From: Ignavibacteria bacterium
GTDB taxonomy: Bacteria > Bacteroidota > Ignavibacteria > Tepidaquicellales > Tepidaquicellaceae
Length of the DNA: 64,000 nt
Reading direction: 5' to 3'
Assembly (NCBI GenBank): GCA_028714695.1
Contig: JAQTLX010000002.1
Coordinates: 186,001-250,000 of the forward strand
This document shows positions 1-64,000 of the stretch, piece by piece (the first letter of the stretch is position 1; each line of letters begins with the position of its first letter). The notes under the pieces were generated by a model, which saw only the letters and a list, made by a program, of their open reading frames with translations, ran no database searches and was not told the origin of the DNA. The position numbers and the translations under genes were made by a program.

Positions 1-2
1 TT

Positions 3-500
3 TCGATTATATTATTAGTGTTATTTGGTTCTGGATTTATCACGTTTTCAGTTATTTCAGTTCTCAATTTATTAAACGGTAAGGTTGATGACACTCAAAC
101 ATTGTTATCTGTTTATTTAAAAAATGTTATATTTGCCATTGGTTTCGGTTCAACATCAGTTTTTTATATTCGCTGGAATAATAAATGGTTTGAACAGCAT
201 TCAAATGAAGAATTTAAATTAAAGAAACTGGAAATAGATATCGATAGAGCAAGCTGGTTAGTTGAAATGGCATTGGAATGGGAAAATGAAAGAAAAACTG
301 AAATACCAGAACTTTTAATTGATAGATTGTCTCAAAATTTATTTAATGATAGTAAAGAAGAAGAAGTTAAATTACATCCAGCCGACCAATTAGCAAGTTC
401 ACTATTAGGAGCTGCATCAGGATTAAAAATGAAAACACCAGATGGGTCTGAATTATCTTACACTAAAAGAGGTCTTAATAAATTGAATAAAGATAAATAG
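3..500 (+). CDS. Membrane protein of unknown function, 5' end outside window
   Basis: The reading frame is open to the left edge, so the gene almost certainly starts upstream; the first start-like codon inside the window is GTG at 18. The visible part has two hydrophobic segments in the first 60 residues (one rich in I, L, V and F, one around FAIGFGSTSVFYIRW). A charged cytoplasmic-looking region with a predicted helical stretch (KLKKLEIDIDRASWLVEMAL) follows, and the C-terminus is hydrophilic. I do not recognise the family. Its position at the phage side of the left edge suggests a cargo gene, but it could belong to the replication transcript. The residue pattern does not fit a holin well because of the long soluble tail. 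Confidence 0.7.
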   Translation, partial: SIILLVLFGSGFITFSVISVLNLLNGKVDDTQTLLSVYLKNVIFAIGFGSTSVFYIRWNNKWFEQHSNEEFKLKKLEIDIDRASWLVEMALEWENERKTEIPELLIDRLSQNLFNDSKEEEVKLHPADQLASSLLGAASGLKMKTPDGSELSYTKRGLNKLNKDK

Positions 501-545
501 TATTAAATAATTCAAATCAATTTTTAAAAATTAAATTATAAAATT

Positions 546-728
546 ATGTTACAATTTACTTCTGTAAATGGGGTTGTTCTAATTAATGTTGATAATATTA
601 CTTATATAAAAGTATTAGAAGATAGTGTAAGGATTTATTTTGATAATGATAATACGATTAATCTTACTTTTGAAGATAATCCAACATTAAAAACAATGGA
701 TGGACTCAAAAAAGCATTTACGAAATGA
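546..728 (+). CDS. Small protein of unknown function (60 aa)
   Basis: A 60-residue frame lies 45 bases after the preceding gene. The sequence alternates short hydrophobic strands with polar turns (VNGVVLINVDNITYIKVLED, then VRIYFDNDNTINLTF), which suggests a small all-beta fold. The layout faintly resembles FlbD-like small proteins (a strand, an Asn-Ile-x-x-I pair, then further strands), but the match is too weak for naming. No convincing Shine-Dalgarno sequence precedes the ATG; the leader is A/T only, which is common in Bacteroidota. I regard it as probably real because of regular codon use and placement between two co-directional genes. Confidence 0.55.
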   Translation: MLQFTSVNGVVLINVDNITYIKVLEDSVRIYFDNDNTINLTFEDNPTLKTMDGLKKAFTK

Positions 729-759
729 TTGATGAAAACCTAAATTATCTTTTTGTAAT

Positions 760-1293
760 ATGAGTGTAACATTAAAAATCATTATTGAAATTGTTCTTGT
801 ATTGTCTGTAGTAGGAACAGGAATAAATTTTTGGTTATGTCAAAAATCTCCAAAATTTTTAGGAGATACTTTATTAAACTATATACAAATTAAAACTCTT
901 TATACTTTAGCAAAAGATAATATTAGCAGTAGCAATATGGAAAGTCCTCCATATGGTTATGAATTAAATATAATAACTTGGATTAGGGCTAGTGTCAAAA
1001 CCTTAGATAAAGTAAGAAATTGGTTATTTGTCATTATAATTATTTTCGGAGTAATAAGTTTTCTTTTAGGAATAGTTTATTGGTTAATTGTATGCTTTGC
1101 TTTTTTCCTGTCTTCATTTGTAAAGGTTTCTGGTTCTTCTGCAAGGAACATTTATGATGATATTCTTACTATTATGAATAATGTTTATCACTGGAACAAA
1201 GAAAATCCAGAAGAATGCAAAGAACATTGCATGGAAAAAGAACCGAGAATGTTAAAAAATATCTATATGGTAATTACGGAGGCAGAAAACTAA
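760..1293 (+). CDS. Predicted membrane protein of unknown function (177 aa)
   Basis: The protein starts with a hydrophobic segment (residues about 5-25) and has one long or two closely paired segments around residues 88-120 (WLFVIIIIFGVISFLLGIVY and following). A polar loop lies between them, and the C-terminal tail is charged and Cys-containing (two Cys in the PEECKEHCMEKEP stretch). The topology suggests an integral inner-membrane protein with three passes. The family is not recognised. It is co-directional with the two genes before it and is followed by a 355-base gap, so it may end an accessory transcript separate from the replication block. Confidence 0.65.
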   Translation: MSVTLKIIIEIVLVLSVVGTGINFWLCQKSPKFLGDTLLNYIQIKTLYTLAKDNISSSNMESPPYGYELNIITWIRASVKTLDKVRNWLFVIIIIFGVISFLLGIVYWLIVCFAFFLSSFVKVSGSSARNIYDDILTIMNNVYHWNKENPEECKEHCMEKEPRMLKNIYMVITEAEN

Positions 1294-1453
1294 CACGACA
1301 ATATTTTGGTAACAAAACCGTAAAAATCTGTTTCCAAAAACAGTTTACAATATATAATTAATTATATATATTTGTATAACAACTAAAAAGAAAAATGAAA
1401 ATGGCATCCATGCCTGATTATCGTTTTTCTTTTTTTATTTATATTTCGATGAA

Positions 1454-1480
1454 AATAAAATATTTTGACAACATTTTTTT
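1454..1480 (+). repeat. 27-nt direct repeat, copy 1 (TTGACA-containing)
   Basis: Bases 1454-1480 are identical to 5594-5620. The shared element ends with TTTTGACAACATTTTTTT and contains both a TTGACA hexamer and the TTTG expected of a Bacteroidota -33 box. It lies upstream of the polymerase-like gene. The second copy lies upstream of the gene at 5672, so a promoter or operator role is likely. A third, partial match of 17 bases occurs inside the gene at 4650-4868. Confidence 0.75.
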
Positions 1481-1486
1481 CAAATG

Positions 1487-1509
1487 AAAAGTTTTTCGAT
1501 ACTATTTAT
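1487..1509 (+). repeat. 23-nt direct repeat, copy 1
   Basis: The 23 bases from AAAAGTTTTTCG to ATTTAT recur exactly at 8729-8751. The two copies sit at the head of the two main phage modules, replication (1649) and head/tail (8995). The GTTTTTCG core resembles the GGTTTCG motif found close to many prophage starts. I infer a shared promoter or regulator-binding site. Confidence 0.75.
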
Positions 1510-1536
1510 ATTATCTCCAAATATTAAATAATATAT

Positions 1537-1584
1537 GGTGTGCAATTTAAAAAGGTCTTCATACACCTAATCCGATTGCACACC
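1537..1584 (+). repeat. Inverted repeat upstream of the polymerase-like gene
   Basis: GGTGTGCAAT (1537-1546) and ATTGCACACC (1575-1584) are perfect 10-base inverted repeats around a 28-base loop, which contains a nested AGGT/ACCT pair. TTAAAAAGG occurs twice, in the loop and just after the right arm. This occupies most of the gap between 1294 and 1648; the rest is AT-rich with two weaker hairpins. It could be an operator, a structured leader or a replication origin. Confidence 0.6.
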
Positions 1585-1615
1585 AGCTTAAAAAGGATTA
1601 TCAAGTATGAAAAAA

Positions 1616-1624
1616 TAGGTTTCG
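1616..1624 (+). promoter_or_regulatory. Putative phage promoter motif (TAGGTTTCG)
   Basis: TAGGTTTCG ends 24 bases before the ATG at 1649. The same motif at nearly the same spacing precedes other prophage genes. It matches the general Bacteroidota -7 box TAnnTTTG apart from one base. Confidence 0.55.
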
Positions 1625-1648
1625 TCTTTATGTTATATGGATTAAAGT

Positions 1649-2941
1649 ATGAAAATCTATGTTCCATCCAAACTCATCTTTTTTGAAGATATACTTCAGA
1701 AAAATGGATATCAAAAAGAAATAAAGCATCTGGATAAATATCTCTGGCTTATTTCAAAAGTTGCAACTTATTCAATATTCAATAAATCGTCCAAAACTCC
1801 ATCCCTAAACAATGCTTATTTGAGACGAATTATCGGAACAAACAACACCTCCAGAATCAAAAAAATCTTATCTGATTTGAATATCGTCTCAAGTCCAAAA
1901 TCCTGGCAACAGAACAATTATTCAAGAGCATACAATTTAAATCCTGATTATCAATCTCGTCTTACATCCGTCTTTATTAATGATAGAATATCTAAAAATA
2001 TAGAGAAATGGTCTTACTTTGATGTAATAGATAATAATAGAGATATAAATAGAGTAATAAAGAACTATTTCAATCCTTCCCCTTCCCCCCATCCTTATGA
2101 GGACCGATTTTTTAATCTATTTTTGCACTTTTCAATTTCCTTTGAATTTCTGACAATAGAATATGAAGAAGCAGAAAAGTATATAAATGATAATTACAGG
2201 AATGATGAAAATAAAAGAATACATTACTTAGATTGTGTCACTTTTATAAAAGATAAATATTTTTTCAAAAGAACCGATCCAAAAACGGGAAGATTTTATT
2301 CAAACATCACAAATTTACCTCGGGATTTAAGGCAGTTTTTGAGGTATAAAAATCAAAAATTAATAGAAATTGATATTGCAAATAGTCAACCGTTCCTATT
2401 TAATTTGGTAATTGAAGAATATTTAAAAACTGCAAAAACAAGCAAAATAATCGGTCCTCATAAGGATGGTAGGAAGTGGAAGAATAGAGATGAATATAAG
2501 AATATAACCCAGGAAGGAAGGATTTATGATTATTTTAGAAATGAATGGAATAAGGAATATTCACAAAGGAAGACTAGGGACGAAATTAAGGAAACATTCT
2601 TTAAGAAAATATTCTTTTGCACAAATAGAATGAATTATCTATATCCAGAATCTAAACTATTCAAAAAACTATTTCCTAATGAATATAAAATTATTATAGA
2701 AACAAAGAAGAATGATTATAAATATCTGGCTTATAAACTTCAGAAACTAGAAGCTGAAATGATGATTTATACAATATGTAATAAATTGATTATGGATAAT
2801 TCAAACATCGGATTATTTACGTTACATGACAGCATTTTAACAACTCAATCTAATATTGATAAAGTAAAGGTGACGATATTGGATGAATTTAAAAAGAATT
2901 ACGGATTAGAACCAAAACTAAAAATAAAGGAGGCTGCATGA
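1649..2941 (+). CDS. Minimal family-A DNA polymerase-like replication protein
   Basis: This 430-residue protein carries the signature series of family-A polymerases in the right order. TGRFYSNITNLPRDLR (213-228) resembles the TGRLSS..PNLQNIP.R element. IEIDIANSQP (239-248) resembles motif A with catalytic Asp242. R310-D-E-I-K314-E-T-F-F resembles the motif B finger helix R...K...(F/Y). LHDSIL (392-397) resembles motif C, with His393-Asp394. No 3'-5' exonuclease domain and no full thumb is evident, and the first 200 residues are of unknown fold. T7-type RNA polymerases also use HDS in motif C, so template and product type cannot be fixed. I infer the phage's own replication or repair polymerase. 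It overlaps the HNH gene by four bases and has a GGTTTCG motif 24 bases upstream. Confidence 0.72.
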   Translation: MKIYVPSKLIFFEDILQKNGYQKEIKHLDKYLWLISKVATYSIFNKSSKTPSLNNAYLRRIIGTNNTSRIKKILSDLNIVSSPKSWQQNNYSRAYNLNPDYQSRLTSVFINDRISKNIEKWSYFDVIDNNRDINRVIKNYFNPSPSPHPYEDRFFNLFLHFSISFEFLTIEYEEAEKYINDNYRNDENKRIHYLDCVTFIKDKYFFKRTDPKTGRFYSNITNLPRDLRQFLRYKNQKLIEIDIANSQPFLFNLVIEEYLKTAKTSKIIGPHKDGRKWKNRDEYKNITQEGRIYDYFRNEWNKEYSQRKTRDEIKETFFKKIFFCTNRMNYLYPESKLFKKLFPNEYKIIIETKKNDYKYLAYKLQKLEAEMMIYTICNKLIMDNSNIGLFTLHDSILTTQSNIDKVKVTILDEFKKNYGLEPKLKIKEAA

Positions 2942-3429
2942 TGAACTCAAATGAATGGAATAATCTGGAAGAGAATCTAAAACAGAATTTGAAAGCAATG
3001 GATTATAAAGAATATTTAAAAACTAATCATTGGCAAAGAATAAGAAAAATGATTGTTAAGAAATATAAATATTGCCAAATATGTAAATCAAAAGATAAAT
3101 TGAATGTTCATCATAATTCTTATTTAAATAGAGGTGAAGAAAAAGAAACAGATTTGATTTTATTATGTAATGATTGTCATTCATTATTTCATCATAAAAT
3201 GGAACAGCAAAAACAATTCAAATTAGTTGATAGAAAAGAATTATATAATGATGATTATTACAATCCAGAAGAAAAATGTGCTCTTGAAAAGGTTGGTGAA
3301 AAATATTATAAAACAAACACAAGCACACCAGGTGAGATAAGGGCATGGAATATTTTATTAGAAAAACATAAAAAAGGTTTGTTAAATCTTAATGAAATGT
3401 TTAAAGGAGGACAAAAACATGAAAAATGA
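2938..3429 (+). CDS. HNH endonuclease
   Basis: The zinc-bound HNH core is clear: C46-x2-C49, the HH pair at 58-59 preceded by a beta hairpin (KLNVHHNSYL), then C77-x2-C80-H81 and the FHH at 84-86. This is the layout of phage and homing-type HNH nucleases that cut DNA with one metal ion. The N-terminal YLKTNHWQRIRK stretch is typical just ahead of the first zinc ligands. The start overlaps the stop of the polymerase-like gene (ATGA) and is preceded by AAGGAGG, so the two are translationally coupled. It is distant from the terminase and portal, so a replication or recombination role is more likely than packaging, though that is inference. Confidence 0.85.
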   Translation: MMNSNEWNNLEENLKQNLKAMDYKEYLKTNHWQRIRKMIVKKYKYCQICKSKDKLNVHHNSYLNRGEEKETDLILLCNDCHSLFHHKMEQQKQFKLVDRKELYNDDYYNPEEKCALEKVGEKYYKTNTSTPGEIRAWNILLEKHKKGLLNLNEMFKGGQKHEK

Positions 3430-3781
3430 TATAGAAGATATTGGGGCTGGTAATTATTTAAAGTATTTGAATGATATTCTTAAAACTCAATTTCAGGCTC
3501 CAATAATAAAAGAAAAAGAAGAAACAAAAGTTATTCCAAAATCAGAAGACGAAATTGGATGCAGTAACAAGAAAATAAAAGAACTCTGGAATATTATTCA
3601 AGCTGATGAAGAAATATATAATAGAAATAAGAATGGTTTATTTTTTCATTTTGACAAGATTGCAGAAAGAAAAATAAAAGAACTGAATATATCTGCTATT
3701 GAGGCTTTTTCTTATTGTATAGCAAATTATTCTAATATAAAAAGAGATTATATAATGAATATGGTAAGAACTAAAAAGTGA
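3419..3781 (+). CDS. Protein of unknown function in the replication block (120 aa)
   Basis: I place the start at the ATG at 3419 rather than 3392 because AAAGGAGG lies a normal distance upstream; this makes it overlap the HNH gene by 11 bases. The protein is hydrophilic and mostly helical. A Lys/Glu-rich first half is followed by a conserved-looking segment (IKELWNIIQADEEIYNRNKN, FHFDKIAERKIKELN) and a basic C-terminus (NMVRTKK). The compact helical C-terminal half could bind DNA or a replication partner. No family is recognised. It is third in an apparent operon with the polymerase-like protein and HNH nuclease. Confidence 0.75.
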   Translation: MKNDIEDIGAGNYLKYLNDILKTQFQAPIIKEKEETKVIPKSEDEIGCSNKKIKELWNIIQADEEIYNRNKNGLFFHFDKIAERKIKELNISAIEAFSYCIANYSNIKRDYIMNMVRTKK

Positions 3782-3794
3782 CTCAAGTAACAAA

Positions 3795-3803
3795 TCGGTT
3801 TCG
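3795..3803 (+). promoter_or_regulatory. Putative phage promoter motif (TCGGTTTCG)
   Basis: The motif ends 25 bases before the ATG at 3829, which is the start chosen for the next gene because an AAAGGAG ribosome-binding site lies between motif and ATG. Confidence 0.5.
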
Positions 3804-3828
3804 TTCTTTTTATAAAGGAGAACAAAAA

Positions 3829-4608
3829 ATGACTTCGAAAATTCGTATATATATTTACATAGCAATTGCTGTGATTATTGCTGGATTTGTGGCATATCAT
3901 TTTTATATAGTCAATGACTTGAAAAATCAAGTTGATGAATGGAAACTTGAAGCAAACAAACAAGGTATTGCTTTACACATTTCAGATTCACTTTGGAAAT
4001 ATACTGCATATATAAACGCAAAGAAAATGGATAGCATTATTGTTTCTAATAAAGATATTGCAGCGCAAATTAAAAAGGGACAAGAAAAACCTTTAATTGT
4101 TACAAATAGCATAGAAAGAATTTATCTTGAAAAAATTCCAGCAGATACAACTATGCAGGATCCAAAAGATACTACATATAGAATTGCTACAGCAAAGGAC
4201 AAACAAGGATGGTATGAGTTAGAGGCGAAATATCAAATCGTCAAACCTTGGCATTTTGAGTTTAGTAAAATGTTGATGCATGATAAATTAACGCAGGTTA
4301 CTACACAATTGCCAAATGGAAGAATTGCTGTATATACAAAAAATGTTAATCCATATGTTCATTTAGATTCGGTTGAAACACTTATAGATCCAGTGATGAT
4401 TAAAACTCCCGAAATAGGTCCAAAATGGCAATGGCAAATGTCAGGATTGGTTAATCCTGTAAACAGAGAAACTGATTTGCAATTCGGAATTTTTGCTCCT
4501 ATGAAATTAGGTGCAGTAGTGTCTTATTCTGTTTACAAAAATAATATTTTTGTTCCACCTCCAAAAGAAGGGTTTAAAATTGGATTATCGTTTATAAAGA
4601 ATTTCTAA
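3829..4608 (+). CDS. Single-pass membrane-anchored protein of unknown function (259 aa)
   Basis: A longer frame opens at 3778, but the ATG at 3829 has AAAGGAG eight bases upstream and a promoter-like motif at the usual spacing, so 3829 is preferred. Residues 5-25 form one hydrophobic segment (IYIYIAIAVIIAGFVAYHF), followed by a coiled-coil-prone stretch (VNDLKNQVDEWKLEANKQG) and a large extracytoplasmic part. The last 80 residues alternate strands ending in GFKIGLSFIKNF, resembling the end of an outer-membrane or beta-rich protein. The layout of anchor, coil and periplasmic domain would fit a spanin-like or host-surface role, but there is no lysis gene beside it. The family is not recognised with certainty. 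Confidence 0.75.
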   Translation: MTSKIRIYIYIAIAVIIAGFVAYHFYIVNDLKNQVDEWKLEANKQGIALHISDSLWKYTAYINAKKMDSIIVSNKDIAAQIKKGQEKPLIVTNSIERIYLEKIPADTTMQDPKDTTYRIATAKDKQGWYELEAKYQIVKPWHFEFSKMLMHDKLTQVTTQLPNGRIAVYTKNVNPYVHLDSVETLIDPVMIKTPEIGPKWQWQMSGLVNPVNRETDLQFGIFAPMKLGAVVSYSVYKNNIFVPPPKEGFKIGLSFIKNF

Positions 4609-4616
4609 AATGCAAA

Positions 4617-4625
4617 TAGGTTTCG
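4617..4625 (+). promoter_or_regulatory. Putative phage promoter motif (TAGGTTTCG)
   Basis: The motif ends 24 bases before the ATG at 4650 and is identical to the copy at 1616-1624. Confidence 0.55.
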
Positions 4626-4649
4626 TTTCATTTTATAAGAAATAAACAA

Positions 4650-4868
4650 ATGAAAGATTTTAGAAACAAAAAGGAAAAGGGAACAGCTCGACAAGCATTA
4701 TTACTATCTATGTTCCCAAATGATGAAAAAATAATTAATGTAAACGGTTTTTATTTAGTAAAATATTTTGACAACAACGTTCACCGCTGGGAAGTCGGCG
4801 TATATACCAAAGACAGTTATCAGAAATTTCAGGATTATAAAAATAAATATTTAATGGAGAAAAAATAA
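4650..4868 (+). CDS. Small protein of unknown function (72 aa)
   Basis: This is a short basic protein with a folded-looking centre (IINVNGFYLVKYFDNNVHRW, then EVGVYTKDSYQKF). The pattern suggests a small beta-sheet followed by a C-terminal helix rich in Lys and Tyr. It has its own promoter-like motif 24 bases upstream. It ends three bases before the tail of the minus-strand gene at 4871-5146, so the two converge. No family is recognised. A 17-base stretch within it matches the TTGACA repeat at 1454 and 5594, possibly by chance. Confidence 0.7.
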   Translation: MKDFRNKKEKGTARQALLLSMFPNDEKIINVNGFYLVKYFDNNVHRWEVGVYTKDSYQKFQDYKNKYLMEKK

Positions 4869-4870
4869 TA

Positions 4871-5146
4871 TTATTTTTTTTGAACGACGGCCCAATCGTT
4901 TAATTTCCCCCCAAAAAATCTTGTATAAGGGATGTTATTCTTTTTGAAAATATGTATTAATGTTTGTTTTAACTCTCTACAAGTAAAATCACGACGAAAT
5001 TTGGCATAATAAGTATTACGGGGTAAATCAAGCGACAAATTCTTAGATAATTTAGAAAACTTCAATTTCGCCATGAGTTCGTCCAGTTTTTTATAATCAG
5101 GTTTTTTTGATGTATCTAAATCTAAAGTAACGATATATTGTGCCAT
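4871..5146 (-). CDS. Small ferredoxin-like protein, possibly Cas2/GhoS-fold
   Basis: This is the only minus-strand gene among the early phage genes, which marks it as an independently transcribed unit. The 91-residue sequence reads as beta (MAQYIVTLDLDT), helix (DYKKLDELMAKLKF), beta, beta (LPRNTYYAKF), helix (CRELKQTLIHIFKKN), beta (DWAVVQKK), a ferredoxin-like order. The combination Y-x-V-x-x-D, LM..L.FS and LP.NTY is reminiscent of GhoS (DUF2622) antitoxin and other Cas2-like small RNases. No catalytic residue can be asserted. I infer a possible phage moron in immunity or toxin-antitoxin biology; the gene call is firmer than the function. The gap 5147-5289 would hold its promoter. Confidence 0.6.
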   Translation of the reverse strand: MAQYIVTLDLDTSKKPDYKKLDELMAKLKFSKLSKNLSLDLPRNTYYAKFRRDFTCRELKQTLIHIFKKNNIPYTRFFGGKLNDWAVVQKK

Positions 5147-5257
5147 AAAATTGTTTTTATTTACACGAATGTCAATAGAATGCTTTATTAATTAAGTGCA
5201 AAAATCCAGTATTAAACTGCACTAAATCGCGCTTAAAAGTAAGAAGACTAAAATAAT

Positions 5258-5265
5258 TAGTTTCG
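5258..5265 (+). promoter_or_regulatory. Putative phage promoter motif (TAGTTTCG)
   Basis: The motif ends 24 bases before the ATG at 5290 and is followed by the same T-rich stretch and AAGGG-like ribosome-binding site as other copies. Confidence 0.5.
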
Positions 5266-5289
5266 TATTATTTTTAATAAGGGAACAAA

Positions 5290-5580
5290 ATGTTTGACTT
5301 TTTAGAACAAGGCGAAAATATTTTGAAAACCAAATTGTATCGTATAATTAAAAGATATTTTTCTAAAGATTTTTCTAAAGATGACCCAGGTTTATTTTAT
5401 GCTTGGATTTTAAACATTAATAGTGATTATCCAGATTTTATTTATAACATTGATTGGATGCAATTGTTGAATATGAAGTCTCAATATAACACAGAAATGT
5501 ATTATAAAGACATAGTCTTAAGTCCGATTTTAGATAATATATCGGATAAAATTGAAAAATACTGCCCCAAATCGGACTAA
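5290..5580 (+). CDS. MFDFLE-type small protein, member 1 (96 aa)
   Basis: This is the first of four small prophage proteins that begin MFDF(L/I)E followed by a variable residue and Gly (5290, 6399, 6727 and 7247). The rest is acidic and aromatic-rich (PGLFYAWILNINSDYPDFIY, IDWMQLL), probably a small helical fold. It has its own promoter-like motif and a GGGAAC leader before the ATG. No known family is recognised. Such clusters of short, paralogous, rapidly diverging phage genes often encode host-takeover or anti-defence factors, but nothing in the sequence proves this. Confidence 0.75.
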   Translation: MFDFLEQGENILKTKLYRIIKRYFSKDFSKDDPGLFYAWILNINSDYPDFIYNIDWMQLLNMKSQYNTEMYYKDIVLSPILDNISDKIEKYCPKSD

Positions 5581-5593
5581 AATAAACTATTCT

Positions 5594-5620
5594 AATAAAA
5601 TATTTTGACAACATTTTTTT
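5594..5620 (+). repeat. 27-nt direct repeat, copy 2 (TTGACA-containing)
   Basis: This copy is identical to 1454-1480. It is followed directly by GAGGGTTTC, a relative of the GGTTTCG motif, with TTTG about 16-20 bases upstream of it. That spacing is compatible with a Bacteroidota promoter for the gene at 5672. Confidence 0.7.
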
Positions 5621-5671
5621 GAGGGTTTCAATAAAGTTAAATGTATTTATTTCAAAAGGGGATAAGATAAA

Positions 5672-5869
5672 ATGAAACTGGGAAAATTAAAAAATAAATT
5701 GAATGAATACAAAGACGATAATCTGGAGGTTTTAATATCGGATTTGGGAAGTTTTATTGAACCATATCCGAATATGAGTCATGCAAAAAAATATATTGAT
5801 AGTGATTATGACGATTACGTACAGGAAGATTTTGTTTACGAAAAGGTTTTGTTGCTTAATAAAAAGTAA
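5672..5869 (+). CDS. Small acidic protein of unknown function (65 aa)
   Basis: A short frame preceded by AAGGGG and a promoter-like region containing the second 27-base repeat. The sequence starts with a Lys-rich helix (MKLGKLKNKLNEYKDDNLEV) and contains an acidic, Tyr-rich middle (YIDSDYDDYVQED). The pattern K(L)..L(N/E)...D..EV at the start is common in small phage proteins of unknown role. It heads the run of closely packed genes from 5672 to 7453. Confidence 0.65.
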   Translation: MKLGKLKNKLNEYKDDNLEVLISDLGSFIEPYPNMSHAKKYIDSDYDDYVQEDFVYEKVLLLNKK

Positions 5870-5886
5870 ATAAGGAGATTAATAAA

Positions 5887-6129
5887 ATGGAAACAATAGA
5901 AAAAGAAAAATTTAAAATGAAATGTGAAAATCTAAAACAGATAATGAAACAATTCAGCGAGCAAATTATCAGGAATATTCCAGAAATTCCAGAAATTAAG
6001 AGTTTAATTGTATTAGTGGGTGGCAATTTTAGTTCGGAACAAAAACTGATATTAAAAAATATTTTTGGGGAAGGATATAGAAAATTTTCATTTTGCGAAA
6101 GAATTAGAATATTATTCAAGGGAGAATAA
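5887..6129 (+). CDS. Small protein of unknown function (80 aa)
   Basis: The start at 5887 follows AAGGAG by a normal spacing. The protein is helical at the N-terminus (METIEKEKFKMKCENLKQIM) and has a hydrophobic strand in the middle (SLIVLVGGNFSSEQKLIL). It ends two bases before the GTG of the next gene, so the two are probably co-translated. No family is recognised. Confidence 0.65.
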   Translation: METIEKEKFKMKCENLKQIMKQFSEQIIRNIPEIPEIKSLIVLVGGNFSSEQKLILKNIFGEGYRKFSFCERIRILFKGE

Positions 6130-6130
6130 A

Positions 6131-6382
6131 GTGAACTGGTTTAAGAAAAACAAAAACAAATTAGAAATAAACGAAAATGACGGAAACCTGATTTTAACAT
6201 CAGATAATAAAATGTCAAAAGAAGAATTAAACGAATGGAAGGAAAAATTGGAAAAGGGTTTTATTTATACACCAGCATCGGAATATATTCCAGATATCTT
6301 AGATAATTCTGGAAAATTAGTGGAAATACAAAAGGATAAATACGATGGTTTTGCTAGACTTTGTCAAGATTTATTAAAGTAA
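6131..6382 (+). CDS. Small protein of unknown function (83 aa), GTG start
   Basis: The open frame extends back to 6065, but I choose the GTG at 6131: AGGGAG lies just upstream, and the earlier ATG would overlap the previous gene by 65 bases. The resulting N-terminus MNWFKKNKNK resembles that of the gene at 23304 (MNWFKWLVKK). The middle is acidic and helical (SKEELNEWKEKLEKGF). The C-terminal part contains NSGKLVEIQ, which echoes the DETG(E/K)VIFQ ends of the genes at 6727 and 7247. Function is unknown. Confidence 0.65.
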   Translation: MNWFKKNKNKLEINENDGNLILTSDNKMSKEELNEWKEKLEKGFIYTPASEYIPDILDNSGKLVEIQKDKYDGFARLCQDLLK

Positions 6383-6398
6383 AAAGGAGATTAGAACA

Positions 6399-6734
6399 AT
6401 GTTTGACTTTATAGAACAAGGTTATTTTTTACAAAATGGATTTATTAGAACCAAAATACCAAAATCTGAAATACAAAATATGTATTCTCATTTAATGTTT
6501 GGTGTCGATTATGGTAGCAATAGATGGAATATGAAAATAATAAACGAAACATTAAAATATTTTCCATTTGTGCAAAATGATGAAACATATAAATATATTT
6601 TATCTAAATATAATTATATAACGGCGCAAAGAAATTTACAGGAAACTATAGGAAAAGAAATTGAAACTATTATTACAGAATTAGTAAATTATTTTCGCAA
6701 TCTAAAAATAAAATGGAGGAATAATCATGTTTGA
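6399..6734 (+). CDS. MFDFLE-type small protein, member 2 (111 aa)
   Basis: The protein begins MFDFIEQGY, matching the first nine residues of the other members at seven or more positions. The body differs: a Tyr/Asn-rich centre and a helical C-terminus (NLQETIGKEIETIITELVNY) ending in basic residues. AAAGGAG precedes the start. It overlaps member 3 by eight bases, so the pair is translationally coupled. No function can be given. Confidence 0.72.
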   Translation: MFDFIEQGYFLQNGFIRTKIPKSEIQNMYSHLMFGVDYGSNRWNMKIINETLKYFPFVQNDETYKYILSKYNYITAQRNLQETIGKEIETIITELVNYFRNLKIKWRNNHV

Positions 6735-7011
6735 TTTTTTAGAAACTGGGGATAAGAACAGACAATATTATTATTATAGATATCCATCTGAATTTATGAT
6801 TGAAAAAAGTTTTTCAAATCCTAATAAAATTACTTATAAAGTAATACAAGGAACAAATGCAGAAAAAGAATACCCAGGAATATCGGAAATAATTACAGAA
6901 AACGGAAAAATAATTGAAATGAATACAATAGAACAACCAAGATGGATAAACGATAATGTAATTAATATGTATGACGAAACTGGTGAAGTGATTTTTCAAG
7001 TTACAAGATAG
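6727..7011 (+). CDS. MFDFLE-type small protein, member 3 (94 aa)
   Basis: It begins MFDFLETGD and ends NMYDETGEVIFQVTR, and so shares both its N-terminus and its C-terminus with member 4 (MFDFLEIGE ... IDETGKVIFQTR). The middle is strand-rich and polar (ITYKVIQGTNAEKEY, IITENGKIIEMN). The sharing of both ends shows true paralogy rather than a shared start-site motif. A GGAGG ribosome-binding site lies inside the end of member 2. Function is unknown; the beta-hairpin-like C-terminal motif DETG.VIFQ may be a structural turn. Confidence 0.72.
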   Translation: MFDFLETGDKNRQYYYYRYPSEFMIEKSFSNPNKITYKVIQGTNAEKEYPGISEIITENGKIIEMNTIEQPRWINDNVINMYDETGEVIFQVTR

Positions 7012-7038
7012 AAATTAAAAATGAAGAGGAGAAATAAA

Positions 7039-7254
7039 ATGGCAATTAGTTTAATAAAATCAGAAACGGATATACGTAAGGGTGATGTTATAAATAGGGT
7101 TGAACAAAACCTAACAATGACGTTTGCATTCATGGACATAATTGAAAAAATCGGTGATGAAAAAAATTGGAATGATGACATTATAATTGAATATCTTACA
7201 GAAAGTTATCATTTAGCAAAAGAAATTAAATTTGGAGAAAAAGAACATGTTTGA
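7039..7254 (+). CDS. Small helical protein of unknown function (71 aa)
   Basis: The frame opens at 7021, but GAGGAG lies at 7024-7029, so the ATG at 7039 (MAISLIKSET) is the likely start. The protein has an N-terminal polar strand region and two helices (VEQNLTMTFAFMDIIEKIGD, IIEYLTESYHLAKEIKFGE). Its last eight bases overlap the start of member 4. It sits between two MFDFLE-type genes and is probably co-expressed with them. No family is recognised. Confidence 0.65.
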   Translation: MAISLIKSETDIRKGDVINRVEQNLTMTFAFMDIIEKIGDEKNWNDDIIIEYLTESYHLAKEIKFGEKEHV

Positions 7255-7453
7255 TTTTTTAGAAATAGGCGAATTGCTGGACCAACGATGCAGGTATTAT
7301 GGTTTTCATCCAAACCAAATTGAATGTAAAACTCTTGGTTCTGGTGGAATATTTGGTTTAGAACAACCAAATAATTATCGCATTTATTTAAAACAATCAG
7401 ATTCTGTCGAGGTTATTGACGAAACAGGTAAGGTAATATTTCAAACAAGATAA
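7247..7453 (+). CDS. MFDFLE-type small protein, member 4 (68 aa)
   Basis: The open frame starts at 7232, but TTTGGAG places the start at the ATG at 7247, giving MFDFLEIGELLDQR. The C-terminus (VIDETGKVIFQTR) closely matches member 3. This is the shortest member, with a single compact middle containing a Gly-rich turn (TLGSGGIFGLEQ). It closes the small-gene run; a hairpin leader and the metallophosphoesterase gene follow. Confidence 0.7.
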   Translation: MFDFLEIGELLDQRCRYYGFHPNQIECKTLGSGGIFGLEQPNNYRIYLKQSDSVEVIDETGKVIFQTR

Positions 7454-7466
7454 TAATAGTTTTCTT

Positions 7467-7500
7467 CCATTCCAGATATAACAATCTGGATTTGTAATGG
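7467..7500 (+). promoter_or_regulatory. Hairpin in the leader of the metallophosphoesterase gene
   Basis: TCCAGAT (7471-7477) and ATCTGGA (7484-7490) form a perfect 7-bp stem with a 6-base loop, flanked by CCATT/AATGG. An AGTTTTC promoter-like motif lies just upstream at 7458-7464. Folding the hairpin would shorten the effective distance from motif to start codon toward the usual spacing. Confidence 0.55.
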
Positions 7501-7508
7501 AGAAATAA

Positions 7509-8291
7509 TTGAAACAAGATGAAAACTCAATCAACCAAATTTTAAAATCAGTTCCGAAATCAAGTGCAGAAACAAGAAAAGTAATAGAAATAATAGGCAA
7601 TACATTGATACTGTGCGACATTCATAGCCCTTATCATAATCAACAAGCAATTCAAACCGCTTTAAAATACACTTCCAAATTAAAAAATATAAAAAATGTC
7701 ATCCTCTTGGGTGACGTTATAGATTTTTTTACAATATCAAAATTCCAGAAAAATCCCAAATATCCAAATCTGCAATTTGAACTTGAAATAACCAATCAAC
7801 TTTTAAAAATCATTAGAAAATGTTTTCCAAAACAAAGGATAATTTATGCCTCGGGAAATCATGAACAAAGATTGACAAAATGGTTATGGACACATGCTGA
7901 AGTATTGGAACTAAAAGCATTGAAATTTCAAAATCTTCTCGGATTGAATGAATTGAATATTGAGTATTATGATAATTATACTTTATTGCATCATTCAGGT
8001 TCAAATATGTTCCTTCAACATGGCGATACAATTAATGCAGGCGGTATAAATGCAGGTCGAAATACTTTAATAAAATCATTTGAAAACATCGCCTTCGGTC
8101 ACTTACACCGTTCAGACCAATTCATAATAAATACAATAGGAAAACAACAGATAAAAAGTTTTAGTATCGGGTGTCTATGTGACCTCAATCCTGAATATTG
8201 GTGCTATAACAATAATTGGAATAATGGTTTTGGTTTGATAATAAATAATGTATTTCAGAATAAAAGAGTTTACGGACGTGAAATAATATAA
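7509..8291 (+). CDS. Calcineurin-like metallophosphoesterase
   Basis: All metal-ligand motifs of the calcineurin-like superfamily are present in order: D37-x-H39, G68-D69 (GDVIDF), G116-N-H-E119, H171-G-D, and G197-H198-L-H200. At 260 residues it is a single catalytic domain without a C-terminal capping domain. The start is TTG at 7509; GGAG lies seven bases upstream and no ATG fits. Related phage enzymes are variously proposed as DNA nucleases, 2'-3' cyclic phosphodiesterases or protein phosphatases, so the substrate cannot be stated. It lies downstream of the MFDFLE-type small genes, under a leader with its own promoter-like motif and hairpin. Confidence 0.85.
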   Translation: MKQDENSINQILKSVPKSSAETRKVIEIIGNTLILCDIHSPYHNQQAIQTALKYTSKLKNIKNVILLGDVIDFFTISKFQKNPKYPNLQFELEITNQLLKIIRKCFPKQRIIYASGNHEQRLTKWLWTHAEVLELKALKFQNLLGLNELNIEYYDNYTLLHHSGSNMFLQHGDTINAGGINAGRNTLIKSFENIAFGHLHRSDQFIINTIGKQQIKSFSIGCLCDLNPEYWCYNNNWNNGFGLIINNVFQNKRVYGREII

Positions 8292-8304
8292 ATGGAGAGA
8301 TAAA

Positions 8305-8709
8305 ATGAAGAAAATCAAAAAGAGTTTAGCGGAAGGAATACGTAACCAGAATTTATTTTTATTCAAACAAACCTTTTCAGACCAAGAACAAAAATTATTG
8401 AGTTTATTATCAATTGAATTGGTAGCGGATGCGTGGGCTTTGTCATCATTATCTGGTATTTGGATTGTATCATGCCGCAGGGCTTTAACAGGTTTAAAAA
8501 AAGCAGGTGAAATAAAAGAGGTCGGTTCTGTCATAAGTGAAACAAGCGGGGCAAAATGCACACAATACAGTTTGTTCAGAACAACACCAGAACAAATAAG
8601 AGAATTTAAAAACAGAAAAGAAAAAGAAAGAATTGATGCTGAAGAATTGATAAACAAATGCAAAAATATGCTAATTGATAAAGAAGAATTGAAAAATATG
8701 ACCGTATAA
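8305..8709 (+). CDS. Winged-helix DNA-binding protein (putative regulator)
   Basis: A ribosome-binding site (ATGGAGAG) precedes the ATG by a normal distance. The 134-residue protein has a central segment that reads as helix-turn-helix followed by a wing: ELVADAWALSSLSG, then RRALTGLKKAGEIKEVGS, then GAKCTQYSLF. The C-terminus is a charged helix (EFKNRKEKERIDAEELINKC) suited to dimerisation. It is the last gene before the structural block, where a late-gene activator would be expected. That role is inference from position. Confidence 0.65.
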   Translation: MKKIKKSLAEGIRNQNLFLFKQTFSDQEQKLLSLLSIELVADAWALSSLSGIWIVSCRRALTGLKKAGEIKEVGSVISETSGAKCTQYSLFRTTPEQIREFKNRKEKERIDAEELINKCKNMLIDKEELKNMTV

Positions 8710-8728
8710 ATTTATTTTTTTCCAATTA

Positions 8729-8751
8729 AAAAGTTTTTCGATACTATTTAT
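8729..8751 (+). repeat. 23-nt direct repeat, copy 2
   Basis: Identical to 1487-1509. It lies 20 bases after the winged-helix gene and at the head of the non-coding leader of the structural block, consistent with a promoter or activator-binding site used twice in the prophage. Confidence 0.7.
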
Positions 8752-8791
8752 TCTATGGACGGTTCCTGCAGACCTGTCCTGTTTGCAAACA

Positions 8792-8880
8792 GATGTTTTG
8801 GTGTAAGCGGTTTGGCTTTTAGCTAATACAGCACGGCTCATTTATTGAGATGGTATTTGGTTCGATTCCAATTAAACATC
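8792..8880 (+). ncRNA. tRNA-like structure, possibly a degenerate phage tRNA
   Basis: GATGTTT (8792-8798) pairs perfectly with AAACATC (8874-8880), and the 3' part contains a T-arm-like hairpin with the classic loop TTCGATT. GTGT (8801-8804) can pair with GCAC (8831-8834) as a D-stem around a loop enlarged by a 15-base hairpin (TTGGCT/AGCTAA). The anticodon-like loop ATTTATT would expose TTA, which reads the ochre stop, but its stem has a mismatch, and no CCA is encoded. It could be a decayed tRNA, a suppressor-like tRNA or another structured RNA. Confidence 0.3.
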
Positions 8881-8912
8881 CAAAGTATTTATGACAATAT
8901 TGTAATTAATAG

Positions 8913-8948
8913 GCGGGGGAGCGGTATCAAAACCGTAAATCCTCCGCA
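8913..8948 (+). promoter_or_regulatory. Long GC-rich hairpin upstream of the protease gene
   Basis: GCGGGGGA (8913-8920) pairs with TCCTCCGC (8941-8948) with one G-U, and CGGT/ACCG pair inside it. No T-run follows, so it is not a standard terminator. It ends about ten bases before the promoter-like motif. The string GGCGGGGGAG is nearly repeated in the structure upstream of the capsid gene. Confidence 0.5.
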
Positions 8949-8958
8949 ATTATAATAA

Positions 8959-8968
8959 TAGTTTTCGT
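8959..8968 (+). promoter_or_regulatory. Putative phage promoter motif (ATAGTTTTCG)
   Basis: The motif, preceded by TATAATAA, ends 26 bases before the ATG of the prohead protease gene. Confidence 0.5.
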
Positions 8969-8994
8969 TTTGATTTTATTTTGGATAAACGAAA

Positions 8995-9798
8995 ATGGAA
9001 AATAAATTAGGCAGTCAATATTTTCGATATAAAGAAATAAATGATGCATCCCGCTCAATAACACACTATATAAGCACACCGCAAGTCGATAGTTATGGTG
9101 ACATTATGAAACAAGAAGGAATGGACGACAGCAAGTTTAAGTATGTATTATGGCAGCACAGTTTAGGCATGAGTTTTTTTAGTGATATTGTTCCAAAACC
9201 ATCTGATTTAATTATAGGAAAATCCGATTGGAGAAGAATCGATGAAATTGGAGTAAAGGCAAAAACAGACTTTTATGATACCACATTAGGCAGAGACGTT
9301 TATAATTTTAATAAATCTGGTGGACTTAAATATTGGAGTATCGGTTGGAAAGAAAAAGAAGAACCAGTTGTAGAAAAAAGAGATAACAAAAAAGTCAAAA
9401 TATATAACAAATGGTTTTTATATGAATATTCGTCAGTTTTGTATCCTGCCAACGAAGGAGCAGCAAATATTGAATTAATGACTGAAATGAAAAATGATGC
9501 AAAAGATGAATTATTCAAAAAGAGTATTGACGATTATTTGGCATTTGATAAAATAAAAACTTTTATCACTGGAAATATAAACGATACAATGAAACAAGAA
9601 ATTATTGACGAATTGAAAAAAAATATGACTGATGAAAATGAATATATCAAAAAAGAAGCATTTGAAGAATTGAAAAAAGAACATCAGAAATTATATGATT
9701 TGGTCAATAATTCATATATCCAGAAACAAAAAAGAGAAGTCAATCTAAAGAAATTAGATGATTTGGTTGACAATATTTTAAAAAACAAATTGAAATAA
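8995..9798 (+). CDS. HK97-type prohead protease with scaffold-like tail
   Basis: The first 170 residues match the HK97 prohead maturation protease family: an N-terminal strand set ending in a VDSYGDI turn, the catalytic-type His55 in VLWQHS, and Ser115 in YWSIGW, then YEYSSVLYPANEGA, the family's S..PAN element. These proteases cut the capsid protein and themselves during head maturation. The last 90 residues are charged and helical (EELKKEHQKLYDLVNNS), as expected of a fused scaffold domain. It lies directly upstream of the major capsid gene, the classical order. It has its own promoter-like motif. Confidence 0.92.
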   Translation: MENKLGSQYFRYKEINDASRSITHYISTPQVDSYGDIMKQEGMDDSKFKYVLWQHSLGMSFFSDIVPKPSDLIIGKSDWRRIDEIGVKAKTDFYDTTLGRDVYNFNKSGGLKYWSIGWKEKEEPVVEKRDNKKVKIYNKWFLYEYSSVLYPANEGAANIELMTEMKNDAKDELFKKSIDDYLAFDKIKTFITGNINDTMKQEIIDELKKNMTDENEYIKKEAFEELKKEHQKLYDLVNNSYIQKQKREVNLKKLDDLVDNILKNKLK

Positions 9799-9808
9799 GA
9801 AGAAATAA

Positions 9809-9878
9809 CCTTGTCATGCACAATAGATTGTGTAAGACTATTAGTCCGCTTATGGCGGGGGGAGATAGTGACATAAGG
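9809..9878 (+). ncRNA. Three-way-junction RNA structure in the capsid gene leader
   Basis: CCTTGTCA (9809-9816) can pair with TGACATAAGG (9869-9878) with a two-base bulge, closing a junction. Inside it lie a hairpin CACAA/TTGTG with a TAGA loop (9819-9832) and a stem ACTAT/ATAGT (9837-9869) enclosing CCGC/GCGG. The element lies between the protease stop and the promoter-like motif of the capsid gene. Its role is unknown: transcript-end structure, processing site or regulator. Confidence 0.4.
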
Positions 9879-9917
9879 ATTGAACAAGATAAGATTATAT
9901 TCATCATTCAATTATAA

Positions 9918-9926
9918 TAGGTTTTG
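9918..9926 (+). promoter_or_regulatory. Putative phage promoter motif (TAGGTTTTG)
   Basis: Preceded by TATAA, it ends 25 bases before the ATG of the capsid gene. It matches the Bacteroidota -7 consensus TAnnTTTG with one inserted T. Confidence 0.55.
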
Positions 9927-9951
9927 ATGAATATTTAAAATAGGAAAAAAA

Positions 9952-11070
9952 ATGAGTAACCCAGAAAATAAAGATAATAAAGAGTTAGAAAGCATTTCAA
10001 AAGAAGACGTCACAAAAATAGTTGACGAAAAATTGAAATCCGAAATTCAAGCAAAGAAAGATTTACTTGAAAAAGCAGAACAAGAAAAGAAAGCATTGCA
10101 AGACGAAATCAAGAGAATGAAAGAACTTGACGAAGTCGACCGTAAAAATATTAAAATTGGTGAACCAAGAAATAAGAAGTCAGAAGATTTTAAAGAATTT
10201 TTATTGAAAACAGTTCCTGACATGAGAATTAAAACTGGTGTTTCCGTTCCAATTCCAGCACAATATTTTAATGAAATCGTTCCGTCTCCTGGCAGAACAA
10301 ATATATTGTCACAATGTAAGTATCAAGGTATTGCACAATCAACACAAATGTATATCACAAAAACCAAAACAGCTCCAACAGGAAACTGGATGGGGTTGAC
10401 AGGTGGTGGAACTGATACAACTTTATCAGCTGGTGCAGAATCAGTTACAATGGATTGTTTCACGGTCAAAATACCGATTTACGATTATCAAATGATTAAT
10501 CCAAATTTTGATCCTCTTCAATATATGAAGGATGAAGTTGCAATCGCAATTCCAAAAGCGTGTGCAAAACAAGCATTAGCAGGCACAGGCAGTCCTTTTA
10601 CGGGTCTCTATGGTTCATCTGATGTAACATTCAACGCAATCAGTGCAACAGGTGCTATTACAAATGTATCTCTTACTGATTTAAGAAATATGGTTGCTAC
10701 AGTATATCCAGATTTTAGAAATAACGATTTAAAATGGTATGTTGACATGAGTGAAGAACAAGCACTTTATGCAGTATGTGACGCAAACAATAGAGTTACT
10801 GATGTTACAAATGGTGTAAGTAGAATATTAGGTTATGAAGTCGTTCCTTTACCAACAGGAATTTTAAATCCTGCAACAACTTCTACTACTGGTTCAAAAC
10901 ATTTTGTTTTAGCAAATTTGAAAGAAGCAGTTGAGTATGCAGATTTAGGAACATATAAGATTGAAGCATTCAGAACAACTTCGGGTTTAACAACTTGGGA
11001 AATTTATTACTGGATGGGATTAGGTGTCCGTAATGGATATGCAGCAGCTGGTGCAAAATGTCATGCATAA
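9952..11070 (+). CDS. Major capsid protein, HK97 fold
   Basis: The 372-residue protein follows the HK97 plan. A charged helical delta domain of about 75 residues (KAEQEKKALQDEIKRMKELD) would be removed by the upstream protease. The shell domain follows, beginning near VSVPIPAQYFNEIV and continuing with TDTTLSAGAESVTMDCFT, the spine-helix region (DPLQYMKDEVAIAIPKACAK) and the A-domain (YEVVPLPTG). It forms the icosahedral head. It has its own promoter-like motif and structured leader, as expected for the most strongly expressed virion gene, and is followed by a perfect hairpin at 11106-11129. Confidence 0.93.
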   Translation: MSNPENKDNKELESISKEDVTKIVDEKLKSEIQAKKDLLEKAEQEKKALQDEIKRMKELDEVDRKNIKIGEPRNKKSEDFKEFLLKTVPDMRIKTGVSVPIPAQYFNEIVPSPGRTNILSQCKYQGIAQSTQMYITKTKTAPTGNWMGLTGGGTDTTLSAGAESVTMDCFTVKIPIYDYQMINPNFDPLQYMKDEVAIAIPKACAKQALAGTGSPFTGLYGSSDVTFNAISATGAITNVSLTDLRNMVATVYPDFRNNDLKWYVDMSEEQALYAVCDANNRVTDVTNGVSRILGYEVVPLPTGILNPATTSTTGSKHFVLANLKEAVEYADLGTYKIEAFRTTSGLTTWEIYYWMGLGVRNGYAAAGAKCHA

Positions 11071-11105
11071 AAATTGATTTTTTGTTTTTCATTGTTTTAA
11101 TCTCC

Positions 11106-11129
11106 GCGGGATGACATAAATCATCCCGC
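11106..11129 (+). terminator. Perfect hairpin after the capsid gene (attenuator-like)
   Basis: GCGGGATGA pairs perfectly with TCATCCCGC around a 6-base loop, 35 bases after the capsid stop. The following bases are ATTTAAAAA rather than a clean T-run, so partial termination or transcript-end protection is more likely than full termination; the tail genes downstream have few promoters of their own. Confidence 0.6.
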
Positions 11130-11158
11130 ATTTAAAAATATATTACGGAACAAAAATA

Positions 11159-11785
11159 ATGATAGAAAATATTGCAAAATATGACAAGCCTAGTTCAATT
11201 CCAATCATAACTTTATCAGAAGCACAAGTCTATCTAAAAAATTCAGATGTGAGTTTAACAGGCTTAATTACTTCATTCATAAATTCTGTAACAAATACAT
11301 TTGAGGATTATTTAAATTCAGGTTTATCTGCTGCAAGTTATACAGGTGTTTATGACTCTAATTTATATATCGAAACTAAAAATTATCCGATTTTAGATGT
11401 CACCAAAATTTATTACAGAACTAATAATAATAGTTGGATTGAATATGACGGTAACACAATGAATAATATGATTGTAAGTGATTATTCAATATCATTCCAG
11501 AATTATGGATGTATATTTAATGCTACATTACCATTTTACGGATTTGAAAAAACAATTAAAATTGAATATAGGGCAGGATGGGATGTAATACCAGAAAATA
11601 TAAAGTTGGAAGCAAAAAAATATGTAGCATATCTATTTCAAAAATCTCCGCACGGAAAAGGAACAGAAAACCTATCTTCATTGAATATTGGAACGGGAGG
11701 CTTTAGTCAATCAGCTCAATATTTAGCAAATCCAGAGAAGTCATGGATGGCGGTTCTCGATAATTATAAAAAACCAATAATATAA
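11159..11785 (+). CDS. Head-tail connector protein (gp6-like adaptor)
   Basis: The protein has the helical N-terminal unit typical of gp6-like DNA-packaging connectors (TLSEAQVYLKNSDVSLTGLI, then SFINSVTNTFEDYLNSGLS). A strand region containing NYPILDVTKIYY follows, a common element in this family, and then a helix after the AGWDVIPENIKLEAKKYVAY motif. In HK97-like phages this ring sits below the portal and receives the tail. The size of 208 residues and the position right after the capsid gene fit. It overlaps the next gene by one base (TAATG). Confidence 0.8.
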   Translation: MIENIAKYDKPSSIPIITLSEAQVYLKNSDVSLTGLITSFINSVTNTFEDYLNSGLSAASYTGVYDSNLYIETKNYPILDVTKIYYRTNNNSWIEYDGNTMNNMIVSDYSISFQNYGCIFNATLPFYGFEKTIKIEYRAGWDVIPENIKLEAKKYVAYLFQKSPHGKGTENLSSLNIGTGGFSQSAQYLANPEKSWMAVLDNYKKPII

Positions 11786-12462
11786 TGACAACAAGAGAAA
11801 ATATATTAGCAACACTTACAGCAGATTTGATGAATATCCAATCTCAAAACGGATATATAAATAATATGGCATATGTAAAAAATGGTGTTCTTATGCCCGA
11901 ACAAGTCACGATGTATCCGAGTGCGGGATTTGTTGTAAATTCAGACGAACCTTATAAATATTTGACTGAAGATTTAAATTTGGAAGTAAGAAAATTAGAA
12001 ATATCAATTGTAGTTTATACAAATGAAGAAAATAAACCAGTAGCAATTGAAAATATGATTTGTGATATGAATAAATTGTTTAAAGACGATGATAGTATTT
12101 TACCAATTTATCAGTCACAAATAAATCAAATTGACGGTGTATGGAGTGAAGAAAATATTCGTTGTTTGAATATCGGAAAAATAAGTCAAATAACAGAAGC
12201 GGGATTAATTCATTATCCAATCAGCATTTATTATTTAAGTGAATATAACGGAAATGCAAACGGTTCAAACGAATTACCAGTCATTCCGAATATATTATCA
12301 GGATATAGTTTATCAGGTCATCAGCATAATCAATATGCCTTAACAGGTGACTTCTTAAATTTAGAAAATCAAGTTGCAAGTCTATCAGGTATTTCAACAA
12401 CTGCAATGCTCGGGACACAAGTTCTAACAATTACAAATGGTTTAATTACAAGTTTAGTTTAA
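11785..12462 (+). CDS. Putative tail terminator/completion protein with fibre-like tail
   Basis: Residues 1-150 have the composition and place of a tail terminator or neck protein (RKLEISIVVYTNEENKPVAI, then MICDMNKLFKDDD). The C-terminal 70 residues look different: LSGHQHNQYALTGDFLNLEN and repeated LSG turns resemble phage fibre segments with the GHxHxxY motif. That mixture is unusual for a terminator and may mean a domain fusion. The start codon overlaps the connector stop. The function is inferred mainly from position. Confidence 0.65.
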   Translation: MTTRENILATLTADLMNIQSQNGYINNMAYVKNGVLMPEQVTMYPSAGFVVNSDEPYKYLTEDLNLEVRKLEISIVVYTNEENKPVAIENMICDMNKLFKDDDSILPIYQSQINQIDGVWSEENIRCLNIGKISQITEAGLIHYPISIYYLSEYNGNANGSNELPVIPNILSGYSLSGHQHNQYALTGDFLNLENQVASLSGISTTAMLGTQVLTITNGLITSLV

Positions 12463-12549
12463 ATAAATAATATATACAAGTCTTACCAATTAAGGTTTTC
12501 ATATCTCAAAATCATTTTCGATTTATTTTTATCAAAAGGAATAATAAAA

Positions 12550-13083
12550 ATGAACATAAGTAAAACAACCACAGCGGTCGATCCAAACGGTGGAGCTATA
12601 CTGATTATAAAGTCAAATGCAGCAGGAGCACAACCAACAATCAATATGGGATTTATTGCAGACTCTGAATTTAAGGATGTCACAAGTCAAAAGGACCTCG
12701 ATGAAGAAAGTGGAAATACTTTCATGACGATAAACGAAAAAAGAACAGTAACATTAGATACAACCTTATGGCAATCAGATACAAATATGATTAATGCTAT
12801 TGATGAAATGAGAAATGGCAGTTACACACTTGCATGGAAAAAGTCGGTTTTACTAAATCAATGGATTATCGCGAACAATGCAACTATAAAGCCAGATTTT
12901 AACTTTAAGACGGGCGATGGAAAAATTAAAATTACTTGGAACATCGCAGAAAATCAAACAGCATGGACATTGTCTGGAACAGCATTGACAGCAGCAGTAT
13001 CAGCATCAGGATTTGGCATTAGTGGAACCACAGCAACAGCAGCAACAATTGCGGTTGGTGCTTATTACACTTCATTACAATAA
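12550..13083 (+). CDS. Major tail (tube) protein
   Basis: The 177-residue, strand-rich protein (MGFIADSEFKDVTSQKDLDE, then MTINEKRTVTLDTTLWQSD) is the right size and position for the siphovirus tube subunit. It lies after the connector genes and immediately before the frameshifted tail chaperones. The C-terminus is Ala/Thr/Gly-rich (GISGTTATAATIAVGA), often seen as an Ig-like or surface extension. TTTTCG lies 29 bases upstream. Tail-tube proteins polymerise around the tape measure; the assignment rests on order and fold pattern rather than a unique motif. Confidence 0.75.
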   Translation: MNISKTTTAVDPNGGAILIIKSNAAGAQPTINMGFIADSEFKDVTSQKDLDEESGNTFMTINEKRTVTLDTTLWQSDTNMINAIDEMRNGSYTLAWKKSVLLNQWIIANNATIKPDFNFKTGDGKIKITWNIAENQTAWTLSGTALTAAVSASGFGISGTTATAATIAVGAYYTSLQ

Positions 13084-13092
13084 GAATATTTA

Positions 13093-13101
13093 TTGGTTTC
13101 G
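13093..13101 (+). promoter_or_regulatory. Putative phage promoter motif (TTGGTTTCG)
   Basis: The motif ends 29 bases before the ATG at 13131, slightly longer than the usual spacing. Confidence 0.4.
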
Positions 13102-13130
13102 GTATTTTTTTAAAATAGGAATTACAAACA

Positions 13131-13640
13131 ATGGAAGATTACATCTATAAGAATATTGTCTTCAAACCTAGAACCACAAATTTTATTGGTTATCGTATCC
13201 CGTCAATCGAATTTCGAGAAAAGTATAAGAAGTATAAAAAGGAAATGATGGGAGAAGATTCTGAACAGTTTGAAAAAAATCTCCAAAAGCAAATCATGGG
13301 AAATGAGGAATTGTTTGCTTTATCAGTTGGAATATCAGCAGAAAAAGATGAAGAAAAGAAAGCAAAAATGAATGCTGATTTGACATCGAAACTATTAAAA
13401 ACAAATCCAAATTTGCAAGTTGATTATTTATTTAATACTCTAAACGAAGATGACATAAAAGAAAGGTTCTTTTTTGAGGACAATTTATCGAATGCCAAAG
13501 CATTATTTAATATCTTATTTGAAAATGCATCGGATATGAATTGGAATGTATCAAGAGAAGATTTTGACGAGTTTAAGTCGTTTCTAAATAATATATGGAA
13601 TGATTTTTTTTTAAAATCGCCAACGAAGAAAACAAATTAA
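13131..13640 (+). CDS. Tail assembly chaperone, upstream frame (lambda G-like)
   Basis: The 169-residue acidic protein follows the tail tube gene and precedes the tape measure, the fixed place of tail assembly chaperones. It is helical and polar (EEKKAKMNADLTSKLLKTNP, LFNTLNEDDIKERFFFED). Near its end the codons TTT TTA AAA create two overlapping slippery heptamers at 13607-13616. The -1 frame is open from there to 13900, so the ribosome can make a longer fusion protein. This G/GT arrangement is widely conserved in long-tailed phages. Both products assist folding of the tape measure. Confidence 0.85.
   Translation: MEDYIYKNIVFKPRTTNFIGYRIPSIEFREKYKKYKKEMMGEDSEQFEKNLQKQIMGNEELFALSVGISAEKDEEKKAKMNADLTSKLLKTNPNLQVDYLFNTLNEDDIKERFFFEDNLSNAKALFNILFENASDMNWNVSREDFDEFKSFLNNIWNDFFLKSPTKKTN
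13607..13616 (+). promoter_or_regulatory. Programmed -1 frameshift site (T TTT TTA AAA)
   Basis: Read in the upstream frame, the bases form T_TTT_TTA and T_TTA_AAA, both of the X_XXY_YYZ type; the first is the same heptamer used by HIV-1 gag-pol. A shift here joins the frame of 13131-13640 to the open frame that ends at 13900, with no stop codon in between. Confidence 0.85.
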
Positions 13641-13684
13641 TTAAAACAGCACAAGATAGTTTTAAAAATTATACAATTGACGAT

Positions 13685-13900
13685 ATGCCAGACATTCAGA
13701 TTGAATATCCAGATTATAACGATTGTCAAGATTTAGTAGCGATTGATTTTATGATTTATAAACTCGGTCAATGGTATAATAAAGATAGAGATTGGATTTT
13801 GTATAATTGTGACGTAATGGACTTTATTGAACAAAGTTCGTGGAGACAATTTGATAATTTTTATGAGTGGAAAGTAAATAAAGCAATGATGAAAAAATGA
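13685..13900 (+). CDS. Tail assembly chaperone, -1 frame extension (lambda T-like)
   Basis: The frame contains an ATG at 13685, but it is open back to the slippery site at 13607. The region is best read as the C-terminal part of a frameshift fusion (13131-13900), entered at KIANEENKLIKTAQ. The segment is rich in Trp, Tyr and Asp (YNDCQDLVAIDFMIYKLGQW, then WRQFDNFYEWKVN), typical of the T domain that contacts the tail tube. No ribosome-binding site precedes 13685, which supports frameshifting over internal initiation. It overlaps the next gene by four bases. Confidence 0.82.
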   Translation: MPDIQIEYPDYNDCQDLVAIDFMIYKLGQWYNKDRDWILYNCDVMDFIEQSSWRQFDNFYEWKVNKAMMKK

Positions 13901-14316
13901 TAAACATTAGCATAAATAGTGAAAGCACATTCCAGAATATTGACAAGAGTATTGACGATACTGCAAAGAATATTGATAAGAAATTAAGAGAAGCGAAGAA
14001 TAAAGTTGCTGAAATGATAAAAGAAAGTATTGAACAAAATTTATATTCTGGATTGGATTATTTTGGAAATGCAGTCGCTCCGAAGAAAAAGGGCGGTAGA
14101 ATATTCTTTGAAAGTGGTGAATTGTTCAAATCGGTCTTTAATCAAGATGTTTCTGCATTTCTATCAACAGTTTATATAGGTACAGCAAGGGATGTAATAG
14201 CAGGGTATTTGACTAATGGAACTGAAAATATGGTAGCACGTCCATTTTGGGGTTTAAACAAAAATATTGATGACAAAGTAGAAAAGATTGTAGAAGAAAT
14301 ATTCAATAAGAAATAA
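13897..14316 (+). CDS. Tail completion/virion morphogenesis protein (Mu gpG-like)
   Basis: The start overlaps the stop of the chaperone extension (ATGA). The N-terminal half is a long helix (DTAKNIDKKLREAKNKVAEM). The C-terminal half shows the family's ordered features: IFFESGELFKSV, then a strand with IGTARDVIAGYLTNG and the VARPFWGLN motif that ends virion morphogenesis proteins. Such proteins cap or complete the tail before head joining. Lying between the chaperones and the tape measure is an uncommon place for it; it usually precedes the tube gene. Confidence 0.7.
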   Translation: MINISINSESTFQNIDKSIDDTAKNIDKKLREAKNKVAEMIKESIEQNLYSGLDYFGNAVAPKKKGGRIFFESGELFKSVFNQDVSAFLSTVYIGTARDVIAGYLTNGTENMVARPFWGLNKNIDDKVEKIVEEIFNKK

Positions 14317-14348
14317 AGTATAAAGTCATATTAGGTTTCCTTCCAAAT

Positions 14349-14357
14349 AAGGTTTTC
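14349..14357 (+). promoter_or_regulatory. Putative phage promoter motif (AAGGTTTTC)
   Basis: It ends 25 bases before the TTG at 14383, supporting that non-ATG start. A second GGTTTCC lies at 14334-14340. Confidence 0.45.
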
Positions 14358-14382
14358 ATTTCTTTTTTACGGAAATAAATTC

Positions 14383-16890
14383 TTGGCAAATAATACAAAT
14401 ATTCCCATAACAGTAACTACTCAAAGTGACGTAAAAGGCTTGAGAGACTTGCAAAAAGCAAGTAACGATGCAAGAGACGCATTTATCGCATTATCCAAAT
14501 CTGGAACAGCAAGTGCGGAAGATATAAAAAATGCAGGACAAAAATATTCACAGGCAAAGGGTGAATTAGATAATATGAAGTCGGCACTTAAAGACGTTGC
14601 TGGAAATACTAAAATGTCATCTGCACAACTTTTGGAGTTTGGCGAAAATTTGACAGTTATTGCGGCTGGAATTGAACATGCAATATCGAAAATTATTGAG
14701 TTTACCAAAAGAGTTTATGAAATGGCAATTGCTGGTTCCGAAGAAGAAAACATGAGAAAGCATTTCGATGAAGTGTCGGGGTCGGTTGAAAATGCAAAAA
14801 TAAATTTTGAGTTATTACAAAAGGCAAGTTCTGGTCTATTTACGGAACGTGAAATATTAAGTTATAATAACCAGATGACAGATTTAAACTTCACTGTTGA
14901 ACAATCCGCAAAGTTTTTAGATATAGCCACAACAAAACATCATGAATTAGGCATATCAGTATCTGAAGCAAATAATAGACTTGTTAGATTTTTGGAAACA
15001 GGAAATAAAAGAGGTCTCTTTACATTAGGTATGGATATTTCAGATATAAATAAAAAAATATTTGAAATGTCTGGACTTACAGAAAAACAAGTTAAGGCAT
15101 TAGATTCAGAACAACAAATCAGATTAAGAAGTGATGCAGTATTACAATTATATGGTAGAAGTATTGATGACATAAATAATAAACAAAAAACAACCGCCGA
15201 TATTTTAAAAAATGTTGGTGTTGTGTTTGATAATGCAAAGGATAAAATAGGGGCATTTGTTAGTGGTGTATTAGCAAAAATTGTAACCGCATTAGGATTA
15301 ACAAATGAAAAAATAGCTACGTTTATAATCATTCTTGGTGGAGCTGTGACAGCAGTTCTTGCAATCACGGCAGCAGTCATCGGATTAACGATTGCATTTT
15401 CAGCACTTGATATTGTATCTGGTGGAATATTAATTGCAGTAGGAGTATTAGTTTTACAAGTTGCTGCATTGAGTGCTGTTATAATTACGAATTGGGAAGC
15501 GATAAAGAATTGGTATAATGAACAAGTAAATTTACAAGTTGCAATTAGAAATTTAGAAAAAGCATGGGATAATCTAACAAGCAAATTTGACGGGTTTTCT
15601 TTTGATAAAATTATAAATGCAATAGGAACACTATTTACAAATGCTTTAAATATTGCGGTTAATGCAATAATAATAATGGTAAGAGGACTGCAATTGTTAA
15701 TAGACACGTTTAATTGGTTATATGACAAAATACATTTAGGTTGGCAAATACTATCAAGATTTACTCAATTACTTGCAAATGCAATTCCTCAAACTTGGAT
15801 TAATTCGATTAAAGATGCTATAAACTGGGTAATAGATAAAGTTGATAAAGCGTATAAAGGTCTTAAATATTTAATGGATTTATTGGGAATTACAACAAAA
15901 GTTGACCAAAGTAATTGGGCAACGCAATCAACTAATAATATTGCAAAAAGTGGAATTATACCAGATAAGGTTCCACCTGGAGGAAAAAAAGAAAAAGCAG
16001 ATAAAGAAGATAATCCAGAGCAAATAGAAGCGAAAACATTAGATGCAATAATCAATAAATATAAAGATAAAATCAAATTACTTGATTTAGACAAGTCTGG
16101 TAATGCTGAAATTAGATTTGAAAGACAAAAGGCACTTGAAGATGCTGAAAAAGAATTAGAATTAAATTATTTGTCATTACAATATGATAAAAACAAAGTA
16201 AAGAATTTAGACGAACAAGATAGAATATCAAAAGAAATAAATAAAACTTTTGGTCATTCTGTTCAAGCGAAGAAGCAAGAAACAGAACCATTTGTTTTTG
16301 GTGATTCAAAAGCAAAAAAATTAAGTCCAGCAGATAAAGATTTAAAAGCACAGGAACCAGTTTATGATTATAAAAAAGCGAACGAAAAAGTTCAGGCAAT
16401 AATGGATGTAGCAACACAAACAGTAAATATATTAGGATTAGGCGCAGACTCATTTATAGGGAAAATGATTTCTGGATTTCAACAAGTCATCGGATTGGCT
16501 GATAGTGTTGTAAGTATGCTTGCAAAATTAGGCGCAATCGGTGGAAATGCTGCAAGTGGAGGAATATTTGGACTTGTTGGAAGTCTTTTTGGGTTTGCTG
16601 AAGGAGGTTTCACAGGAAATTTACCAACAAATGCAGTGGCTGGTGTTGTTCATGGCGGTGAATATGTCATAAAAGCATCCGCAGTTACACCTCAAACTAT
16701 ACCACTTTTACAGGCAATAAACGGAGCTAATCCATATTCACAAATTGCAAAATATGCATCAGGCGGTTATGTCAACAGGAGTGTAAATAATAATATCTAT
16801 TTGGCAGGAACATTGGATGGACAAAAATTCCATCAAGTCAATGAAAAGAAGTTTCGTATGATTCAGAACGCAACTATGATGAAGGGGTAA
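14383..16890 (+). CDS. Tape measure protein
   Basis: At 835 residues this is among the longest phage genes, placed right after the chaperones. The start is TTG at 14383, supported by ACGGA upstream and a promoter-like motif 25 bases away. The N-terminal 250 residues are helical coils. Hydrophobic segments follow at about residues 310-375 (IIILGGAVTAVLAITAAVIG, GGILIAVGVLVLQVAALSAV), as expected for the part inserted in the host membrane. The C-terminus has the Gly-rich GFAEGGFTGN, HGGEYVIKASAV and ASGGYVNR elements found at the ends of many tape measures. It fixes tail length and helps DNA entry. Confidence 0.92.
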   Translation: MANNTNIPITVTTQSDVKGLRDLQKASNDARDAFIALSKSGTASAEDIKNAGQKYSQAKGELDNMKSALKDVAGNTKMSSAQLLEFGENLTVIAAGIEHAISKIIEFTKRVYEMAIAGSEEENMRKHFDEVSGSVENAKINFELLQKASSGLFTEREILSYNNQMTDLNFTVEQSAKFLDIATTKHHELGISVSEANNRLVRFLETGNKRGLFTLGMDISDINKKIFEMSGLTEKQVKALDSEQQIRLRSDAVLQLYGRSIDDINNKQKTTADILKNVGVVFDNAKDKIGAFVSGVLAKIVTALGLTNEKIATFIIILGGAVTAVLAITAAVIGLTIAFSALDIVSGGILIAVGVLVLQVAALSAVIITNWEAIKNWYNEQVNLQVAIRNLEKAWDNLTSKFDGFSFDKIINAIGTLFTNALNIAVNAIIIMVRGLQLLIDTFNWLYDKIHLGWQILSRFTQLLANAIPQTWINSIKDAINWVIDKVDKAYKGLKYLMDLLGITTKVDQSNWATQSTNNIAKSGIIPDKVPPGGKKEKADKEDNPEQIEAKTLDAIINKYKDKIKLLDLDKSGNAEIRFERQKALEDAEKELELNYLSLQYDKNKVKNLDEQDRISKEINKTFGHSVQAKKQETEPFVFGDSKAKKLSPADKDLKAQEPVYDYKKANEKVQAIMDVATQTVNILGLGADSFIGKMISGFQQVIGLADSVVSMLAKLGAIGGNAASGGIFGLVGSLFGFAEGGFTGNLPTNAVAGVVHGGEYVIKASAVTPQTIPLLQAINGANPYSQIAKYASGGYVNRSVNNNIYLAGTLDGQKFHQVNEKKFRMIQNATMMKG

Positions 16891-16901
16891 ATATAAAATA
16901 A

Positions 16902-18722
16902 ATGTTTGAAGATATCAAAATAACAGTTCAAGGCTGGGAGTGGAACAGTGCGGAAATTGAAAATGATTTTTATAAAATATCTTTCTTTAATCCAGCTGAT
17001 GCATCTGAACTAACTGATGAAATTGATATAACCCCTTATATCATCAAAGATAGCATTTCAGAATTGACATTTTCTTTGGAAGATTTTTTCTCTGGAACTA
17101 CAAATGAAAAGTTTTTTAGAGCATCGGATTTTTCATTTACTGTTTCGGATTTTCTTCAAATTGACGATTCAAATGCAACAGAACCGATGGCAGTCCGTGA
17201 CTGGTTTTTCTTAGTTCCAAATGGTGAATTTAGCGGAGATACGACTTATATAAAATATTTAGTAAAATTATATTATAAAAATAAATTGACATGGATGGGA
17301 AATATTCCTCCAGAAATGTTTGATGAAGAAATAAATAATTCAGATTCATCAGGTTATCAAATTAAAATAACAGCAGTAGGACTAGAAAAAGAGTTTGAAG
17401 ATTATTTTACAAATATAAAATTAATTGATTTTAGAGATGACCCGAAGAATGTTGATCTTTGGATTGGCAATACAAATTATGCAATCCCTTATGGTAGCGG
17501 TCAACAATATCCAGTAAGATGGCAACAATTAGATATTATATTGAATAAAATGTTTGTTACTGCTGGTGGCGTAACAACTGGAATAAATTTAAATCCAGTA
17601 AATCCAAATAAATTATTGGATAATGCCAGATGGATTTTATTTAGAGATAGACACTTTTTCAAATATGCTATAAATGAACCAACGTATAATCCAAGACCAC
17701 ACTTCAGATTAAAAAATGTTACTTGTTCGTTTGATGAAGCGTGTGCAAATGGCGATTCTTGTTACGATTGGTTTAGAAAAATATGTAATTCAATGGGATG
17801 GATATTTCATTTTCAATTTTTAGAATCTGGAACATCGAAAATGATGAAATTGGTGATAAAAAATAGATACGATACAACGTCAACGGACCCAATAAATTAT
17901 ATAAATATAAACCGAAAAAATTTATTAAATCCTTATACATTAAGAAAAAAAGCGAATAGAATAAATTATCCTTTCATTGCTTTGAAGAATGGGGGATGGA
18001 CTGCAGCAAATAATTTGGTAAGTTTGAACGGTAGCAGAATATTTATTATAAGCAACGACTCAAGAATACCAATATGGACAGATTGGTTTGATAATATTGC
18101 ATTTGAAGGAAGGGGATATCCCACAATCATTAGATACTGGTGGGATAATGCAGATTGGATTAAATTATTAAATTCAGAAAATAATGAAATTGCATTTGAA
18201 ATAAATAAAGATGGTTCAAATGACGTATGGACTTTAGATAAATATATGACAAGTAATAAGAATGTTTTGTTGATTGACGGCGGTGTTTCAAGTTCAAAAA
18301 TGCGATTAAATATTTATAATAGATGTAATGACGGTTCAGATGGTTCAACTCCTTCAGATTCACAATTGGATTATTCTGGAAATTATGGGAATATGTTGGC
18401 ATGGACATATAATTATCCGAGAAGCATGGGTGAGGATTGGGATTTGGTTTATTGTTATTGTGATTATGTAAAAGGAATAAATATGTATAATCAATATCCT
18501 TGGGCGGACTCAATGTTTGTAAAAAATTTAAGAGCTTTATTAAAAACAAAATATAACGTAGCAACTGATTGTTCAATCAATCAGATTGAAACTGATATTT
18601 TAAAAACCGTTCACTTTGAGGAAGATAATGATATTTATAAGAATGAAAATTTTTCTATAAGTGAAATGAAAATAGATTTTGTAAATGACAAAACAAGTTT
18701 TAGTCTGATAAACGTGGAATAA
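16902..18722 (+). CDS. Tail hub/distal tail-type structural protein
   Basis: The 606-residue protein follows the tape measure by 11 bases. The N-terminus is strand-rich (MFEDIKITVQGWEWNSAEIE), with a DITPYIIKDSISELTFSLED element like the first domain of distal-tail and baseplate hub proteins. The body is aromatic-rich (YDWFRKICNSMGWIFHFQFL). The C-terminus (ENFSISEMKIDFVNDKTSFS) resembles hub proteins whose last domain binds the fibres. The order tape measure, hub, small tail protein, fibre fits Gram-negative siphoviruses. No protease or lysozyme motif was recognised. Confidence 0.75.
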   Translation: MFEDIKITVQGWEWNSAEIENDFYKISFFNPADASELTDEIDITPYIIKDSISELTFSLEDFFSGTTNEKFFRASDFSFTVSDFLQIDDSNATEPMAVRDWFFLVPNGEFSGDTTYIKYLVKLYYKNKLTWMGNIPPEMFDEEINNSDSSGYQIKITAVGLEKEFEDYFTNIKLIDFRDDPKNVDLWIGNTNYAIPYGSGQQYPVRWQQLDIILNKMFVTAGGVTTGINLNPVNPNKLLDNARWILFRDRHFFKYAINEPTYNPRPHFRLKNVTCSFDEACANGDSCYDWFRKICNSMGWIFHFQFLESGTSKMMKLVIKNRYDTTSTDPINYININRKNLLNPYTLRKKANRINYPFIALKNGGWTAANNLVSLNGSRIFIISNDSRIPIWTDWFDNIAFEGRGYPTIIRYWWDNADWIKLLNSENNEIAFEINKDGSNDVWTLDKYMTSNKNVLLIDGGVSSSKMRLNIYNRCNDGSDGSTPSDSQLDYSGNYGNMLAWTYNYPRSMGEDWDLVYCYCDYVKGINMYNQYPWADSMFVKNLRALLKTKYNVATDCSINQIETDILKTVHFEEDNDIYKNENFSISEMKIDFVNDKTSFSLINVE

Positions 18723-18727
18723 TAAGA

Positions 18728-19225
18728 ATGGCAATCAAAAATTATGTTGACGGATGGCAAAATCCAAAATTTATTATAAGAGATTCTGAAGGGAATATAA
18801 TAGAAACAATTGAATTAAGGCTTACTGGTGCTGAAGGATTGGTCAGGGATATGATTCCGAATATTTTAATTCATCCTTTAGCAAGCGGTGACATTGTTGC
18901 GGTTCCTAAAGGTTTCCATTACACTTTTACTCTAAGTTATCAAGAATATTCACCAGCAGACAATACTTTAAAAATCGGTAGAATATGGGATTACTGGCAG
19001 GATGGACACGAAATAATTTTGTTTCCAAGAAAAGAAATATTGTCTAAATATTATTCAGTTTATTTTTTAGATGGTTTTTCAATGGGAATTATGCGAGGCG
19101 GTGAAAATGCCCCAGGAAATAGATTGATAACTTTAAAATTAGGAACAAAGAAATTACAGAATAAATTGGAAATGGTTGACCCTAACAATATTAATTTTAC
19201 CAAATACGGTTACGCTTATTTATAA
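18728..19225 (+). CDS. Minor tail protein
   Basis: Six bases separate it from the hub gene, so the two are co-translated. The 165-residue sequence is strand-rich with several Gly and aromatic turns (NPKFIIRDSEGNIIETIELR, VPKGFHYTFTLSYQEYSP) and has no membrane or signal segment. Its size and place suggest a tail-tip or adaptor component between hub and fibre. No family was identified. Confidence 0.75.
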   Translation: MAIKNYVDGWQNPKFIIRDSEGNIIETIELRLTGAEGLVRDMIPNILIHPLASGDIVAVPKGFHYTFTLSYQEYSPADNTLKIGRIWDYWQDGHEIILFPRKEILSKYYSVYFLDGFSMGIMRGGENAPGNRLITLKLGTKKLQNKLEMVDPNNINFTKYGYAYL

Positions 19226-19241
19226 AAAGGAATAAAATAAA

Positions 19242-20708
19242 ATGGCAAATAGCATTAAAATACCTATAAGACAAGTTGTTGGAGGTGTAGATACTCCAGT
19301 AACAACAGGAAATTATTATTTAAGAAAATATCCTTATACATCAATTACTTATACAGGAAGTCATATCGGAGACGGTATATGGGATTTTGGATCGGTTGCA
19401 AGAGGATTATATCAATTATGGGATGCAACAATATGGATTACAAAATATGGAACAATATGGATTGATGACGATACTTTGGATAGTAGATATTCACCAGCGT
19501 CAGTGACAACAAGAGTTACAGGATTAGAAGGAGCAACTGGAAATTTACTTACTTGGATAAACACAAAAGCGTCATTGACTGGAACTAATTCTTTTTCTGG
19601 TGTAAATACATTTGGAGGAAATACAACTTTTACGGGAGACGTTATAGTTCCTGCAAATTCGATGTGGTATAATCCAACTCAACAAATTTATGTTGATACA
19701 CAAATAGATAATGTTAAGGGATTGATTAGTTCTTATGCTGGTGATGCTTATCAAGAATCTCCCAACGTTAAGCGACTCATTCCTTCTGGCTCGGCAACTG
19801 GTTCAGTTTACACGACTTGGGATACTGCATTGGCTTCATGTTCTGATGCTACAAGCAACAAACAATATACAATATTAATTTGTGGTGAAGGAACTAATGC
19901 ATCTTATATAAATATGGCATTGACCGCAGGAAAAGGTTTTTATGATTATGTTCATATGAAGGGATTAGGTAGTGACATAAAAATAAATACTGTGGGTAAT
20001 TGCACACTTTCGGGAACAGATTATTCAAGAGGAACAATAGAAGGTCTTGAATTTATTATGAATGATTCTGAAAATCCATTTGCCTTTTATGGAAAAACAT
20101 TTAAAAACTGCAAATTTACTGAAATAGATTCTGCAGGTGTGTTATTCGCTAGTTGTAATTTTGAAGGTGTCAATACATTCAATTCATCGGCGGCAACTAT
20201 GCAATTTACAAACTGTATTGGTAATAGAATTTATACAACAAAACCAATTACTGTAAATGGAACAAACAAGATTCAATATGAAATGATAGATAAACAAACA
20301 ATTGGAAACGTGATATTATCAGATGAAGGTGGTAATTTTAAATTATCTTCTGACTTAGTTTTGTCTGCTTCAATTTCAGCTCATTCTGGAAATTTAATTA
20401 TAAAAAGTCCAACGACTTTTACACAACCTACAACTATACCACAAATAATTCTTGGAAGTAATAATATTGCAGATACTGGGACTGGTGTAGAATTTAGCGG
20501 TGGAATTGATGCTTATGGAAATTCAAATATTGTTGGAAATGTAAGCATAACTGGTGATTTAAGTTTATTGTATTTACTAAAACAGACACCGCGAACAATG
20601 ATGTCAACAGAAAAAGGTCATACTGGTCAAATATGCTGGGATTCTAGCCGTATATATGTTTGTATTGCGGAAGATACGTGGAAAGCAGTGGACTTAATAG
20701 ATTTTTAA
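19242..20708 (+). CDS. Tail fibre/receptor-binding protein
   Basis: The 488-residue protein has the composition of a trimeric fibre, rich in Thr, Ser, Gly and Asn. Residues 80-150 resemble shaft repeats (ASVTTRVTGLEGATGNLLTW, SGVNTFGGNTTFTGDVIV). Residues about 180-400 alternate short strands and Asn/Gly turns, like a right-handed beta-helix (GTIEGLEFIMNDSENPFAFY, KTFKNCKFTEIDSAG). The C-terminal 50 residues (GHTGQICWDSSRIYVCIAED) resemble a known small fibre-tip module. It is the last structural gene before the holins and most likely decides host range. Confidence 0.82.
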   Translation: MANSIKIPIRQVVGGVDTPVTTGNYYLRKYPYTSITYTGSHIGDGIWDFGSVARGLYQLWDATIWITKYGTIWIDDDTLDSRYSPASVTTRVTGLEGATGNLLTWINTKASLTGTNSFSGVNTFGGNTTFTGDVIVPANSMWYNPTQQIYVDTQIDNVKGLISSYAGDAYQESPNVKRLIPSGSATGSVYTTWDTALASCSDATSNKQYTILICGEGTNASYINMALTAGKGFYDYVHMKGLGSDIKINTVGNCTLSGTDYSRGTIEGLEFIMNDSENPFAFYGKTFKNCKFTEIDSAGVLFASCNFEGVNTFNSSAATMQFTNCIGNRIYTTKPITVNGTNKIQYEMIDKQTIGNVILSDEGGNFKLSSDLVLSASISAHSGNLIIKSPTTFTQPTTIPQIILGSNNIADTGTGVEFSGGIDAYGNSNIVGNVSITGDLSLLYLLKQTPRTMMSTEKGHTGQICWDSSRIYVCIAEDTWKAVDLIDF

Positions 20709-20758
20709 ATCAGTTTTATAATCAGTTTTTATCCGAATAAATTAAATGGGAAAAATAA

Positions 20759-21001
20759 ATGGACGGAAATATGGCAACAATTATAACAATCGTGGCAACT
20801 GTAATTGGTGGTGTTATTGCGGCTTTTATAAATGCTGGTGTGATTTGGTTTTTATTGAAAAAATATATTACAAAAGTTGATGGACTCGAAAAACAACAGT
20901 CTGAAATGAAATATAATTATATGGACAGATTCGCTGATTTAAAGACTTTCGTTGATGATAAAATAAATAATTTGTTAGAAAAAATTCTGGAAAATAAGTA
21001 A
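20759..21001 (+). CDS. Holin-like small membrane protein 1 (80 aa)
   Basis: One hydrophobic segment near the N-terminus (residues about 7-33, IITIVATVIGGVIAAFINAG) is followed by a charged coiled-coil tail (LEKQQSEMKYNYMDRFADLK). This resembles XhlA-type or other one-pass phage lysis accessory proteins. It lies right after the fibre gene and is followed two bases later by a second small membrane protein, as in many lysis cassettes. No endolysin gene is next to it. The function is inferred from topology and position. Confidence 0.7.
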   Translation: MDGNMATIITIVATVIGGVIAAFINAGVIWFLLKKYITKVDGLEKQQSEMKYNYMDRFADLKTFVDDKINNLLEKILENK

Positions 21002-21002
21002 A

Positions 21003-21257
21003 GTGAAAGAATATTTGAAAATATTATTTAGTGATAATGGGGCGGCATCAATCGGAAGGGTTGGTTTTATTCTAATAATTCTTACCGTTGTAATGCTTTG
21101 TATTTCTTATATAATAATTTCTATAAAAGGGATTATCTGGGGATTACCAACGATAGATATATTAGACAGATATGATTATTTAATTTTGGGTATGGTTGGT
21201 TCTGGAATAATTCAAAAAACTGTTTCAAAGTATATTGAGAATAAGGAAATAAAATGA
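21003..21257 (+). CDS. Holin-like small membrane protein 2 (84 aa)
   Basis: The start is GTG at 21003, immediately after the previous stop. Two hydrophobic segments are seen (VGFILIILTVVMLCISYIII and YLILGMVGSGIIQKT), separated by a short loop. The N-terminus LKILFSDNGAASIGR resembles phage membrane proteins of Bacteroidota whose start reads F.S.(D/N)GA.S..R. A two-pass protein of this size beside a one-pass protein would fit a holin/antiholin pair. It overlaps the small terminase gene by four bases. Confidence 0.72.
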   Translation: MKEYLKILFSDNGAASIGRVGFILIILTVVMLCISYIIISIKGIIWGLPTIDILDRYDYLILGMVGSGIIQKTVSKYIENKEIK

Positions 21258-21745
21258 CTACAGATAACGATAATATAAATGAATTTAATTCCAGATTAGA
21301 AGAATATAGCAAGACTCATGATATGGATGACATAATCGGAATAAACATCAATGAAATTGAAGATACAAATTTAATCGAAGATTATAATAAATTTAGTGAA
21401 ACAGAAAAGAAAGTCATTGCATTATTTCTTAAATATCCTTTTATAACTGGAATTGATGCAGCAAAAATATGTGGTTGTTCGGTTGTCTGGATTAGTGAAA
21501 CAAAGAATAGGGAAAAAGTAAATAATTTTATTGCAAGTCTCCAATTATATAATACAATAGACGAAATTAGATTGAATTATGCACTTGCACAAAAGGCAAT
21601 CGGGAAGAATTTAAAAAGCAGTGACGATAAAATAAGAGATAAAGCAATAGAACAGGCAATTAAAGTTTATGATAAATTAAATAATACCAAATCTAAGTTT
21701 TCTGCATCGTCTATAAGTGACGATATTTTACCTTCGGGGATTTAA
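21254..21745 (+). CDS. Terminase small subunit (putative)
   Basis: The 163-residue protein immediately precedes the large terminase. The middle has a helix-turn-helix-like unit (FSETEKKVIALFLKYPFITG, then AAKICGCSVVWISETKN) followed by helical oligomerisation segments (LNYALAQKAIGKNLKSSDDK, IRDKAIEQAIKVYDKLNN). That is the usual plan of small terminases: DNA recognition, ring-forming core, C-terminal contact with the large subunit. It binds phage DNA to start packaging. The start overlaps the holin gene (ATGA). Confidence 0.75.
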   Translation: MTTDNDNINEFNSRLEEYSKTHDMDDIIGININEIEDTNLIEDYNKFSETEKKVIALFLKYPFITGIDAAKICGCSVVWISETKNREKVNNFIASLQLYNTIDEIRLNYALAQKAIGKNLKSSDDKIRDKAIEQAIKVYDKLNNTKSKFSASSISDDILPSGI

Positions 21746-21750
21746 TGTAA

Positions 21751-23280
21751 ATGCTCGCTCCAGAACAAGAAGAAAAAATCATAAATGCCCTAATTCAAGG
21801 GAAAAGAATTGTTGATTTGCATCCAAAACAAGCCGAGGTTTACGATGCTGAGGAACGTGTTCGTGTGGTATGTGCTGGGTCGGGATTTGGCAAGACGATG
21901 CTGGGAATTTTAATTGCAATAAAAACCGCATTTCAAAAGCCTGGAACAACAAGTGTAATAATATCGCCAACTGATGACCAAGGTAAACGAAATGTTCCAG
22001 ATACATTTAAACAGATTTGGGATTTATTAAAAACTTATGATAAATATTTCAAACAATTCAATACACCAGAAGCAGATGCAGAATTTTTTGCAGATGGAGT
22101 GATAATATTCAAAGTTCCTTATAAAAATAAATTTGGTGTAACAAAATTATTAAAAACAAAAATATTATTATTATCTGGACATAATGCCGATAGAATTAGG
22201 GGATTAAGAATTGACGGTGTGTTTGTATTAGATGAATTAAGTTACATCGAAAATAATGAAAAATTATGGATGACTATTGTTGGAAGAAAATCAGGAAAAC
22301 CAAAAATATTTGCTATATCGACACCGCCAGATAATCACGATTTGCTATATAAACTAATTCAGCAAGGCAAAGAATATAATGATGACGGAACAAAAAATAA
22401 TGATAAAAAAGATGATTTTAAAAGTTGGATTTTTAGAACTATTGATAATCCAACAGATGAAAATATAAAAACCTTAGTAAAAGAAGCAAAAGAAGAATTA
22501 ACAAAAGAACAATTTGAAAGAGAATTTGAAGGAAAATTTGAAAATATTGGAAGCGGAAATTTATGCAAACAATTCAGTAGAGAAAGAAATCTTGTTGAAT
22601 GGAAAATGTTTTCAAACCATCCAATATGTTTCAGTTCTGACTTTAACGTGGGTTGTTGGACAACAATAGCCTTTCAAATTCTTACAAAAGAAGAAATAAA
22701 AGAAAAAGTATTAGATAAAGGATTAATAATTAATAATCATATCCAATATGAAAATTTACAAGATGAAGTCATGTTTGTATTTAAGGAGTGGAAATTAGCA
22801 GGTGTAGACACGTTGGTTCCTGAATTTTGTGAAATAGCAACAAACTATTTATTAGAGATTGGTTATAATGCAAATGAATTGGGGGTGTCTTGGTTTGGCG
22901 ATCCGCACGGTATCCAAAAAAATGTAAATTCAAAAAGGATGGCAAACGGAAGAATAGCAAATTCATGGGATACGATAAGTTTATATTTTCCAGATGTTCA
23001 ATTATACAATGATAAATTTGAAGAACAATTAGACAGAGTAGAGAATTTTAATGCAAAGGTTAGAAATTATTTAGGTAAAACAGGAATATTGATAAATAAG
23101 GATTGTGAAGAATTAATAAAAGATATTGAAAAAATCAGAAAAACACCTGACGGAAAAGGTATCGATAAAACCAGAGAGAAAAAGCCTCTATTTTTAGGTC
23201 ATCTTTTTGATTGTATATCGTATGCGGTTTCTTACCAATGGGAAGTCAATCCAGTGACTCCTGAAATATATTTCGTTTGA
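21751..23280 (+). CDS. Terminase large subunit
   Basis: The ATPase domain is clear: a Walker A motif AGSGFGKT at residues 42-49 preceded by the strand VRVVC, a Walker B-type strand GVFVLDELSYI near residue 160, and a coupling motif AISTPP near 190. The C-terminal nuclease domain has acidic residues in CFSSDFNVG (near 300) and SWFGDPHG (near 385), expected for metal-dependent DNA cleavage. At 509 residues it is of normal length. It pumps DNA into the head through the portal. Here the terminase lies after the tail and lysis genes instead of at the head of the structural block. Confidence 0.93.
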   Translation: MLAPEQEEKIINALIQGKRIVDLHPKQAEVYDAEERVRVVCAGSGFGKTMLGILIAIKTAFQKPGTTSVIISPTDDQGKRNVPDTFKQIWDLLKTYDKYFKQFNTPEADAEFFADGVIIFKVPYKNKFGVTKLLKTKILLLSGHNADRIRGLRIDGVFVLDELSYIENNEKLWMTIVGRKSGKPKIFAISTPPDNHDLLYKLIQQGKEYNDDGTKNNDKKDDFKSWIFRTIDNPTDENIKTLVKEAKEELTKEQFEREFEGKFENIGSGNLCKQFSRERNLVEWKMFSNHPICFSSDFNVGCWTTIAFQILTKEEIKEKVLDKGLIINNHIQYENLQDEVMFVFKEWKLAGVDTLVPEFCEIATNYLLEIGYNANELGVSWFGDPHGIQKNVNSKRMANGRIANSWDTISLYFPDVQLYNDKFEEQLDRVENFNAKVRNYLGKTGILINKDCEELIKDIEKIRKTPDGKGIDKTREKKPLFLGHLFDCISYAVSYQWEVNPVTPEIYFV

Positions 23281-23303
23281 TTTTATAAAACAGGAAAAAC
23301 AAA

Positions 23304-23708
23304 ATGAATTGGTTTAAATGGTTAGTAAAAAAAATAAAAAGTATTTGTTCTAAAAAGAAAGTAGATTTAAAAATAAAATTAAAAGAAGAAATAATAGAAG
23401 AAATAAATTTAATTGAGTTAAAAGACAACTGCCTTTTCAAAATTAATAATTTCTTGAAATTATATCCTTCTGAATTGATTAAGAACATAATTATAGAAAG
23501 AGAAGATATTTATAATTATCAAGTAAGATTAGCAGTAGAGATAAATAAGGCAGATATAAATAGAAAAGATATTAAAAGTCTGACGAATACAATTGAGTTG
23601 TATATCAATTCATTTGCAAAAGAAAATAAATGCACAATTAAGGATATTATATTTGAGATAGAGACGGACAGGACTTGCAAAGTATTAACTCTTGATTGCT
23701 TGTTTTAA
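23304..23708 (+). CDS. Protein of unknown function between terminase and portal (134 aa)
   Basis: The protein is Lys- and Ile-rich, with an amphipathic N-terminus (MNWFKWLVKKIKSICSKKK), a Glu/Lys helix (KLKEEIIEEINLIELKD) and a folded-looking second half (YQVRLAVEINKADINRKDIK). A TATTTCG motif ends 28 bases upstream. A gene placed between terminase and portal often encodes a packaging accessory, but no motif supports a name. The N-terminus resembles that of the gene at 6131 (MNWFK). Confidence 0.7.
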   Translation: MNWFKWLVKKIKSICSKKKVDLKIKLKEEIIEEINLIELKDNCLFKINNFLKLYPSELIKNIIIEREDIYNYQVRLAVEINKADINRKDIKSLTNTIELYINSFAKENKCTIKDIIFEIETDRTCKVLTLDCLF

Positions 23709-23727
23709 AATAATATGGTTTTGTGAT

Positions 23728-23745
23728 AGGTGACTTGAGTCACCT
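23728..23745 (+). promoter_or_regulatory. Hairpin in the portal gene leader
   Basis: AGGTGAC and GTCACCT form a perfect 7-bp stem with a TTGA loop. It lies between a GGTTTTG motif (23717-23723) and the portal start at 23764, 40 bases apart; folding would bring them to about 22 bases. Confidence 0.5.
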
Positions 23746-23763
23746 CATTATTTAGGTATTGAA

Positions 23764-25032
23764 ATGAGTATAATTTATAAAAATGCTAATATTGACATAG
23801 ATACAAAAGAATTTAACGATGGTATTCCAATTGCAAATATAAACAATCCGTTATTTTCAAATCAATTTCAATTTAATGGATTAAACAATTATCAAAAAAT
23901 AGCAATAGGAACAATATTCTCTTGTTTGAATTATAGAGCGACAAGCATGGCAAAGGCTATTCCTGTAATGTATCAGCGTTTGAGTGCATTAGATAATCCA
24001 GAAGTTGATGAACATCCATTTCTTAACTTGCTTAATAATCCAAACCCTAAAAAGAAACTAAGCAAGGTTAGATTATATAGAAAAACATCCGCACATATTG
24101 ACATTTATGGTGAATCATTCTGGTATTTGGCAGCAGGAAAAAAATTCGGTGAACCAAAAGAAATATTTATATTACAACCCGACTTAGTTCAAATAAGAAC
24201 TGATGACTATGGTTATCCGATTGGATATATTTATAATAATTTTAATACAAAAAGTGGAGTGGAATTTTCACCAGATGAAATTATTCATTTTAGACAAGAT
24301 GATTATTTTACTGATAGTGAAAGAGGTTTGTCATTATTTAAACAGAACTTAGTCATATTTAATATTTATTATCAGCAAACCATATATCAAAATACGTTCT
24401 TAAAAAATGATGCAATGCCAAAATTTGTTATTCAATCAACTAAAAATATGTCTGAACAACAATTGAAAAAATTAAGAGAAGGATTAGAAAAACAGCATTC
24501 AGGACCAAACAATGCTGGAAATACAATGATACTAAGCGGAGGACTGGAAGCAAAACCGTTAAGTCTTAATATGAAGGATTTAGATTATGTAAATTCCCGA
24601 AACCTTTCTTCAAAAGAAATTCAAATGTTGTTTAGTGTTCCAGAAGGAGTCCTTGATGTTAATGCTAATAATAGAAGCACCGCATCAGTTCATGTCAACA
24701 CTTATTATGAAAATACTTTATTACCAATAATAGATAGTATCGATTCTCAAATTAATTTATATATAAATGATAAATATCCAAAAGATAAAATATATTTAAA
24801 ACATACTCTAAAGCGTGCAAGTGACGATGATTTAGAATTTAAGAAGATAAAAGATTTAAGAGATAAAGGTGACATATCTTGCAACGAATATAGAAAATTT
24901 AATGGTTATTCACCAGTTGAAGGCAATCCAACAGGATTTGATGAAATTGGTGTAGCTCCAAAAGTAACTGGAAGTAATTCAGATTATACCCCAGGAGACG
25001 GAAGTCAAGATGGTTTAGTTCCACAAAAATAA
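23764..25032 (+). CDS. Portal protein (HK97 family)
   Basis: The 422-residue protein matches the HK97-type portal plan. IGTIFSCLNYRATSMAKAIP is the first helical unit, then EHPFLNLLNNPNP, SAHIDIYGESFWYL, and PDLVQIRTDDYGYP. FSPDEIIHFRQDD is the family's conserved (D/E)I.H.R element. The crown helices follow, with SSKEIQMLFSVPEGVLD and NNRSTASVHVNTYYENTL. The dodecamer forms the head vertex through which the terminase packages DNA. It is 480 bases downstream of the terminase, but the protease and capsid genes are 15 kb upstream, a split of the usual portal-protease-capsid cluster. Confidence 0.92.
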   Translation: MSIIYKNANIDIDTKEFNDGIPIANINNPLFSNQFQFNGLNNYQKIAIGTIFSCLNYRATSMAKAIPVMYQRLSALDNPEVDEHPFLNLLNNPNPKKKLSKVRLYRKTSAHIDIYGESFWYLAAGKKFGEPKEIFILQPDLVQIRTDDYGYPIGYIYNNFNTKSGVEFSPDEIIHFRQDDYFTDSERGLSLFKQNLVIFNIYYQQTIYQNTFLKNDAMPKFVIQSTKNMSEQQLKKLREGLEKQHSGPNNAGNTMILSGGLEAKPLSLNMKDLDYVNSRNLSSKEIQMLFSVPEGVLDVNANNRSTASVHVNTYYENTLLPIIDSIDSQINLYINDKYPKDKIYLKHTLKRASDDDLEFKKIKDLRDKGDISCNEYRKFNGYSPVEGNPTGFDEIGVAPKVTGSNSDYTPGDGSQDGLVPQK

Positions 25033-25052
25033 TAAAAAGAATGTTCTAACAA

Positions 25053-25060
25053 TGGTTTCT
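25053..25060 (+). promoter_or_regulatory. Putative phage promoter motif (TGGTTTCT)
   Basis: It ends 25 bases before the TTG at 25086, supporting that start codon for the methyltransferase. Confidence 0.45.
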
Positions 25061-25085
25061 TTTTCTTTTATAAGAGAGAAATCAT

Positions 25086-25919
25086 TTGCGTTTTATCAAT
25101 GACAAGTATTACACCAATCCAGAATTAGCAAAGGAACTAATAAACAAAACAGTTGTAATATTACAAAAGAAAGAAAATATAAACTTTGACGAATTAGAAA
25201 TTATTGAATGTTCTGCTGGTTCTGGTTCTTTCTCAAATCAAATTCCAGACTGTTTAGCATTTGATTTATTTCCAGAACATCCTTCAGTTATTAAACAAGA
25301 CTTTTTAAAACTGGATATTCCATATTCAAAGAATAGATTAATCATATCAAATCCTCCTTTTGGAAATTGTAGTTCAAAAGCCCGTGCATTTATAAAGAAA
25401 GCAAATTCAATTTCTGAATATTATGCCTTTATATTACCAGCATCATTTATGATTAATCGAATGAATTTAAATATTCTTTATTCAGAACATTTAGGAAATA
25501 TAATGTTTGACAATGGCAAAGATGAATATAAGAAAGTAAATTGTTGCTTTATAATCTATAAAAGAATAACTAAAATAGAATATAAGAAATATAAGTTAGA
25601 AGACTTGAACATCTGGGAATTAAGAAAGAACATCCCTTACAATCCAGATTATGATTATAAAATGCTGAATTGGAATGGCGGTATTAATATCGGTAAAGTA
25701 TGGACTCAATCAGATGACTATTATCATTCAAAGAAATTATATCTATATATAAAAATACATAACCAATCATTAAAAGGTAAAATCTATAAAGCACTATTAG
25801 ACTGCAAACCTAATCTAATACAGCCACGTATCAATAAGGGTTTGTATCTATCAGCTCCTTCAATCCACACCAGAGAATTATACCAGTATCTTTTATCTGA
25901 AATTAATGAGTTAAAATAA
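25086..25919 (+). CDS. DNA adenine N6-methyltransferase (orphan)
   Basis: The AdoMet-binding motif I is IIECSAGSGSFS (residues 39-50), and the catalytic motif IV NPPF sits at 89-92 in ISNPPFG, the N6-adenine form. The N-terminal YYTNPELAKELI is typical of phage adenine methyltransferases of this kind. The start is TTG at 25086 with AAGAGAG upstream and the GGTTTC motif at the usual distance. No partner endonuclease is next to it, so it is an orphan enzyme, most likely protecting phage DNA from host restriction or timing expression. The target sequence cannot be read from the protein. Confidence 0.85.
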   Translation: MRFINDKYYTNPELAKELINKTVVILQKKENINFDELEIIECSAGSGSFSNQIPDCLAFDLFPEHPSVIKQDFLKLDIPYSKNRLIISNPPFGNCSSKARAFIKKANSISEYYAFILPASFMINRMNLNILYSEHLGNIMFDNGKDEYKKVNCCFIIYKRITKIEYKKYKLEDLNIWELRKNIPYNPDYDYKMLNWNGGINIGKVWTQSDDYYHSKKLYLYIKIHNQSLKGKIYKALLDCKPNLIQPRINKGLYLSAPSIHTRELYQYLLSEINELK

Positions 25920-26003
25920 AAGAACTGTATATATTGTATTGAATAATAATTTCATTTCAATAATATTCTGCTAAATCAACACAAATTCAATCAAATAACC
26001 ATC

Positions 26004-26867
26004 ATGGAAACAGACGATAATTCTGAAGTTGAAATTCTATATAAATACAAACCAATAAATAAATATACTTTAAGTTCTTTAATCAATAATGAATTTTATT
26101 TTGCGTTTCCTAATGAATTTAACGACCCGTATGATTCTGAATTATATTCTTATAGGGAAGGCACTCCAGAACAATGGGATAAATATTTAAAAAATATTAA
26201 TATTGAACCAGAAATAAAAGAAAAGTATCAAAAGTTAATCCATTTTATGAATTATGATAATGAATTAATTAATAGTTCGCTGATTTCTGGTAATGCTGGA
26301 AGCGGTGAAAGATATAAGAAAAGTATAATGGTTAATTGTTTTGCAAAGAATTATAATAAAATATTAATGTGGAGCCATTATGCCGAACATCATAAAGGAA
26401 TATGTATTGGATACAAAACAAAAATAATCCGAGATGGGATGTTTTTTGAAATGGAAGAGAAAATGTTGGAACGTGAAAGTGATGAACAATATACGGTTCC
26501 GATTATTAAAATTATATATAGCGAGGAATATCCGCAAGCTTATAATCCATTGGACCCAGAAGATTATAAAAAAGATTTTTTTAGATTTATTAAAACTAAA
26601 TATATAGATTGGAAATATGAAAATGAATATAGAAGTTTCATATTTTGTAAGGATTATAATAAGCAACTATTCAAATTTAAAAAAGAAATACTATCTGAAA
26701 TTATATTTGGTGAATTTACTTCAAATGAAGATATAAAATTAATAAAGAACATTGTTGATATGAACTATATTAATAAAGGTATTCCAGTAACATATCATAA
26801 AGCGTCTATTATCAGAGGGAAATATCAATTGGATGTAAAACCATTTGACTTCCAGAACTTAAATTAA
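26004..26867 (+). CDS. DUF2971 family protein (possible cargo or defence gene)
   Basis: The 287-residue protein shows the ordered DUF2971 features: LYKYKPINKYTLSSLINNEF, YFAFPNEFNDPYDSE, CFAKNYNKILMWSHYAEHHK followed by GICIGYK, an IKIIYSEEYP strand, and FIKTKYIDWKYENEYRSFIF. The invariant FNDP(Y/F)D, (L/M)MWSHYA..H.G(I/V)C and W.YE.E(Y/W)R clusters are all present. The biochemical role of DUF2971 is not established to my knowledge; members occur on mobile elements. It follows the methyltransferase by 84 bases and ends the plus-strand run, so both may be lysogenic cargo. Confidence 0.82.
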   Translation: METDDNSEVEILYKYKPINKYTLSSLINNEFYFAFPNEFNDPYDSELYSYREGTPEQWDKYLKNINIEPEIKEKYQKLIHFMNYDNELINSSLISGNAGSGERYKKSIMVNCFAKNYNKILMWSHYAEHHKGICIGYKTKIIRDGMFFEMEEKMLERESDEQYTVPIIKIIYSEEYPQAYNPLDPEDYKKDFFRFIKTKYIDWKYENEYRSFIFCKDYNKQLFKFKKEILSEIIFGEFTSNEDIKLIKNIVDMNYINKGIPVTYHKASIIRGKYQLDVKPFDFQNLN

Positions 26868-27268
26868 ATACATTGAACTAAGTTTAATACGTATCTTATG
26901 ACATTTGACTAAAACTTCAATTAGAGACATATTTTGCATAATAGTTCCTATTTCACCGACACTCTTCCCTCCATTGCTAGATTTTTGAGCAGTATGTGCA
27001 ATAATTCTACATCAAAATCATTGAAAAACAAGCAAAAAACAAAGGAAATGAGTATAATAATAAGGACTAAATAGGGTTCTATTATGCCTGTATTACTGCA
27101 TTTAAGCAGTCTGGGAGGGCATCGGGGGTTGGTTATATCCAAATACAAGCATATTTATTCATTTGGTTATATCAATACTGCAATTATAGAACAAAAATGA
27201 AGAAAACCTGCTGATTAGCTATCATATTGTCATCTATTCGGATATATAAAAAAAGTTCTCGAAGAATT

Positions 27269-27291
27269 GGGGGAGGGGTGTGTCGGGAGGG
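27269..27291 (+). other. G-quadruplex-type sequence
   Basis: Four G-runs (5, 4, 3 and 3 bases) are separated by loops of 1, 6 and 1 bases, meeting the standard quadruplex pattern. It stands out in a very AT-rich region. A second cluster at 27113-27132 has three runs of three or more G and one GG. Confidence 0.55.
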
Positions 27292-27400
27292 TGCAAAAAC
27301 TTTTTGAGTAAATTTTGAGTATTAGAAACTATAATAATGCTACATAAATGAAGATACTGGATTGAATATTGTTATAGATACGCATATAAGACAAATAATA

Positions 27401-27429
27401 TTGACATTATTATAAATTAATTCTATTTT
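27401..27429 (+). promoter_or_regulatory. Sigma70-like promoter of the candidate small RNA
   Basis: TTGACA (27401-27406), a 17-base spacer and TATTTT (27424-27429) match the standard promoter pattern. No start codon with a ribosome-binding site follows before the terminator at 27500-27551. Confidence 0.55.
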
Positions 27430-27435
27430 ATTTGT

Positions 27436-27551
27436 AGTGTAATTGAGTTCTTTACATAGGCAATAAATAGATTTACCCTGACGCTAGCAGGACAACTGAG
27501 GCGATGTTACTTATCAAAAACAAATAATTGATAAGCGATATCGCCTTTTTT
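27436..27551 (+). ncRNA. Candidate prophage small RNA
   Basis: Transcription from the TTGACA-17-TATTTT promoter would give a transcript of about 110 bases. It has one internal hairpin (CCTG at 27477-27480 with CAGG at 27488-27491, loop ACGCTAG) and ends in a strong intrinsic terminator: GGCGAT/ATCGCC, then TTATCA/TGATAA, then six T. No known RNA family is recognised. It could be a lysogeny-control RNA or a riboregulator of host genes. Confidence 0.5.
27500..27551 (+). terminator. Intrinsic terminator
   Basis: GGCGAT (27500-27505) pairs with ATCGCC (27540-27545), and TTATCA with TGATAA inside; a run of six T follows directly. Confidence 0.7.
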
Positions 27552-27698
27552 ATTGGTGAAAATTTTGTCTAAGTGAAAATAAACGATTTAGTATGATTAA
27601 TTTGTCTGGAAACAAAAAGTATAAACAAAATAAATGTAATATGAAAAATAAATAAGTTATGAAGAAATTTAGGATTGCTGCAAACTTAGAACATTTAA

Positions 27699-27756
27699 AT
27701 TTGAGACGCAACATTTATTTTTCACTAAATTTTAATTAGTGATTTGCGTTTCAAAT
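27699..27756 (+). repeat. Long imperfect inverted repeat
   Basis: ATTTGAGACGCAA (27699-27711) and TTGCGTTTCAAAT (27744-27756) pair at 12 of 13 positions, and CACTAA/TTAGTG form an inner stem. No T-run follows. It may be a regulator-binding site or an excision-related arm site. Confidence 0.55.
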
Positions 27757-28140
27757 TCATTGCTAATATAATGTCAACAAAAAAGAAGTATCTAAAAGTA
27801 ATATTGAGATGGATTTTTTATAATTTATGGTAAAATAAGCATATGTTTAGTTATAACATTGATTGTATAATTCTGACGACAAAAGCAAACAGGATTTTAA
27901 AAGATTATTTTTGATGAGAACGGAATATATATGACAAATTTAAAAATACAATACAATTCAGTCCATATATGCGTGTATATAGATATGGGCAAATATATAG
28001 TGAATATTCTTGCAAGGGCGCGCGGTGGTAACTATAATTGTATAAACAAAAAAATTATGAAGAATGATTTTTATAATTTGATAATAATAATCTCCCGCAA
28101 CTGGGAAAAGAAAACAAAAGAAGTATTTTAAAATAGCTGA

Positions 28141-28365
28141 ATGCAGAATTTGAATTTAAATAATTTATTAATGGAAATAATAAGTTTCTTACAAGCGATT
28201 TCATATATTGCCAGTATAACTATCGTTATTATAAAAGGTTATGCTATGTATAAGCGATATATTACGATAGATTATGACCCGAAAAAAGGTAAAGAAAATG
28301 TAAAATTTGAAATACAATTCGGAGTGAAATATGAAAAAAGTATCCCAACAGGAAAAACAAATTAA
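28141..28365 (+). CDS. Small predicted membrane protein (74 aa)
   Basis: A hydrophobic segment (residues about 11-35, EIISFLQAISYIASITIVII) is followed by a basic, Tyr-rich stretch and a polar strand (ENVKFEIQFGVKYEKS). No clear ribosome-binding site precedes the ATG. The sequence looks like a protein rather than random translation because of the ordered membrane and basic segments. Its relation to the phage is unknown; it lies between the non-coding region and the integrase group. Confidence 0.42.
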   Translation: MQNLNLNNLLMEIISFLQAISYIASITIVIIKGYAMYKRYITIDYDPKKGKENVKFEIQFGVKYEKSIPTGKTN

Positions 28366-28393
28366 AAGAGTATCATTCGTCTTGATATAATTG

Positions 28394-28519
28394 ATGAGTT
28401 ATAGGCATAAAAAATATAAAGGGATAAAGTATTATTATAAAGAATATATCAAACCAATTATATTAGGTTTAATATCCTGCTTTCTATATGAATTAGTATC
28501 TAAATATCTATTAAAATAA
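28394..28519 (+). CDS. Very small basic membrane peptide (41 aa, uncertain)
   Basis: The frame encodes a Lys/Tyr-rich N-terminus (MSYRHKKYKGIKYYYKEYIK) and one hydrophobic stretch (PIILGLISCFLYELV). It follows the 74-residue membrane protein by 28 bases. The ribosome-binding site is poor. It could be a real small membrane peptide or chance; no family is known. Confidence 0.25.
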   Translation: MSYRHKKYKGIKYYYKEYIKPIILGLISCFLYELVSKYLLK

Positions 28520-28548
28520 ATTATAAACTTGTTTTACGTGTCTTATAT

Positions 28549-28815
28549 TTACAAATTATCACCTTCTTCAAAATGTGGAATTTTGGATGGATCTAGTTTT
28601 TTATTTTTTATTTCTTCTTCATCTGGATAAAAATCAACCAGTGAATTATGAGTCTCAACCAATTTTTTTTTAAATTCTAACATATCTTTCCAAGAATTAT
28701 AACCTTTACAAGAAGTTCTTCTACCTTCGATATCAGTGAATATTTTCCAGGTGCATGAAACTAAAATATTAAATTGCTCTTTTGTCAAGTATATTGCTAT
28801 TTTTTTATTTGGCAT
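28549..28815 (-). CDS. Protein of unknown function (88 aa)
   Basis: It is on the same strand as the integrase and 36 bases downstream of the next minus-strand gene, so probably in the same transcript group. The sequence begins with a strand (KKIAIYLTKEQFNILVSC) and continues with helices (WKDMLEFKKKLVETHNSLVD) and an acidic end. The start MPNKKIAIYLTKEQF resembles small regulatory proteins with one strand before helices, but no ribbon-helix-helix can be claimed. Confidence 0.65.
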   Translation of the reverse strand: MPNKKIAIYLTKEQFNILVSCTWKIFTDIEGRRTSCKGYNSWKDMLEFKKKLVETHNSLVDFYPDEEEIKNKKLDPSKIPHFEEGDNL

Positions 28816-28851
28816 AATATATTTGTTTATTTTATGAAGTATAATAATAAT

Positions 28852-29178
28852 TTATTGTTCTTTTAATTGTTCAAGAATAAAATCTGATAATCCCCATAAT
28901 TTGTCTTCATCGTTTATTAAATCCTTAATTGATTTGATGCCAATCCCACTACTTATAAAAATAGTTGAAGGGATATCTTTTAATTTTATTCCTTTAAGGG
29001 ACATTTTTAATTCTTCATAATTTTTATCTGGATTTAATATTTTCATAGCATCAAAATAAATTTTCCCAAACTTTTCATAAACCTTAATATTAAGGTTGTT
29101 TATATAAATTAATTGATTGGTTGAAAGGACATATACATAAATTGCATTAGCCCCATTTATTTTTTCGTATTTATCCAT
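28852..29178 (-). CDS. Protein of unknown function (108 aa)
   Basis: This minus-strand gene lies between the 88-residue protein and the integrase, separated from the latter by an intrinsic terminator. It is a mixed alpha/beta soluble protein (ANAIYVYVLSTNQLIYINNL, then YFDAMKILNPDKNYEELKMS). No signal peptide or membrane segment is seen. Function is unknown. The place next to the integrase is often used for excision or immunity factors. Confidence 0.68.
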   Translation of the reverse strand: MDKYEKINGANAIYVYVLSTNQLIYINNLNIKVYEKFGKIYFDAMKILNPDKNYEELKMSLKGIKLKDIPSTIFISSGIGIKSIKDLINDEDKLWGLSDFILEQLKEQ

Positions 29179-29236
29179 GATGGTTATTTATTGAGTTATT
29201 TTGAGATAGATTCGAAAAAATATGTAATAATAAGAG

Positions 29237-29271
29237 TAAAAAAAAGGGAAGGTTTATTATGCCTTCCCTTT
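29237..29271 (-). terminator. Intrinsic terminator of the integrase gene
   Basis: AAAGGGAAGG (29243-29252) and CCTTCCCTTT (29262-29271) form a perfect 10-bp stem. On the minus strand a long T-run follows (the A-run at 29238-29245), 22 bases past the integrase stop. Confidence 0.8.
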
Positions 29272-29292
29272 ATAATTGAGATAGGTTATATA

Positions 29293-30354
29293 TCAGAATG
29301 CTACTTTCATTTTGTTCATTCCGTCAAGTAATTCAGATGTATTTGAATGGAGATAAATCATGCTCGTCTGAATTGATTGATGCCCGAGGATTATTTGCAA
29401 TCCATATATATTATTGGTTGCTTTTAGATAATTTACAGCAAACGAATGTCTGAATGAATGAAAACACAAATCAGAATTTAAATTTAATTGTTTTCTTAAT
29501 CGTGTGAAACAAGTTGACGCATAATCATCATTCAATTTCGATCCAGATTTGCAGGTGAAAACATAGTTTTTAAAATTATCCTTTTTATACATTTCTATCA
29601 ATAAACTATTTAAATTATCCTTAATAGGAATATATCTATTCTTTCTGGATTTTGTTTTGTGGTTTTCTTTGTTGATAACTTTTATTTGTTTATTTATAAA
29701 ATCAACATCGGACCACTGCAAATGGGTTAATTCTGCTTTTCTCATGCCTGTAAGCAAGGCAGTTTTGCAAATATTAAGGAATAGGGGATTTTGTATGTTC
29801 TCAAATATATATTTTATTTCTTCATCCGTAAAATTCAATCTTTCTTTTTCACAATTTTTAAACAGTTTTATTTTTCCTGCAATATCAATTGTAATTAATT
29901 CCCAGAATTTCAATTTATTGAGATATGCCTTCAGATTTCGCAAATGATGGTTTATCGTGCTTTCACCAAAGTTAGAATTAAGCAAGAATCGTTTAAATTG
30001 TTCAATTTGTAAAGCAGATAATTTATTTAGATTTAGATTATTCCCAAAGCATTTTTTCAAATTATCGAATACAAAATTTACATTATATTTGTTCTTATAA
30101 TTATTAGTGCAATAATAATCATATATCTTATTATAGCATTCTTTCAAAAAAGCAGCATCCGAATCGTCGACCATCATTAGATTTACAGCTTTGGATGTTA
30201 CTAATGATTTAACTGGAGGCGTAAAGGTTTTTAATTCAGTTTTCGCCAATTCTTCATCTGCTGTATGTGTATTCCATCTATTATACTTACCAGTTAATTC
30301 ATTCTTGTATCTTATCCAGTAAGTTCCTGTAGATTTCTGGAATGATAAAAACAT
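29293..30354 (-). CDS. int: Tyrosine recombinase (phage integrase)
   Basis: The catalytic set is complete: Arg205 in TGMRKAELTHL, His299-x-x-Arg302 in FHSFRHSFAV, His325 in LGHQSIQTSM and the nucleophile Tyr334 in IYLHSN. The N-terminal part includes a SAM-like core-binding domain (residues about 65-155, IEQFKRFLLNSNFGESTINH). At 353 residues it fits site-specific phage integrases. The gene points away from the attachment site at 30569, about 215 bases from its start, the usual place of int. It joins phage and host DNA at the tRNA-Thr tail and, with a partner, excises it. Confidence 0.92.
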   Translation of the reverse strand: MFLSFQKSTGTYWIRYKNELTGKYNRWNTHTADEELAKTELKTFTPPVKSLVTSKAVNLMMVDDSDAAFLKECYNKIYDYYCTNNYKNKYNVNFVFDNLKKCFGNNLNLNKLSALQIEQFKRFLLNSNFGESTINHHLRNLKAYLNKLKFWELITIDIAGKIKLFKNCEKERLNFTDEEIKYIFENIQNPLFLNICKTALLTGMRKAELTHLQWSDVDFINKQIKVINKENHKTKSRKNRYIPIKDNLNSLLIEMYKKDNFKNYVFTCKSGSKLNDDYASTCFTRLRKQLNLNSDLCFHSFRHSFAVNYLKATNNIYGLQIILGHQSIQTSMIYLHSNTSELLDGMNKMKVAF

Positions 30355-30568
30355 ATTTTTATATAACTCCTTTTCTTTTTAAATTTGCATTACAAATATA
30401 TCCCGTAATTATTACCAGATTGTTATCTATTTGAAATTTTGTTTTAGAACCAAAAAATAAAAGTTCCGTATTATTTTATAAAATTTGATTGATTGAGTTT
30501 AGATAAGACCAAATAAGCCTATTTTTCAAAAAAAGTGGAAAAATAGTAATGAATTAGCATGAGGTATT

Positions 30569-30614
30569 ATTCGTAATCAGCAGGTCGGGGGTTCAATTCC
30601 CCCCGCTAGCTCAG
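30569..30614 (+). other. attR: 3' half of tRNA-Thr(CGT)
   Basis: The 46 bases run from the anticodon loop (TTCGTAA, anticodon CGT) through the T-arm (GGGGG, loop TTCAATT, CCCCC) to the acceptor strand CGCTAGC and the discriminator. No 5' half precedes it. This is the usual footprint of integration into a tRNA 3' end, next to the integrase gene. The intact tRNA is expected at the other prophage end, outside the window. Confidence 0.82.
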
Positions 30615-30617
30615 AAA

Positions 30618-30646
30618 AGAGAATCCGAACAGGGTTCTCTTTTTTT
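30618..30646 (+). terminator. Intrinsic terminator after tRNA tail copy 1
   Basis: AGAGAATCC and GGGTTCTCT pair (one T-G wobble) around GAACA and are followed by T's. Nearly the same hairpin recurs at 30716, at 30837 and, in a variant, at 35489. Confidence 0.75.
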
Positions 30647-30659
30647 ATGTACAAAATAG

Positions 30660-30744
30660 ATTCGTAATCAGTCCGCCACGGCGGAGGGGTTCAATTCCCC
30701 CCGCTAGCTCAGAAAAGAGAATCCGAAAAGGGTTCTCTTTTTTT
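30660..30744 (+). repeat. tRNA-Thr tail plus terminator, tandem copy 2
   Basis: ATTCGTAATCAG, the T-arm, the CGCTAGCTCAG end and the terminator hairpin recur, but the variable-loop region is replaced by TCCGCCACGGCGGA, a short palindrome. The copy directly follows copy 1. Confidence 0.85.
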
Positions 30745-30757
30745 ATGTACTAATGCG

Positions 30758-30867
30758 ATTCGTAATCAGTTCGCCCGCCCAACGAGACGGCGGGCAGGCC
30801 TTGGCGGAGGGGTTCAATTCCCCCCGCTAACTCAGTAAAGAGAATCCGAAAAGGGTTTTCCTTTTTT
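30758..30867 (+). repeat. tRNA-Thr tail plus terminator, tandem copy 3
   Basis: This copy has a longer GC-rich insert in the same place (about 30770-30808, including CGCCCGCCC and GGCGGGC arms), one change in the acceptor strand (GCTAACTCAG) and a degenerate terminator. Confidence 0.82.
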
Positions 30868-31301
30868 ATTAGGCTGCAATTCTATTATATTCGTTAATCA
30901 TTTACAATAACATCAATTATTTTAATAGTACTACGAAAGACACCTTCATATTCCTGACTTATAATGAAATAAATAATTAATTAAATTATTCATTAACGTA
31001 TTTTTTAATATAATGTAGAATATCGTGTATGCATACGTACATATATAAATTATTGACGAGTTTATAACAATATTATTGAAATGGGGATATCGAAAAAAAC
31101 GCGTTTTAGTTAGAAGAGGTTTGCAATAAATGAAAAAAAGCGAGTTGAAATAATATATTTGTTGTTATTCAATTACTGTAGAATGAGTAGCAATAAACGG
31201 AAAATACTAAATATTATATAAATATTGTTCTAATTTTAGTAAATTATCAACTTAGGAATTATTATTTATTGATGATAAGTTTTAATCAGGATAAAATAAT
31301 T

Positions 31302-32396
31302 ATGAAATACATTTTTTATTTTTTTGAAGTAATTATTCTTTTTGTAATAGTCGATTCATCCTTTTCCCAAGAAAATCAGGAAGAAAGTGTTGTCAATTAT
31401 TTGAAAAATAATGGATTGCGGGTTCACGATATCGCATATTGTTCTTCATCGTATTGGATTAGCACACAAAACGGGATTGTTAGATATGACGGTACTTTGT
31501 TTACATATTTTTCATTTAATGAAAGTGGACCATTGAGTTCATTCACAATTAACGATAAATCTAAGGATACGTTGTTTGCTGATATTTATAATCTATATAG
31601 TTCGAAAGATGAATTATGGATAGTGCCGCAATATATCATTGGTTATGAAAGTAAATTATATACGTATAAAATTAGTAGTGATTATGTTTATCAGTATACA
31701 ATTAATATTGACAGCAACGCTTCATATTGTAATATTGATAAATTGATATTTGGGAAGAATGATTCTCCCGTTTTACTGATAAGAGGTTTACATATAAAAG
31801 GAACATTAGATATTAAGCAATATGATGTTTATGAATTAATTGGAGATAAGTTTTGCAAAAAGAGTTTCAATAAAACCTCAAATGAGTGGATTTCTTCTTA
31901 TTTGTTTTTCAATAAAAGAGAATATACTGTCTATCAGGAAATTCTGGGTGGAGATTGTATTTTAAAACTCCGTATCGATGACAATAAAGAAAATGATATA
32001 ATTTTGAGTGAGGGGAACGAGAAATATATCAATGTTAATTCATTTTCTTATAAAGACTCAACTTTATTGATCATATTCCCAAAAAACAAGAAATTCGCTT
32101 TTTTCTTTATGAATGACAAATCCGAGTTCAAAATCCAGGAACCGATTATCGATTATCGAGATGAATGCGAAGGGTGTTTAATCGGAAGTAAATTTTATAA
32201 CTTATATATAGTAGGCTTAATTGAATATGACATTTCAAGCGAATCATTTAATAAATACGATATGAAAGAAAATTCCGATTATGATATTTTTAACGGCACA
32301 AAAATAAAAATGATAAAGAACAATTTATGGTGTCTTTTTCATAAAAGATTTGAGAGCAATATGAATTTCAATGTGTTTTTATATAAGTATTATTAG
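31302..32396 (+). CDS. Secreted protein with beta-propeller-like start
   Basis: The frame opens at 31269, but the ATG at 31302 begins a proper signal peptide (MKYIFYFFEVIILFVIVDSS, then FSQ), so it is preferred. After the signal, NGLRVHDIAYCSSSYWISTQ and NGIVRYDGTLFTYFSFNES resemble the repeat pattern of two-component-regulator-type propeller blades (W.GT..G(I/L).RYDG). The rest is strand-rich, and the C-terminus lacks a type IX sorting domain, so it is probably periplasmic or exported otherwise. It lies between tRNA-tail copies 3 and 4. No close family is named. Confidence 0.72.
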   Translation: MKYIFYFFEVIILFVIVDSSFSQENQEESVVNYLKNNGLRVHDIAYCSSSYWISTQNGIVRYDGTLFTYFSFNESGPLSSFTINDKSKDTLFADIYNLYSSKDELWIVPQYIIGYESKLYTYKISSDYVYQYTINIDSNASYCNIDKLIFGKNDSPVLLIRGLHIKGTLDIKQYDVYELIGDKFCKKSFNKTSNEWISSYLFFNKREYTVYQEILGGDCILKLRIDDNKENDIILSEGNEKYINVNSFSYKDSTLLIIFPKNKKFAFFFMNDKSEFKIQEPIIDYRDECEGCLIGSKFYNLYIVGLIEYDISSESFNKYDMKENSDYDIFNGTKIKMIKNNLWCLFHKRFESNMNFNVFLYKYY

Positions 32397-32499
32397 TAAT
32401 TGTGATTCATTTCTAAATTATATAATATCATATTAAACGCATTAGGAAATTGATGCAATTGCGGTCCTCCATATTCTTATTAATAAATCTCAGTTATTG

Positions 32500-32577
32500 A
32501 TTCGTAATCAGTCCGCCCGCCCAACCCGCCACGGCGGGCCTTCGGCTGGCGGGCGGGCCTGGGGGAGGGGTTCGCTC
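32500..32577 (+). repeat. Damaged tRNA-Thr tail copy 4 with long GC-rich palindrome
   Basis: ATTCGTAATCAG is followed by nested palindromes (for example CCCGCCACGGCGGG), then GGGGTTC joined to GCTCA. Relative to the other copies the second half of the T-arm and the acceptor strand are deleted. It lies 1.65 kb from copy 3. Short TTCAATC-type repeats follow at 32588-32616. Confidence 0.75.
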
Positions 32578-32726
32578 AATTTTAAATCTTCAATCTTCAA
32601 TGTTCAATCTTCAATTGCAAATCAAAATACTCTCAAAGAAATTGCCCGGTCTCAAAATACTATCAATAATTCGGAAAACCGGAAATGTAAACTACATTAC
32701 ATTTATTATTTGCGACAATGAAATAT

Positions 32727-32854
32727 GTTGATTTAAATGCTTTGAATTATCTGATTCATCAATAACCAATATTCTGAGTCGTTTTTTAAAGTTGATTTAA
32801 ATGCTTTGAATTATCTGATTCACCAATAACCAATCTACTGAGTCATTTTAAAAT
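32727..32854 (+). repeat. 64-bp tandem duplication
   Basis: Bases 32727-32790 and 32791-32854 are two head-to-tail copies that differ at only a few positions. They lie in the gap between the secreted-protein gene and the TonB-dependent receptor gene; nothing else recognisable lies in the stretch 32578-32981. Confidence 0.85.
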
Positions 32855-32981
32855 TAGATTTGCCAAATTAGTGTTTTATCTATCGAAAAGTATTGTTAAA
32901 TTAATAGGATAGTAAATGTCATTTCAGAAATTAAGTATAGATATATCTCTGCTAAAATTCTAATTACTATCAAATATAATA

Positions 32982-35423
32982 ATGAAGGATTATATTTTGC
33001 GTAATAAACTTAAATTGTATTTCTTTGCATTATTTTTGTTATTACTTATCTCTTCCATCTCACATTCTCAAATAAAGATTTCGGGTATTGTTGTTGATGC
33101 AAAAGATTTCACGCCCGTCAAATGGGTGTCAATTAAAGCAATACTCATAGCAGATTCAACTGTGATTTCGGCAACTGAGTCCGCCGAGAACGGGGAATTC
33201 ATGATTAAAAATATTAGCCCCGGCGAGTATGTTTTTTCTTTTGAGTCTATAGGTTACACCGCTAAAAAAATAAGAGTAAACTTAACCGCTGATTCAAAAT
33301 CCATTGATACAATAAAACTATTTTCGTCGGAATATAAGACCGACGTTGTAAACGTAGAAGCGGAAACACCTGAAATGAGGCTTGACGGCGATAAAAAAAT
33401 ATTTACTACGGAAAATATGATATCCACAAAAGGCGGGACGGCGCTTGATGTTTTGAAAAGAATACCGATGATAGATGTGGATTTAAATGATAATGTTAGT
33501 CTACGCGGCTCTACAAATGCCGTAATCCTGATTGACAATAAGCCGATGAAATTCACGAGTCTCCGGCAATTGCCCGCAAATGCGATTAAGGATGTGGAGA
33601 TAATCACAACCCCATCCGCGAAGTATGAATCCGAAGGAGTAACGGGTATTATAAATATTGTTACTCAGGATAAAAATCTTGATTTTATCGGATATCATGG
33701 TTATATAAACGGCGGAGCAAGGTCAAATTTCTTAACGGGAAACGCTGATGCAGGGCTTAATATAAAAAAGGGCAGGTTTGAATATTTCTTAAGCGGGGGA
33801 TACTATAAATCTACTTCCACGACTGATGCATATACACGCACAGACTACAACTCCACAATTGACTCATATCAATCGATGAGCAATATCGAAGACAGATTTA
33901 AAATATGGTATCTTTCTTTAGGAACCGAATATCTCATAAACGATAAAAATGTTCTGGGGGTTGATGCTTCGGATAATTATGTCGACTACAACAATAGCAA
34001 TGCCGGGGACAGCCGAAATATAAATTCATTTGGCAGCACGACATCTCTGCTTAAATTGAACATTCAAAACAGAGTAAAGGCACATAATTATTATGCGAGC
34101 ATTTATTATACCGGCAAGTATGATAAAAAGGGCAGAGAATTGGATGCAGTAGTTACATTTACAGGCAATCCAGGTGATGGAAACACAGAGACAATAAGAC
34201 AGCGCTATGATTCACTTTTATCGCCAATATCATTTCCATACGACCAAAGACAAACTAACGAAAGTAATTATAAAACAATTACACTCCAGACCGATTATAC
34301 GCATCCGTTCGGTGATATGACAATTCTCGAAGCAGGTTATAAAGGCAGTTTCATAATAAATGAAAATGATTACACGGCAGATTCACTTGATTATATTTCA
34401 GGGCAGTTTGTTAAAGACTATAGTCTCATTAATCATTTCAAACTTAATAATAATGTTAACGGTATTTATACTACTTTCTCACACAAAATAAAAGACTTCG
34501 GGCTCAAACTCGGATTCCGTCTTGAACAAACGTATATAAAAGGTGAATTGATTACTTCGGAGGAACAGTTTAAAAGAGATTATTTAAATCTGTTCCCGAC
34601 ACTTAATCTGACACAAAAAATCGGAACGGAGAATCAACTGCAAATGAGTTACAGCAGAAGAATTACGAGACCCTATGCATGGAGATACAATCCTTTTGTA
34701 AACCGGAGCGATCCAAAAAATATTTCATTCGGCAACCCCGAACTATCTCCTGAATTATCCGATTCGTATGAACTGACTCACAGTTACTATGGAAAAATAT
34801 TTTCATTAACGACATCAATCTTTTACAGAAGATCGTATGATGTCATTTCCATTTACAGTTACATGCTTGATTCTGTGACCACTGCGACCACATACAGAAA
34901 CGAAGGTTCGGCAAAGTTTTACGGTGCGGATTTCATTTTGAGTTCATCTATTCTTAAATGGTGGACATTTAATGCATCGCTCAGCATTTATATATCAAAG
35001 TTTGAAAGCAGCGCGGCAAATGATTATCAGAGCGAAGCGGGGACTGCACTTAAAGGCAAGATACGCACTAATATAAAGTTGAAGGACATATTTGATATTG
35101 AGATATTTTATAATTACAGAGGAAAAAGAATAACGGCGTCGGGATTTATCGAGCCGTCAGGGTCGCTTGATATCGGCATAAACAAAAATCTGTTTAACAA
35201 GAAACTCGGCATAAGCCTCAGAGCGAGAGATATATTCAATACGAGCGACTGGAATAGTGAAGTTTCGGGTGTCGGTCTGCACACAAGAAATGAAAACAAA
35301 GAGAACTCTCAAGCAATATACCTTAACATTTCGTTTTACTTTGGCAATACGAAAGACTACTATGAAAAATCAAAGGAGACAAAGCAAAATGATAATGAAT
35401 CTCAGGATACAAAGTTAAAGTAA
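32982..35423 (+). CDS. TonB-dependent receptor-type outer membrane protein
   Basis: After a signal peptide (KLYFFALFLLLLISSISHSQ) comes a carboxypeptidase-regulatory-like beta-sandwich (ISGIVVDAKDFTPVKWVSIK to about residue 105). A plug domain follows (GTALDVLKRIPMIDVDLNDN, VSLRGSTNAVILIDNKP), then a 22-strand-type barrel with the family's (F/Y)PTLNLTQKIG and YSRRITRPYAWRYNPFVNRS elements. This is the outer-membrane barrel family often annotated as TonB-dependent receptor, used for uptake of large nutrients or for peptide handling. No SusD partner is adjacent, so it is probably not a glycan-uptake pair. A terminator follows at 35489. Confidence 0.88.
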   Translation: MKDYILRNKLKLYFFALFLLLLISSISHSQIKISGIVVDAKDFTPVKWVSIKAILIADSTVISATESAENGEFMIKNISPGEYVFSFESIGYTAKKIRVNLTADSKSIDTIKLFSSEYKTDVVNVEAETPEMRLDGDKKIFTTENMISTKGGTALDVLKRIPMIDVDLNDNVSLRGSTNAVILIDNKPMKFTSLRQLPANAIKDVEIITTPSAKYESEGVTGIINIVTQDKNLDFIGYHGYINGGARSNFLTGNADAGLNIKKGRFEYFLSGGYYKSTSTTDAYTRTDYNSTIDSYQSMSNIEDRFKIWYLSLGTEYLINDKNVLGVDASDNYVDYNNSNAGDSRNINSFGSTTSLLKLNIQNRVKAHNYYASIYYTGKYDKKGRELDAVVTFTGNPGDGNTETIRQRYDSLLSPISFPYDQRQTNESNYKTITLQTDYTHPFGDMTILEAGYKGSFIINENDYTADSLDYISGQFVKDYSLINHFKLNNNVNGIYTTFSHKIKDFGLKLGFRLEQTYIKGELITSEEQFKRDYLNLFPTLNLTQKIGTENQLQMSYSRRITRPYAWRYNPFVNRSDPKNISFGNPELSPELSDSYELTHSYYGKIFSLTTSIFYRRSYDVISIYSYMLDSVTTATTYRNEGSAKFYGADFILSSSILKWWTFNASLSIYISKFESSAANDYQSEAGTALKGKIRTNIKLKDIFDIEIFYNYRGKRITASGFIEPSGSLDIGINKNLFNKKLGISLRARDIFNTSDWNSEVSGVGLHTRNENKENSQAIYLNISFYFGNTKDYYEKSKETKQNDNESQDTKLK

Positions 35424-35488
35424 GTGGAATGAAAGATTTAATGGTTTAAACAGTATAATCAGCATCAACTAATTTTAAAGACATATAA

Positions 35489-35515
35489 AGAGAAACCGCA
35501 CGGGGTTCTCTTTTT
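35489..35515 (+). terminator. Intrinsic terminator after the TonB-dependent receptor gene
   Basis: AGAGAAACC and GGGGTTCTCT pair around a short loop and are followed by TTTTT. It belongs to the same hairpin type seen after the tRNA tails. Confidence 0.75.
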
Positions 35516-35673
35516 CAAATTCTAACGGCAAGAAATACTCTATTCATTACTCGTACCGATAGAGTATATGAGAGATAATCAAAACAAGAAAATACGCAGT
35601 GATTATAATCAACTGCATTTGTTCTGATAACAAATACCGCTATTTTTAAAAATATTGCCACATTATTTTCTGT

Positions 35674-36810
35674 ATGAAAGCGGGAAAACACAAAAAAATT
35701 TTTAATATGCTTGTTTACTTATTCTCTTTTATCGCGCTGGCATTGATAATGCTGCTGATAATATTAATCATCCGTTCACCCGGCAAGATTCAGTCATTCA
35801 CCGATGAAAACGAAAACATCCTTGCAGGCAGTATATCGGAAAAAGTATTTGTGAATATAGGCGGCGTGAAGCAGGGCATGTTTATTCGCGGCAAGGATTT
35901 AAAAAACCCCGTACTTCTATACATTCATGGCGGTCCTGCCTTCCCGAATTATTTTCTCATAGAAAAATATTCACCGGGGCTGGAAGAAAATTTTACCGTT
36001 TGCTACTGGGAGCAGCGCGGCGGGGGACTATCATACGGTCCGGAAGTGACATTGGAAAGCATGAATTTCGAGCAACTTACTTCAGATGCTATTGAAGTGA
36101 CGAATTATCTTCGTGAGCGTTTTGGAAAAGAAAAAATATTTATGATGGCGCATTCAGGCGGGACTCCTTTCGCAATTATGACTGCGGCAAGGGCGCCGCA
36201 ATTATATTATGCGTATATTGGAATGGCGCAGATAACACGGCAGGCGGAATCTGAAAAAATTGCATACAAATATATGCTGGAACAGTATACGGCGAATGGA
36301 AATGAAAAAGCGGTTGATGAACTTAAAAAATATTCCGTTCTTGATTCCGATAATTGTATAGTACCGTTTTATAAATCCCTGACACGCGATGAATCGATGC
36401 ACGAACTCGGCATTGGTACAATGCGGAATATGAGATCAGTTTTCAAAGGCGTATTTATACCTGTATGGACTTGCAAAGCATATACACTCAGAGAAAAAAT
36501 CAATATATGGATTTCCAAATTCTCGTTTATTAAAAAAACAAAACTTATAGACGAACTATTCGCAACCGATATACCTGCCGGAATACCGAAACTTGAAATA
36601 CCTGTATATTTTTTCAGCGGGAAATATGATTTAACCGTAAATCACGATTTATCAAAAGCCTATCTGGAGAAATTGCAGGCGCCTTTAAAAGGATTCTATA
36701 CATTTAGTGAATCCGCTCACAGTCCGATTTATGAAGAACCGCAGAGAATGAAAGAAATAATGGTTAATGATGTTTTATGCGGAACAAATAAGAATGGGGA
36801 TAGAAATTAA
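35674..36810 (+). CDS. Membrane-anchored alpha/beta hydrolase (proline iminopeptidase-like)
   Basis: An N-terminal membrane segment (LVYLFSFIALALIMLLIILI) anchors a hydrolase domain. The oxyanion motif is HGGPAFPN near residue 90, followed by WEQRGGGLS, the D/W-x-RG.G.S element of S33 peptidases. The nucleophile elbow is AHSGGTPFA with Ser as the likely nucleophile. The acid lies in FFSGKYDLTV and the His in SAHSPIYEE. Family members cleave small amides or esters, often N-terminal proline. The gene stands alone, upstream of the TetR regulator but on the same strand, and ends 158 bases before it. Confidence 0.82.
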   Translation: MKAGKHKKIFNMLVYLFSFIALALIMLLIILIIRSPGKIQSFTDENENILAGSISEKVFVNIGGVKQGMFIRGKDLKNPVLLYIHGGPAFPNYFLIEKYSPGLEENFTVCYWEQRGGGLSYGPEVTLESMNFEQLTSDAIEVTNYLRERFGKEKIFMMAHSGGTPFAIMTAARAPQLYYAYIGMAQITRQAESEKIAYKYMLEQYTANGNEKAVDELKKYSVLDSDNCIVPFYKSLTRDESMHELGIGTMRNMRSVFKGVFIPVWTCKAYTLREKINIWISKFSFIKKTKLIDELFATDIPAGIPKLEIPVYFFSGKYDLTVNHDLSKAYLEKLQAPLKGFYTFSESAHSPIYEEPQRMKEIMVNDVLCGTNKNGDRN

Positions 36811-36947
36811 TCAATAAAAATCTGCAATTGAAATTGCAGGGGATATATTCATGATTTGTCGTTAAAATATAAACATGCTTCTTCTGTGGGATTGAATTCA
36901 TAAAAATATTTCTCTTGCATTTAAAAAAATATAATTGCAATTTACAA

Positions 36948-36969
36948 ATAAACCAAATGGTCGGTTTAT
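36948..36969 (+). promoter_or_regulatory. TetR-family operator 1
   Basis: ATAAACC and GGTTTAT are perfect inverted repeats around AAATGGTC. The core ACCAAATGGTCGGT matches the operators at 37593 and 37778. It overlaps the start of the TetR gene, pointing to autorepression. Confidence 0.7.
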
Positions 36970-37573
36970 GAAAGACACAAAAGAGCATATAATAAATACC
37001 GCATCAACGTTATTTCTTCAGAAGAACTTCAAAGAAGTAACAATGAAAGAGATTGTCGATAAAACTGGATTATCAAAAGGTGCATTTTATCATTATTTCG
37101 AAAGTAAAGAGAAACTCTTTATGGAAGTAATTGATAACATTTTATTTTCACAGATGTATTTCGATTATGACAAATATTCCAATAAGTCCTTTTATGAATT
37201 TTATCATGCCTGCGCAAATAATACAAACGTTATCAATGAAACAAAATCAGAAAATATTCAAGATACCGGTAAATCCTTTTATTCTCCGAACTTTTATTTC
37301 CTAATTTTTGATGCAATGAATTTACTTCCGGATTTTAGAAAAAAGATGGAAGGATACCTGGAAAAAGAGCGAAATGCATGGATCTCCGCTATTAAACGGG
37401 CCAGGGAATGCGGTGAAATAAAGACAACTTTAACGGACAAGCATATAGCCTCATTCTTCATTTCGACAGCCGATGGAATAGCGTTGAATCTAATAATAGG
37501 GGGTAAATATGGAAATCTGAAAAAGGAATTGTTGTCTTTATGGAATGAATTCTATAAAAGTATAAAAACTTAA
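36968..37573 (+). CDS. TetR-family transcriptional repressor
   Basis: The N-terminal 50 residues form the TetR DNA-binding domain: IINTASTLFLQKNFKEVTMK, EIVDKTGLSKGAFYHYFESK, EKLF. The GAFYHYF recognition-helix signature is clear. The C-terminal ligand and dimer domain is divergent, as usual. A TTG at 36935 is possible, but the ATG at 36968 begins directly at the conserved domain; neither has a ribosome-binding site. The operator overlaps the start. Two further operators lie between this gene and the efflux operon, so the protein most likely represses both until a toxic compound binds it. Confidence 0.88.
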   Translation: MKDTKEHIINTASTLFLQKNFKEVTMKEIVDKTGLSKGAFYHYFESKEKLFMEVIDNILFSQMYFDYDKYSNKSFYEFYHACANNTNVINETKSENIQDTGKSFYSPNFYFLIFDAMNLLPDFRKKMEGYLEKERNAWISAIKRARECGEIKTTLTDKHIASFFISTADGIALNLIIGGKYGNLKKELLSLWNEFYKSIKT

Positions 37574-37585
37574 TTTTTTTAGAAT

Positions 37586-37610
37586 AATATAAACCGACTG
37601 TTCGGTATAT
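37586..37610 (+). promoter_or_regulatory. TetR-family operator 2
   Basis: The inverted repeat ACCGACTGTTCGGT (37593-37606) lies 12 bases after the repressor stop, flanked by ATATAA and ATATAA-like arms. Confidence 0.65.
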
Positions 37611-37770
37611 AACTTTTAAATAGAATCCGAAGGCTATGAAGAAGGACAGGAATTAATAAATATAAATATAGTTAGAAGAAGAATAATCTCTTGAATGATT
37701 AAATCGATATTAATGATTAGAGTTTTAATAAATAAACTCATGGTTGAGCCGAAGCAATATTTTTTTGATA

Positions 37771-37795
37771 TTTATAAACCGAACGGTCGGTATAA
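37771..37795 (+). promoter_or_regulatory. TetR-family operator 3, in front of the efflux operon
   Basis: ACCGAACGGTCGGT (37778-37791) in the same AT-rich flank lies 58 bases before the membrane-fusion-protein start, a good place to block its promoter. Confidence 0.7.
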
Positions 37796-37849
37796 TTAAA
37801 ATGTATAAAAATAAAATATTATGAAAACTAAATATAAAATGGAAAGAAC

Positions 37850-38932
37850 ATGGAACAGGAAGTAAAACAACGAAAAACCGGCATAATATTACTGGTCTCT
37901 GCTGTAGTGTTCGCAATTCTCATAGCAGGCTTGCTCTATTGGAGAAACGGCAAAGTTTATGAATCTACCGATAACGCCCAATTGGATTGCAGCATTATAC
38001 CGATAAGGTCGGTTGTAACGGCTTTCATTAACTCGGTCAATTTTACAGATAATGCCGAGGTGAAAAAAGGACAGGTTCTTTTTGTCTTTGATACGATTGA
38101 GATAAAAGCAAAAATTGATGAGGTAAAAGCATCTTTGGAAATTGCCAATGCGAAATTGATTTCGGCAAAAATCAAGACCATGTCAAGTAATGAGAGTGCA
38201 AATGCAAGTGATTTGACGGTCGAATCTTATGAGCAAAGTATTATTTCCGCAAAAGCAAATCTTGATAAATCACAAAGCAACTATGACAGAACGCGCGCGC
38301 TATTCCAAATAAAGGCAGCCACTCAGGAACAATATGAATCAGCGGAGAAAAATCTTGTCGTTGCAAAAGCGGATTACAATAAATCCGTTAGTATTCGAAA
38401 ATCATCTTTATCAACAACGATGAGTCTAAAATCGCTTGCCAAATCCGACGAAAGCCAAATCAAACTGGCGGAAGCGCAGGTGAATCAATGTAAGGCGGAA
38501 TTAATACTTGCACTGCAGCAGTTAACTTATGCCGTTGTCCTTGCTCCTTGTAATGGAATAGTTTCGAAAAGAAACGTAGAGATTGGGCAATATGTTTCCG
38601 CCGGACAGAGTTTATGCGTTATAGTGGATAACGAAAACCTATGGGTGACGGCGAATCTCAAGGAAACACAATTGGAAAGTATTAAGCCGGGGCAGGATGT
38701 AAAAATTAAAGTTGACGCTTATCCTGAAATCGATCTGTCAGGAAAAATTGAATCATTTTCAGGTGCAACGGGTGCAAAATATTCATTGCTTCCGCCTGAT
38801 AATTCGACAGGGAATTTTATAAAAATTACGCAGCGTATTCCTGTCAAGATATCAATTAATAATTTATCGATAGATAAAGACCGGGTATTATTTCCCGGGA
38901 TGAGTGTTTTTGTAAAAATTTATACTAATTAG
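37850..38932 (+). CDS. EmrA/HlyD-type membrane fusion protein
   Basis: A short cytoplasmic start and one membrane helix (IILLVSAVVFAILIAGLLYW) are followed by the first half of a lipoyl-like domain (ADNAQLD-type region VYESTDNAQLDCSIIPIRSV). A long coiled-coil hairpin follows (residues about 75-210), then the second lipoyl half (VVLAPCNGIVSKRNVEIGQY) and a beta-barrel domain (VTANLKETQLESIKPGQDVK). This is the plan of periplasmic adaptor proteins that join an inner-membrane pump to a TolC channel. It heads an operon with the pump and the outer-membrane factor. Confidence 0.9.
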   Translation: MEQEVKQRKTGIILLVSAVVFAILIAGLLYWRNGKVYESTDNAQLDCSIIPIRSVVTAFINSVNFTDNAEVKKGQVLFVFDTIEIKAKIDEVKASLEIANAKLISAKIKTMSSNESANASDLTVESYEQSIISAKANLDKSQSNYDRTRALFQIKAATQEQYESAEKNLVVAKADYNKSVSIRKSSLSTTMSLKSLAKSDESQIKLAEAQVNQCKAELILALQQLTYAVVLAPCNGIVSKRNVEIGQYVSAGQSLCVIVDNENLWVTANLKETQLESIKPGQDVKIKVDAYPEIDLSGKIESFSGATGAKYSLLPPDNSTGNFIKITQRIPVKISINNLSIDKDRVLFPGMSVFVKIYTN

Positions 38933-38938
38933 AAAACT

Positions 38939-40492
38939 ATGAGAACTACACTTGAAAATCCTTCGCAGTATCTTTCCGGCACGGCTAAATGGATTCTTGT
39001 TGGAACGGCATTATCATGTGCGCTGCTAGAAATTATTGATAGTACTGTAGTAGCAGTGGCGCGGCCCGATATGATGGGTAGTTTAGGTGCCACTACACTT
39101 GAAATTGCATGGGTAATTTCTGCCTATGCTATCGGCAATGTTATTACCGTTCCATTATCGGCTATGCTTTCAAACTTATTCGGCAGAAAAGTTTATTTTA
39201 CTGCTTCCGTTGTTTTATTTACGTTTTCTTCGCTAATGTGCGGTCTGTCTTCAGGCCTGTGGATGCTTGTTTTCTGGCGGTTTATACAGGGACTGGGCGG
39301 AGGCGGCTTATTATCAACGGCACAGAGTATAATATCAGACGCCTTTCCTCCTAAGGAACTGGCTACGGCAACAGCGATATTTGGAGTTGGGCTGATGGTT
39401 GGACCCGCAATAGGTCCCGTTATGGGCGGTTATATAACAGACAATTGGTCATGGAATTGGATATTTTTTATCAATGTTCCTATAGGAATTGTTGCGGCAT
39501 TCCTTTCATGGTCTTTTGTTCCAAATCTTGCTGAAGCCGTTAAACCTAAAAGAATGGACTGGTGGGGCATATTGTTTCTAATTATAGGTTTGTGTTCTCT
39601 TCAGTATTTTTTGGAAGAAGGGACAAATAAATACTGGTTTGAAAGTTCGGAAATAATCATCATTTTTATAGTTGCCATTACAGGATTAACTGCCTTCGTT
39701 TGGCGAGAATTAACTATTGATGAACCGGCTGTAAACATCAAATTATACAAAAACTTTAATCTTGCTGTCGGTCATTTATTGAATTTGATACTTGGCATGA
39801 TGATAGTGGGCATGTTTTTCATTTTTCCCTTATTCACACAAGTTACGCTTAACTGGTCGGCTACACAACAAGGAGTTTTTCTTATATCAGGTACAATCGC
39901 TTCTGCTTTTGCCATGATATTTGTAAGTAAAGTTGTCTTAAAAAAACTCAACAACACCATCACTGCCATAATCGGTGTAATATTGTTTTCCTTATTTATA
40001 ATTTTGCTTTCATTTTCGTCTCCCGATTCAAGCGAGAAAAATTTCTTCTGGCCGTTTATAATAAGCGGTTTCGGCAGAGCATTTTTAATGGTTCCGCTGA
40101 TGTCTATGGCTCTTTCGGGTTTACGCGGTAAAGATTTGGCGCAGGCTACCGGGTTATCCAATATTATGCGCCAGTTGGGTTCTGCAATCGGGATTGCCTT
40201 AATGGGAATTTATTTAAATCATGAAAGCGTATTTGTCAGAAGCAATATGCTTGGGAATATCAATTTATACAATAACACTGTTATAGACAGAATAACCGCA
40301 TATACTCAAAAATTTATCTCTGCAGGATATTCAATAGATGATGCTAATAGAGTTGCTTATCAAATTATTGACAATACTCTGACAAAACAACAGCAAATAG
40401 TTTGTTACGATAATGCGTATATGGCTGTGGGTCTGGTAATTCTGATTTGTATACCTCTGATTTTACTTATAAGAAATAAAAAAATAATTTAA
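38939..40492 (+). CDS. EmrB/QacA-type MFS drug exporter (DHA2, 14-TM)
   Basis: The 517-residue protein has fourteen hydrophobic segments. The start has the family's motif near VALLEIIDSTVVAVARPDMM (first helix, D-S-T-V-V-A-VA-P), and LSNLFGRKVYF carries the loop 2-3 motif A (G.....GRK/R). ATAIFGVGLMVGPAIGPVMG is motif C of drug:H+ antiporters. It exports hydrophobic compounds using the proton gradient and hands them to the fusion protein six bases upstream. It is followed by the outer-membrane factor. Confidence 0.92.
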   Translation: MRTTLENPSQYLSGTAKWILVGTALSCALLEIIDSTVVAVARPDMMGSLGATTLEIAWVISAYAIGNVITVPLSAMLSNLFGRKVYFTASVVLFTFSSLMCGLSSGLWMLVFWRFIQGLGGGGLLSTAQSIISDAFPPKELATATAIFGVGLMVGPAIGPVMGGYITDNWSWNWIFFINVPIGIVAAFLSWSFVPNLAEAVKPKRMDWWGILFLIIGLCSLQYFLEEGTNKYWFESSEIIIIFIVAITGLTAFVWRELTIDEPAVNIKLYKNFNLAVGHLLNLILGMMIVGMFFIFPLFTQVTLNWSATQQGVFLISGTIASAFAMIFVSKVVLKKLNNTITAIIGVILFSLFIILLSFSSPDSSEKNFFWPFIISGFGRAFLMVPLMSMALSGLRGKDLAQATGLSNIMRQLGSAIGIALMGIYLNHESVFVRSNMLGNINLYNNTVIDRITAYTQKFISAGYSIDDANRVAYQIIDNTLTKQQQIVCYDNAYMAVGLVILICIPLILLIRNKKII

Positions 40493-40541
40493 TTGAAACT
40501 ACCGTAACCTCATCACAAAACGTTATTAAAGACAATCAAAT

Positions 40542-41861
40542 ATGAAGAAAATATTTTTATTGCTGATATTTTCCGTTTTCTCGGTTAGCATATCGGCACA
40601 AACCGACACTTTTAAACTATCCTTATCAGGGGCAATGCAATGTGGTCTTGCAAATCGCTTCGATGCGAAAGTAAATAACCTTAATATTGATATTTCTAAA
40701 AATGAATTCGTGAAATCTAAAAAATCACTTTTACCGGACATATTTATAAATGGAAAAGTGTTGTACAGCGGGCAGGTACAGCCAAGTATCGTTTCAGCGG
40801 GTATTCTGGGTTTCACGGAGCCGGAAAAAATATCGCTTGGAATGAAAAATAACACGTCATTATCATTGGATTTCGATTACACCATCTTCAAACCGGGTTT
40901 GTATACGGATCTTGAAATTACTTCAAATAACCTTGAACTGGAAAAAGAAAAGAAAAACAAATCCGATATTGATATAAAAGTGGAAATTGCCGAAGCATAC
41001 GATATTGTTGTGCTTAAATCTTTGCAGTATGAAATAGCAAAACAAAACGAAAATCGTTTTAAAGAGTACTTTAAACTTGCAGCAGGCAAATACAATAATG
41101 GGACAATGCTTGAGAGCGATATGCTGCTATCGGAACTGGATTATAAAAATGCAACTGCTAATACGGAAAAGCAAAAGCAAAATTATTTATTAAGCGTTCA
41201 AAACCTTAAATACAAAATTAACATACCCTTGCAATCTGTAATTATCCTTACGGATTCATTACAATCTTTCACCGAAAATAATATTAGCGCTGATTTTAAT
41301 AATCAGCATGTGAATCGTCCTGAAATTAATATGCTGTCAATCCAAAAGTCTAATTTTGAATTGCAGTTGAAAAAAGCAAAACAAAATTATCTCCCGGCAT
41401 TGTCTCTTATTGCAAATTACACGCAACTTTTCCAGGGACCGGGATTTGAATACAATAATAGTTTCTATTGGGCTCCGGTTAGTTATATTGGATTTAAATT
41501 ATCTTTTCCGTTGACAGGATATTTAAAAAACACAAATACAGTAGAAGAGTCTAAATTGAAATTGTCACGGTCCGATATGGAACTAAAGCAAAAAACTATA
41601 GATGTTCGGTACGAAATGCAAGAAGCGTTAACTAAATTGAATAATGCGAACCAAAATCTGGTAACATCAAAAGATAATTACACTTTTTCGCAAAAATTAT
41701 ATGAACTAAAAAAACAACAATACAATACAGGCTCATTTTCATACGAAAATTTATTAGACACCGAGAAGTCCTTAAGCAATAGTGAGCAAGAGTACATATT
41801 AGCAGTCTATAACTACTTTATCGCTGCAATATACTATCAAAAGGCTGCGGGAAGATTTTAG
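40542..41861 (+). CDS. TolC-family outer membrane efflux protein
   Basis: A signal peptide (MKKIFLLLIFSVFSVSISAQ) precedes a 439-residue protein with two long helical repeats typical of outer membrane factors: LSLSGAMQCGLANRFDAKVN and the mid-protein repeat around VNRPEINMLSIQKSNFELQL. The Gly/Asn-rich strands (SLSLDFDYTIFKPG, APVSYIGFKLSFPLTGYL) form the barrel part. The end AIYYQKAAGRF is usual. It provides the exit channel for the EmrAB-type pump and is co-transcribed with it. Confidence 0.9.
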   Translation: MKKIFLLLIFSVFSVSISAQTDTFKLSLSGAMQCGLANRFDAKVNNLNIDISKNEFVKSKKSLLPDIFINGKVLYSGQVQPSIVSAGILGFTEPEKISLGMKNNTSLSLDFDYTIFKPGLYTDLEITSNNLELEKEKKNKSDIDIKVEIAEAYDIVVLKSLQYEIAKQNENRFKEYFKLAAGKYNNGTMLESDMLLSELDYKNATANTEKQKQNYLLSVQNLKYKINIPLQSVIILTDSLQSFTENNISADFNNQHVNRPEINMLSIQKSNFELQLKKAKQNYLPALSLIANYTQLFQGPGFEYNNSFYWAPVSYIGFKLSFPLTGYLKNTNTVEESKLKLSRSDMELKQKTIDVRYEMQEALTKLNNANQNLVTSKDNYTFSQKLYELKKQQYNTGSFSYENLLDTEKSLSNSEQEYILAVYNYFIAAIYYQKAAGRF

Positions 41862-41990
41862 TATCTCTATATTAAGCAGAACGAATAAGCATACTGATTG
41901 GTAATCCGAAATCCTCAAAAATTTATAATTCACTAAAAAATGAAATATAAATTTTGAATGGGAATTATCTATCCCGTAAAATAAATATCG

Positions 41991-42015
41991 TATACTGTAT
42001 ACTGTATACTGTATA
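41991..42015 (+). repeat. 7-bp microsatellite
   Basis: TATACTG is repeated three times in a row and followed by TATA. It lies in the gap between the efflux operon and a decayed kinase gene; nothing else was seen in 41862-42076. Confidence 0.85.
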
Positions 42016-42076
42016 TTAGTAATTCACTGACGGGGTAAGTATAATTAACCTTTTATAACATATATCAAAAAGCCGG

Positions 42077-42695
42077 ATTGATAAAAAGAATCACGAAATA
42101 ATATTCAAAACATTCAGGCAGGAAAGCGAAGACTGCGGCAGAAACTTTGATGGGATGGGCTTGGTTTGATTATTACGAAACGGTTTGTTGAAATGCTGAA
42201 CGGTAAAATTGAATTGAAAAGAAAAATTGAAGCAGGTTCTACATTTACTTTAAGACTTCAGATTTTTAAATATATCGAAATACCGGATGAAAAAATTACA
42301 AAAGATAGACAAGGGAAAAAAGTTTCTGCAATAACTCCGACAAAGAATAAGAAGTCATCAATTATAATTGTTAAGAACGAAAAGGAAATCCACAATATAT
42401 CTACGCCGTATTTAAAAAACTATATAAAGCGGATACGGCCTCGGACGGATTCGAGGCAACAGCAAAGTCAAAGAATGCGCATTCCGATATCATACACATG
42501 GATATGAATCTCGGAAGGGGAATAGACTGTATTCAGGCTACCAAAGAAATAAAAAAACTGGAAGGATATGAAAAAACTCCTATTGCAGCGCTAACCGCCT
42601 ATGTGCAAACGGTGATGAGGAAGAATTTATTGCAAACTGGTGTACGCATTATCCTGGTAAAACATTTTCAAAAGATTAATTATTTGCTGTTGTAA
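42077..42695 (+). pseudogene. Decayed hybrid histidine kinase (ATPase and receiver remnants)
   Basis: Three pieces in different frames add up to the end of a hybrid sensor kinase. First, IDKKNHEIIFKTFRQESEDC with FDGMG corresponds to the F/G2 box region of the ATPase domain. Then, after a one-base loss at about 42167, IITKRFVEMLNGKIELKRKI and EAGSTFTLRLQ follow. Last, from about 42420, comes a receiver piece in another frame with DMNLGRGIDCIQATKEIKKL and KTPIAALTAYVQ. The order matches the intact kinase at 50187 (RQVSEGMSRIFEGTGLGLSI). At least two frameshifts and the missing N-terminal domains show it is not functional. Confidence 0.85.
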
Positions 42696-42785
42696 ATGAT
42701 ATTTTAAGCCGTCGGTGAAAAATGATTACTAAGATTATTATAGATGAAAAACGGGCGCAGCCACGGCGTTCAATATTAAGAAAAA

Positions 42786-45533
42786 TTATTTAATGTAAAG
42801 CATTTTCTTGGAATCAACTTTATCTCCTGATTTTAAAATGTAAGAGTACAAGCCGCTCGAGAAATTTGAACCGTCGAAATCTACTTGATAATATCCCGCC
42901 GGGAGATTATTATCTAACAGTGTAGTTATCAGTCTGCCCGTCATATCATAAACTTTCAAACTTACATCCGATTGGCTTACAATTCGAAATTCGATTCTTG
43001 TTGCGGGATTAAACGGATTGGGATAATTTTGCGAAAGACTAAATTTGGACGGATCGTTAATAATTACTTTGTTTTGTAAATTATAATATACAAAATTACC
43101 GTTAAAATCTATTTGCTTCAAACGATATGAATATGTACCGGTTTCAAGTTCTGCGTCATAATATCGGTAGTAATTTGTGGTATTTGAATTACCTATTCCC
43201 ATTACAAATCCGATTTTAGTCCAGTTAGCGTTTCTGTAATCCGAACGTTCAATATCAAATCCAAGGTTATCGTTTTCGTTTGCAGTGACCCAGTTTAAAG
43301 TTACTTTGTTGTTATTTGTAACGGAAGTAAATGACTGCAGTTCGACCGATAAAATTTCATCGAGAGTATTATCGGAAGAGTTGCTTGCAATAATGTAATC
43401 GCCGAATGAACTTAAATTCGTTCTGCTGATAATAGGATCGGTAACAGTCCCGGTACCAATAACATTATTCCCCTGTACCGACCATGCAGAGTCGATGCGT
43501 TCCAAAATTCTTAGTTTCTGAGGGCTTTGAATCCCCAGAAAAGATTTTGCTTCAAGCGAAAGTCCGTAATTAATACCCGTAATCGTAACCGGCGTTAAGT
43601 TCCAATATCCGTCTTTGCTGTATACATTCAGAATATATCCGTTATCAATATAGTTTACATTTAAGCCTCCTGCATTGGCGGCAATGAATTCTGCTGTTAG
43701 ACTGCCGTCCGAAGATGAACCTGACAAAAGGATGTTTAAAGTAAGCATTCTGCCGAGCGAAATATCTTGTCCGAGAGGGAATATGTACTTCCCGATAGTT
43801 TTGCTTCCAATCGCTCTCTGAAATTTTCCCTTTATATATCCGGCTGTATAGGTTAAAGAACTTATCGCGGTATTTGAAAGAGTCAAAGTGCCGGTACCCA
43901 TATTTATCAGTCCGCTGTACATAACAATTGAACCGCTTACGGTTTGGTTTGAATTAAAAACAATTGTATTACTGTTCTGGAACGTTAAACTACCGGATAT
44001 TGCTGCCGGCAATCCATTGCCGGGGATTTGATTTACGATACCGTTATAAATATAATTACTTCCCGGGTTATAAGTTCGTGTTCCTTTTGTCTGTATATTA
44101 CCGCTTAAAGATGAAGCAGTGATGCCATTAGGTGAGCCTATATAAATTCTTCCTCCGCTGTCTATTATAAAAGTATTCAACGTTGTGTCAGGTGTCGAAA
44201 TTATTCCAGTTCCGGTTTTTAGAATTCCGGTCGGAAATACTTCATAGTTATAATTAACTGAGATATTGTAATTATTCATATCCAGCGAGCCGTAAACATA
44301 AAAATACGTATTCGTTCTGCTTCCAAGTACATTCATATTCGATGATAAAATCAGTGCGGAATTATTTGCTACTTCGATGCTCAATCCGTTTGACGATTCG
44401 GTTAAATTGGAGGAAGAATAATATTGTGTGGTTGTACCGCAGAAATTAATTTTTGCGGTACCGCCCGTCCTAACCACTTTCCCACCTGAAGATGTAAAGT
44501 TACCTTTCAAATTCATCGCATTAATACCGTTACCAAGATCGAGTGTACCGCCCGATTGTGTAAAATTACCGTTAACATTAAGTAGAAAGATACTTGTACC
44601 GATTCCGCCAAGAACAACTTTAGTGTTTCCTGAAACACTTAAATTACCGGCTACACTAAGAGTGTTAGCAGTAGTGTTGAATATTTGCAGATTCTTGCCG
44701 TTTGTGTTAGTAAAACTTAGATTCCCATTTACGGTCTTAAATATGTCATTCAAACTAAGATCCTGTCCCTGTGCTGCGCAATCCCATGTAAAGTTATAGA
44801 AAGATTGATTCAGATTTTGAGGCAAAGTGGTTACAATACCTGTTATCTTCAAAGTTGAACCCGAATTCCATGTGGATATCGGAATATTGCCTGTGGTTCC
44901 ATCCTGATTATATATCAACTGACCGCCGTTATTTACTACTGTCGATCCGCCGTTATAAAAGTTCTTCCCGTTAGTTTGCAGTATCCCGTTTATTTCTAAA
45001 GATGTATTCGATTGAAAAGTATTGTTGTTTGTTATAATCCCTCCTGCTAAAATTACTATTTTCACAGAACAATAACTCTGACCTGTCGATGAAACAATAA
45101 AATTACCTGCTATATTTAAATTTCCGGAAGTCAGATTAGTTTGCCCAATTACGTTCATAGTACCACCGGAAAGTACGTTTATTGTTCCCGAAAAATTCAT
45201 TGAACTTCCAGTATTCATATTCATATTTCCGGAAATATTGACGGTAGGGCTGATAGTGGAACCTACCGTGGCGCCAATATTCAATGTCCCTGCAACCTTA
45301 ATATTCGTATCAATAATTAAATAATGCATAATTGTTGTTGTTCCGCTGTTTAACGGGGGTATTTTTACAGCGTTTACCCATGTTGTACCGTTAAATAACT
45401 GCCAGTTTGCAGCGGAAGTGAATTTAACATTTCCGTTAGACCTGTAATCTCCGGATGATTGGGCATGAACACTTGTCCAAAATAATGTTGCAAGAAGGAG
45501 AGATAATGAATATAGAATAATTTTTTTGTTCAT
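42786..45533 (-). CDS. T9SS-secreted surface protein with beta-helix repeats
   Basis: The frame opens at a TTG at 45551, but the ATG at 45533 begins a standard signal peptide (MNKKIILYSLSLLLATLFWT, cut after VHA), so it is preferred. The next 600 residues consist of short strand and Asn/Gly turn repeats (LNIAGNFIVSSTG, GNLSFTNTNGKNLQIFN), like a right-handed beta-helix. The last 90 residues are a type A sorting domain: SLSQNYPNPFNPATRIEFRI, VSLKVYDMTGRLI, LPAGYYQVDFDGSNFSSGLY and KKMLYIK. This signal is recognised by the type IX system and cut during export to the surface. Substrate or role beyond the surface is unknown. Confidence 0.85.
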   Translation of the reverse strand: MNKKIILYSLSLLLATLFWTSVHAQSSGDYRSNGNVKFTSAANWQLFNGTTWVNAVKIPPLNSGTTTIMHYLIIDTNIKVAGTLNIGATVGSTISPTVNISGNMNMNTGSSMNFSGTINVLSGGTMNVIGQTNLTSGNLNIAGNFIVSSTGQSYCSVKIVILAGGIITNNNTFQSNTSLEINGILQTNGKNFYNGGSTVVNNGGQLIYNQDGTTGNIPISTWNSGSTLKITGIVTTLPQNLNQSFYNFTWDCAAQGQDLSLNDIFKTVNGNLSFTNTNGKNLQIFNTTANTLSVAGNLSVSGNTKVVLGGIGTSIFLLNVNGNFTQSGGTLDLGNGINAMNLKGNFTSSGGKVVRTGGTAKINFCGTTTQYYSSSNLTESSNGLSIEVANNSALILSSNMNVLGSRTNTYFYVYGSLDMNNYNISVNYNYEVFPTGILKTGTGIISTPDTTLNTFIIDSGGRIYIGSPNGITASSLSGNIQTKGTRTYNPGSNYIYNGIVNQIPGNGLPAAISGSLTFQNSNTIVFNSNQTVSGSIVMYSGLINMGTGTLTLSNTAISSLTYTAGYIKGKFQRAIGSKTIGKYIFPLGQDISLGRMLTLNILLSGSSSDGSLTAEFIAANAGGLNVNYIDNGYILNVYSKDGYWNLTPVTITGINYGLSLEAKSFLGIQSPQKLRILERIDSAWSVQGNNVIGTGTVTDPIISRTNLSSFGDYIIASNSSDNTLDEILSVELQSFTSVTNNNKVTLNWVTANENDNLGFDIERSDYRNANWTKIGFVMGIGNSNTTNYYRYYDAELETGTYSYRLKQIDFNGNFVYYNLQNKVIINDPSKFSLSQNYPNPFNPATRIEFRIVSQSDVSLKVYDMTGRLITTLLDNNLPAGYYQVDFDGSNFSSGLYSYILKSGDKVDSKKMLYIK

Positions 45534-45905
45534 ATTTTTTTGTCCTCTCAATTTAGTCTATCCAATCATAAATATCCGATTTCTATAAGTGGTTAATATA
45601 ATATTCGAAATTATCCGGTGAAAAAAGAGGAACAATATCAATAATAATTAACTGAAGAAATAATATTCTATAATATATAGGTCACATTATATCTTACACC
45701 TATCAAAGCCATATAGTTCCGTGTTTCATTGAGACATCCCATTGCAGAAAAGTATTGATATTCGTGCACAAGTTTCATAAGGTACAGACAGTTGAAGAAT
45801 AAAAAAATGCTCAGCGGAATATTTAGGTTTTACCATTAATCGAGTGCCGGTAAAATGTAATTGTTTGTCGAATGTAGTTAGTGAGAATAGTCATGCAATA
45901 TTAAT

Positions 45906-45939
45906 AAAGGGTTTTGTAATCTAAATTACAAAACCCTTT
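45906..45939 (-). terminator. Bidirectional intrinsic terminator
   Basis: AAAGGGTTTTGTAA and TTACAAAACCCTTT form a perfect 14-bp stem with a 6-base loop, with T-runs at the 3' side in the plus direction. It lies 24 bases past the lipoprotein stop on the minus strand. No other feature was recognised in 45534-45962. Confidence 0.75.
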
Positions 45940-45962
45940 TATAATAACTATAGTAGTTTCGG

Positions 45963-46679
45963 TTATTGTTTAATGTAGTCGATAAGAATATATCTGACAT
46001 TTCCGCTCGAATCAGTATCCCTCTGTATTTTTGCTCTGAATTTTCCGGACAAGGCAGGCGCCTCTTCGCCGTTTTTTCCCCAATCTTTCGGATTAGAATG
46101 TACATTACCTGTCCAGCCTGAACCTGTAGAATAAACGTTTACTTCAGCAGAGAAAAAATCTTTGCCGAGATCCGTCATACGTGCAACCTGTGAAAATATG
46201 AATGCTTCTCCGTCTGCAACAGGAAGATAATAATATCCGTTCTTAAATTTAAATGTACCTGTTGATTTATGACTTTTGATGTTCTTTCCGAAATATTGAA
46301 ACACAGCTTCATTTACAAAATCTGATTTAATCTTTGAATTGGAATTATCAATTTTTTCAAATTTATTACGGCTGTTTTTGTATATATGTAAAATACCGAA
46401 GTCAATCAAAGTTTCATCTTTAATGTTTTCGCTTGTAAAAGATTCAAGGTTGACTTCGGAGAAGTTGCTGAAAAACACATTAAGTTTCTTTTGCTCTTCG
46501 TCTGAAAGTTTTATATCTCCGTGTGTTTTAATTTCTTCTTTGGAAGCAGTAATATCTTTATTCGTTTGAGCAGTCGAATTTTCATTCTTGTTTGTTTCCG
46601 GCTTTTCAGATTTACATGAATACAAAAAAAATATCAATAATCCTGATAGAAAAAGGACGGGGAATAAGGGTTTTTTCAT
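45963..46679 (-). CDS. Lipoprotein of unknown function
   Basis: A type II signal peptide is clear: MKKPLFPVLFLSGLLIFFLY followed by the lipobox SC, so Cys22 would be lipid-modified. A low-complexity linker (SEKPETNKNENSTAQTNKD) precedes the folded part. The C-terminal half has a regular strand pattern (YYLPVADGEAFIFSQVARMT, SAEVNVYSTGSGWTGNVH). No family is recognised. The gene stands alone, with a strong terminator downstream and the S46 peptidase divergent upstream. Confidence 0.8.
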   Translation of the reverse strand: MKKPLFPVLFLSGLLIFFLYSCKSEKPETNKNENSTAQTNKDITASKEEIKTHGDIKLSDEEQKKLNVFFSNFSEVNLESFTSENIKDETLIDFGILHIYKNSRNKFEKIDNSNSKIKSDFVNEAVFQYFGKNIKSHKSTGTFKFKNGYYYLPVADGEAFIFSQVARMTDLGKDFFSAEVNVYSTGSGWTGNVHSNPKDWGKNGEEAPALSGKFRAKIQRDTDSSGNVRYILIDYIKQ

Positions 46680-46890
46680 AAATCTTAAATTGATTATAAA
46701 ATTTGTTATAACATAAAGTTATGCCATCGGGATGTGAAATTAAATGTAAAATTAATGACTGGTAATTATATCTGAATATTATGTAAAGCGGATTCAAATA
46801 AAGCCGTATCTTTTAATAAAAAAAATCGTATTAATATATAAACACATTCAAAATGTCATCAAATGTATTTCATAAATCAATCATAAAATT

Positions 46891-49044
46891 ATGAGAATCA
46901 AGAAGACTATCTTATCATTGCTGTTTTTTGCAATAACAATATCAAACTCAATTGCAGACGAGGGGATGTGGATTCCTTCGAATCTTGAAAAGATATATGC
47001 GAATATGCAGAAACTCGGACTTACGATTCCGATAAATCAAATGTATGATGTAAACAATCCAAGCATAAAAGACGCGATTGTTATGCTCGACTACGGACAG
47101 TGCACTGCCGAAATCATTTCGCCCGAAGGATTGATGCTTACCAATCATCATTGCGGATACGGAAACATACAGTTTCATTCAACCGTAGCGCATGATTACC
47201 TTAAAGACGGGTTCTGGGCATATTCAAAAAGCGAAGAACTCCCGTGTCCCGGCAAAACTGCGTCTTTACTGGTACGAATTGAAAGAGTAACGGACAGAGT
47301 ATTGCAGGGTGTTGCCTTTGATGCGCCCGACAGGGAAAGGAATATGAAAATCAATGAAACCATTACCAAGATAGTTAATGATGCAACACAGGGTACAACG
47401 TATGAAGCAAACGTTTTTCCGATGCTGAACAGCAATGAATATTACCTGTATGTTTATGAAACGTACAGGGATATCAGACTTGTAGGAGCGCCTCCTTCGT
47501 CGATTGGGAAGTTCGGCGGAGATACCGATAACTGGATGTGGCCGAGGCACACGGGTGATTTTTCAATGTTCAGGATATATACGGGCCCAGACGGAAAACC
47601 TGCGGAATATTCAGCGAACAACGTTCCGTTGAAGCCTAAATTTTACTTTCCCGTTTCGCTCAAAGGTTATAAGGAAAACGATTTTGCAATGATATGGGGA
47701 TTCCCGGGTTCAACGGACAGATATCTGCCGTCCTATGGAATTAAGTTCAAGGCGGATTATACAAATGCGGCATCGGTCAAACTGAAATACGCGAAGATGC
47801 AGATAATGAAAGAATATATGGACAAGGATCAGGGCACAAAGATAAAATACGCGGATAAATACGCGTATCTTGCGAATTTCTGGAAAAAAGACCTTGAAGA
47901 AACAAAGGCAATCAGAAAACTTAAAGTAGTCGAAGACAAATATAGTGTAGAACAGGAATTCAAGATAAAGGCATCACAGAATCCCGAGTGGGAGCAAAAG
48001 TACGGCAGTGTAATCAACGAATTCGAAGATATATATAAAGAAAGAACAGATACAAAATATACTCTGGCTAATTTTTATTTCTTTGAAACTACATATTTAT
48101 ACGGCTGCGAACTTCTGAATTTTATAAAGCAATATTCGTATCTGGTTGATTCGGTAAAACAGAATAAAGTAACTCCTGAAGTTATCGAATCCGTCAAATT
48201 AAATTCAGCGCAGTTTTTTAAGGACTATGATATGGTTATTGATAAGAAGATATTCGCGAAACTGCTTCAGTATTATTACGAAGACATTCCAAAACAATTC
48301 CATCCTGGAATTTTCAAAAAAGTGGAAATGGATTTCAAGGGAGATTTCTCGAAATATGCGGATTACGTTTATGAAAATTCCGTGTTTTCAACTAAGGAGA
48401 AATTATTCGGTTTTCTAAAAAATCCGGATGCAAATCGTATCGAGCAGGACCCCGCGGTTCAGACATATTTTTCTATGCTGGAGAATAACATGAAAATACT
48501 TACAAAATATTCTTCAAGCAACGCACGCCTTATCAGAGCAAAGCGTATGTTTTTATCGGGTCAGAGGGAAATGCAGCAGGAAAAAGATTTCTATCCCGAT
48601 GCAAACAGCACCATGAGAATCACATACGGAAAAGTCATTCCTTTCAACCCGCGCGATGCTGTACATTACGATTATACAACGACTCTCGAAGGCATAATGG
48701 AAAAGGAGGATTCTTCCAATGACGAATTTATTGTGCCTGAAAAACTGAAAAACATATATGACAGTAAAGATTATGGACGTTACGCCATCGGCGGCAAAAT
48801 GCCGGTTTGTTTTCTTACGGATAATGATATTACCGGCGGCAATTCCGGCAGTCCTGTAATGAACGGCAGCGGAGAATTAATCGGTATTGCATTCGACGGT
48901 AACTCGGAGGCAATGAGCAGCGACCTTCATTTTGATCCGGCGTTGCAGAGATGCATTAACGTCGATATCAGATACGTACTGCTGATAATAGAAAAATACG
49001 CCGGTGCAAGTAATTTAATTTCGGAAATGAAAATTGTGCAGTAA
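46891..49044 (+). CDS. S46 family dipeptidyl-peptidase
   Basis: A signal peptide (IKKTILSLLFFAITISNSIA) is followed by DEGMWIPSNLEK, the conserved start of S46 enzymes. The chymotrypsin-like catalytic parts are visible: TNHHCGYG at residues 84-91 with the catalytic His, and GGNSGSPVMNG near residue 650 with the nucleophile Ser. The helical cap domain lies between them. At 717 residues the length is normal for DPP7/DPP11. These periplasmic enzymes release dipeptides from peptide N-termini in asaccharolytic Bacteroidota-type bacteria. The specificity-determining residue was not assigned. Confidence 0.9.
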   Translation: MRIKKTILSLLFFAITISNSIADEGMWIPSNLEKIYANMQKLGLTIPINQMYDVNNPSIKDAIVMLDYGQCTAEIISPEGLMLTNHHCGYGNIQFHSTVAHDYLKDGFWAYSKSEELPCPGKTASLLVRIERVTDRVLQGVAFDAPDRERNMKINETITKIVNDATQGTTYEANVFPMLNSNEYYLYVYETYRDIRLVGAPPSSIGKFGGDTDNWMWPRHTGDFSMFRIYTGPDGKPAEYSANNVPLKPKFYFPVSLKGYKENDFAMIWGFPGSTDRYLPSYGIKFKADYTNAASVKLKYAKMQIMKEYMDKDQGTKIKYADKYAYLANFWKKDLEETKAIRKLKVVEDKYSVEQEFKIKASQNPEWEQKYGSVINEFEDIYKERTDTKYTLANFYFFETTYLYGCELLNFIKQYSYLVDSVKQNKVTPEVIESVKLNSAQFFKDYDMVIDKKIFAKLLQYYYEDIPKQFHPGIFKKVEMDFKGDFSKYADYVYENSVFSTKEKLFGFLKNPDANRIEQDPAVQTYFSMLENNMKILTKYSSSNARLIRAKRMFLSGQREMQQEKDFYPDANSTMRITYGKVIPFNPRDAVHYDYTTTLEGIMEKEDSSNDEFIVPEKLKNIYDSKDYGRYAIGGKMPVCFLTDNDITGGNSGSPVMNGSGELIGIAFDGNSEAMSSDLHFDPALQRCINVDIRYVLLIIEKYAGASNLISEMKIVQ

Positions 49045-49060
49045 TTTAAATCATTTCCCA

Positions 49061-49954
49061 ATGAAAAAGATATTTTTGGTAATCGGATTTTTAATTCTGT
49101 GCAGCGCTTTTGCCGCTGCACAGAACACTCTTCCCGGAGATGTAAAAAGCGGTTATCTTGAAATCGGGAAAGCGAAATTTTATTATGAAGAAAAAGGTAC
49201 CGGCATGCCTATGTTCATGGTGCATGGAGGCTATATTGACAGGCGAATGTGGGATGAACAATTTAATTACTTCTCAAATAATTACCGAGTCATACGCTAT
49301 GACGCAAGAAATCACGGTTTTACAACATCGGATTCCGAATCATTTTCCAATTACGAAGATTTGAATAATATAATGGAAAAACTGAATATCGATAAAGCGG
49401 TCGTGATGGGACTTTCGATGGGAGGTTTGATTTCAATAGACTTTGCACTTGAGCATCCGGAAAAAGTGATAGCGATAATTCCTGTCTCGACTGGACTGTC
49501 CGGTTTCAATGCAAAAGATAAAGCATGGCAGGAATTCGATAAGAATTTAAATGATGCTTACGATAAGGATGGTGTCAATGGTGCGGTTGAATGTATGTTA
49601 CGTGCCTGGACAGACGGTCCGCTGAGGAAACCCGAACAGGTGAATAAGTCAGTCAGGGAAAAAGTCGGCATGATGCTGAAATATACTCTGGATAAAATTG
49701 ATTTCAGACTGGTTCCCGGGAGACTATCGCCTCCTGCACTGGACAGATTATCAGAAATCAAGGTCCCTGTTCTGACAATATACGGGGACATCGATATGCA
49801 GGGAATAATTGATATATCAGAAAAAATCGAGAAAGAAGTTGCAGGCTCGAAAAGAGCAGTAATCAAAGGGGCTGCACATATGGTAAATATGGAATATCCC
49901 GATGAGTTTAATAAAACAGTTGAATCTTTTTTAAAAGAGATTAGCGAAAAATAA
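49061..49954 (+). CDS. Secreted alpha/beta hydrolase
   Basis: The ATG at 49061 begins a signal peptide (MKKIFLVIGFLILCSAFAAA); the upstream ATG at 49034 would overlap the S46 gene and is not used. The hydrolase core is standard: FMVHGGYIDRRMW (oxyanion), YDARNHGFT, the nucleophile elbow GLSMGG with Ser, the acid in TIYGDIDMQG, and AAHMVNMEYP with the catalytic His. Lacking a lid signature, its substrate is open; esters, lactones or short peptides are possible. It lies 16 bases after the S46 peptidase and is probably co-transcribed. Confidence 0.85.
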   Translation: MKKIFLVIGFLILCSAFAAAQNTLPGDVKSGYLEIGKAKFYYEEKGTGMPMFMVHGGYIDRRMWDEQFNYFSNNYRVIRYDARNHGFTTSDSESFSNYEDLNNIMEKLNIDKAVVMGLSMGGLISIDFALEHPEKVIAIIPVSTGLSGFNAKDKAWQEFDKNLNDAYDKDGVNGAVECMLRAWTDGPLRKPEQVNKSVREKVGMMLKYTLDKIDFRLVPGRLSPPALDRLSEIKVPVLTIYGDIDMQGIIDISEKIEKEVAGSKRAVIKGAAHMVNMEYPDEFNKTVESFLKEISEK

Positions 49955-49966
49955 TTACCAAAACTT

Positions 49967-50007
49967 AATAGTGCACCGGCCTTAGTATTGGCTGTGTGTG
50001 CTATTTT
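49967..50007 (+). terminator. Intrinsic terminator-like hairpin
   Basis: AATAGTGCAC pairs imperfectly with GTGTGCTATT, with an inner GCC/GGC, and TTT follows, just after the hydrolase gene. Confidence 0.45.
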
Positions 50008-50186
50008 GCAGCAAATATTTCTATTAGGATATTCACATAAGAATGTTCTATGTTACAATTTTATATTTCAGATTATCGGTATACTGTAAAAATTACATTT
50101 TATTAATGTTGGATTAGCATTTAATAAAGATTTTTTTGATATTTTGCTTGTAATCGGACATTAGAAAAATATAATCTACATCAACT

Positions 50187-52823
50187 GTGAATACTGAATC
50201 CCCAAATGTTCGGGATAATGATACAGGGATATCTATAGATAAGATTTCCGGAAAACGATATCTGAAATATTATGTCCCCATATTTTCCATATTGTTTGTC
50301 TCGTTAATACTTTCGATAATATCATATTATTATATACAAAAGGAGCGTCTTGAAAAGGATACTTACAATAATCTTTCATATTTAGCCGATTCAAAAGTAA
50401 AGCAGATAGTAGATTGGAGAAATGAAAGGCTGAATAATGCTATTACAATTTACAAAAACAATATTGTAAAAAATAAAATAATATCCCTCTTTGAAAATGC
50501 CGATGATGAGGATTCCAGAAACGACCTGATTATATGGTTTAAATCTTATCATGATTATTTCCGCTACTCATGTATGGACATAATCGACAGGGAAGGGAAC
50601 ATACTCCTTAAGTATCCTAACAATTCAAGACCCCTTGATAAAAGGGAATTGCGATTTACCGAAGATGCTATAAGCAAACGAATTCCGGTTCTGAGCGATT
50701 TCCACTTTTATGCTGCGACGGATACAATTCATATAAGTCTTATAATACCTATTATTGATGACAGCAATTCTCAAATTAATCAATTAATATTTATCAATAT
50801 CGATCCCCATGATTTCCTGTACCCTATTATACAAAATTGGCCTACAGAAAGCATGTCGGGAGAAGATATACTCGTTGAAAAAAGCAGCAACTACTCCATT
50901 TGCTTGAATGATTTAAGGCATAAAGATAAATCGGCTTTAATATATAAAACGGAAATGACGGACGTAAATAATCTGTCAGTCATGGCGGCGCAGGGCATAC
51001 TCGGGAATGTGAGAGGGCTTGACTATAGAGGAGTTGAGGTAATCGGAGTAATTCGCCCTATTCCGCAGACAGATTATTATTTAATTACAAAAATCGATTA
51101 TAAAGAGATATTCGAACCTCTGGAAAGATATTCTTTGATATTTTTCGCATTGATAATATTAATTATCATAACTGCTGTAATCAGCATAATATTCCTGATT
51201 AATAATATTAAGGTGCATTATTATAAGAAGGTGCTCGATTCCGAATTAAAGCGTAAAGCGATTCAAAAAAATTTCGAATATGCACTAAAATATGCTTACG
51301 ATATGTTTTTTCTGTTCGATGAAAACGGCAATATATTGGATGCCAATGAAAGAGCGCTGACGATTTACGGATATTCAAAAGAAGAAATATCGAATATGAA
51401 TATTAGAGATTTAATTGAATCCGATTATAAAGAGAATGTGGAAAATGATTTTATGAACATCAGACAAAGCAATGGAATAATATTCGAATCGAGGCATATT
51501 AGAAATGACGGATATGTTTTTCCCGTAGAGATTAGTTCAAGATTGATTTATATAAACGAGAAACCATTTACGCATTTTATTGTCCGCGATATTACAGAGA
51601 GAAAGAAATACGAAGAGAAATTGAGTATTGCAAAAGGTAAAGCCGAGGAGATGAGCAGGTTAAAATCTAATTTTCTCGCTAATATGAGCCATGAACTCCG
51701 AACCCCAATGGTCGGCATACTCGGATTTTCGGATATATTGGCGGAAGAATTATCTGATGACGAGCATATAAAAATGGCGCGGCAGATAAATGAATCAGGA
51801 ACTAGATTACTGGATACGCTTAATAAAATTCTTGACATTTCGAGAATTGAGGCGAATAAGCAGGAAATGAATCCGGCTAAAACTAATATTACGCGAGCCG
51901 TTTCGGATTTTGTAGAAATATATTATGCGGCTGCAAAAAAGAAAAATCTTTATTTAAGGGTCAATAATAACGGGAAAGAAGTGTATTCCGTTCTTGATGC
52001 AAAAATGCTTAATGTAATAATCGACAATCTTGTAAATAACGCTGTAATATATACCGATCAGGGCGGAGTTGAAGTTCAGATTGATGAAGATATTATCAAC
52101 GGTAAAAAAAACGCGGTGATACGCGTTATTGACACCGGTATCGGAATCGAAGAAGAAAATGCCGTTATGATATTTGAAGAATTCCGGCAGGTCAGCGAAG
52201 GCATGTCGAGAATATTCGAAGGAACAGGGCTGGGCTTATCAATAACAAAAAAATTCGTTGAACTGATGAACGGTACCTTGTCTCTGGAAAGCGTTTATGG
52301 GTCCGGTTCTATCTTTACAGTAAGATTCCCCCTCGCTGAACAAAATATGATTAGTGAAAAGCCTAATGCGGCTGCCGCAGATAAGGTGAATTTCAGGAAA
52401 AGGCTTAAAGTCAGTGAAACGCAATATAATAACAATAATATCCTTCCGAATATTCTTGTAATAGATGACGATGTTATAACCGGAGAACTGTTAAAAAATT
52501 ATCTAAAAGGTATATTCAATGTTGTTTATTATAAAGACGGCGATAATGTCCTCGGAATATTAAACGGTTCGGATTATTCTCTTGTATTGCTTGATATTAA
52601 TCTCGGCACTTCAAAGAGCGGAATAGAAATATTGAAAGAAGTAAAAAATTCAGGACTGTACAATGATATGCCGATAATTGCTTTAACTGCATTGGCTATG
52701 GCATGCGACAGGGAAATGTGTTTAAGTGAAGGTTTCAGTGATTATATTTCAAAACCTTTTTATAAAGACGACTTGCTGAATATGGTAATTAAACACGGAA
52801 AAAAGCAATCGAGAAATATTTAA
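50187..52823 (+). CDS. Hybrid sensor histidine kinase
   Basis: The start is GTG at 50187. Two membrane segments (YYVPIFSILFVSLILSIISY and LIFFALIILIIITAVISIIF) bracket a periplasmic cache-type sensor of about 270 residues. A PAS domain follows (MFFLFDENGNILDANERALT), then the phosphoacceptor helix with His in NMSHELRTPMVGILGF. The ATPase domain has N (DNLVNNAVIYTD), G1 (DTGIGIEEEN), F and G2 (GTGLGLSITKKF) boxes. The C-terminal receiver domain has Asp in LLDINLGTS. It senses an unknown external signal and passes phosphate internally; no separate response regulator is next to it. Confidence 0.9.
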   Translation: MNTESPNVRDNDTGISIDKISGKRYLKYYVPIFSILFVSLILSIISYYYIQKERLEKDTYNNLSYLADSKVKQIVDWRNERLNNAITIYKNNIVKNKIISLFENADDEDSRNDLIIWFKSYHDYFRYSCMDIIDREGNILLKYPNNSRPLDKRELRFTEDAISKRIPVLSDFHFYAATDTIHISLIIPIIDDSNSQINQLIFINIDPHDFLYPIIQNWPTESMSGEDILVEKSSNYSICLNDLRHKDKSALIYKTEMTDVNNLSVMAAQGILGNVRGLDYRGVEVIGVIRPIPQTDYYLITKIDYKEIFEPLERYSLIFFALIILIIITAVISIIFLINNIKVHYYKKVLDSELKRKAIQKNFEYALKYAYDMFFLFDENGNILDANERALTIYGYSKEEISNMNIRDLIESDYKENVENDFMNIRQSNGIIFESRHIRNDGYVFPVEISSRLIYINEKPFTHFIVRDITERKKYEEKLSIAKGKAEEMSRLKSNFLANMSHELRTPMVGILGFSDILAEELSDDEHIKMARQINESGTRLLDTLNKILDISRIEANKQEMNPAKTNITRAVSDFVEIYYAAAKKKNLYLRVNNNGKEVYSVLDAKMLNVIIDNLVNNAVIYTDQGGVEVQIDEDIINGKKNAVIRVIDTGIGIEEENAVMIFEEFRQVSEGMSRIFEGTGLGLSITKKFVELMNGTLSLESVYGSGSIFTVRFPLAEQNMISEKPNAAAADKVNFRKRLKVSETQYNNNNILPNILVIDDDVITGELLKNYLKGIFNVVYYKDGDNVLGILNGSDYSLVLLDINLGTSKSGIEILKEVKNSGLYNDMPIIALTALAMACDREMCLSEGFSDYISKPFYKDDLLNMVIKHGKKQSRNI

Positions 52824-52917
52824 TCTGTATATCCTTACCGATTCAATCCAAATACATTCTTCCAGACTACCCGATAAGAATAATTCCTTTCAGAATTTTA
52901 ATCCCCAATTAAAAAGA

Positions 52918-52951
52918 TCTTGCAGTCCGGGAAATATTCTAAACTGCAAGA
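52918..52951 (-). terminator. Intrinsic terminator, minus strand
   Basis: TCTTGCAG (52918-52925) and CTGCAAGA (52944-52951) are perfect inverted repeats. In the minus direction a T-run follows, so it would end the panB transcript after the T9SS remnant. Confidence 0.55.
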
Positions 52952-53041
52952 CCTGTAAATGAAGTATGCAAAACTAATTGTATGTTATTATACGGGACAA
53001 ATTTATTCTCCATTTCAGAAATCGTTTGTTGTTAAACTATA

Positions 53042-53155
53042 TTAAAATACGCTGCTTGAGAAATACAATGCATTGAAAACAATTTCGTCTTTCTGAAAAA
53101 CAAAGATAATGTTAGTAGACGGATTAAACGGCCCGATATAGTTCCGAGACGGTTC
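53042..53155 (-). pseudogene. Remnant of a T9SS C-terminal sorting domain
   Basis: Read on the minus strand, one frame gives EPSRNYIGPFNPSTNIIFVF, then QKDEIVFNALYFSSSVF and a stop. This parallels the sorting domain at 56982-58766 (YELSQNYPNPFNPTTNIQFA ... VVFNASNFSSGIYF), with the middle of the domain deleted. It lies directly after panB with no start codon and no upstream coding part, so it is the relic of a lost secreted-protein gene. Confidence 0.8.
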
Positions 53156-53161
53156 ATGTTA

Positions 53162-54142
53162 TCAGTTTTCATTTACGACCTTTGAATAATGTAATGTTGT
53201 ATTCCATTTGTCGGATTTTAATAGTTCATCAAGTTCATTTTCTTTTAATTCATAACTGTAATGTTTATCGGGAAATATACCTTGTTTAACTTCTTCTATA
53301 TATTTTCTTATAGCAAGTTCGGAAATATGCAGCAGACCGTCATTTCTTTCTTCGATACCGAATTTTTTCAAATCATTATTTTTATTAATTATTTCCCTGA
53401 AATTATCTATTACTGCCGGCACGTAGCATTTTGCAAACCAGGGTCGGAATTTATCATAGAATCCGAGAAGATCGTGCGCAATTAATAGTTGTCCGTCCAC
53501 TAAATTGCCTGCCCCAATTCCGTATACCGGAATATCAATCTGGTTTGCAATCTGTCCTGCAGGTTCGGCAGGCATAGCCTCAAGAAGTATAGCAAATGCT
53601 CCTGCTTCCTGCAGCGCAAATGCGTCATCGAGATTCTGCTCGAAACTTTTTAGGGTTTTGCATTGCACTCTGTATCCGCCGAACGAACCCGCGCTTTGAG
53701 GTGTAAGTCCTATATGTCCCATTGCAAGTATTCCTGCATCATTTATTGCCTTTATCTTCGATGCCATTCTATTTCCGCCTTCAAGTTTAACTGCATCGCA
53801 GCCTGATTCTTTAACGAATCTCAGTGCATTTCTCACGGCATCCTCATCGGATATTTCATAAGAACCCTGAGGCATATCACCTATAACAAATGTGTTTGCT
53901 GCGCCTCTTCTTACCGATTTGGCAAGTGTTATCATTTCATCCATAGTAACTGAATTGGTTGTCTGATAACCCAACTGAACCATTGCTCCCGAATCGCCTA
54001 CAAGAATCATGTCGATTCCCGCTTTCTCTGCGATGTATGAAACCGGAAGATCATATGAAGTTATCCATGCAAGAGGTATTTTCTTTTTTTTCATTTTCTT
54101 AATAGTCTGCAAGTTCAGTTTGTTTTTTGTTTTGTAGTTCAT
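53162..54142 (-). CDS. panB: 3-methyl-2-oxobutanoate hydroxymethyltransferase
   Basis: The protein transfers a hydroxymethyl group from 5,10-methylene-tetrahydrofolate to 2-oxoisovalerate, the first step to pantothenate. The barrel motifs are easily read: ITSYDLPVSYIAEKAGIDMI, LVGDSGAMVQLGYQTT, VIGDMPQGSYEIS, AVKLEGGNRM, GHIGLTPQ, AILLEAMPAEPA and IPVYGIGAGNLVDGQLLI. The extension at the C-terminus is longer than in E. coli PanB, and family length is about 260-330. It lies four bases downstream of metX on the minus strand, as the last gene of the metY-metX-panB operon. Confidence 0.93.
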   Translation of the reverse strand: MNYKTKNKLNLQTIKKMKKKKIPLAWITSYDLPVSYIAEKAGIDMILVGDSGAMVQLGYQTTNSVTMDEMITLAKSVRRGAANTFVIGDMPQGSYEISDEDAVRNALRFVKESGCDAVKLEGGNRMASKIKAINDAGILAMGHIGLTPQSAGSFGGYRVQCKTLKSFEQNLDDAFALQEAGAFAILLEAMPAEPAGQIANQIDIPVYGIGAGNLVDGQLLIAHDLLGFYDKFRPWFAKCYVPAVIDNFREIINKNNDLKKFGIEERNDGLLHISELAIRKYIEEVKQGIFPDKHYSYELKENELDELLKSDKWNTTLHYSKVVNEN

Positions 54143-54146
54143 AATG

Positions 54147-55130
54147 CTATTTTAACGTTTTTAAAAAATTACTAATTGTTTTTGCAATCGTAGAGTGTTC
54201 AACAAGGAATCCATCATGTCCGTAATCTGAATCTATAATTTTCAATTTAGCGCCGTGAATATTGTCCGCAATAAATTTCTGTTCGCTGACAGGGAAGAGC
54301 AGGTCCGATTTTATTCCAATGATTAATACCTTGGCTTTAATCCTATTCAATGCTTTAATTATACCGCCTCTTCCGCGGCCGATATTATGACTGTCCATCG
54401 CTTTACTAAGAACATAATAACTGTATTTACTGAATCTTTTTCTCAGTTTTAGTCCCTGATATCTCTGGTATGAGGAGGCAGAAAAGTCATCTATTCTGTT
54501 ATCATTATTAGTTTGAGTGTTTTCGAAAATTTTATAGCATCTGTACGAGAGCATAGCGACCGCTCTTGCTGTCTCAATGCCGTTTTTACATGCAAGCGCC
54601 ATCCGTTGAGTTTCGTTGAATGCAATACCCCATGCCGAATGCCGTGAATTAGCCGCTAACGGAACCACTATAGAAAATAATTCCGGTTTTGTTATTGACC
54701 ATTCAAGACAAATTTGTCCGCCAAGTGAACCTCCTGTAAGCAGAAATATATTATTTATGCCCAGATGTTTTCTCAGTATTTCGTTTGAACTTACTATATC
54801 CCGCACTGTTACAAACGGGAAATGCTTCCCGTATTTATTACCTGTTTCGGGATTTATGCTTTCAGGTCCAGTACTGCCGTAACATGACCCAATATTATTT
54901 GCGCATACAATGAAATATTTTTCGGTATCGAACAATTTGCCATTCCCGACGAGTCCTTCCCACCACTGAACCGGATCGGAGTTTCCTGTAAGCGCATGCA
55001 TAATCCATACGACATTATCTTTCGTGCTGTTCATTTTCCCGTACGCTGTGTAGCATATTCTGAGTTCGGGAAGTACCGAACCCGATTCAAGGCGGAATAA
55101 CTTATTATATTTGAAAATATTTTGTTTCAT
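54147..55130 (-). CDS. metX: Homoserine O-acetyltransferase
   Basis: An alpha/beta hydrolase-type acyltransferase: the substrate-entry motif HALTGNSDPVQWW, the CANNIGSCYGSTGPES segment, the nucleophile elbow GGSLGG with Ser135, and the acid/His pair in GIKSDLLFPVSE and DYGHDGFLVE. It activates homoserine with acetyl-CoA for the next enzyme, MetY. At 327 residues it is slightly short but complete. The start lies three bases after the stop (55134) that MetY would have without its amber codon, so the original operon was tightly packed. Confidence 0.93.
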   Translation of the reverse strand: MKQNIFKYNKLFRLESGSVLPELRICYTAYGKMNSTKDNVVWIMHALTGNSDPVQWWEGLVGNGKLFDTEKYFIVCANNIGSCYGSTGPESINPETGNKYGKHFPFVTVRDIVSSNEILRKHLGINNIFLLTGGSLGGQICLEWSITKPELFSIVVPLAANSRHSAWGIAFNETQRMALACKNGIETARAVAMLSYRCYKIFENTQTNNDNRIDDFSASSYQRYQGLKLRKRFSKYSYYVLSKAMDSHNIGRGRGGIIKALNRIKAKVLIIGIKSDLLFPVSEQKFIADNIHGAKLKIIDSDYGHDGFLVEHSTIAKTISNFLKTLK

Positions 55131-55250
55131 GATTTATACAAGATTGAAATAAATGTTTTTTTTCTTTTTAAGTTTGTTGACATGCAGGAAAGCCTGATCA
55201 AAATCGGATATAATATCATCCAAATGTTCGTATCCAACTGATACTCGTAT

Positions 55251-56671
<1,421 letters not shown>

Positions 56672-56674
56672 CTT

Positions 56675-56774
56675 TATCCAAGATTTTTCAGGTCGTTTAA
56701 CCTGCGTATCTTTATTGGCACCGTGGTCCTGGAGGCTCGGTTGTCGTTTTCTTTTTCAGAAAAAACTCTTGATA
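56675..56774 (-). promoter_or_regulatory. S-box-like (SAM-I class) riboswitch
   Basis: On the minus strand TATCAAGAG (56774-56766) pairs with TCTTGGATA (56683-56675) as P1. Inside are ACAACC, a P3-like stem (ACCG/CGGT), GGTGCCAA and a CAGGT/ACCTG hairpin, in the order of SAM-I aptamers (GCAACC, P3, GGTGC.AA, P4). P2 is short and lacks the usual GGNNGGCCC element, so it would be a divergent member. A terminator follows directly, then metY. High SAM would be expected to stop transcription. Confidence 0.5.
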
Positions 56775-56871
56775 CAAAAATTATTAAAGAACAAAATTTC
56801 GTTCGAGCAATTTAATACGAAAAATATTAAGATGCAATATACTAAAGAAATATTTATTATTTAGAAATAAA

Positions 56872-56919
56872 AATGCCGGTTAATATTATCCGGAGAAAGG
56901 AGATAATATTACCGGCATT
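56872..56919 (-). terminator. Intrinsic terminator of the T9SS hydrolase gene
   Basis: AATGCCGGTTAATATTATC and GATAATATTACCGGCATT form a stem of about 18 bp. On the minus strand T's follow, and the hydrolase gene ends 63 bases before it. Confidence 0.75.
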
Positions 56920-56981
56920 CAAATAAAAGAAAAGAAATGAATGGAAAACTTTTTAAAGAACTATATTAATTACCGCTGCCG

Positions 56982-58766
56982 TTATTTTACCAAAAGCATT
57001 TTCTTTGTATCCGTGAAATCGTTTGTCCCGATTCTGTAAAAATATATACCGCTTGAAAAATTCGATGCATTGAAAACTACCGAATTATAGCCTGCCTTCA
57101 TATCTTCGTTTACGAGCGTTTTTATTTCGCGTCCGCTAATATCAAATAATTTTATTGTTACCCTTTCGTCTTTCGGAATAGCAAACTGAATATTTGTAGT
57201 CGGATTAAACGGGTTTGGATAGTTCTGAGACAGTTCATATTTCGGCGGTATGCCTACCACGATTTCGCTTTCAAGATTATGATATGAATAATTCCCGTTA
57301 TAATCAATCTGTTTGAGCCTGTATTTGTATTTGCCGGAAGTCACATTAGCGTCATTGTATGAATACGTTATCGGAGTATTGCTGTTTCCGTGTCCTGTGA
57401 CGAATCCAGATTGTAACCAGTTGTCCGCGCCCGATAGATTCCTTTCAATATAAAAACCTTTGTTGTTTTCTTCAGTTGATGTAATCCATTTTAAAGTAAC
57501 GTTATTTTTATAAACTGTTCCGTTAAAAGAATAAAGAGTTATTGGCAGAAATCCCTGAACCAGAACGGGATTTCCTGATGCTGAATTTTTATTGTATCCT
57601 TCGAATCCGGAAAAACCGTTGTATTCGATAACCATTGTCAGATAGTTATGCCCGGATAATAAACCTGTAATTGTGGTTGCAGGCGCAAGCACTGCAGAAC
57701 CGTTATACACGCAATACCATCCGCCGCCGTCTGAAGTGCCTGAACCAAAGTTGTTATTACCGGTATATGTGAAACCATCTGCTACATTCGGTACCGTGCC
57801 GGTTCCGTCTTTCATAAAAATCATTCGCTTGCTTCCGTTACCGTTTGTCCAGTTAAGAGAAACGGACGTTGTAGTTAATAAACTGTATTTTAATTGAGTT
57901 GCCTGAGTTGTCGGTGCGGCACAGTTCGAGATTGAATTGTTGAAAGTTGTCCAGAGCGCGCTTGTGTACGGCACACAGTCCTGATGGAAGTACCACCAGA
58001 AATACCCGCCGACAAAATTCGGAGTGGTTATGTTCATTTTGTAATATCGTGTAATATATGCCTCTTTATTTGACGTCGTCGTAGTTCCGCATTCTCCGAT
58101 ACCTAATTTCGCATTTGGAAACAGCACATGCAGACTGTCAAAAACCTTTTGCCAGTCAGGCTGCAATCCATTGCAGTCATCTTCATAGTAGGAGACTAAC
58201 ACATAGTCCAGACCATTTCGCAGTTTTGTCTTAACATTAGTATTGACCCAGTAAAACATTTCATTTTTCGAATTAGACCAGCAGTCTTTGTTGTAATAAA
58301 GCGTCAATTCGGTTTTCTTGTTCGCGGCCTTGAATATTGAATATGCCGTATCCATTTTTGCAACTACATCGCTGATAGTTCCGAGCCATTCACCGTTTAT
58401 TTCGTTTCCGATTTCCCAGATGTCGACTTTTGTCCCCAGTGTACTGAGGTATTCATTTGCTCTGGCAGTATAAGTTGCTAAAGTATACTGTTTCACGTAG
58501 TAACTGTCTAGTAATTCACCCATAATAAAACTGTAATTGTGAATTGTGTTTACAGCAGCCGTATAATCTGTTGCAGCAACGAATTCATCAAACACAATAC
58601 GAGTTGTGGGTTTTTTACAGAGTCTTGCAAGTGCGGTGTCTATTTGTGCCAAATTGTTTACCGCATCTAATGTCAGACCGTAAACGCGGTTGGTGTCGAT
58701 TACTGATGCTTTTAACATCGGCAGGTAGAAAAATAATACAATAAGAAAAAATACAGCCTTTTTCAT
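56982..58766 (-). CDS. T9SS-secreted glycoside hydrolase-like protein (clan GH-A type)
   Basis: A signal peptide (MKKAVFFLIVLFFYLPMLKA) precedes a barrel domain of about 260 residues. It has the two acidic residues of clan GH-A in the usual context: Glu122 in WEIGNEINGEW (acid/base) and Glu225 in AKLGIGECGT (nucleophile). Residues about 285-400 resemble a fibronectin type III-like module (TQLKYSLLTTTSVSLNWTNG). The C-terminus is a sorting domain (YELSQNYPNPFNPTTNIQFA, then IKLFDISGREI and KKMLLVK). So it is probably a surface-released enzyme acting on a beta-linked polysaccharide. The exact family was not fixed. Confidence 0.78.
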   Translation of the reverse strand: MKKAVFFLIVLFFYLPMLKASVIDTNRVYGLTLDAVNNLAQIDTALARLCKKPTTRIVFDEFVAATDYTAAVNTIHNYSFIMGELLDSYYVKQYTLATYTARANEYLSTLGTKVDIWEIGNEINGEWLGTISDVVAKMDTAYSIFKAANKKTELTLYYNKDCWSNSKNEMFYWVNTNVKTKLRNGLDYVLVSYYEDDCNGLQPDWQKVFDSLHVLFPNAKLGIGECGTTTTSNKEAYITRYYKMNITTPNFVGGYFWWYFHQDCVPYTSALWTTFNNSISNCAAPTTQATQLKYSLLTTTSVSLNWTNGNGSKRMIFMKDGTGTVPNVADGFTYTGNNNFGSGTSDGGGWYCVYNGSAVLAPATTITGLLSGHNYLTMVIEYNGFSGFEGYNKNSASGNPVLVQGFLPITLYSFNGTVYKNNVTLKWITSTEENNKGFYIERNLSGADNWLQSGFVTGHGNSNTPITYSYNDANVTSGKYKYRLKQIDYNGNYSYHNLESEIVVGIPPKYELSQNYPNPFNPTTNIQFAIPKDERVTIKLFDISGREIKTLVNEDMKAGYNSVVFNASNFSSGIYFYRIGTNDFTDTKKMLLVK

Positions 58767-59121
58767 TACACCAATGATTAAGTTTAAAACCTTATTTCAA
58801 TTAGCGTACCGAATAATGTAGTTTCGGAAAGGCTGATAATATAATGAATATGACGTATTTTTTTTCTTAAACTTTTTTTTAACGGGAAAATTTTCTCATA
58901 ATGAAACTTCGTAAACAGCCGATTGTATATTCGTATGTTTTTATCCGATTTAAATTATATCCGATCTCATTTGAATAATCTCATTTTGAGAATGCCGCCG
59001 GAATGTTGAATCCGTGATGTTTTTTTTTATTAAATGATATTACGGTCCGCAACAAGGACATTTTAATAACGTAAAATAATCAGTACTTTAGTTAAGAATT
59101 AATTCTGAAGGAATAATTTCA
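58767..59121. other. Intergenic region between divergent genes
   Basis: This 355-base gap separates the minus-strand hydrolase from a plus-strand gene and must hold both promoters. It is AT-rich with T-runs around 58860-58880. No known RNA, repeat or operator was recognised. Confidence 0.5.
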
Positions 59122-59961
59122 ATGAAAAAATTATTTTTACTTTGTCTCGCCGTTTATGCTTTTTTTATGACATCGATAGGGCGCTCGGAAAGCGATTCAG
59201 CGGCAATTGTACGTACAGTGCTTAATTACGGAGAAGGATATTACAGCGGCAGTCCGGAGAGAATGGAAAGCGCATTGCATTCGAATTTAAACAAAGTTGC
59301 GCCCGAGAAAATCGATGAAAACGGAAATACAATATTGAACTATTCCACAGTTTCGGGATTGGTCGAACTTTGCCGGGAAAAAATCGGTATACTGGAAGAA
59401 TCCAAACGTAAAATAAGCGTTACGGTTTTCAGGTTTTCCGATAATATAGCGTTCGCTAAAATCATGTCATCCAGGTTCAATGATTATTTACATTTGATTA
59501 AAGAAGACGGTAACTGGAAGATAATTAATGTCTTATGGACGTACGGCTCCGATGTTAAAATGAAAAGACCCGCTCTGGATTTCGATGCCGATAAGGAAAC
59601 CGAACCGGTAAAAGAAGCCGTAACGGGGTTTTATGAAGCGGCATATACAGGGAATGATGCTTTAATCGACAAAGTGCTTCATACGGAATACAATGGTATT
59701 ATGATTGCACCGATTCCAAGCACTGGTAAATACGTTATTGGAAAGGACGGATATTCCAAAATTAAGGAAATTGTTCATTCTAAAATGATATTGCTCGATA
59801 AAGAAAAATGGAATTTTCAGGTAAACGTAATTGATATTATGGACGGGCTTGCTGCTGTCGAAATAACTTCTCCTAACGGAATAAATTATATGCAGTTAGC
59901 AAAAATAGACGGTCAGTGGAAAATTATTAATTCTATCAGAAAACCCGCTATAGTCAAATAG
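59122..59961 (+). CDS. Exported protein with two NTF2-like (lumazine-binding type) domains
   Basis: A signal peptide (MKKLFLLCLAVYAFFMTSIG) is followed by two similar halves. Residues about 27-135: VRTVLNYGEGYYSGSPERME, HSNLNKVA, FSDNIAFAKIMSSRFNDYLH, LIKEDGNWKIINVLW. Residues about 160-279: VTGFYEAAYTGNDALIDKVL, HTEYNGIM, DGLAAVEITSPNGINYMQLA, KIDGQWKIINSI. Each matches the putative lumazine-binding (Lumazine_bd_2) pattern within the NTF2-like fold. The tandem repeat is clear. Function is unknown; a ligand-binding periplasmic role is inferred. Confidence 0.78.
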   Translation: MKKLFLLCLAVYAFFMTSIGRSESDSAAIVRTVLNYGEGYYSGSPERMESALHSNLNKVAPEKIDENGNTILNYSTVSGLVELCREKIGILEESKRKISVTVFRFSDNIAFAKIMSSRFNDYLHLIKEDGNWKIINVLWTYGSDVKMKRPALDFDADKETEPVKEAVTGFYEAAYTGNDALIDKVLHTEYNGIMIAPIPSTGKYVIGKDGYSKIKEIVHSKMILLDKEKWNFQVNVIDIMDGLAAVEITSPNGINYMQLAKIDGQWKIINSIRKPAIVK

Positions 59962-60187
59962 GTTCGTAAACAGGGCAGTACTGACCTGCGTACCTGTCAA
60001 TTTGTTTTACATTTATATTAAATCATAAATATTTTATATTATTGAATACACAGGTGCTGTTTTATTGTAAAGCCCTGCGGATTATAGCGTATTTTGCTTT
60101 TTTTCATTAATCCGGGGGAATAATTAAAACAGTATTTGAATGTATGTACTTGAAAGAATTTAATTTATATTAAAATTAAATTATATA

Positions 60188-60616
60188 ATGGCAAATAGTG
60201 AATTTCAGAAAGATTTAGTTGAAGCCAATCTGCAGGAACTTGAGAAGATCTTCAACGCCAAATATACGAAGAACGGGAACACGTATTCTTTCGGTCTGAC
60301 GAATATAAGGACGAAGAACTCAATTGCGCTTGATATTATTATAGAGGACGGCGGCGATAATCTGATTTCGGTATATTCTGAAAATTCACACTTACAATTG
60401 CAAACTTGTAAAACTTTCATTATAAGCCAGATGCTTGAAGAAGTCATCTTTTATTCAGACTGCGGCGAGAAAATATCAGGTCTCATTATTTCCAGACAGG
60501 GCGATTGTTCTCTTTATGCCAACGTGGACAAGAAGACACTTAAATCCGATTTTATGAACCTGAACTCTGAAAAACTGCTGTCCGCAGTGGCGCTTTCTGT
60601 AATAGAATCTTTATAA
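60188..60616 (+). CDS. Conserved-type protein of unknown function upstream of ybeY
   Basis: The 142-residue soluble protein has a mixed alpha/beta pattern (FQKDLVEANLQELEKIFNAK, TKNSIALDIIIEDGGDNLIS). It ends 13 bases before the GTG of ybeY, so the two are probably co-transcribed with topA downstream. No signal peptide, membrane segment or known motif is seen. The neighbours suggest a role near RNA or translation, but this is only context. Confidence 0.78.
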   Translation: MANSEFQKDLVEANLQELEKIFNAKYTKNGNTYSFGLTNIRTKNSIALDIIIEDGGDNLISVYSENSHLQLQTCKTFIISQMLEEVIFYSDCGEKISGLIISRQGDCSLYANVDKKTLKSDFMNLNSEKLLSAVALSVIESL

Positions 60617-60629
60617 ATTCCTTTAAGAA

Positions 60630-61076
60630 GTGAATAAACCCTTAATTTCTCTAAAAATCACTAAGAATTTATTTGCAAAAAATTTTGATTTTCCTTCTTT
60701 CAGACAGGAAGTGAAAACTATTGTTACTTATGTACTTTATAAAGAGGATGAAAAGATTGACGATGTAAATTTTCTGTTCTGCAGCGATAAAAAAATTCTT
60801 GATTACAATAAAAAGTATTTGAACCATGATTACGAGACGGACATTATTACTTTCAGGTACGACGACACGGATTATACGGAAAGCGATATCATAATATCGG
60901 TTGAAACAGTTAAACGAAACTCTTTGTTATACAAATGCGGGTTTACCGCCGAAATTTACAGAGTGGTAATCCATGGAGTCCTTCACCTGTGCGGGTATGA
61001 AGACGGCACAGCGGGGGAAAAAACTCAAATGAGAAAAAAAGAGAATTACTATTTAAAAATATTAGGAATCATTTAA
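60630..61076 (+). CDS. ybeY: Endoribonuclease YbeY (rRNA maturation factor)
   Basis: YbeY is a metal-dependent RNase that matures the 3' end of 16S rRNA and takes part in ribosome quality control. The signature region is HGVLHLCGYEDGTAGEKTQM. The usual HGxLHLxGYDH has three His ligands; here the third is Asp, the form I recall from Bacteroidota. The upstream conserved strand YNKKYLNHDYETDIITFRYD is also typical (L..(H/R)...TDVLSFP-like). The start is GTG at 60630. It lies 18 bases before topA. Confidence 0.9.
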   Translation: MNKPLISLKITKNLFAKNFDFPSFRQEVKTIVTYVLYKEDEKIDDVNFLFCSDKKILDYNKKYLNHDYETDIITFRYDDTDYTESDIIISVETVKRNSLLYKCGFTAEIYRVVIHGVLHLCGYEDGTAGEKTQMRKKENYYLKILGII

Positions 61077-61094
61077 AGCACACGAAATAAATTT

Positions 61095-63416
61095 ATGGGA
61101 AAATCTTTAGTAATAGTTGAGTCACCATCAAAAGCGAAAACTATAAATAAATATCTCGGCAAGAATTATGTTGTCGAGGCTACGGTTGGACATGTTAAGA
61201 ACCTGCCGAGAAATAAAATCAATATAGACCTTGAAAACGGTTATATACCGACATATGACGTAATTGACGGAAAAGAAAAAGTTATCAAGAAAATCAAAGA
61301 CCTTGCAAAGGTTTCGGAAAGTGTATTCATAGCGACTGACCCTGACCGTGAAGGGGAAGCAATTGCTTCCGACATAGCGGATGAAGTTATCAAAGTTAAT
61401 AAAAATATAAAGAGGGTTCTCTTCAATGAAATAACAAAAACAGGCGTCGCTAACGCAATGAAATCACCTCTGGACATCGATGAAAAACTTGTCGAATCCC
61501 AGATGGCGCGCAGGGTGATGGACAGGATACTCGGATATAAGGTAAGTCCTTTCCTCTGGAAGTCAATGTACTTTGGTCTTTCGGCGGGAAGAGTCCAGTC
61601 TGTTGCGCTTAAACTTATTTGCGAACGCGAAGAAGAAATCAGGAATTTCAAAGCGAAGGAATACTGGTCGATATTCGGTACTTTCTCAAAACCATCGGGC
61701 AATTCAAAACCTTTCAGCGCGAAACTATATAAGATTAACGATGATATTATGAAGTATAACGGCGATGAACCGTGCATTCATAATATTGACGAAGCGTTCA
61801 AGATTCTTGAAAACCTCAGGAACAATAAATTCAAAGTTACCGATATACAGGTAAGGGAAATCAAAAGGAATGCCCCGCTTCCGTTTACAACATCGGTACT
61901 TCAACAGACTGCATCTACGAAACTCGGTTTTGCTCCGAAGAAAACAATGATGCTTGCACAGAAACTTTATGAAGGTGTTGAAATCAAAAAAGGCGAAGGC
62001 AATGTTGGTTTGATTACTTATATGAGAACAGACTCCACAAGAATCGGCGAAGATGCAAAGAAAATGGCAAATGAATTCATCGTAAAAAATTACGGCGAAG
62101 AATACGTTTCGAATGTTGTGAGAACAAACGGCAAGAAAGCGGTTAAAGCACAGGACGCGCACGAAGCAATAAGACCTACCGACGTGATGATGCTTCCCGA
62201 TGACCTGAAAAAACTTGAAAAGAATTTGCACGCGTTATATACTCTTATATGGCAGAGATTTGTGTCGTCGCAGATGACGCCTGCCGTGTTCGACCAGAAG
62301 GCAATATTCATTAAGGCAATAAATCCTAAAGGCGAAAAGACGGAATATATTTTCAAAGCAACCGGAAGGACACCAAAGTTCCTCGGATTCCTTAAAGTTT
62401 ATGAAGACTTCGTCGAAGAGCAGACGAACGGTAACGATGAAGACGATCTTTCAATCGTGCCCGACGATATCAATGTGGACGATATGGTAAAAGCGGCATC
62501 AATAGGCAAAGAACAGCATTTCACAAGTCCGCCCGCGAGATATACGGAGAGCAGTCTTATAAAACAGTTGGATGCGCTCGGAATCGGAAGACCAAGCACA
62601 TTCGCTATGATTGTTACTACCGTTATCGACAGGAAATACGTGGACCTGCTTGAAAGAAAATTATACGCGACTGTTCTTGGAATTCAGGTAAACAAAATTC
62701 TTCAGGAATATTTCCCTGATGTAATTAATACTCAGTTCACTGCCGGTATGGAAGAAGAACTCGATACGATTGCAAACGGCGAAAATACATATAAGAAAGT
62801 TCTCGATGAATTTTATCTTCCTTTCAAAAGAGACCTCGAAACAGCCGAAGCGGCTGCCCCGGAAATTAAAAAGTCACTTATTGAAAAGACCGATATAAAA
62901 TGTCCGGAATGCGGCGAAGAAACAGGCGCGGTGATGCTTAAGAAATGGGGAAGGAACGGACTCTTCTATACATGCGAAAAATATCCTAAGTGCAAAGCGA
63001 CCCTTTCAATCGACCTTTCAAGCAACGAACCGAAAATTGCCGAGGGTTTGAAATGCGATAAATGCGGCGCCGACATGGTTGAAAAAACGGGACCTTACGG
63101 AAAATTCTACGGATGCTCGAACTATCCCAAATGCAACGGAATCAAACCAATTACGCTCGGAATCAAATGTCCGAAATGCGGTAAAGGCGAAATTCTGGAA
63201 AGGCGCGGCGGTAAGAGCAGGAGAATATTTTACGGTTGCACAAACTATCCCGAATGCGACTTTATAGAAAACGGCATACCTGTAATACAGGACTGCCCTG
63301 AATGCGGAAATAATTATTTAATAAAAAAGACTACCCAGAAAGACGGTGATTTCCTTTATTGCACAAAATGCAAACATAAGGAAATTTTAAAACCTGAAAA
63401 TGCAGAAGCAAAATAA
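61095..63416 (+). CDS. topA: DNA topoisomerase I
   Basis: The TOPRIM domain starts at residue 4 (LVIVESPSKAKTINKYLG) and has the acidic triad in TDPDREGEAIA. The active-site tyrosine lies in ITYMRTDSTR near residue 315. Conserved AGRVQSVALKLICERE and AHEAIRPTD are present. The C-terminus carries four Cys4 zinc modules (CPECGEETG...CEKYPKC, CDKCGADM...CSNYPKC, CPKCGKGE...CTNYPEC, CPECGNN...CTKCKH). It relaxes negative supercoils. Its last 17 bases overlap the start of the Xer gene, so the two are co-translated. Confidence 0.96.
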   Translation: MGKSLVIVESPSKAKTINKYLGKNYVVEATVGHVKNLPRNKINIDLENGYIPTYDVIDGKEKVIKKIKDLAKVSESVFIATDPDREGEAIASDIADEVIKVNKNIKRVLFNEITKTGVANAMKSPLDIDEKLVESQMARRVMDRILGYKVSPFLWKSMYFGLSAGRVQSVALKLICEREEEIRNFKAKEYWSIFGTFSKPSGNSKPFSAKLYKINDDIMKYNGDEPCIHNIDEAFKILENLRNNKFKVTDIQVREIKRNAPLPFTTSVLQQTASTKLGFAPKKTMMLAQKLYEGVEIKKGEGNVGLITYMRTDSTRIGEDAKKMANEFIVKNYGEEYVSNVVRTNGKKAVKAQDAHEAIRPTDVMMLPDDLKKLEKNLHALYTLIWQRFVSSQMTPAVFDQKAIFIKAINPKGEKTEYIFKATGRTPKFLGFLKVYEDFVEEQTNGNDEDDLSIVPDDINVDDMVKAASIGKEQHFTSPPARYTESSLIKQLDALGIGRPSTFAMIVTTVIDRKYVDLLERKLYATVLGIQVNKILQEYFPDVINTQFTAGMEEELDTIANGENTYKKVLDEFYLPFKRDLETAEAAAPEIKKSLIEKTDIKCPECGEETGAVMLKKWGRNGLFYTCEKYPKCKATLSIDLSSNEPKIAEGLKCDKCGADMVEKTGPYGKFYGCSNYPKCNGIKPITLGIKCPKCGKGEILERRGGKSRRIFYGCTNYPECDFIENGIPVIQDCPECGNNYLIKKTTQKDGDFLYCTKCKHKEILKPENAEAK

Positions 63417-64000
63417 TATTATTGCTCTAACAGAAGAATTTCTGGATTATATTAATTTCGCCCGGAATTATTCGAAAAATACTATCATTTCGTACAGGAA
63501 CGACCTGAAGCAATTCACGGTGTTTCTTATTAAAACCGAATACGGCGAGTATGATGAAAAGGATAATAAGGGCGTTGACCTCGAAAAAGTAGATTTATCT
63601 CTTCTGAAATCTTATGTTGCCGATTTATTCGAACAGCAGAAACTTGATATCAAAAAAGCAAGAAAGTTTACAAACAGGTCGATATCAAGGAAAATATCCG
63701 TTTTGAAATCATTTTTTAAATACATGTACAGAAAAAAACATATAACATCGAATCCAGCGTCGGCACTGGGTTTCCCGAAAATGGAAAAAAAACTACCGTC
63801 ATATCTTACGGCGCCGGAAATGAACACTCTGCTCGATAAGATAGGGGAAGACGAACTTAATTTCATCGATAAGGCAATCGTTGAATTGTTTTACAGCACC
63901 GGAATGCGTCTTAACGAACTGATAAATCTGAAAATGCAGGACTTTAATTTTTCGAGCAATACCGTGAAAGTTACAGGTAAAGGTTCGAAACAAAGAATTG
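63400..64000 (+). CDS. Tyrosine recombinase XerC/XerD type, 3' end outside window
   Basis: The start ATG at 63400 overlaps the end of topA by 17 bases. The visible 200 residues include the N-terminal core-binding domain (TEEFLDYINFARNYSKNTII, SYRNDLKQFTVFL, SRKISVLKSFFKYM, NPASALGFPKMEKKLPSYL). The catalytic domain follows with Arg in FYSTGMRLNELINLK and the strand VKVTGKGSKQR. The His and Tyr residues lie beyond the window. This is the expected start of a chromosome dimer-resolving Xer recombinase, commonly next to topA in Bacteroidota-type and Firmicute genomes. The frame is open at the edge. Confidence 0.9.
   Translation, partial: MQKQNNIIALTEEFLDYINFARNYSKNTIISYRNDLKQFTVFLIKTEYGEYDEKDNKGVDLEKVDLSLLKSYVADLFEQQKLDIKKARKFTNRSISRKISVLKSFFKYMYRKKHITSNPASALGFPKMEKKLPSYLTAPEMNTLLDKIGEDELNFIDKAIVELFYSTGMRLNELINLKMQDFNFSSNTVKVTGKGSKQRI

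Follow-up and report, generated by a model that had tools for sequence, protein, structure and literature searches.

The small polymerase gene (P0001) studied here, in a stretch of 64,000 nucleotides of a Bacteroidota chromosome that we call the window, probably encodes a TV-Pol-type family-A DNA primase-polymerase that is predicted to act as the replication initiator of its prophage. The reading is supported directly by a family-A fold with its catalytic residues, an N-terminal winged helix, kinship with TV-Pols and an element that has no second recognisable replication enzyme. A proposal of 2008 saw TV-Pols as nearly minimal ancestors of both Pol I and T7 RNA polymerase. The only one known as tested is the Pol I-like CcPol, which needs a partner to prime. 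The protein described here is small, exonuclease-free, equipped with its own DNA-binding domain and the product of the sole recognisable replication gene, which makes it possible to test directly whether a single-chain enzyme of the A family can start synthesis without a primer. The kind of enzyme is already described, and what stands out is the fusion to a winged helix, the setting with a single recognisable replication gene and the very wide, unannotated distribution. A first-pass annotation had recognised a minimal family-A-like polymerase within a prophage, mixing DNA-polymerase-like with T7 RNA polymerase-like features, and this description stands. The primase-polymerase role it had listed among several is now the favoured prediction, supported by the TV-Pol kinship.

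Table 1. Features of the polymerase gene, its protein and the surrounding prophage, with positions in the window.
Feature	Position	Strand	Basis
CDS of the 430-aa TV-Pol-type polymerase (P0001)	1649..2941	+	ORF call and 103 non-redundant homologues
N-terminal winged-helix domain, residues 1-110	1649..1978	+	Separate AlphaFold2 model and VIA comparison
Thumb helices, residues 149-201 (H149-167, H172-182, H187-201)	2093..2251	+	AlphaFold2 model
Template hairpin element, residues 207-233; invariant R215, R228 (95%)	2267..2347	+	Alignments and AlphaFold2 model
Motif A, EIDIANSQP, residues 240-248; D242 metal ligand; Q247 at probable sugar-gate position	2366..2392	+	Alignments and fold
Fingers helix motif R310xxxK314xxxF318	2576..2617	+	Alignments; in register with PolA R/K
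LQxxE motif (Q365, E368), common to TV-Pols as LLQ..E	2738..2752	+	Family alignment and TV-Pol profile comparison
Motif C, TLHDS, residues 391-395; D394 metal ligand	2819..2833	+	Alignments and PolA profile comparison
41-nt element; second copy (88%) at 8716-8756, before the structural operon	1474..1514	+	Repeat search
Inverted repeat with perfect 11-bp arms, TGGTGTGCAAT-N28-ATTGCACACCA, 5' of the polymerase gene	1536..1585	.	Repeat search
HNH endonuclease overlapping the polymerase gene end	2938..3429	+	PHROG 119 E 1e-10
Prohead protease and major capsid protein	8995..11070	+	Family searches
Tail tape-measure protein	14383..16890	+	Family search
Terminase large subunit; sole Walker A ORF of the prophage part scanned	21751..23280	+	Named from sequence
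Tyrosine integrase	29293..30354	-	Pfam PF00589 E 1.7e-30
Right attachment repeat, 45 bp, identical to tRNA-Thr(CGT) 3' end	30569..30613	+	Repeat search

The reading frame runs uninterrupted from ATG to TAA, and the opposite strand over the same interval is rich in stops. The four motifs follow one another in the order originally proposed, from TGR at residues 213-215 with NLP.R extending to R228, through E-IDIANSQ with D242 and R310-DEI-K314, to T391-LHDS with D394, and their key residues are near-invariant in 103 sequences. Two of the motifs were corrected in detail. The fingers motif is present with the spacing RxxxK rather than R....K, and within TGR only the Arg is conserved, the first position being mostly Tyr and the Gly occurring in 67%. 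The invariant columns of a 13-member alignment of bacteria and phages are P6, L74, R215, R228, D242, N245, S246, Q247, Y293, K314, F338, P343, K353, Q365, E368, T391, H393 and D394. Among 103 non-redundant members, conservation is complete (100%) at R215, Y293, K314, E368 and D394, reaches 99% at D242 and 97% at Q247 and H393, and is likewise at least 96% at S246 and Q365. Position 310 is Arg in 70% and Lys in 23% of this set. Conservation across both sets indicates that the polymerase motifs are strongly constrained and not due to chance.

The right-handed palm, on which the first-pass annotation had made its polymerase reading depend, is present. The AlphaFold2 model of the protein with 53 viral relatives (pLDDT 85.9, pTM 0.82) has the family-A palm, fingers and thumb, and the best PDB matches of the model in Foldseek are all family-A polymerases (E 7e-6 to 2e-4). 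The VIA-align 2 Z scores are 16.1 for Bst Pol I, 15.9 for T7 DNA polymerase and Pol theta, and 15.8 for yeast mitochondrial RNA polymerase. With Z of 15.8-16.1 for both kinds of enzyme, the fold alone has no power to separate DNA from RNA synthesis. The structural alignment to Pol I and its like starts near residue 123 in most rows, and the hairpin strands E207-209 and E216-218 carry the conserved R215. Neither the Pfam search nor the model has a trace of an exonuclease domain or room for one, in agreement with the original description. A fold search of viral models returned the Zamilon virophage replication protein (E 2.8e-4), and a barbavirus protein was also among the matches.

The N-terminal 200 residues, previously considered of unknown fold, are now resolved into the winged helix, a linker at residues 112-148 with low-confidence stretches, and the thumb helices. 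A separate AlphaFold2 model of residues 1-128 is a winged helix (pLDDT 85, pTM 0.79), and this DNA-binding domain is kept in all family members. Four RepA_N-type initiator domains, 4pt7, 4pql, 4ro3 (the PLE RepA domain; PMC7145576) and 5kbj, are among its closest structural matches (Z 6.8-7.5 over residues 1-103). The best RepA N-terminal domain matches are 4pt7 and 4pql (Z 7.5, residues 1-101, 89-90 residues), with Fur at 7.6 and MarR similar. The hhalign profile comparison with RepA_N proteins is not significant (P 0.33), hence the likeness is a resemblance and not a demonstrated homology. Membership of RepA_N was rejected on this value and on the lack of a match to the RepA_N profile (PF06970) among 50 N-terminal domains.

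Current family libraries overlook these proteins. Searched alone, the protein has no match in Pfam, PHROGs, PDB sequences, the viral contig set or the genome contig set, and its family is unrecognised by Pfam, PHROGs, NCBIfam, PADLOC and PDB sequences. Pfam PF00476 (DNA_pol_A) is not found in the protein at E up to 10 or in 12 relatives at E up to 1. The family alignment profile recovers only a chance PadR match to the N-terminal part among PDB sequences. Profile comparisons are more informative. The family profile aligns with that of PolA in register at RxxxK, Q365 (Pol I 'piQg') and HDS/HDE (P 6e-4). A small TV-Pol profile was built from MAP_030 of Microcystis phage Ma-LMM01, a Polaromonas homologue and a Calothrix plasmid homologue, the last two lying near recombinase genes. 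MAP_030 was chosen here as the Ma-LMM01 TV-Pol by transposase adjacency and motifs, the 2008 paper naming the phage. In hhalign, the family matches this profile with P 3.8e-4 over 260 columns spanning the wing, hairpin Arg, motif A and LLQ..E, and PolA matches the same profile with P 0.18. The family match emerged only with the small alignment, as MAP_030 as a single sequence gives P 0.13, and Ma-LMM01 has no match to the family alignment profile. T7 RNA polymerase, represented by a single sequence, gives P 0.16.

The features shared with TV-Pols are the conserved hairpin Arg, two palm Asp, the fingers RxxxK, a bi-helical thumb, the lack of a nuclease domain and the profile similarity. TV-Pols are also described as having a conserved fingers Asp, which we could not place from that description, and residues 249-352 contain no invariant Asp. 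Of the two alternative genomic settings of TV-Pols, the association with element recombinases is found, and the D5 helicase is lacking in the prophage. Judged by its sequence, the protein is a TV-Pol-type member of family A, in a branch missed by current family libraries. The suggestion of a new branch is therefore not upheld, as the protein belongs to a kind that was set out in 2008 (PMC2579912; TV-Pol profile P 4e-4), where the argument for a reduced, near-ancestral primase-polymerase had already been put forward.

A direct repeat of 45 bp from tRNA-Thr delimits the 33.4-kb prophage that houses the gene. The left copy is the 3' end of tRNA-Thr(CGT) itself (L100, 7160-7204), about 2.84 kb left of the window. 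Following the integrase, copies of the tRNA-Thr 3' end shrink from 45 bp through 26 bp (30686-30711) to 21 bp (30809-30829), which suggests repeated integrations or remnants at the site. Beyond the structural genes of Table 1, a portal was named from its sequence. The HNH protein is encoded separately and is a nuclease of the homing type, unlike the exonuclease of Pol I. Among the prophage ORFs within the window, the Walker A scan found the terminase alone and no helicase. Family searches of the prophage proteins, which covered part of the small ORFs, found no helicase, primase or SSB, which leaves the polymerase as the sole recognisable gene for replication. A loader or SSB could be hidden among some twenty small ORFs of the prophage that have no annotation. 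The host chromosome encodes a separate, complete 960-aa PolA, hence the enzyme is not the PolA replacement that had been considered. Four small ORFs of the early region (at 5290, 6399, 6727 and 7247) have the common start MFDF[LI]ExG, encoded by a 27-nt DNA repeat, and then diverge. This start is a putative repeated N-terminal tag of the early region. At the right end of the prophage, a cargo-like 287-aa ORF (26004-26867) is flanked by a methylase-like gene (25086-25919) and the integrase.

More than 110 viral contigs, phages of up to 735 kb among them, contain relatives, as do integrative elements of Bacteroidota. Gathered by profile, family members were found in 7/197 related genomes and 15/395 genomes of the phylum, as well as in 113 IMG/VR contigs, six huge-phage records (595-735 kb) and 27 named Bacteroidota or bacterial contigs. 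In the family tree, the protein groups weakly (0.79) with those of the huge phages L002 and L017, and then (0.76) with those of related bacteria. Directly after the TV-Pol gene, these two huge phages encode a second Pol I-like protein of 430-460 aa (PF00476 matches at L002:7773-8429 in LR756511 and L017:7722-8456 in IMGVR_UViG_3300014202_001521). Such a second gene scores above the PF00476 cut-off in these two lineages and in none of ten other TV-Pol huge-phage records. A Tenacibaculum member (L137:9523-11580) is extended at the C-terminus to 686 aa. One alignment member matches a group I intron-type homing endonuclease (TIGR01453 E 8e-13), most likely this Tenacibaculum protein. A single Hymenobacter plasmid carries a relative, too few cases to judge the protein as a plasmid Rep.

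Among cellular relatives, 25/43 distinct loci have a tyrosine integrase within about 6 kb, often less than 100 bp away. The background in ten of those genomes is about 80 integrase matches in about 43 Mb (roughly one per 0.5 Mb), from which chance proximity would account for a few percent. Several cellular relatives adjoin restriction-modification genes, and in minimal elements the gene adjoins the integrase and is the sole recognised gene for replication. A flavobacterial module (L146, L149-L153, L161) runs integrase, polymerase, AAA_24 ATPase and DUF3871 protein, the last typed in L146, and DUF3871 may belong to the flavobacterial TV-Pol element type. A Mom-type DNA modification protein (L101:7594-8277, PF25680 E 3e-42) is encoded near a TV-Pol and integrase in a genome from the same bacterial family. 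The protein might instead be an accessory repair or gap-filling polymerase, in a prophage copied wholly by host machinery via an unrecognised small loader. The host does supply a full replisome and PolA, priming by the protein is only predicted, and huge-phage relatives have room for a separate replicase, two of them with the adjoining second PolA-like gene. Retention of the gene at the integrase of minimal elements, the N-terminal DNA-binding domain kept throughout and the lack of a nuclease or repair partner nevertheless make a repair role unlikely.

For the preferred reading as a replication initiator, the winged helix would bind an origin within or close to its own gene, with the inverted repeat 63 bp before the start codon as a possible site. 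The 10-mer of this repeat is unique in the 64 kb (shuffles give 0.08), and the RNA fold has a z of -3.0. The repeat is the best candidate binding site, and an operator or 5' UTR hairpin would fit it just as well. The nearby 41-nt element is a probable phage promoter or operator. AAAATATTTTGACAAC, found four times with at most one mismatch (at 1457, 4760, 5315 and 5597; expected 0.03) and twice inside small ORFs, is probably a promoter element. On the opened template, the palm would synthesise a short DNA strand with the help of two metal ions at D242 and D394, and the host helicase and replisome would then extend this strand. The enzyme would use dNTPs, as suggested by the bulky Q247 at motif A +5, in a register taken from sequence and not from superposed coordinates. 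This position is Glu710 in Pol I and Gly in T7-like RNA polymerases. An initiator is favoured by the RepA-like winged helix, the integrase association and the matches to TV-Pol and PolA profiles. Against it, the prophage lacks the D5 helicase pairing that underlay the prediction of TV-Pols as primases, CcPol alone only extends primers and no OB-fold partner was identified in the prophage. The RepA_N likeness is structural only, with Z tied with Fur and MarR, and repeat searches near the polymerase gene found no iteron array.

The same winged helix could in principle read a promoter while the palm makes RNA, as in a phage RNA polymerase or RNA-making primase of the T7 or N4 kind. HDS is the T7 RNA polymerase form of motif C, the mitochondrial RNA polymerase scores on par with DNA polymerases (Z 15.8), the 41-nt element precedes both the polymerase gene and the structural operon, and an RNA polymerase role was also proposed for divPolA2 (PMC11348598). 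However, 97% of members have the bulky Gln in place of the Gly of T7-like RNA polymerases at motif A +5, and a winged helix of 110 aa makes up the N-terminus, without T7 promoter-recognition domains. The PolA (P 6e-4) and TV-Pol (4e-4) profiles also match better than the single T7 RNA polymerase sequence (0.16), and cellular elements pair the gene with an integrase and not with a virion operon, all of which makes RNA synthesis improbable. A defence or abortive-infection polymerase carried as cargo, comparable to Abi reverse transcriptases, would fit the restriction-modification genes beside several cellular relatives, but is highly improbable given the position at the integrase, whereas cargo genes vary, the abundance in huge phages and a PADLOC search that found no defence-polymerase match, only a fused homing endonuclease and two weak matches.

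The closest known systems are the TV-Pols of the Ma-LMM01 element, virophages and Bacteroidetes elements (Iyer, Abhiman and Aravind 2008, PMC2579912). The prediction that these are primases came from their pairing with D5 helicases. The 2008 members included Bacteroidetes genera, and integrase-bearing islands with restriction-modification genes were also described (PMC2579912), the same neighbours as found here. Shared features are the minimal palm, fingers and thumb without a nuclease, the hairpin Arg, two palm Asp, RxxxK, a D-x-x-x-[SC]-[QH] motif A, LLQ..E and element recombinases. The prophage differs in having no D5-like helicase, motif C is HDS here and HDG in the two TV-Pols compared, and the N-terminal domain described as uncharacterised helical in 2008 is modelled here as a winged helix. 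CcPol with MP makes DNA primers from dNTPs, whereas CcPol alone, which retains E and F at the gate positions, only extends primers (Bebel 2020, PMC7581432). Like the PolA-SSB primases of SCC-type islands (Rice 2023, PMC10061031), it shares with the present protein membership of family A, the lack of an exonuclease, location on an integrative element and a role as DNA primase, the last only predicted here. CcPol is however far more similar to Pol I, depends on the OB-fold partner MP for priming and shares its operon with a helicase, and in the prophage neither partner was identified.

The divPolA2 proteins (PMC11348598, 2024), such as AUR84708, have no recognisable thumb, and barbaviruses carry a regular PolB. 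They share with the protein a standalone palm protein of 430 aa, a separate N-terminal domain, the hairpin GR..NLP..R and the motif order (profile P 6e-4). They differ in motif A (YDFKAFE) and motif C (FDE), and the protein has thumb helices and aligns with Pol I from residue 123. The family HMM does not pick up divPolA2 (E 0.039, below 4 bits), and a pattern scan of the viral contig set found no relatives of AUR84708. RepA_N initiators (pSK41, pTZ6162, PLE RepA) carry an N-terminal winged helix of the same order and size, but have no polymerase domain and no significant sequence relation to the protein (P 0.33). Pipolins with piPolB are integrative elements encoding a primer-independent polymerase of family B (PMC7385651). 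They resemble the cellular relatives in the hallmark pair of integrase and self-priming polymerase, the latter only predicted here, and differ in the polymerase family. We tentatively propose, as a possibility of lower confidence, that joining an initiator-type winged helix to a TV-Pol palm creates a one-protein initiator, primase and polymerase, with which a temperate phage, huge phages and small integrase-bearing Bacteroidota elements might start replication at their own origin with no element-encoded helicase, as an A-family counterpart of pipolins.
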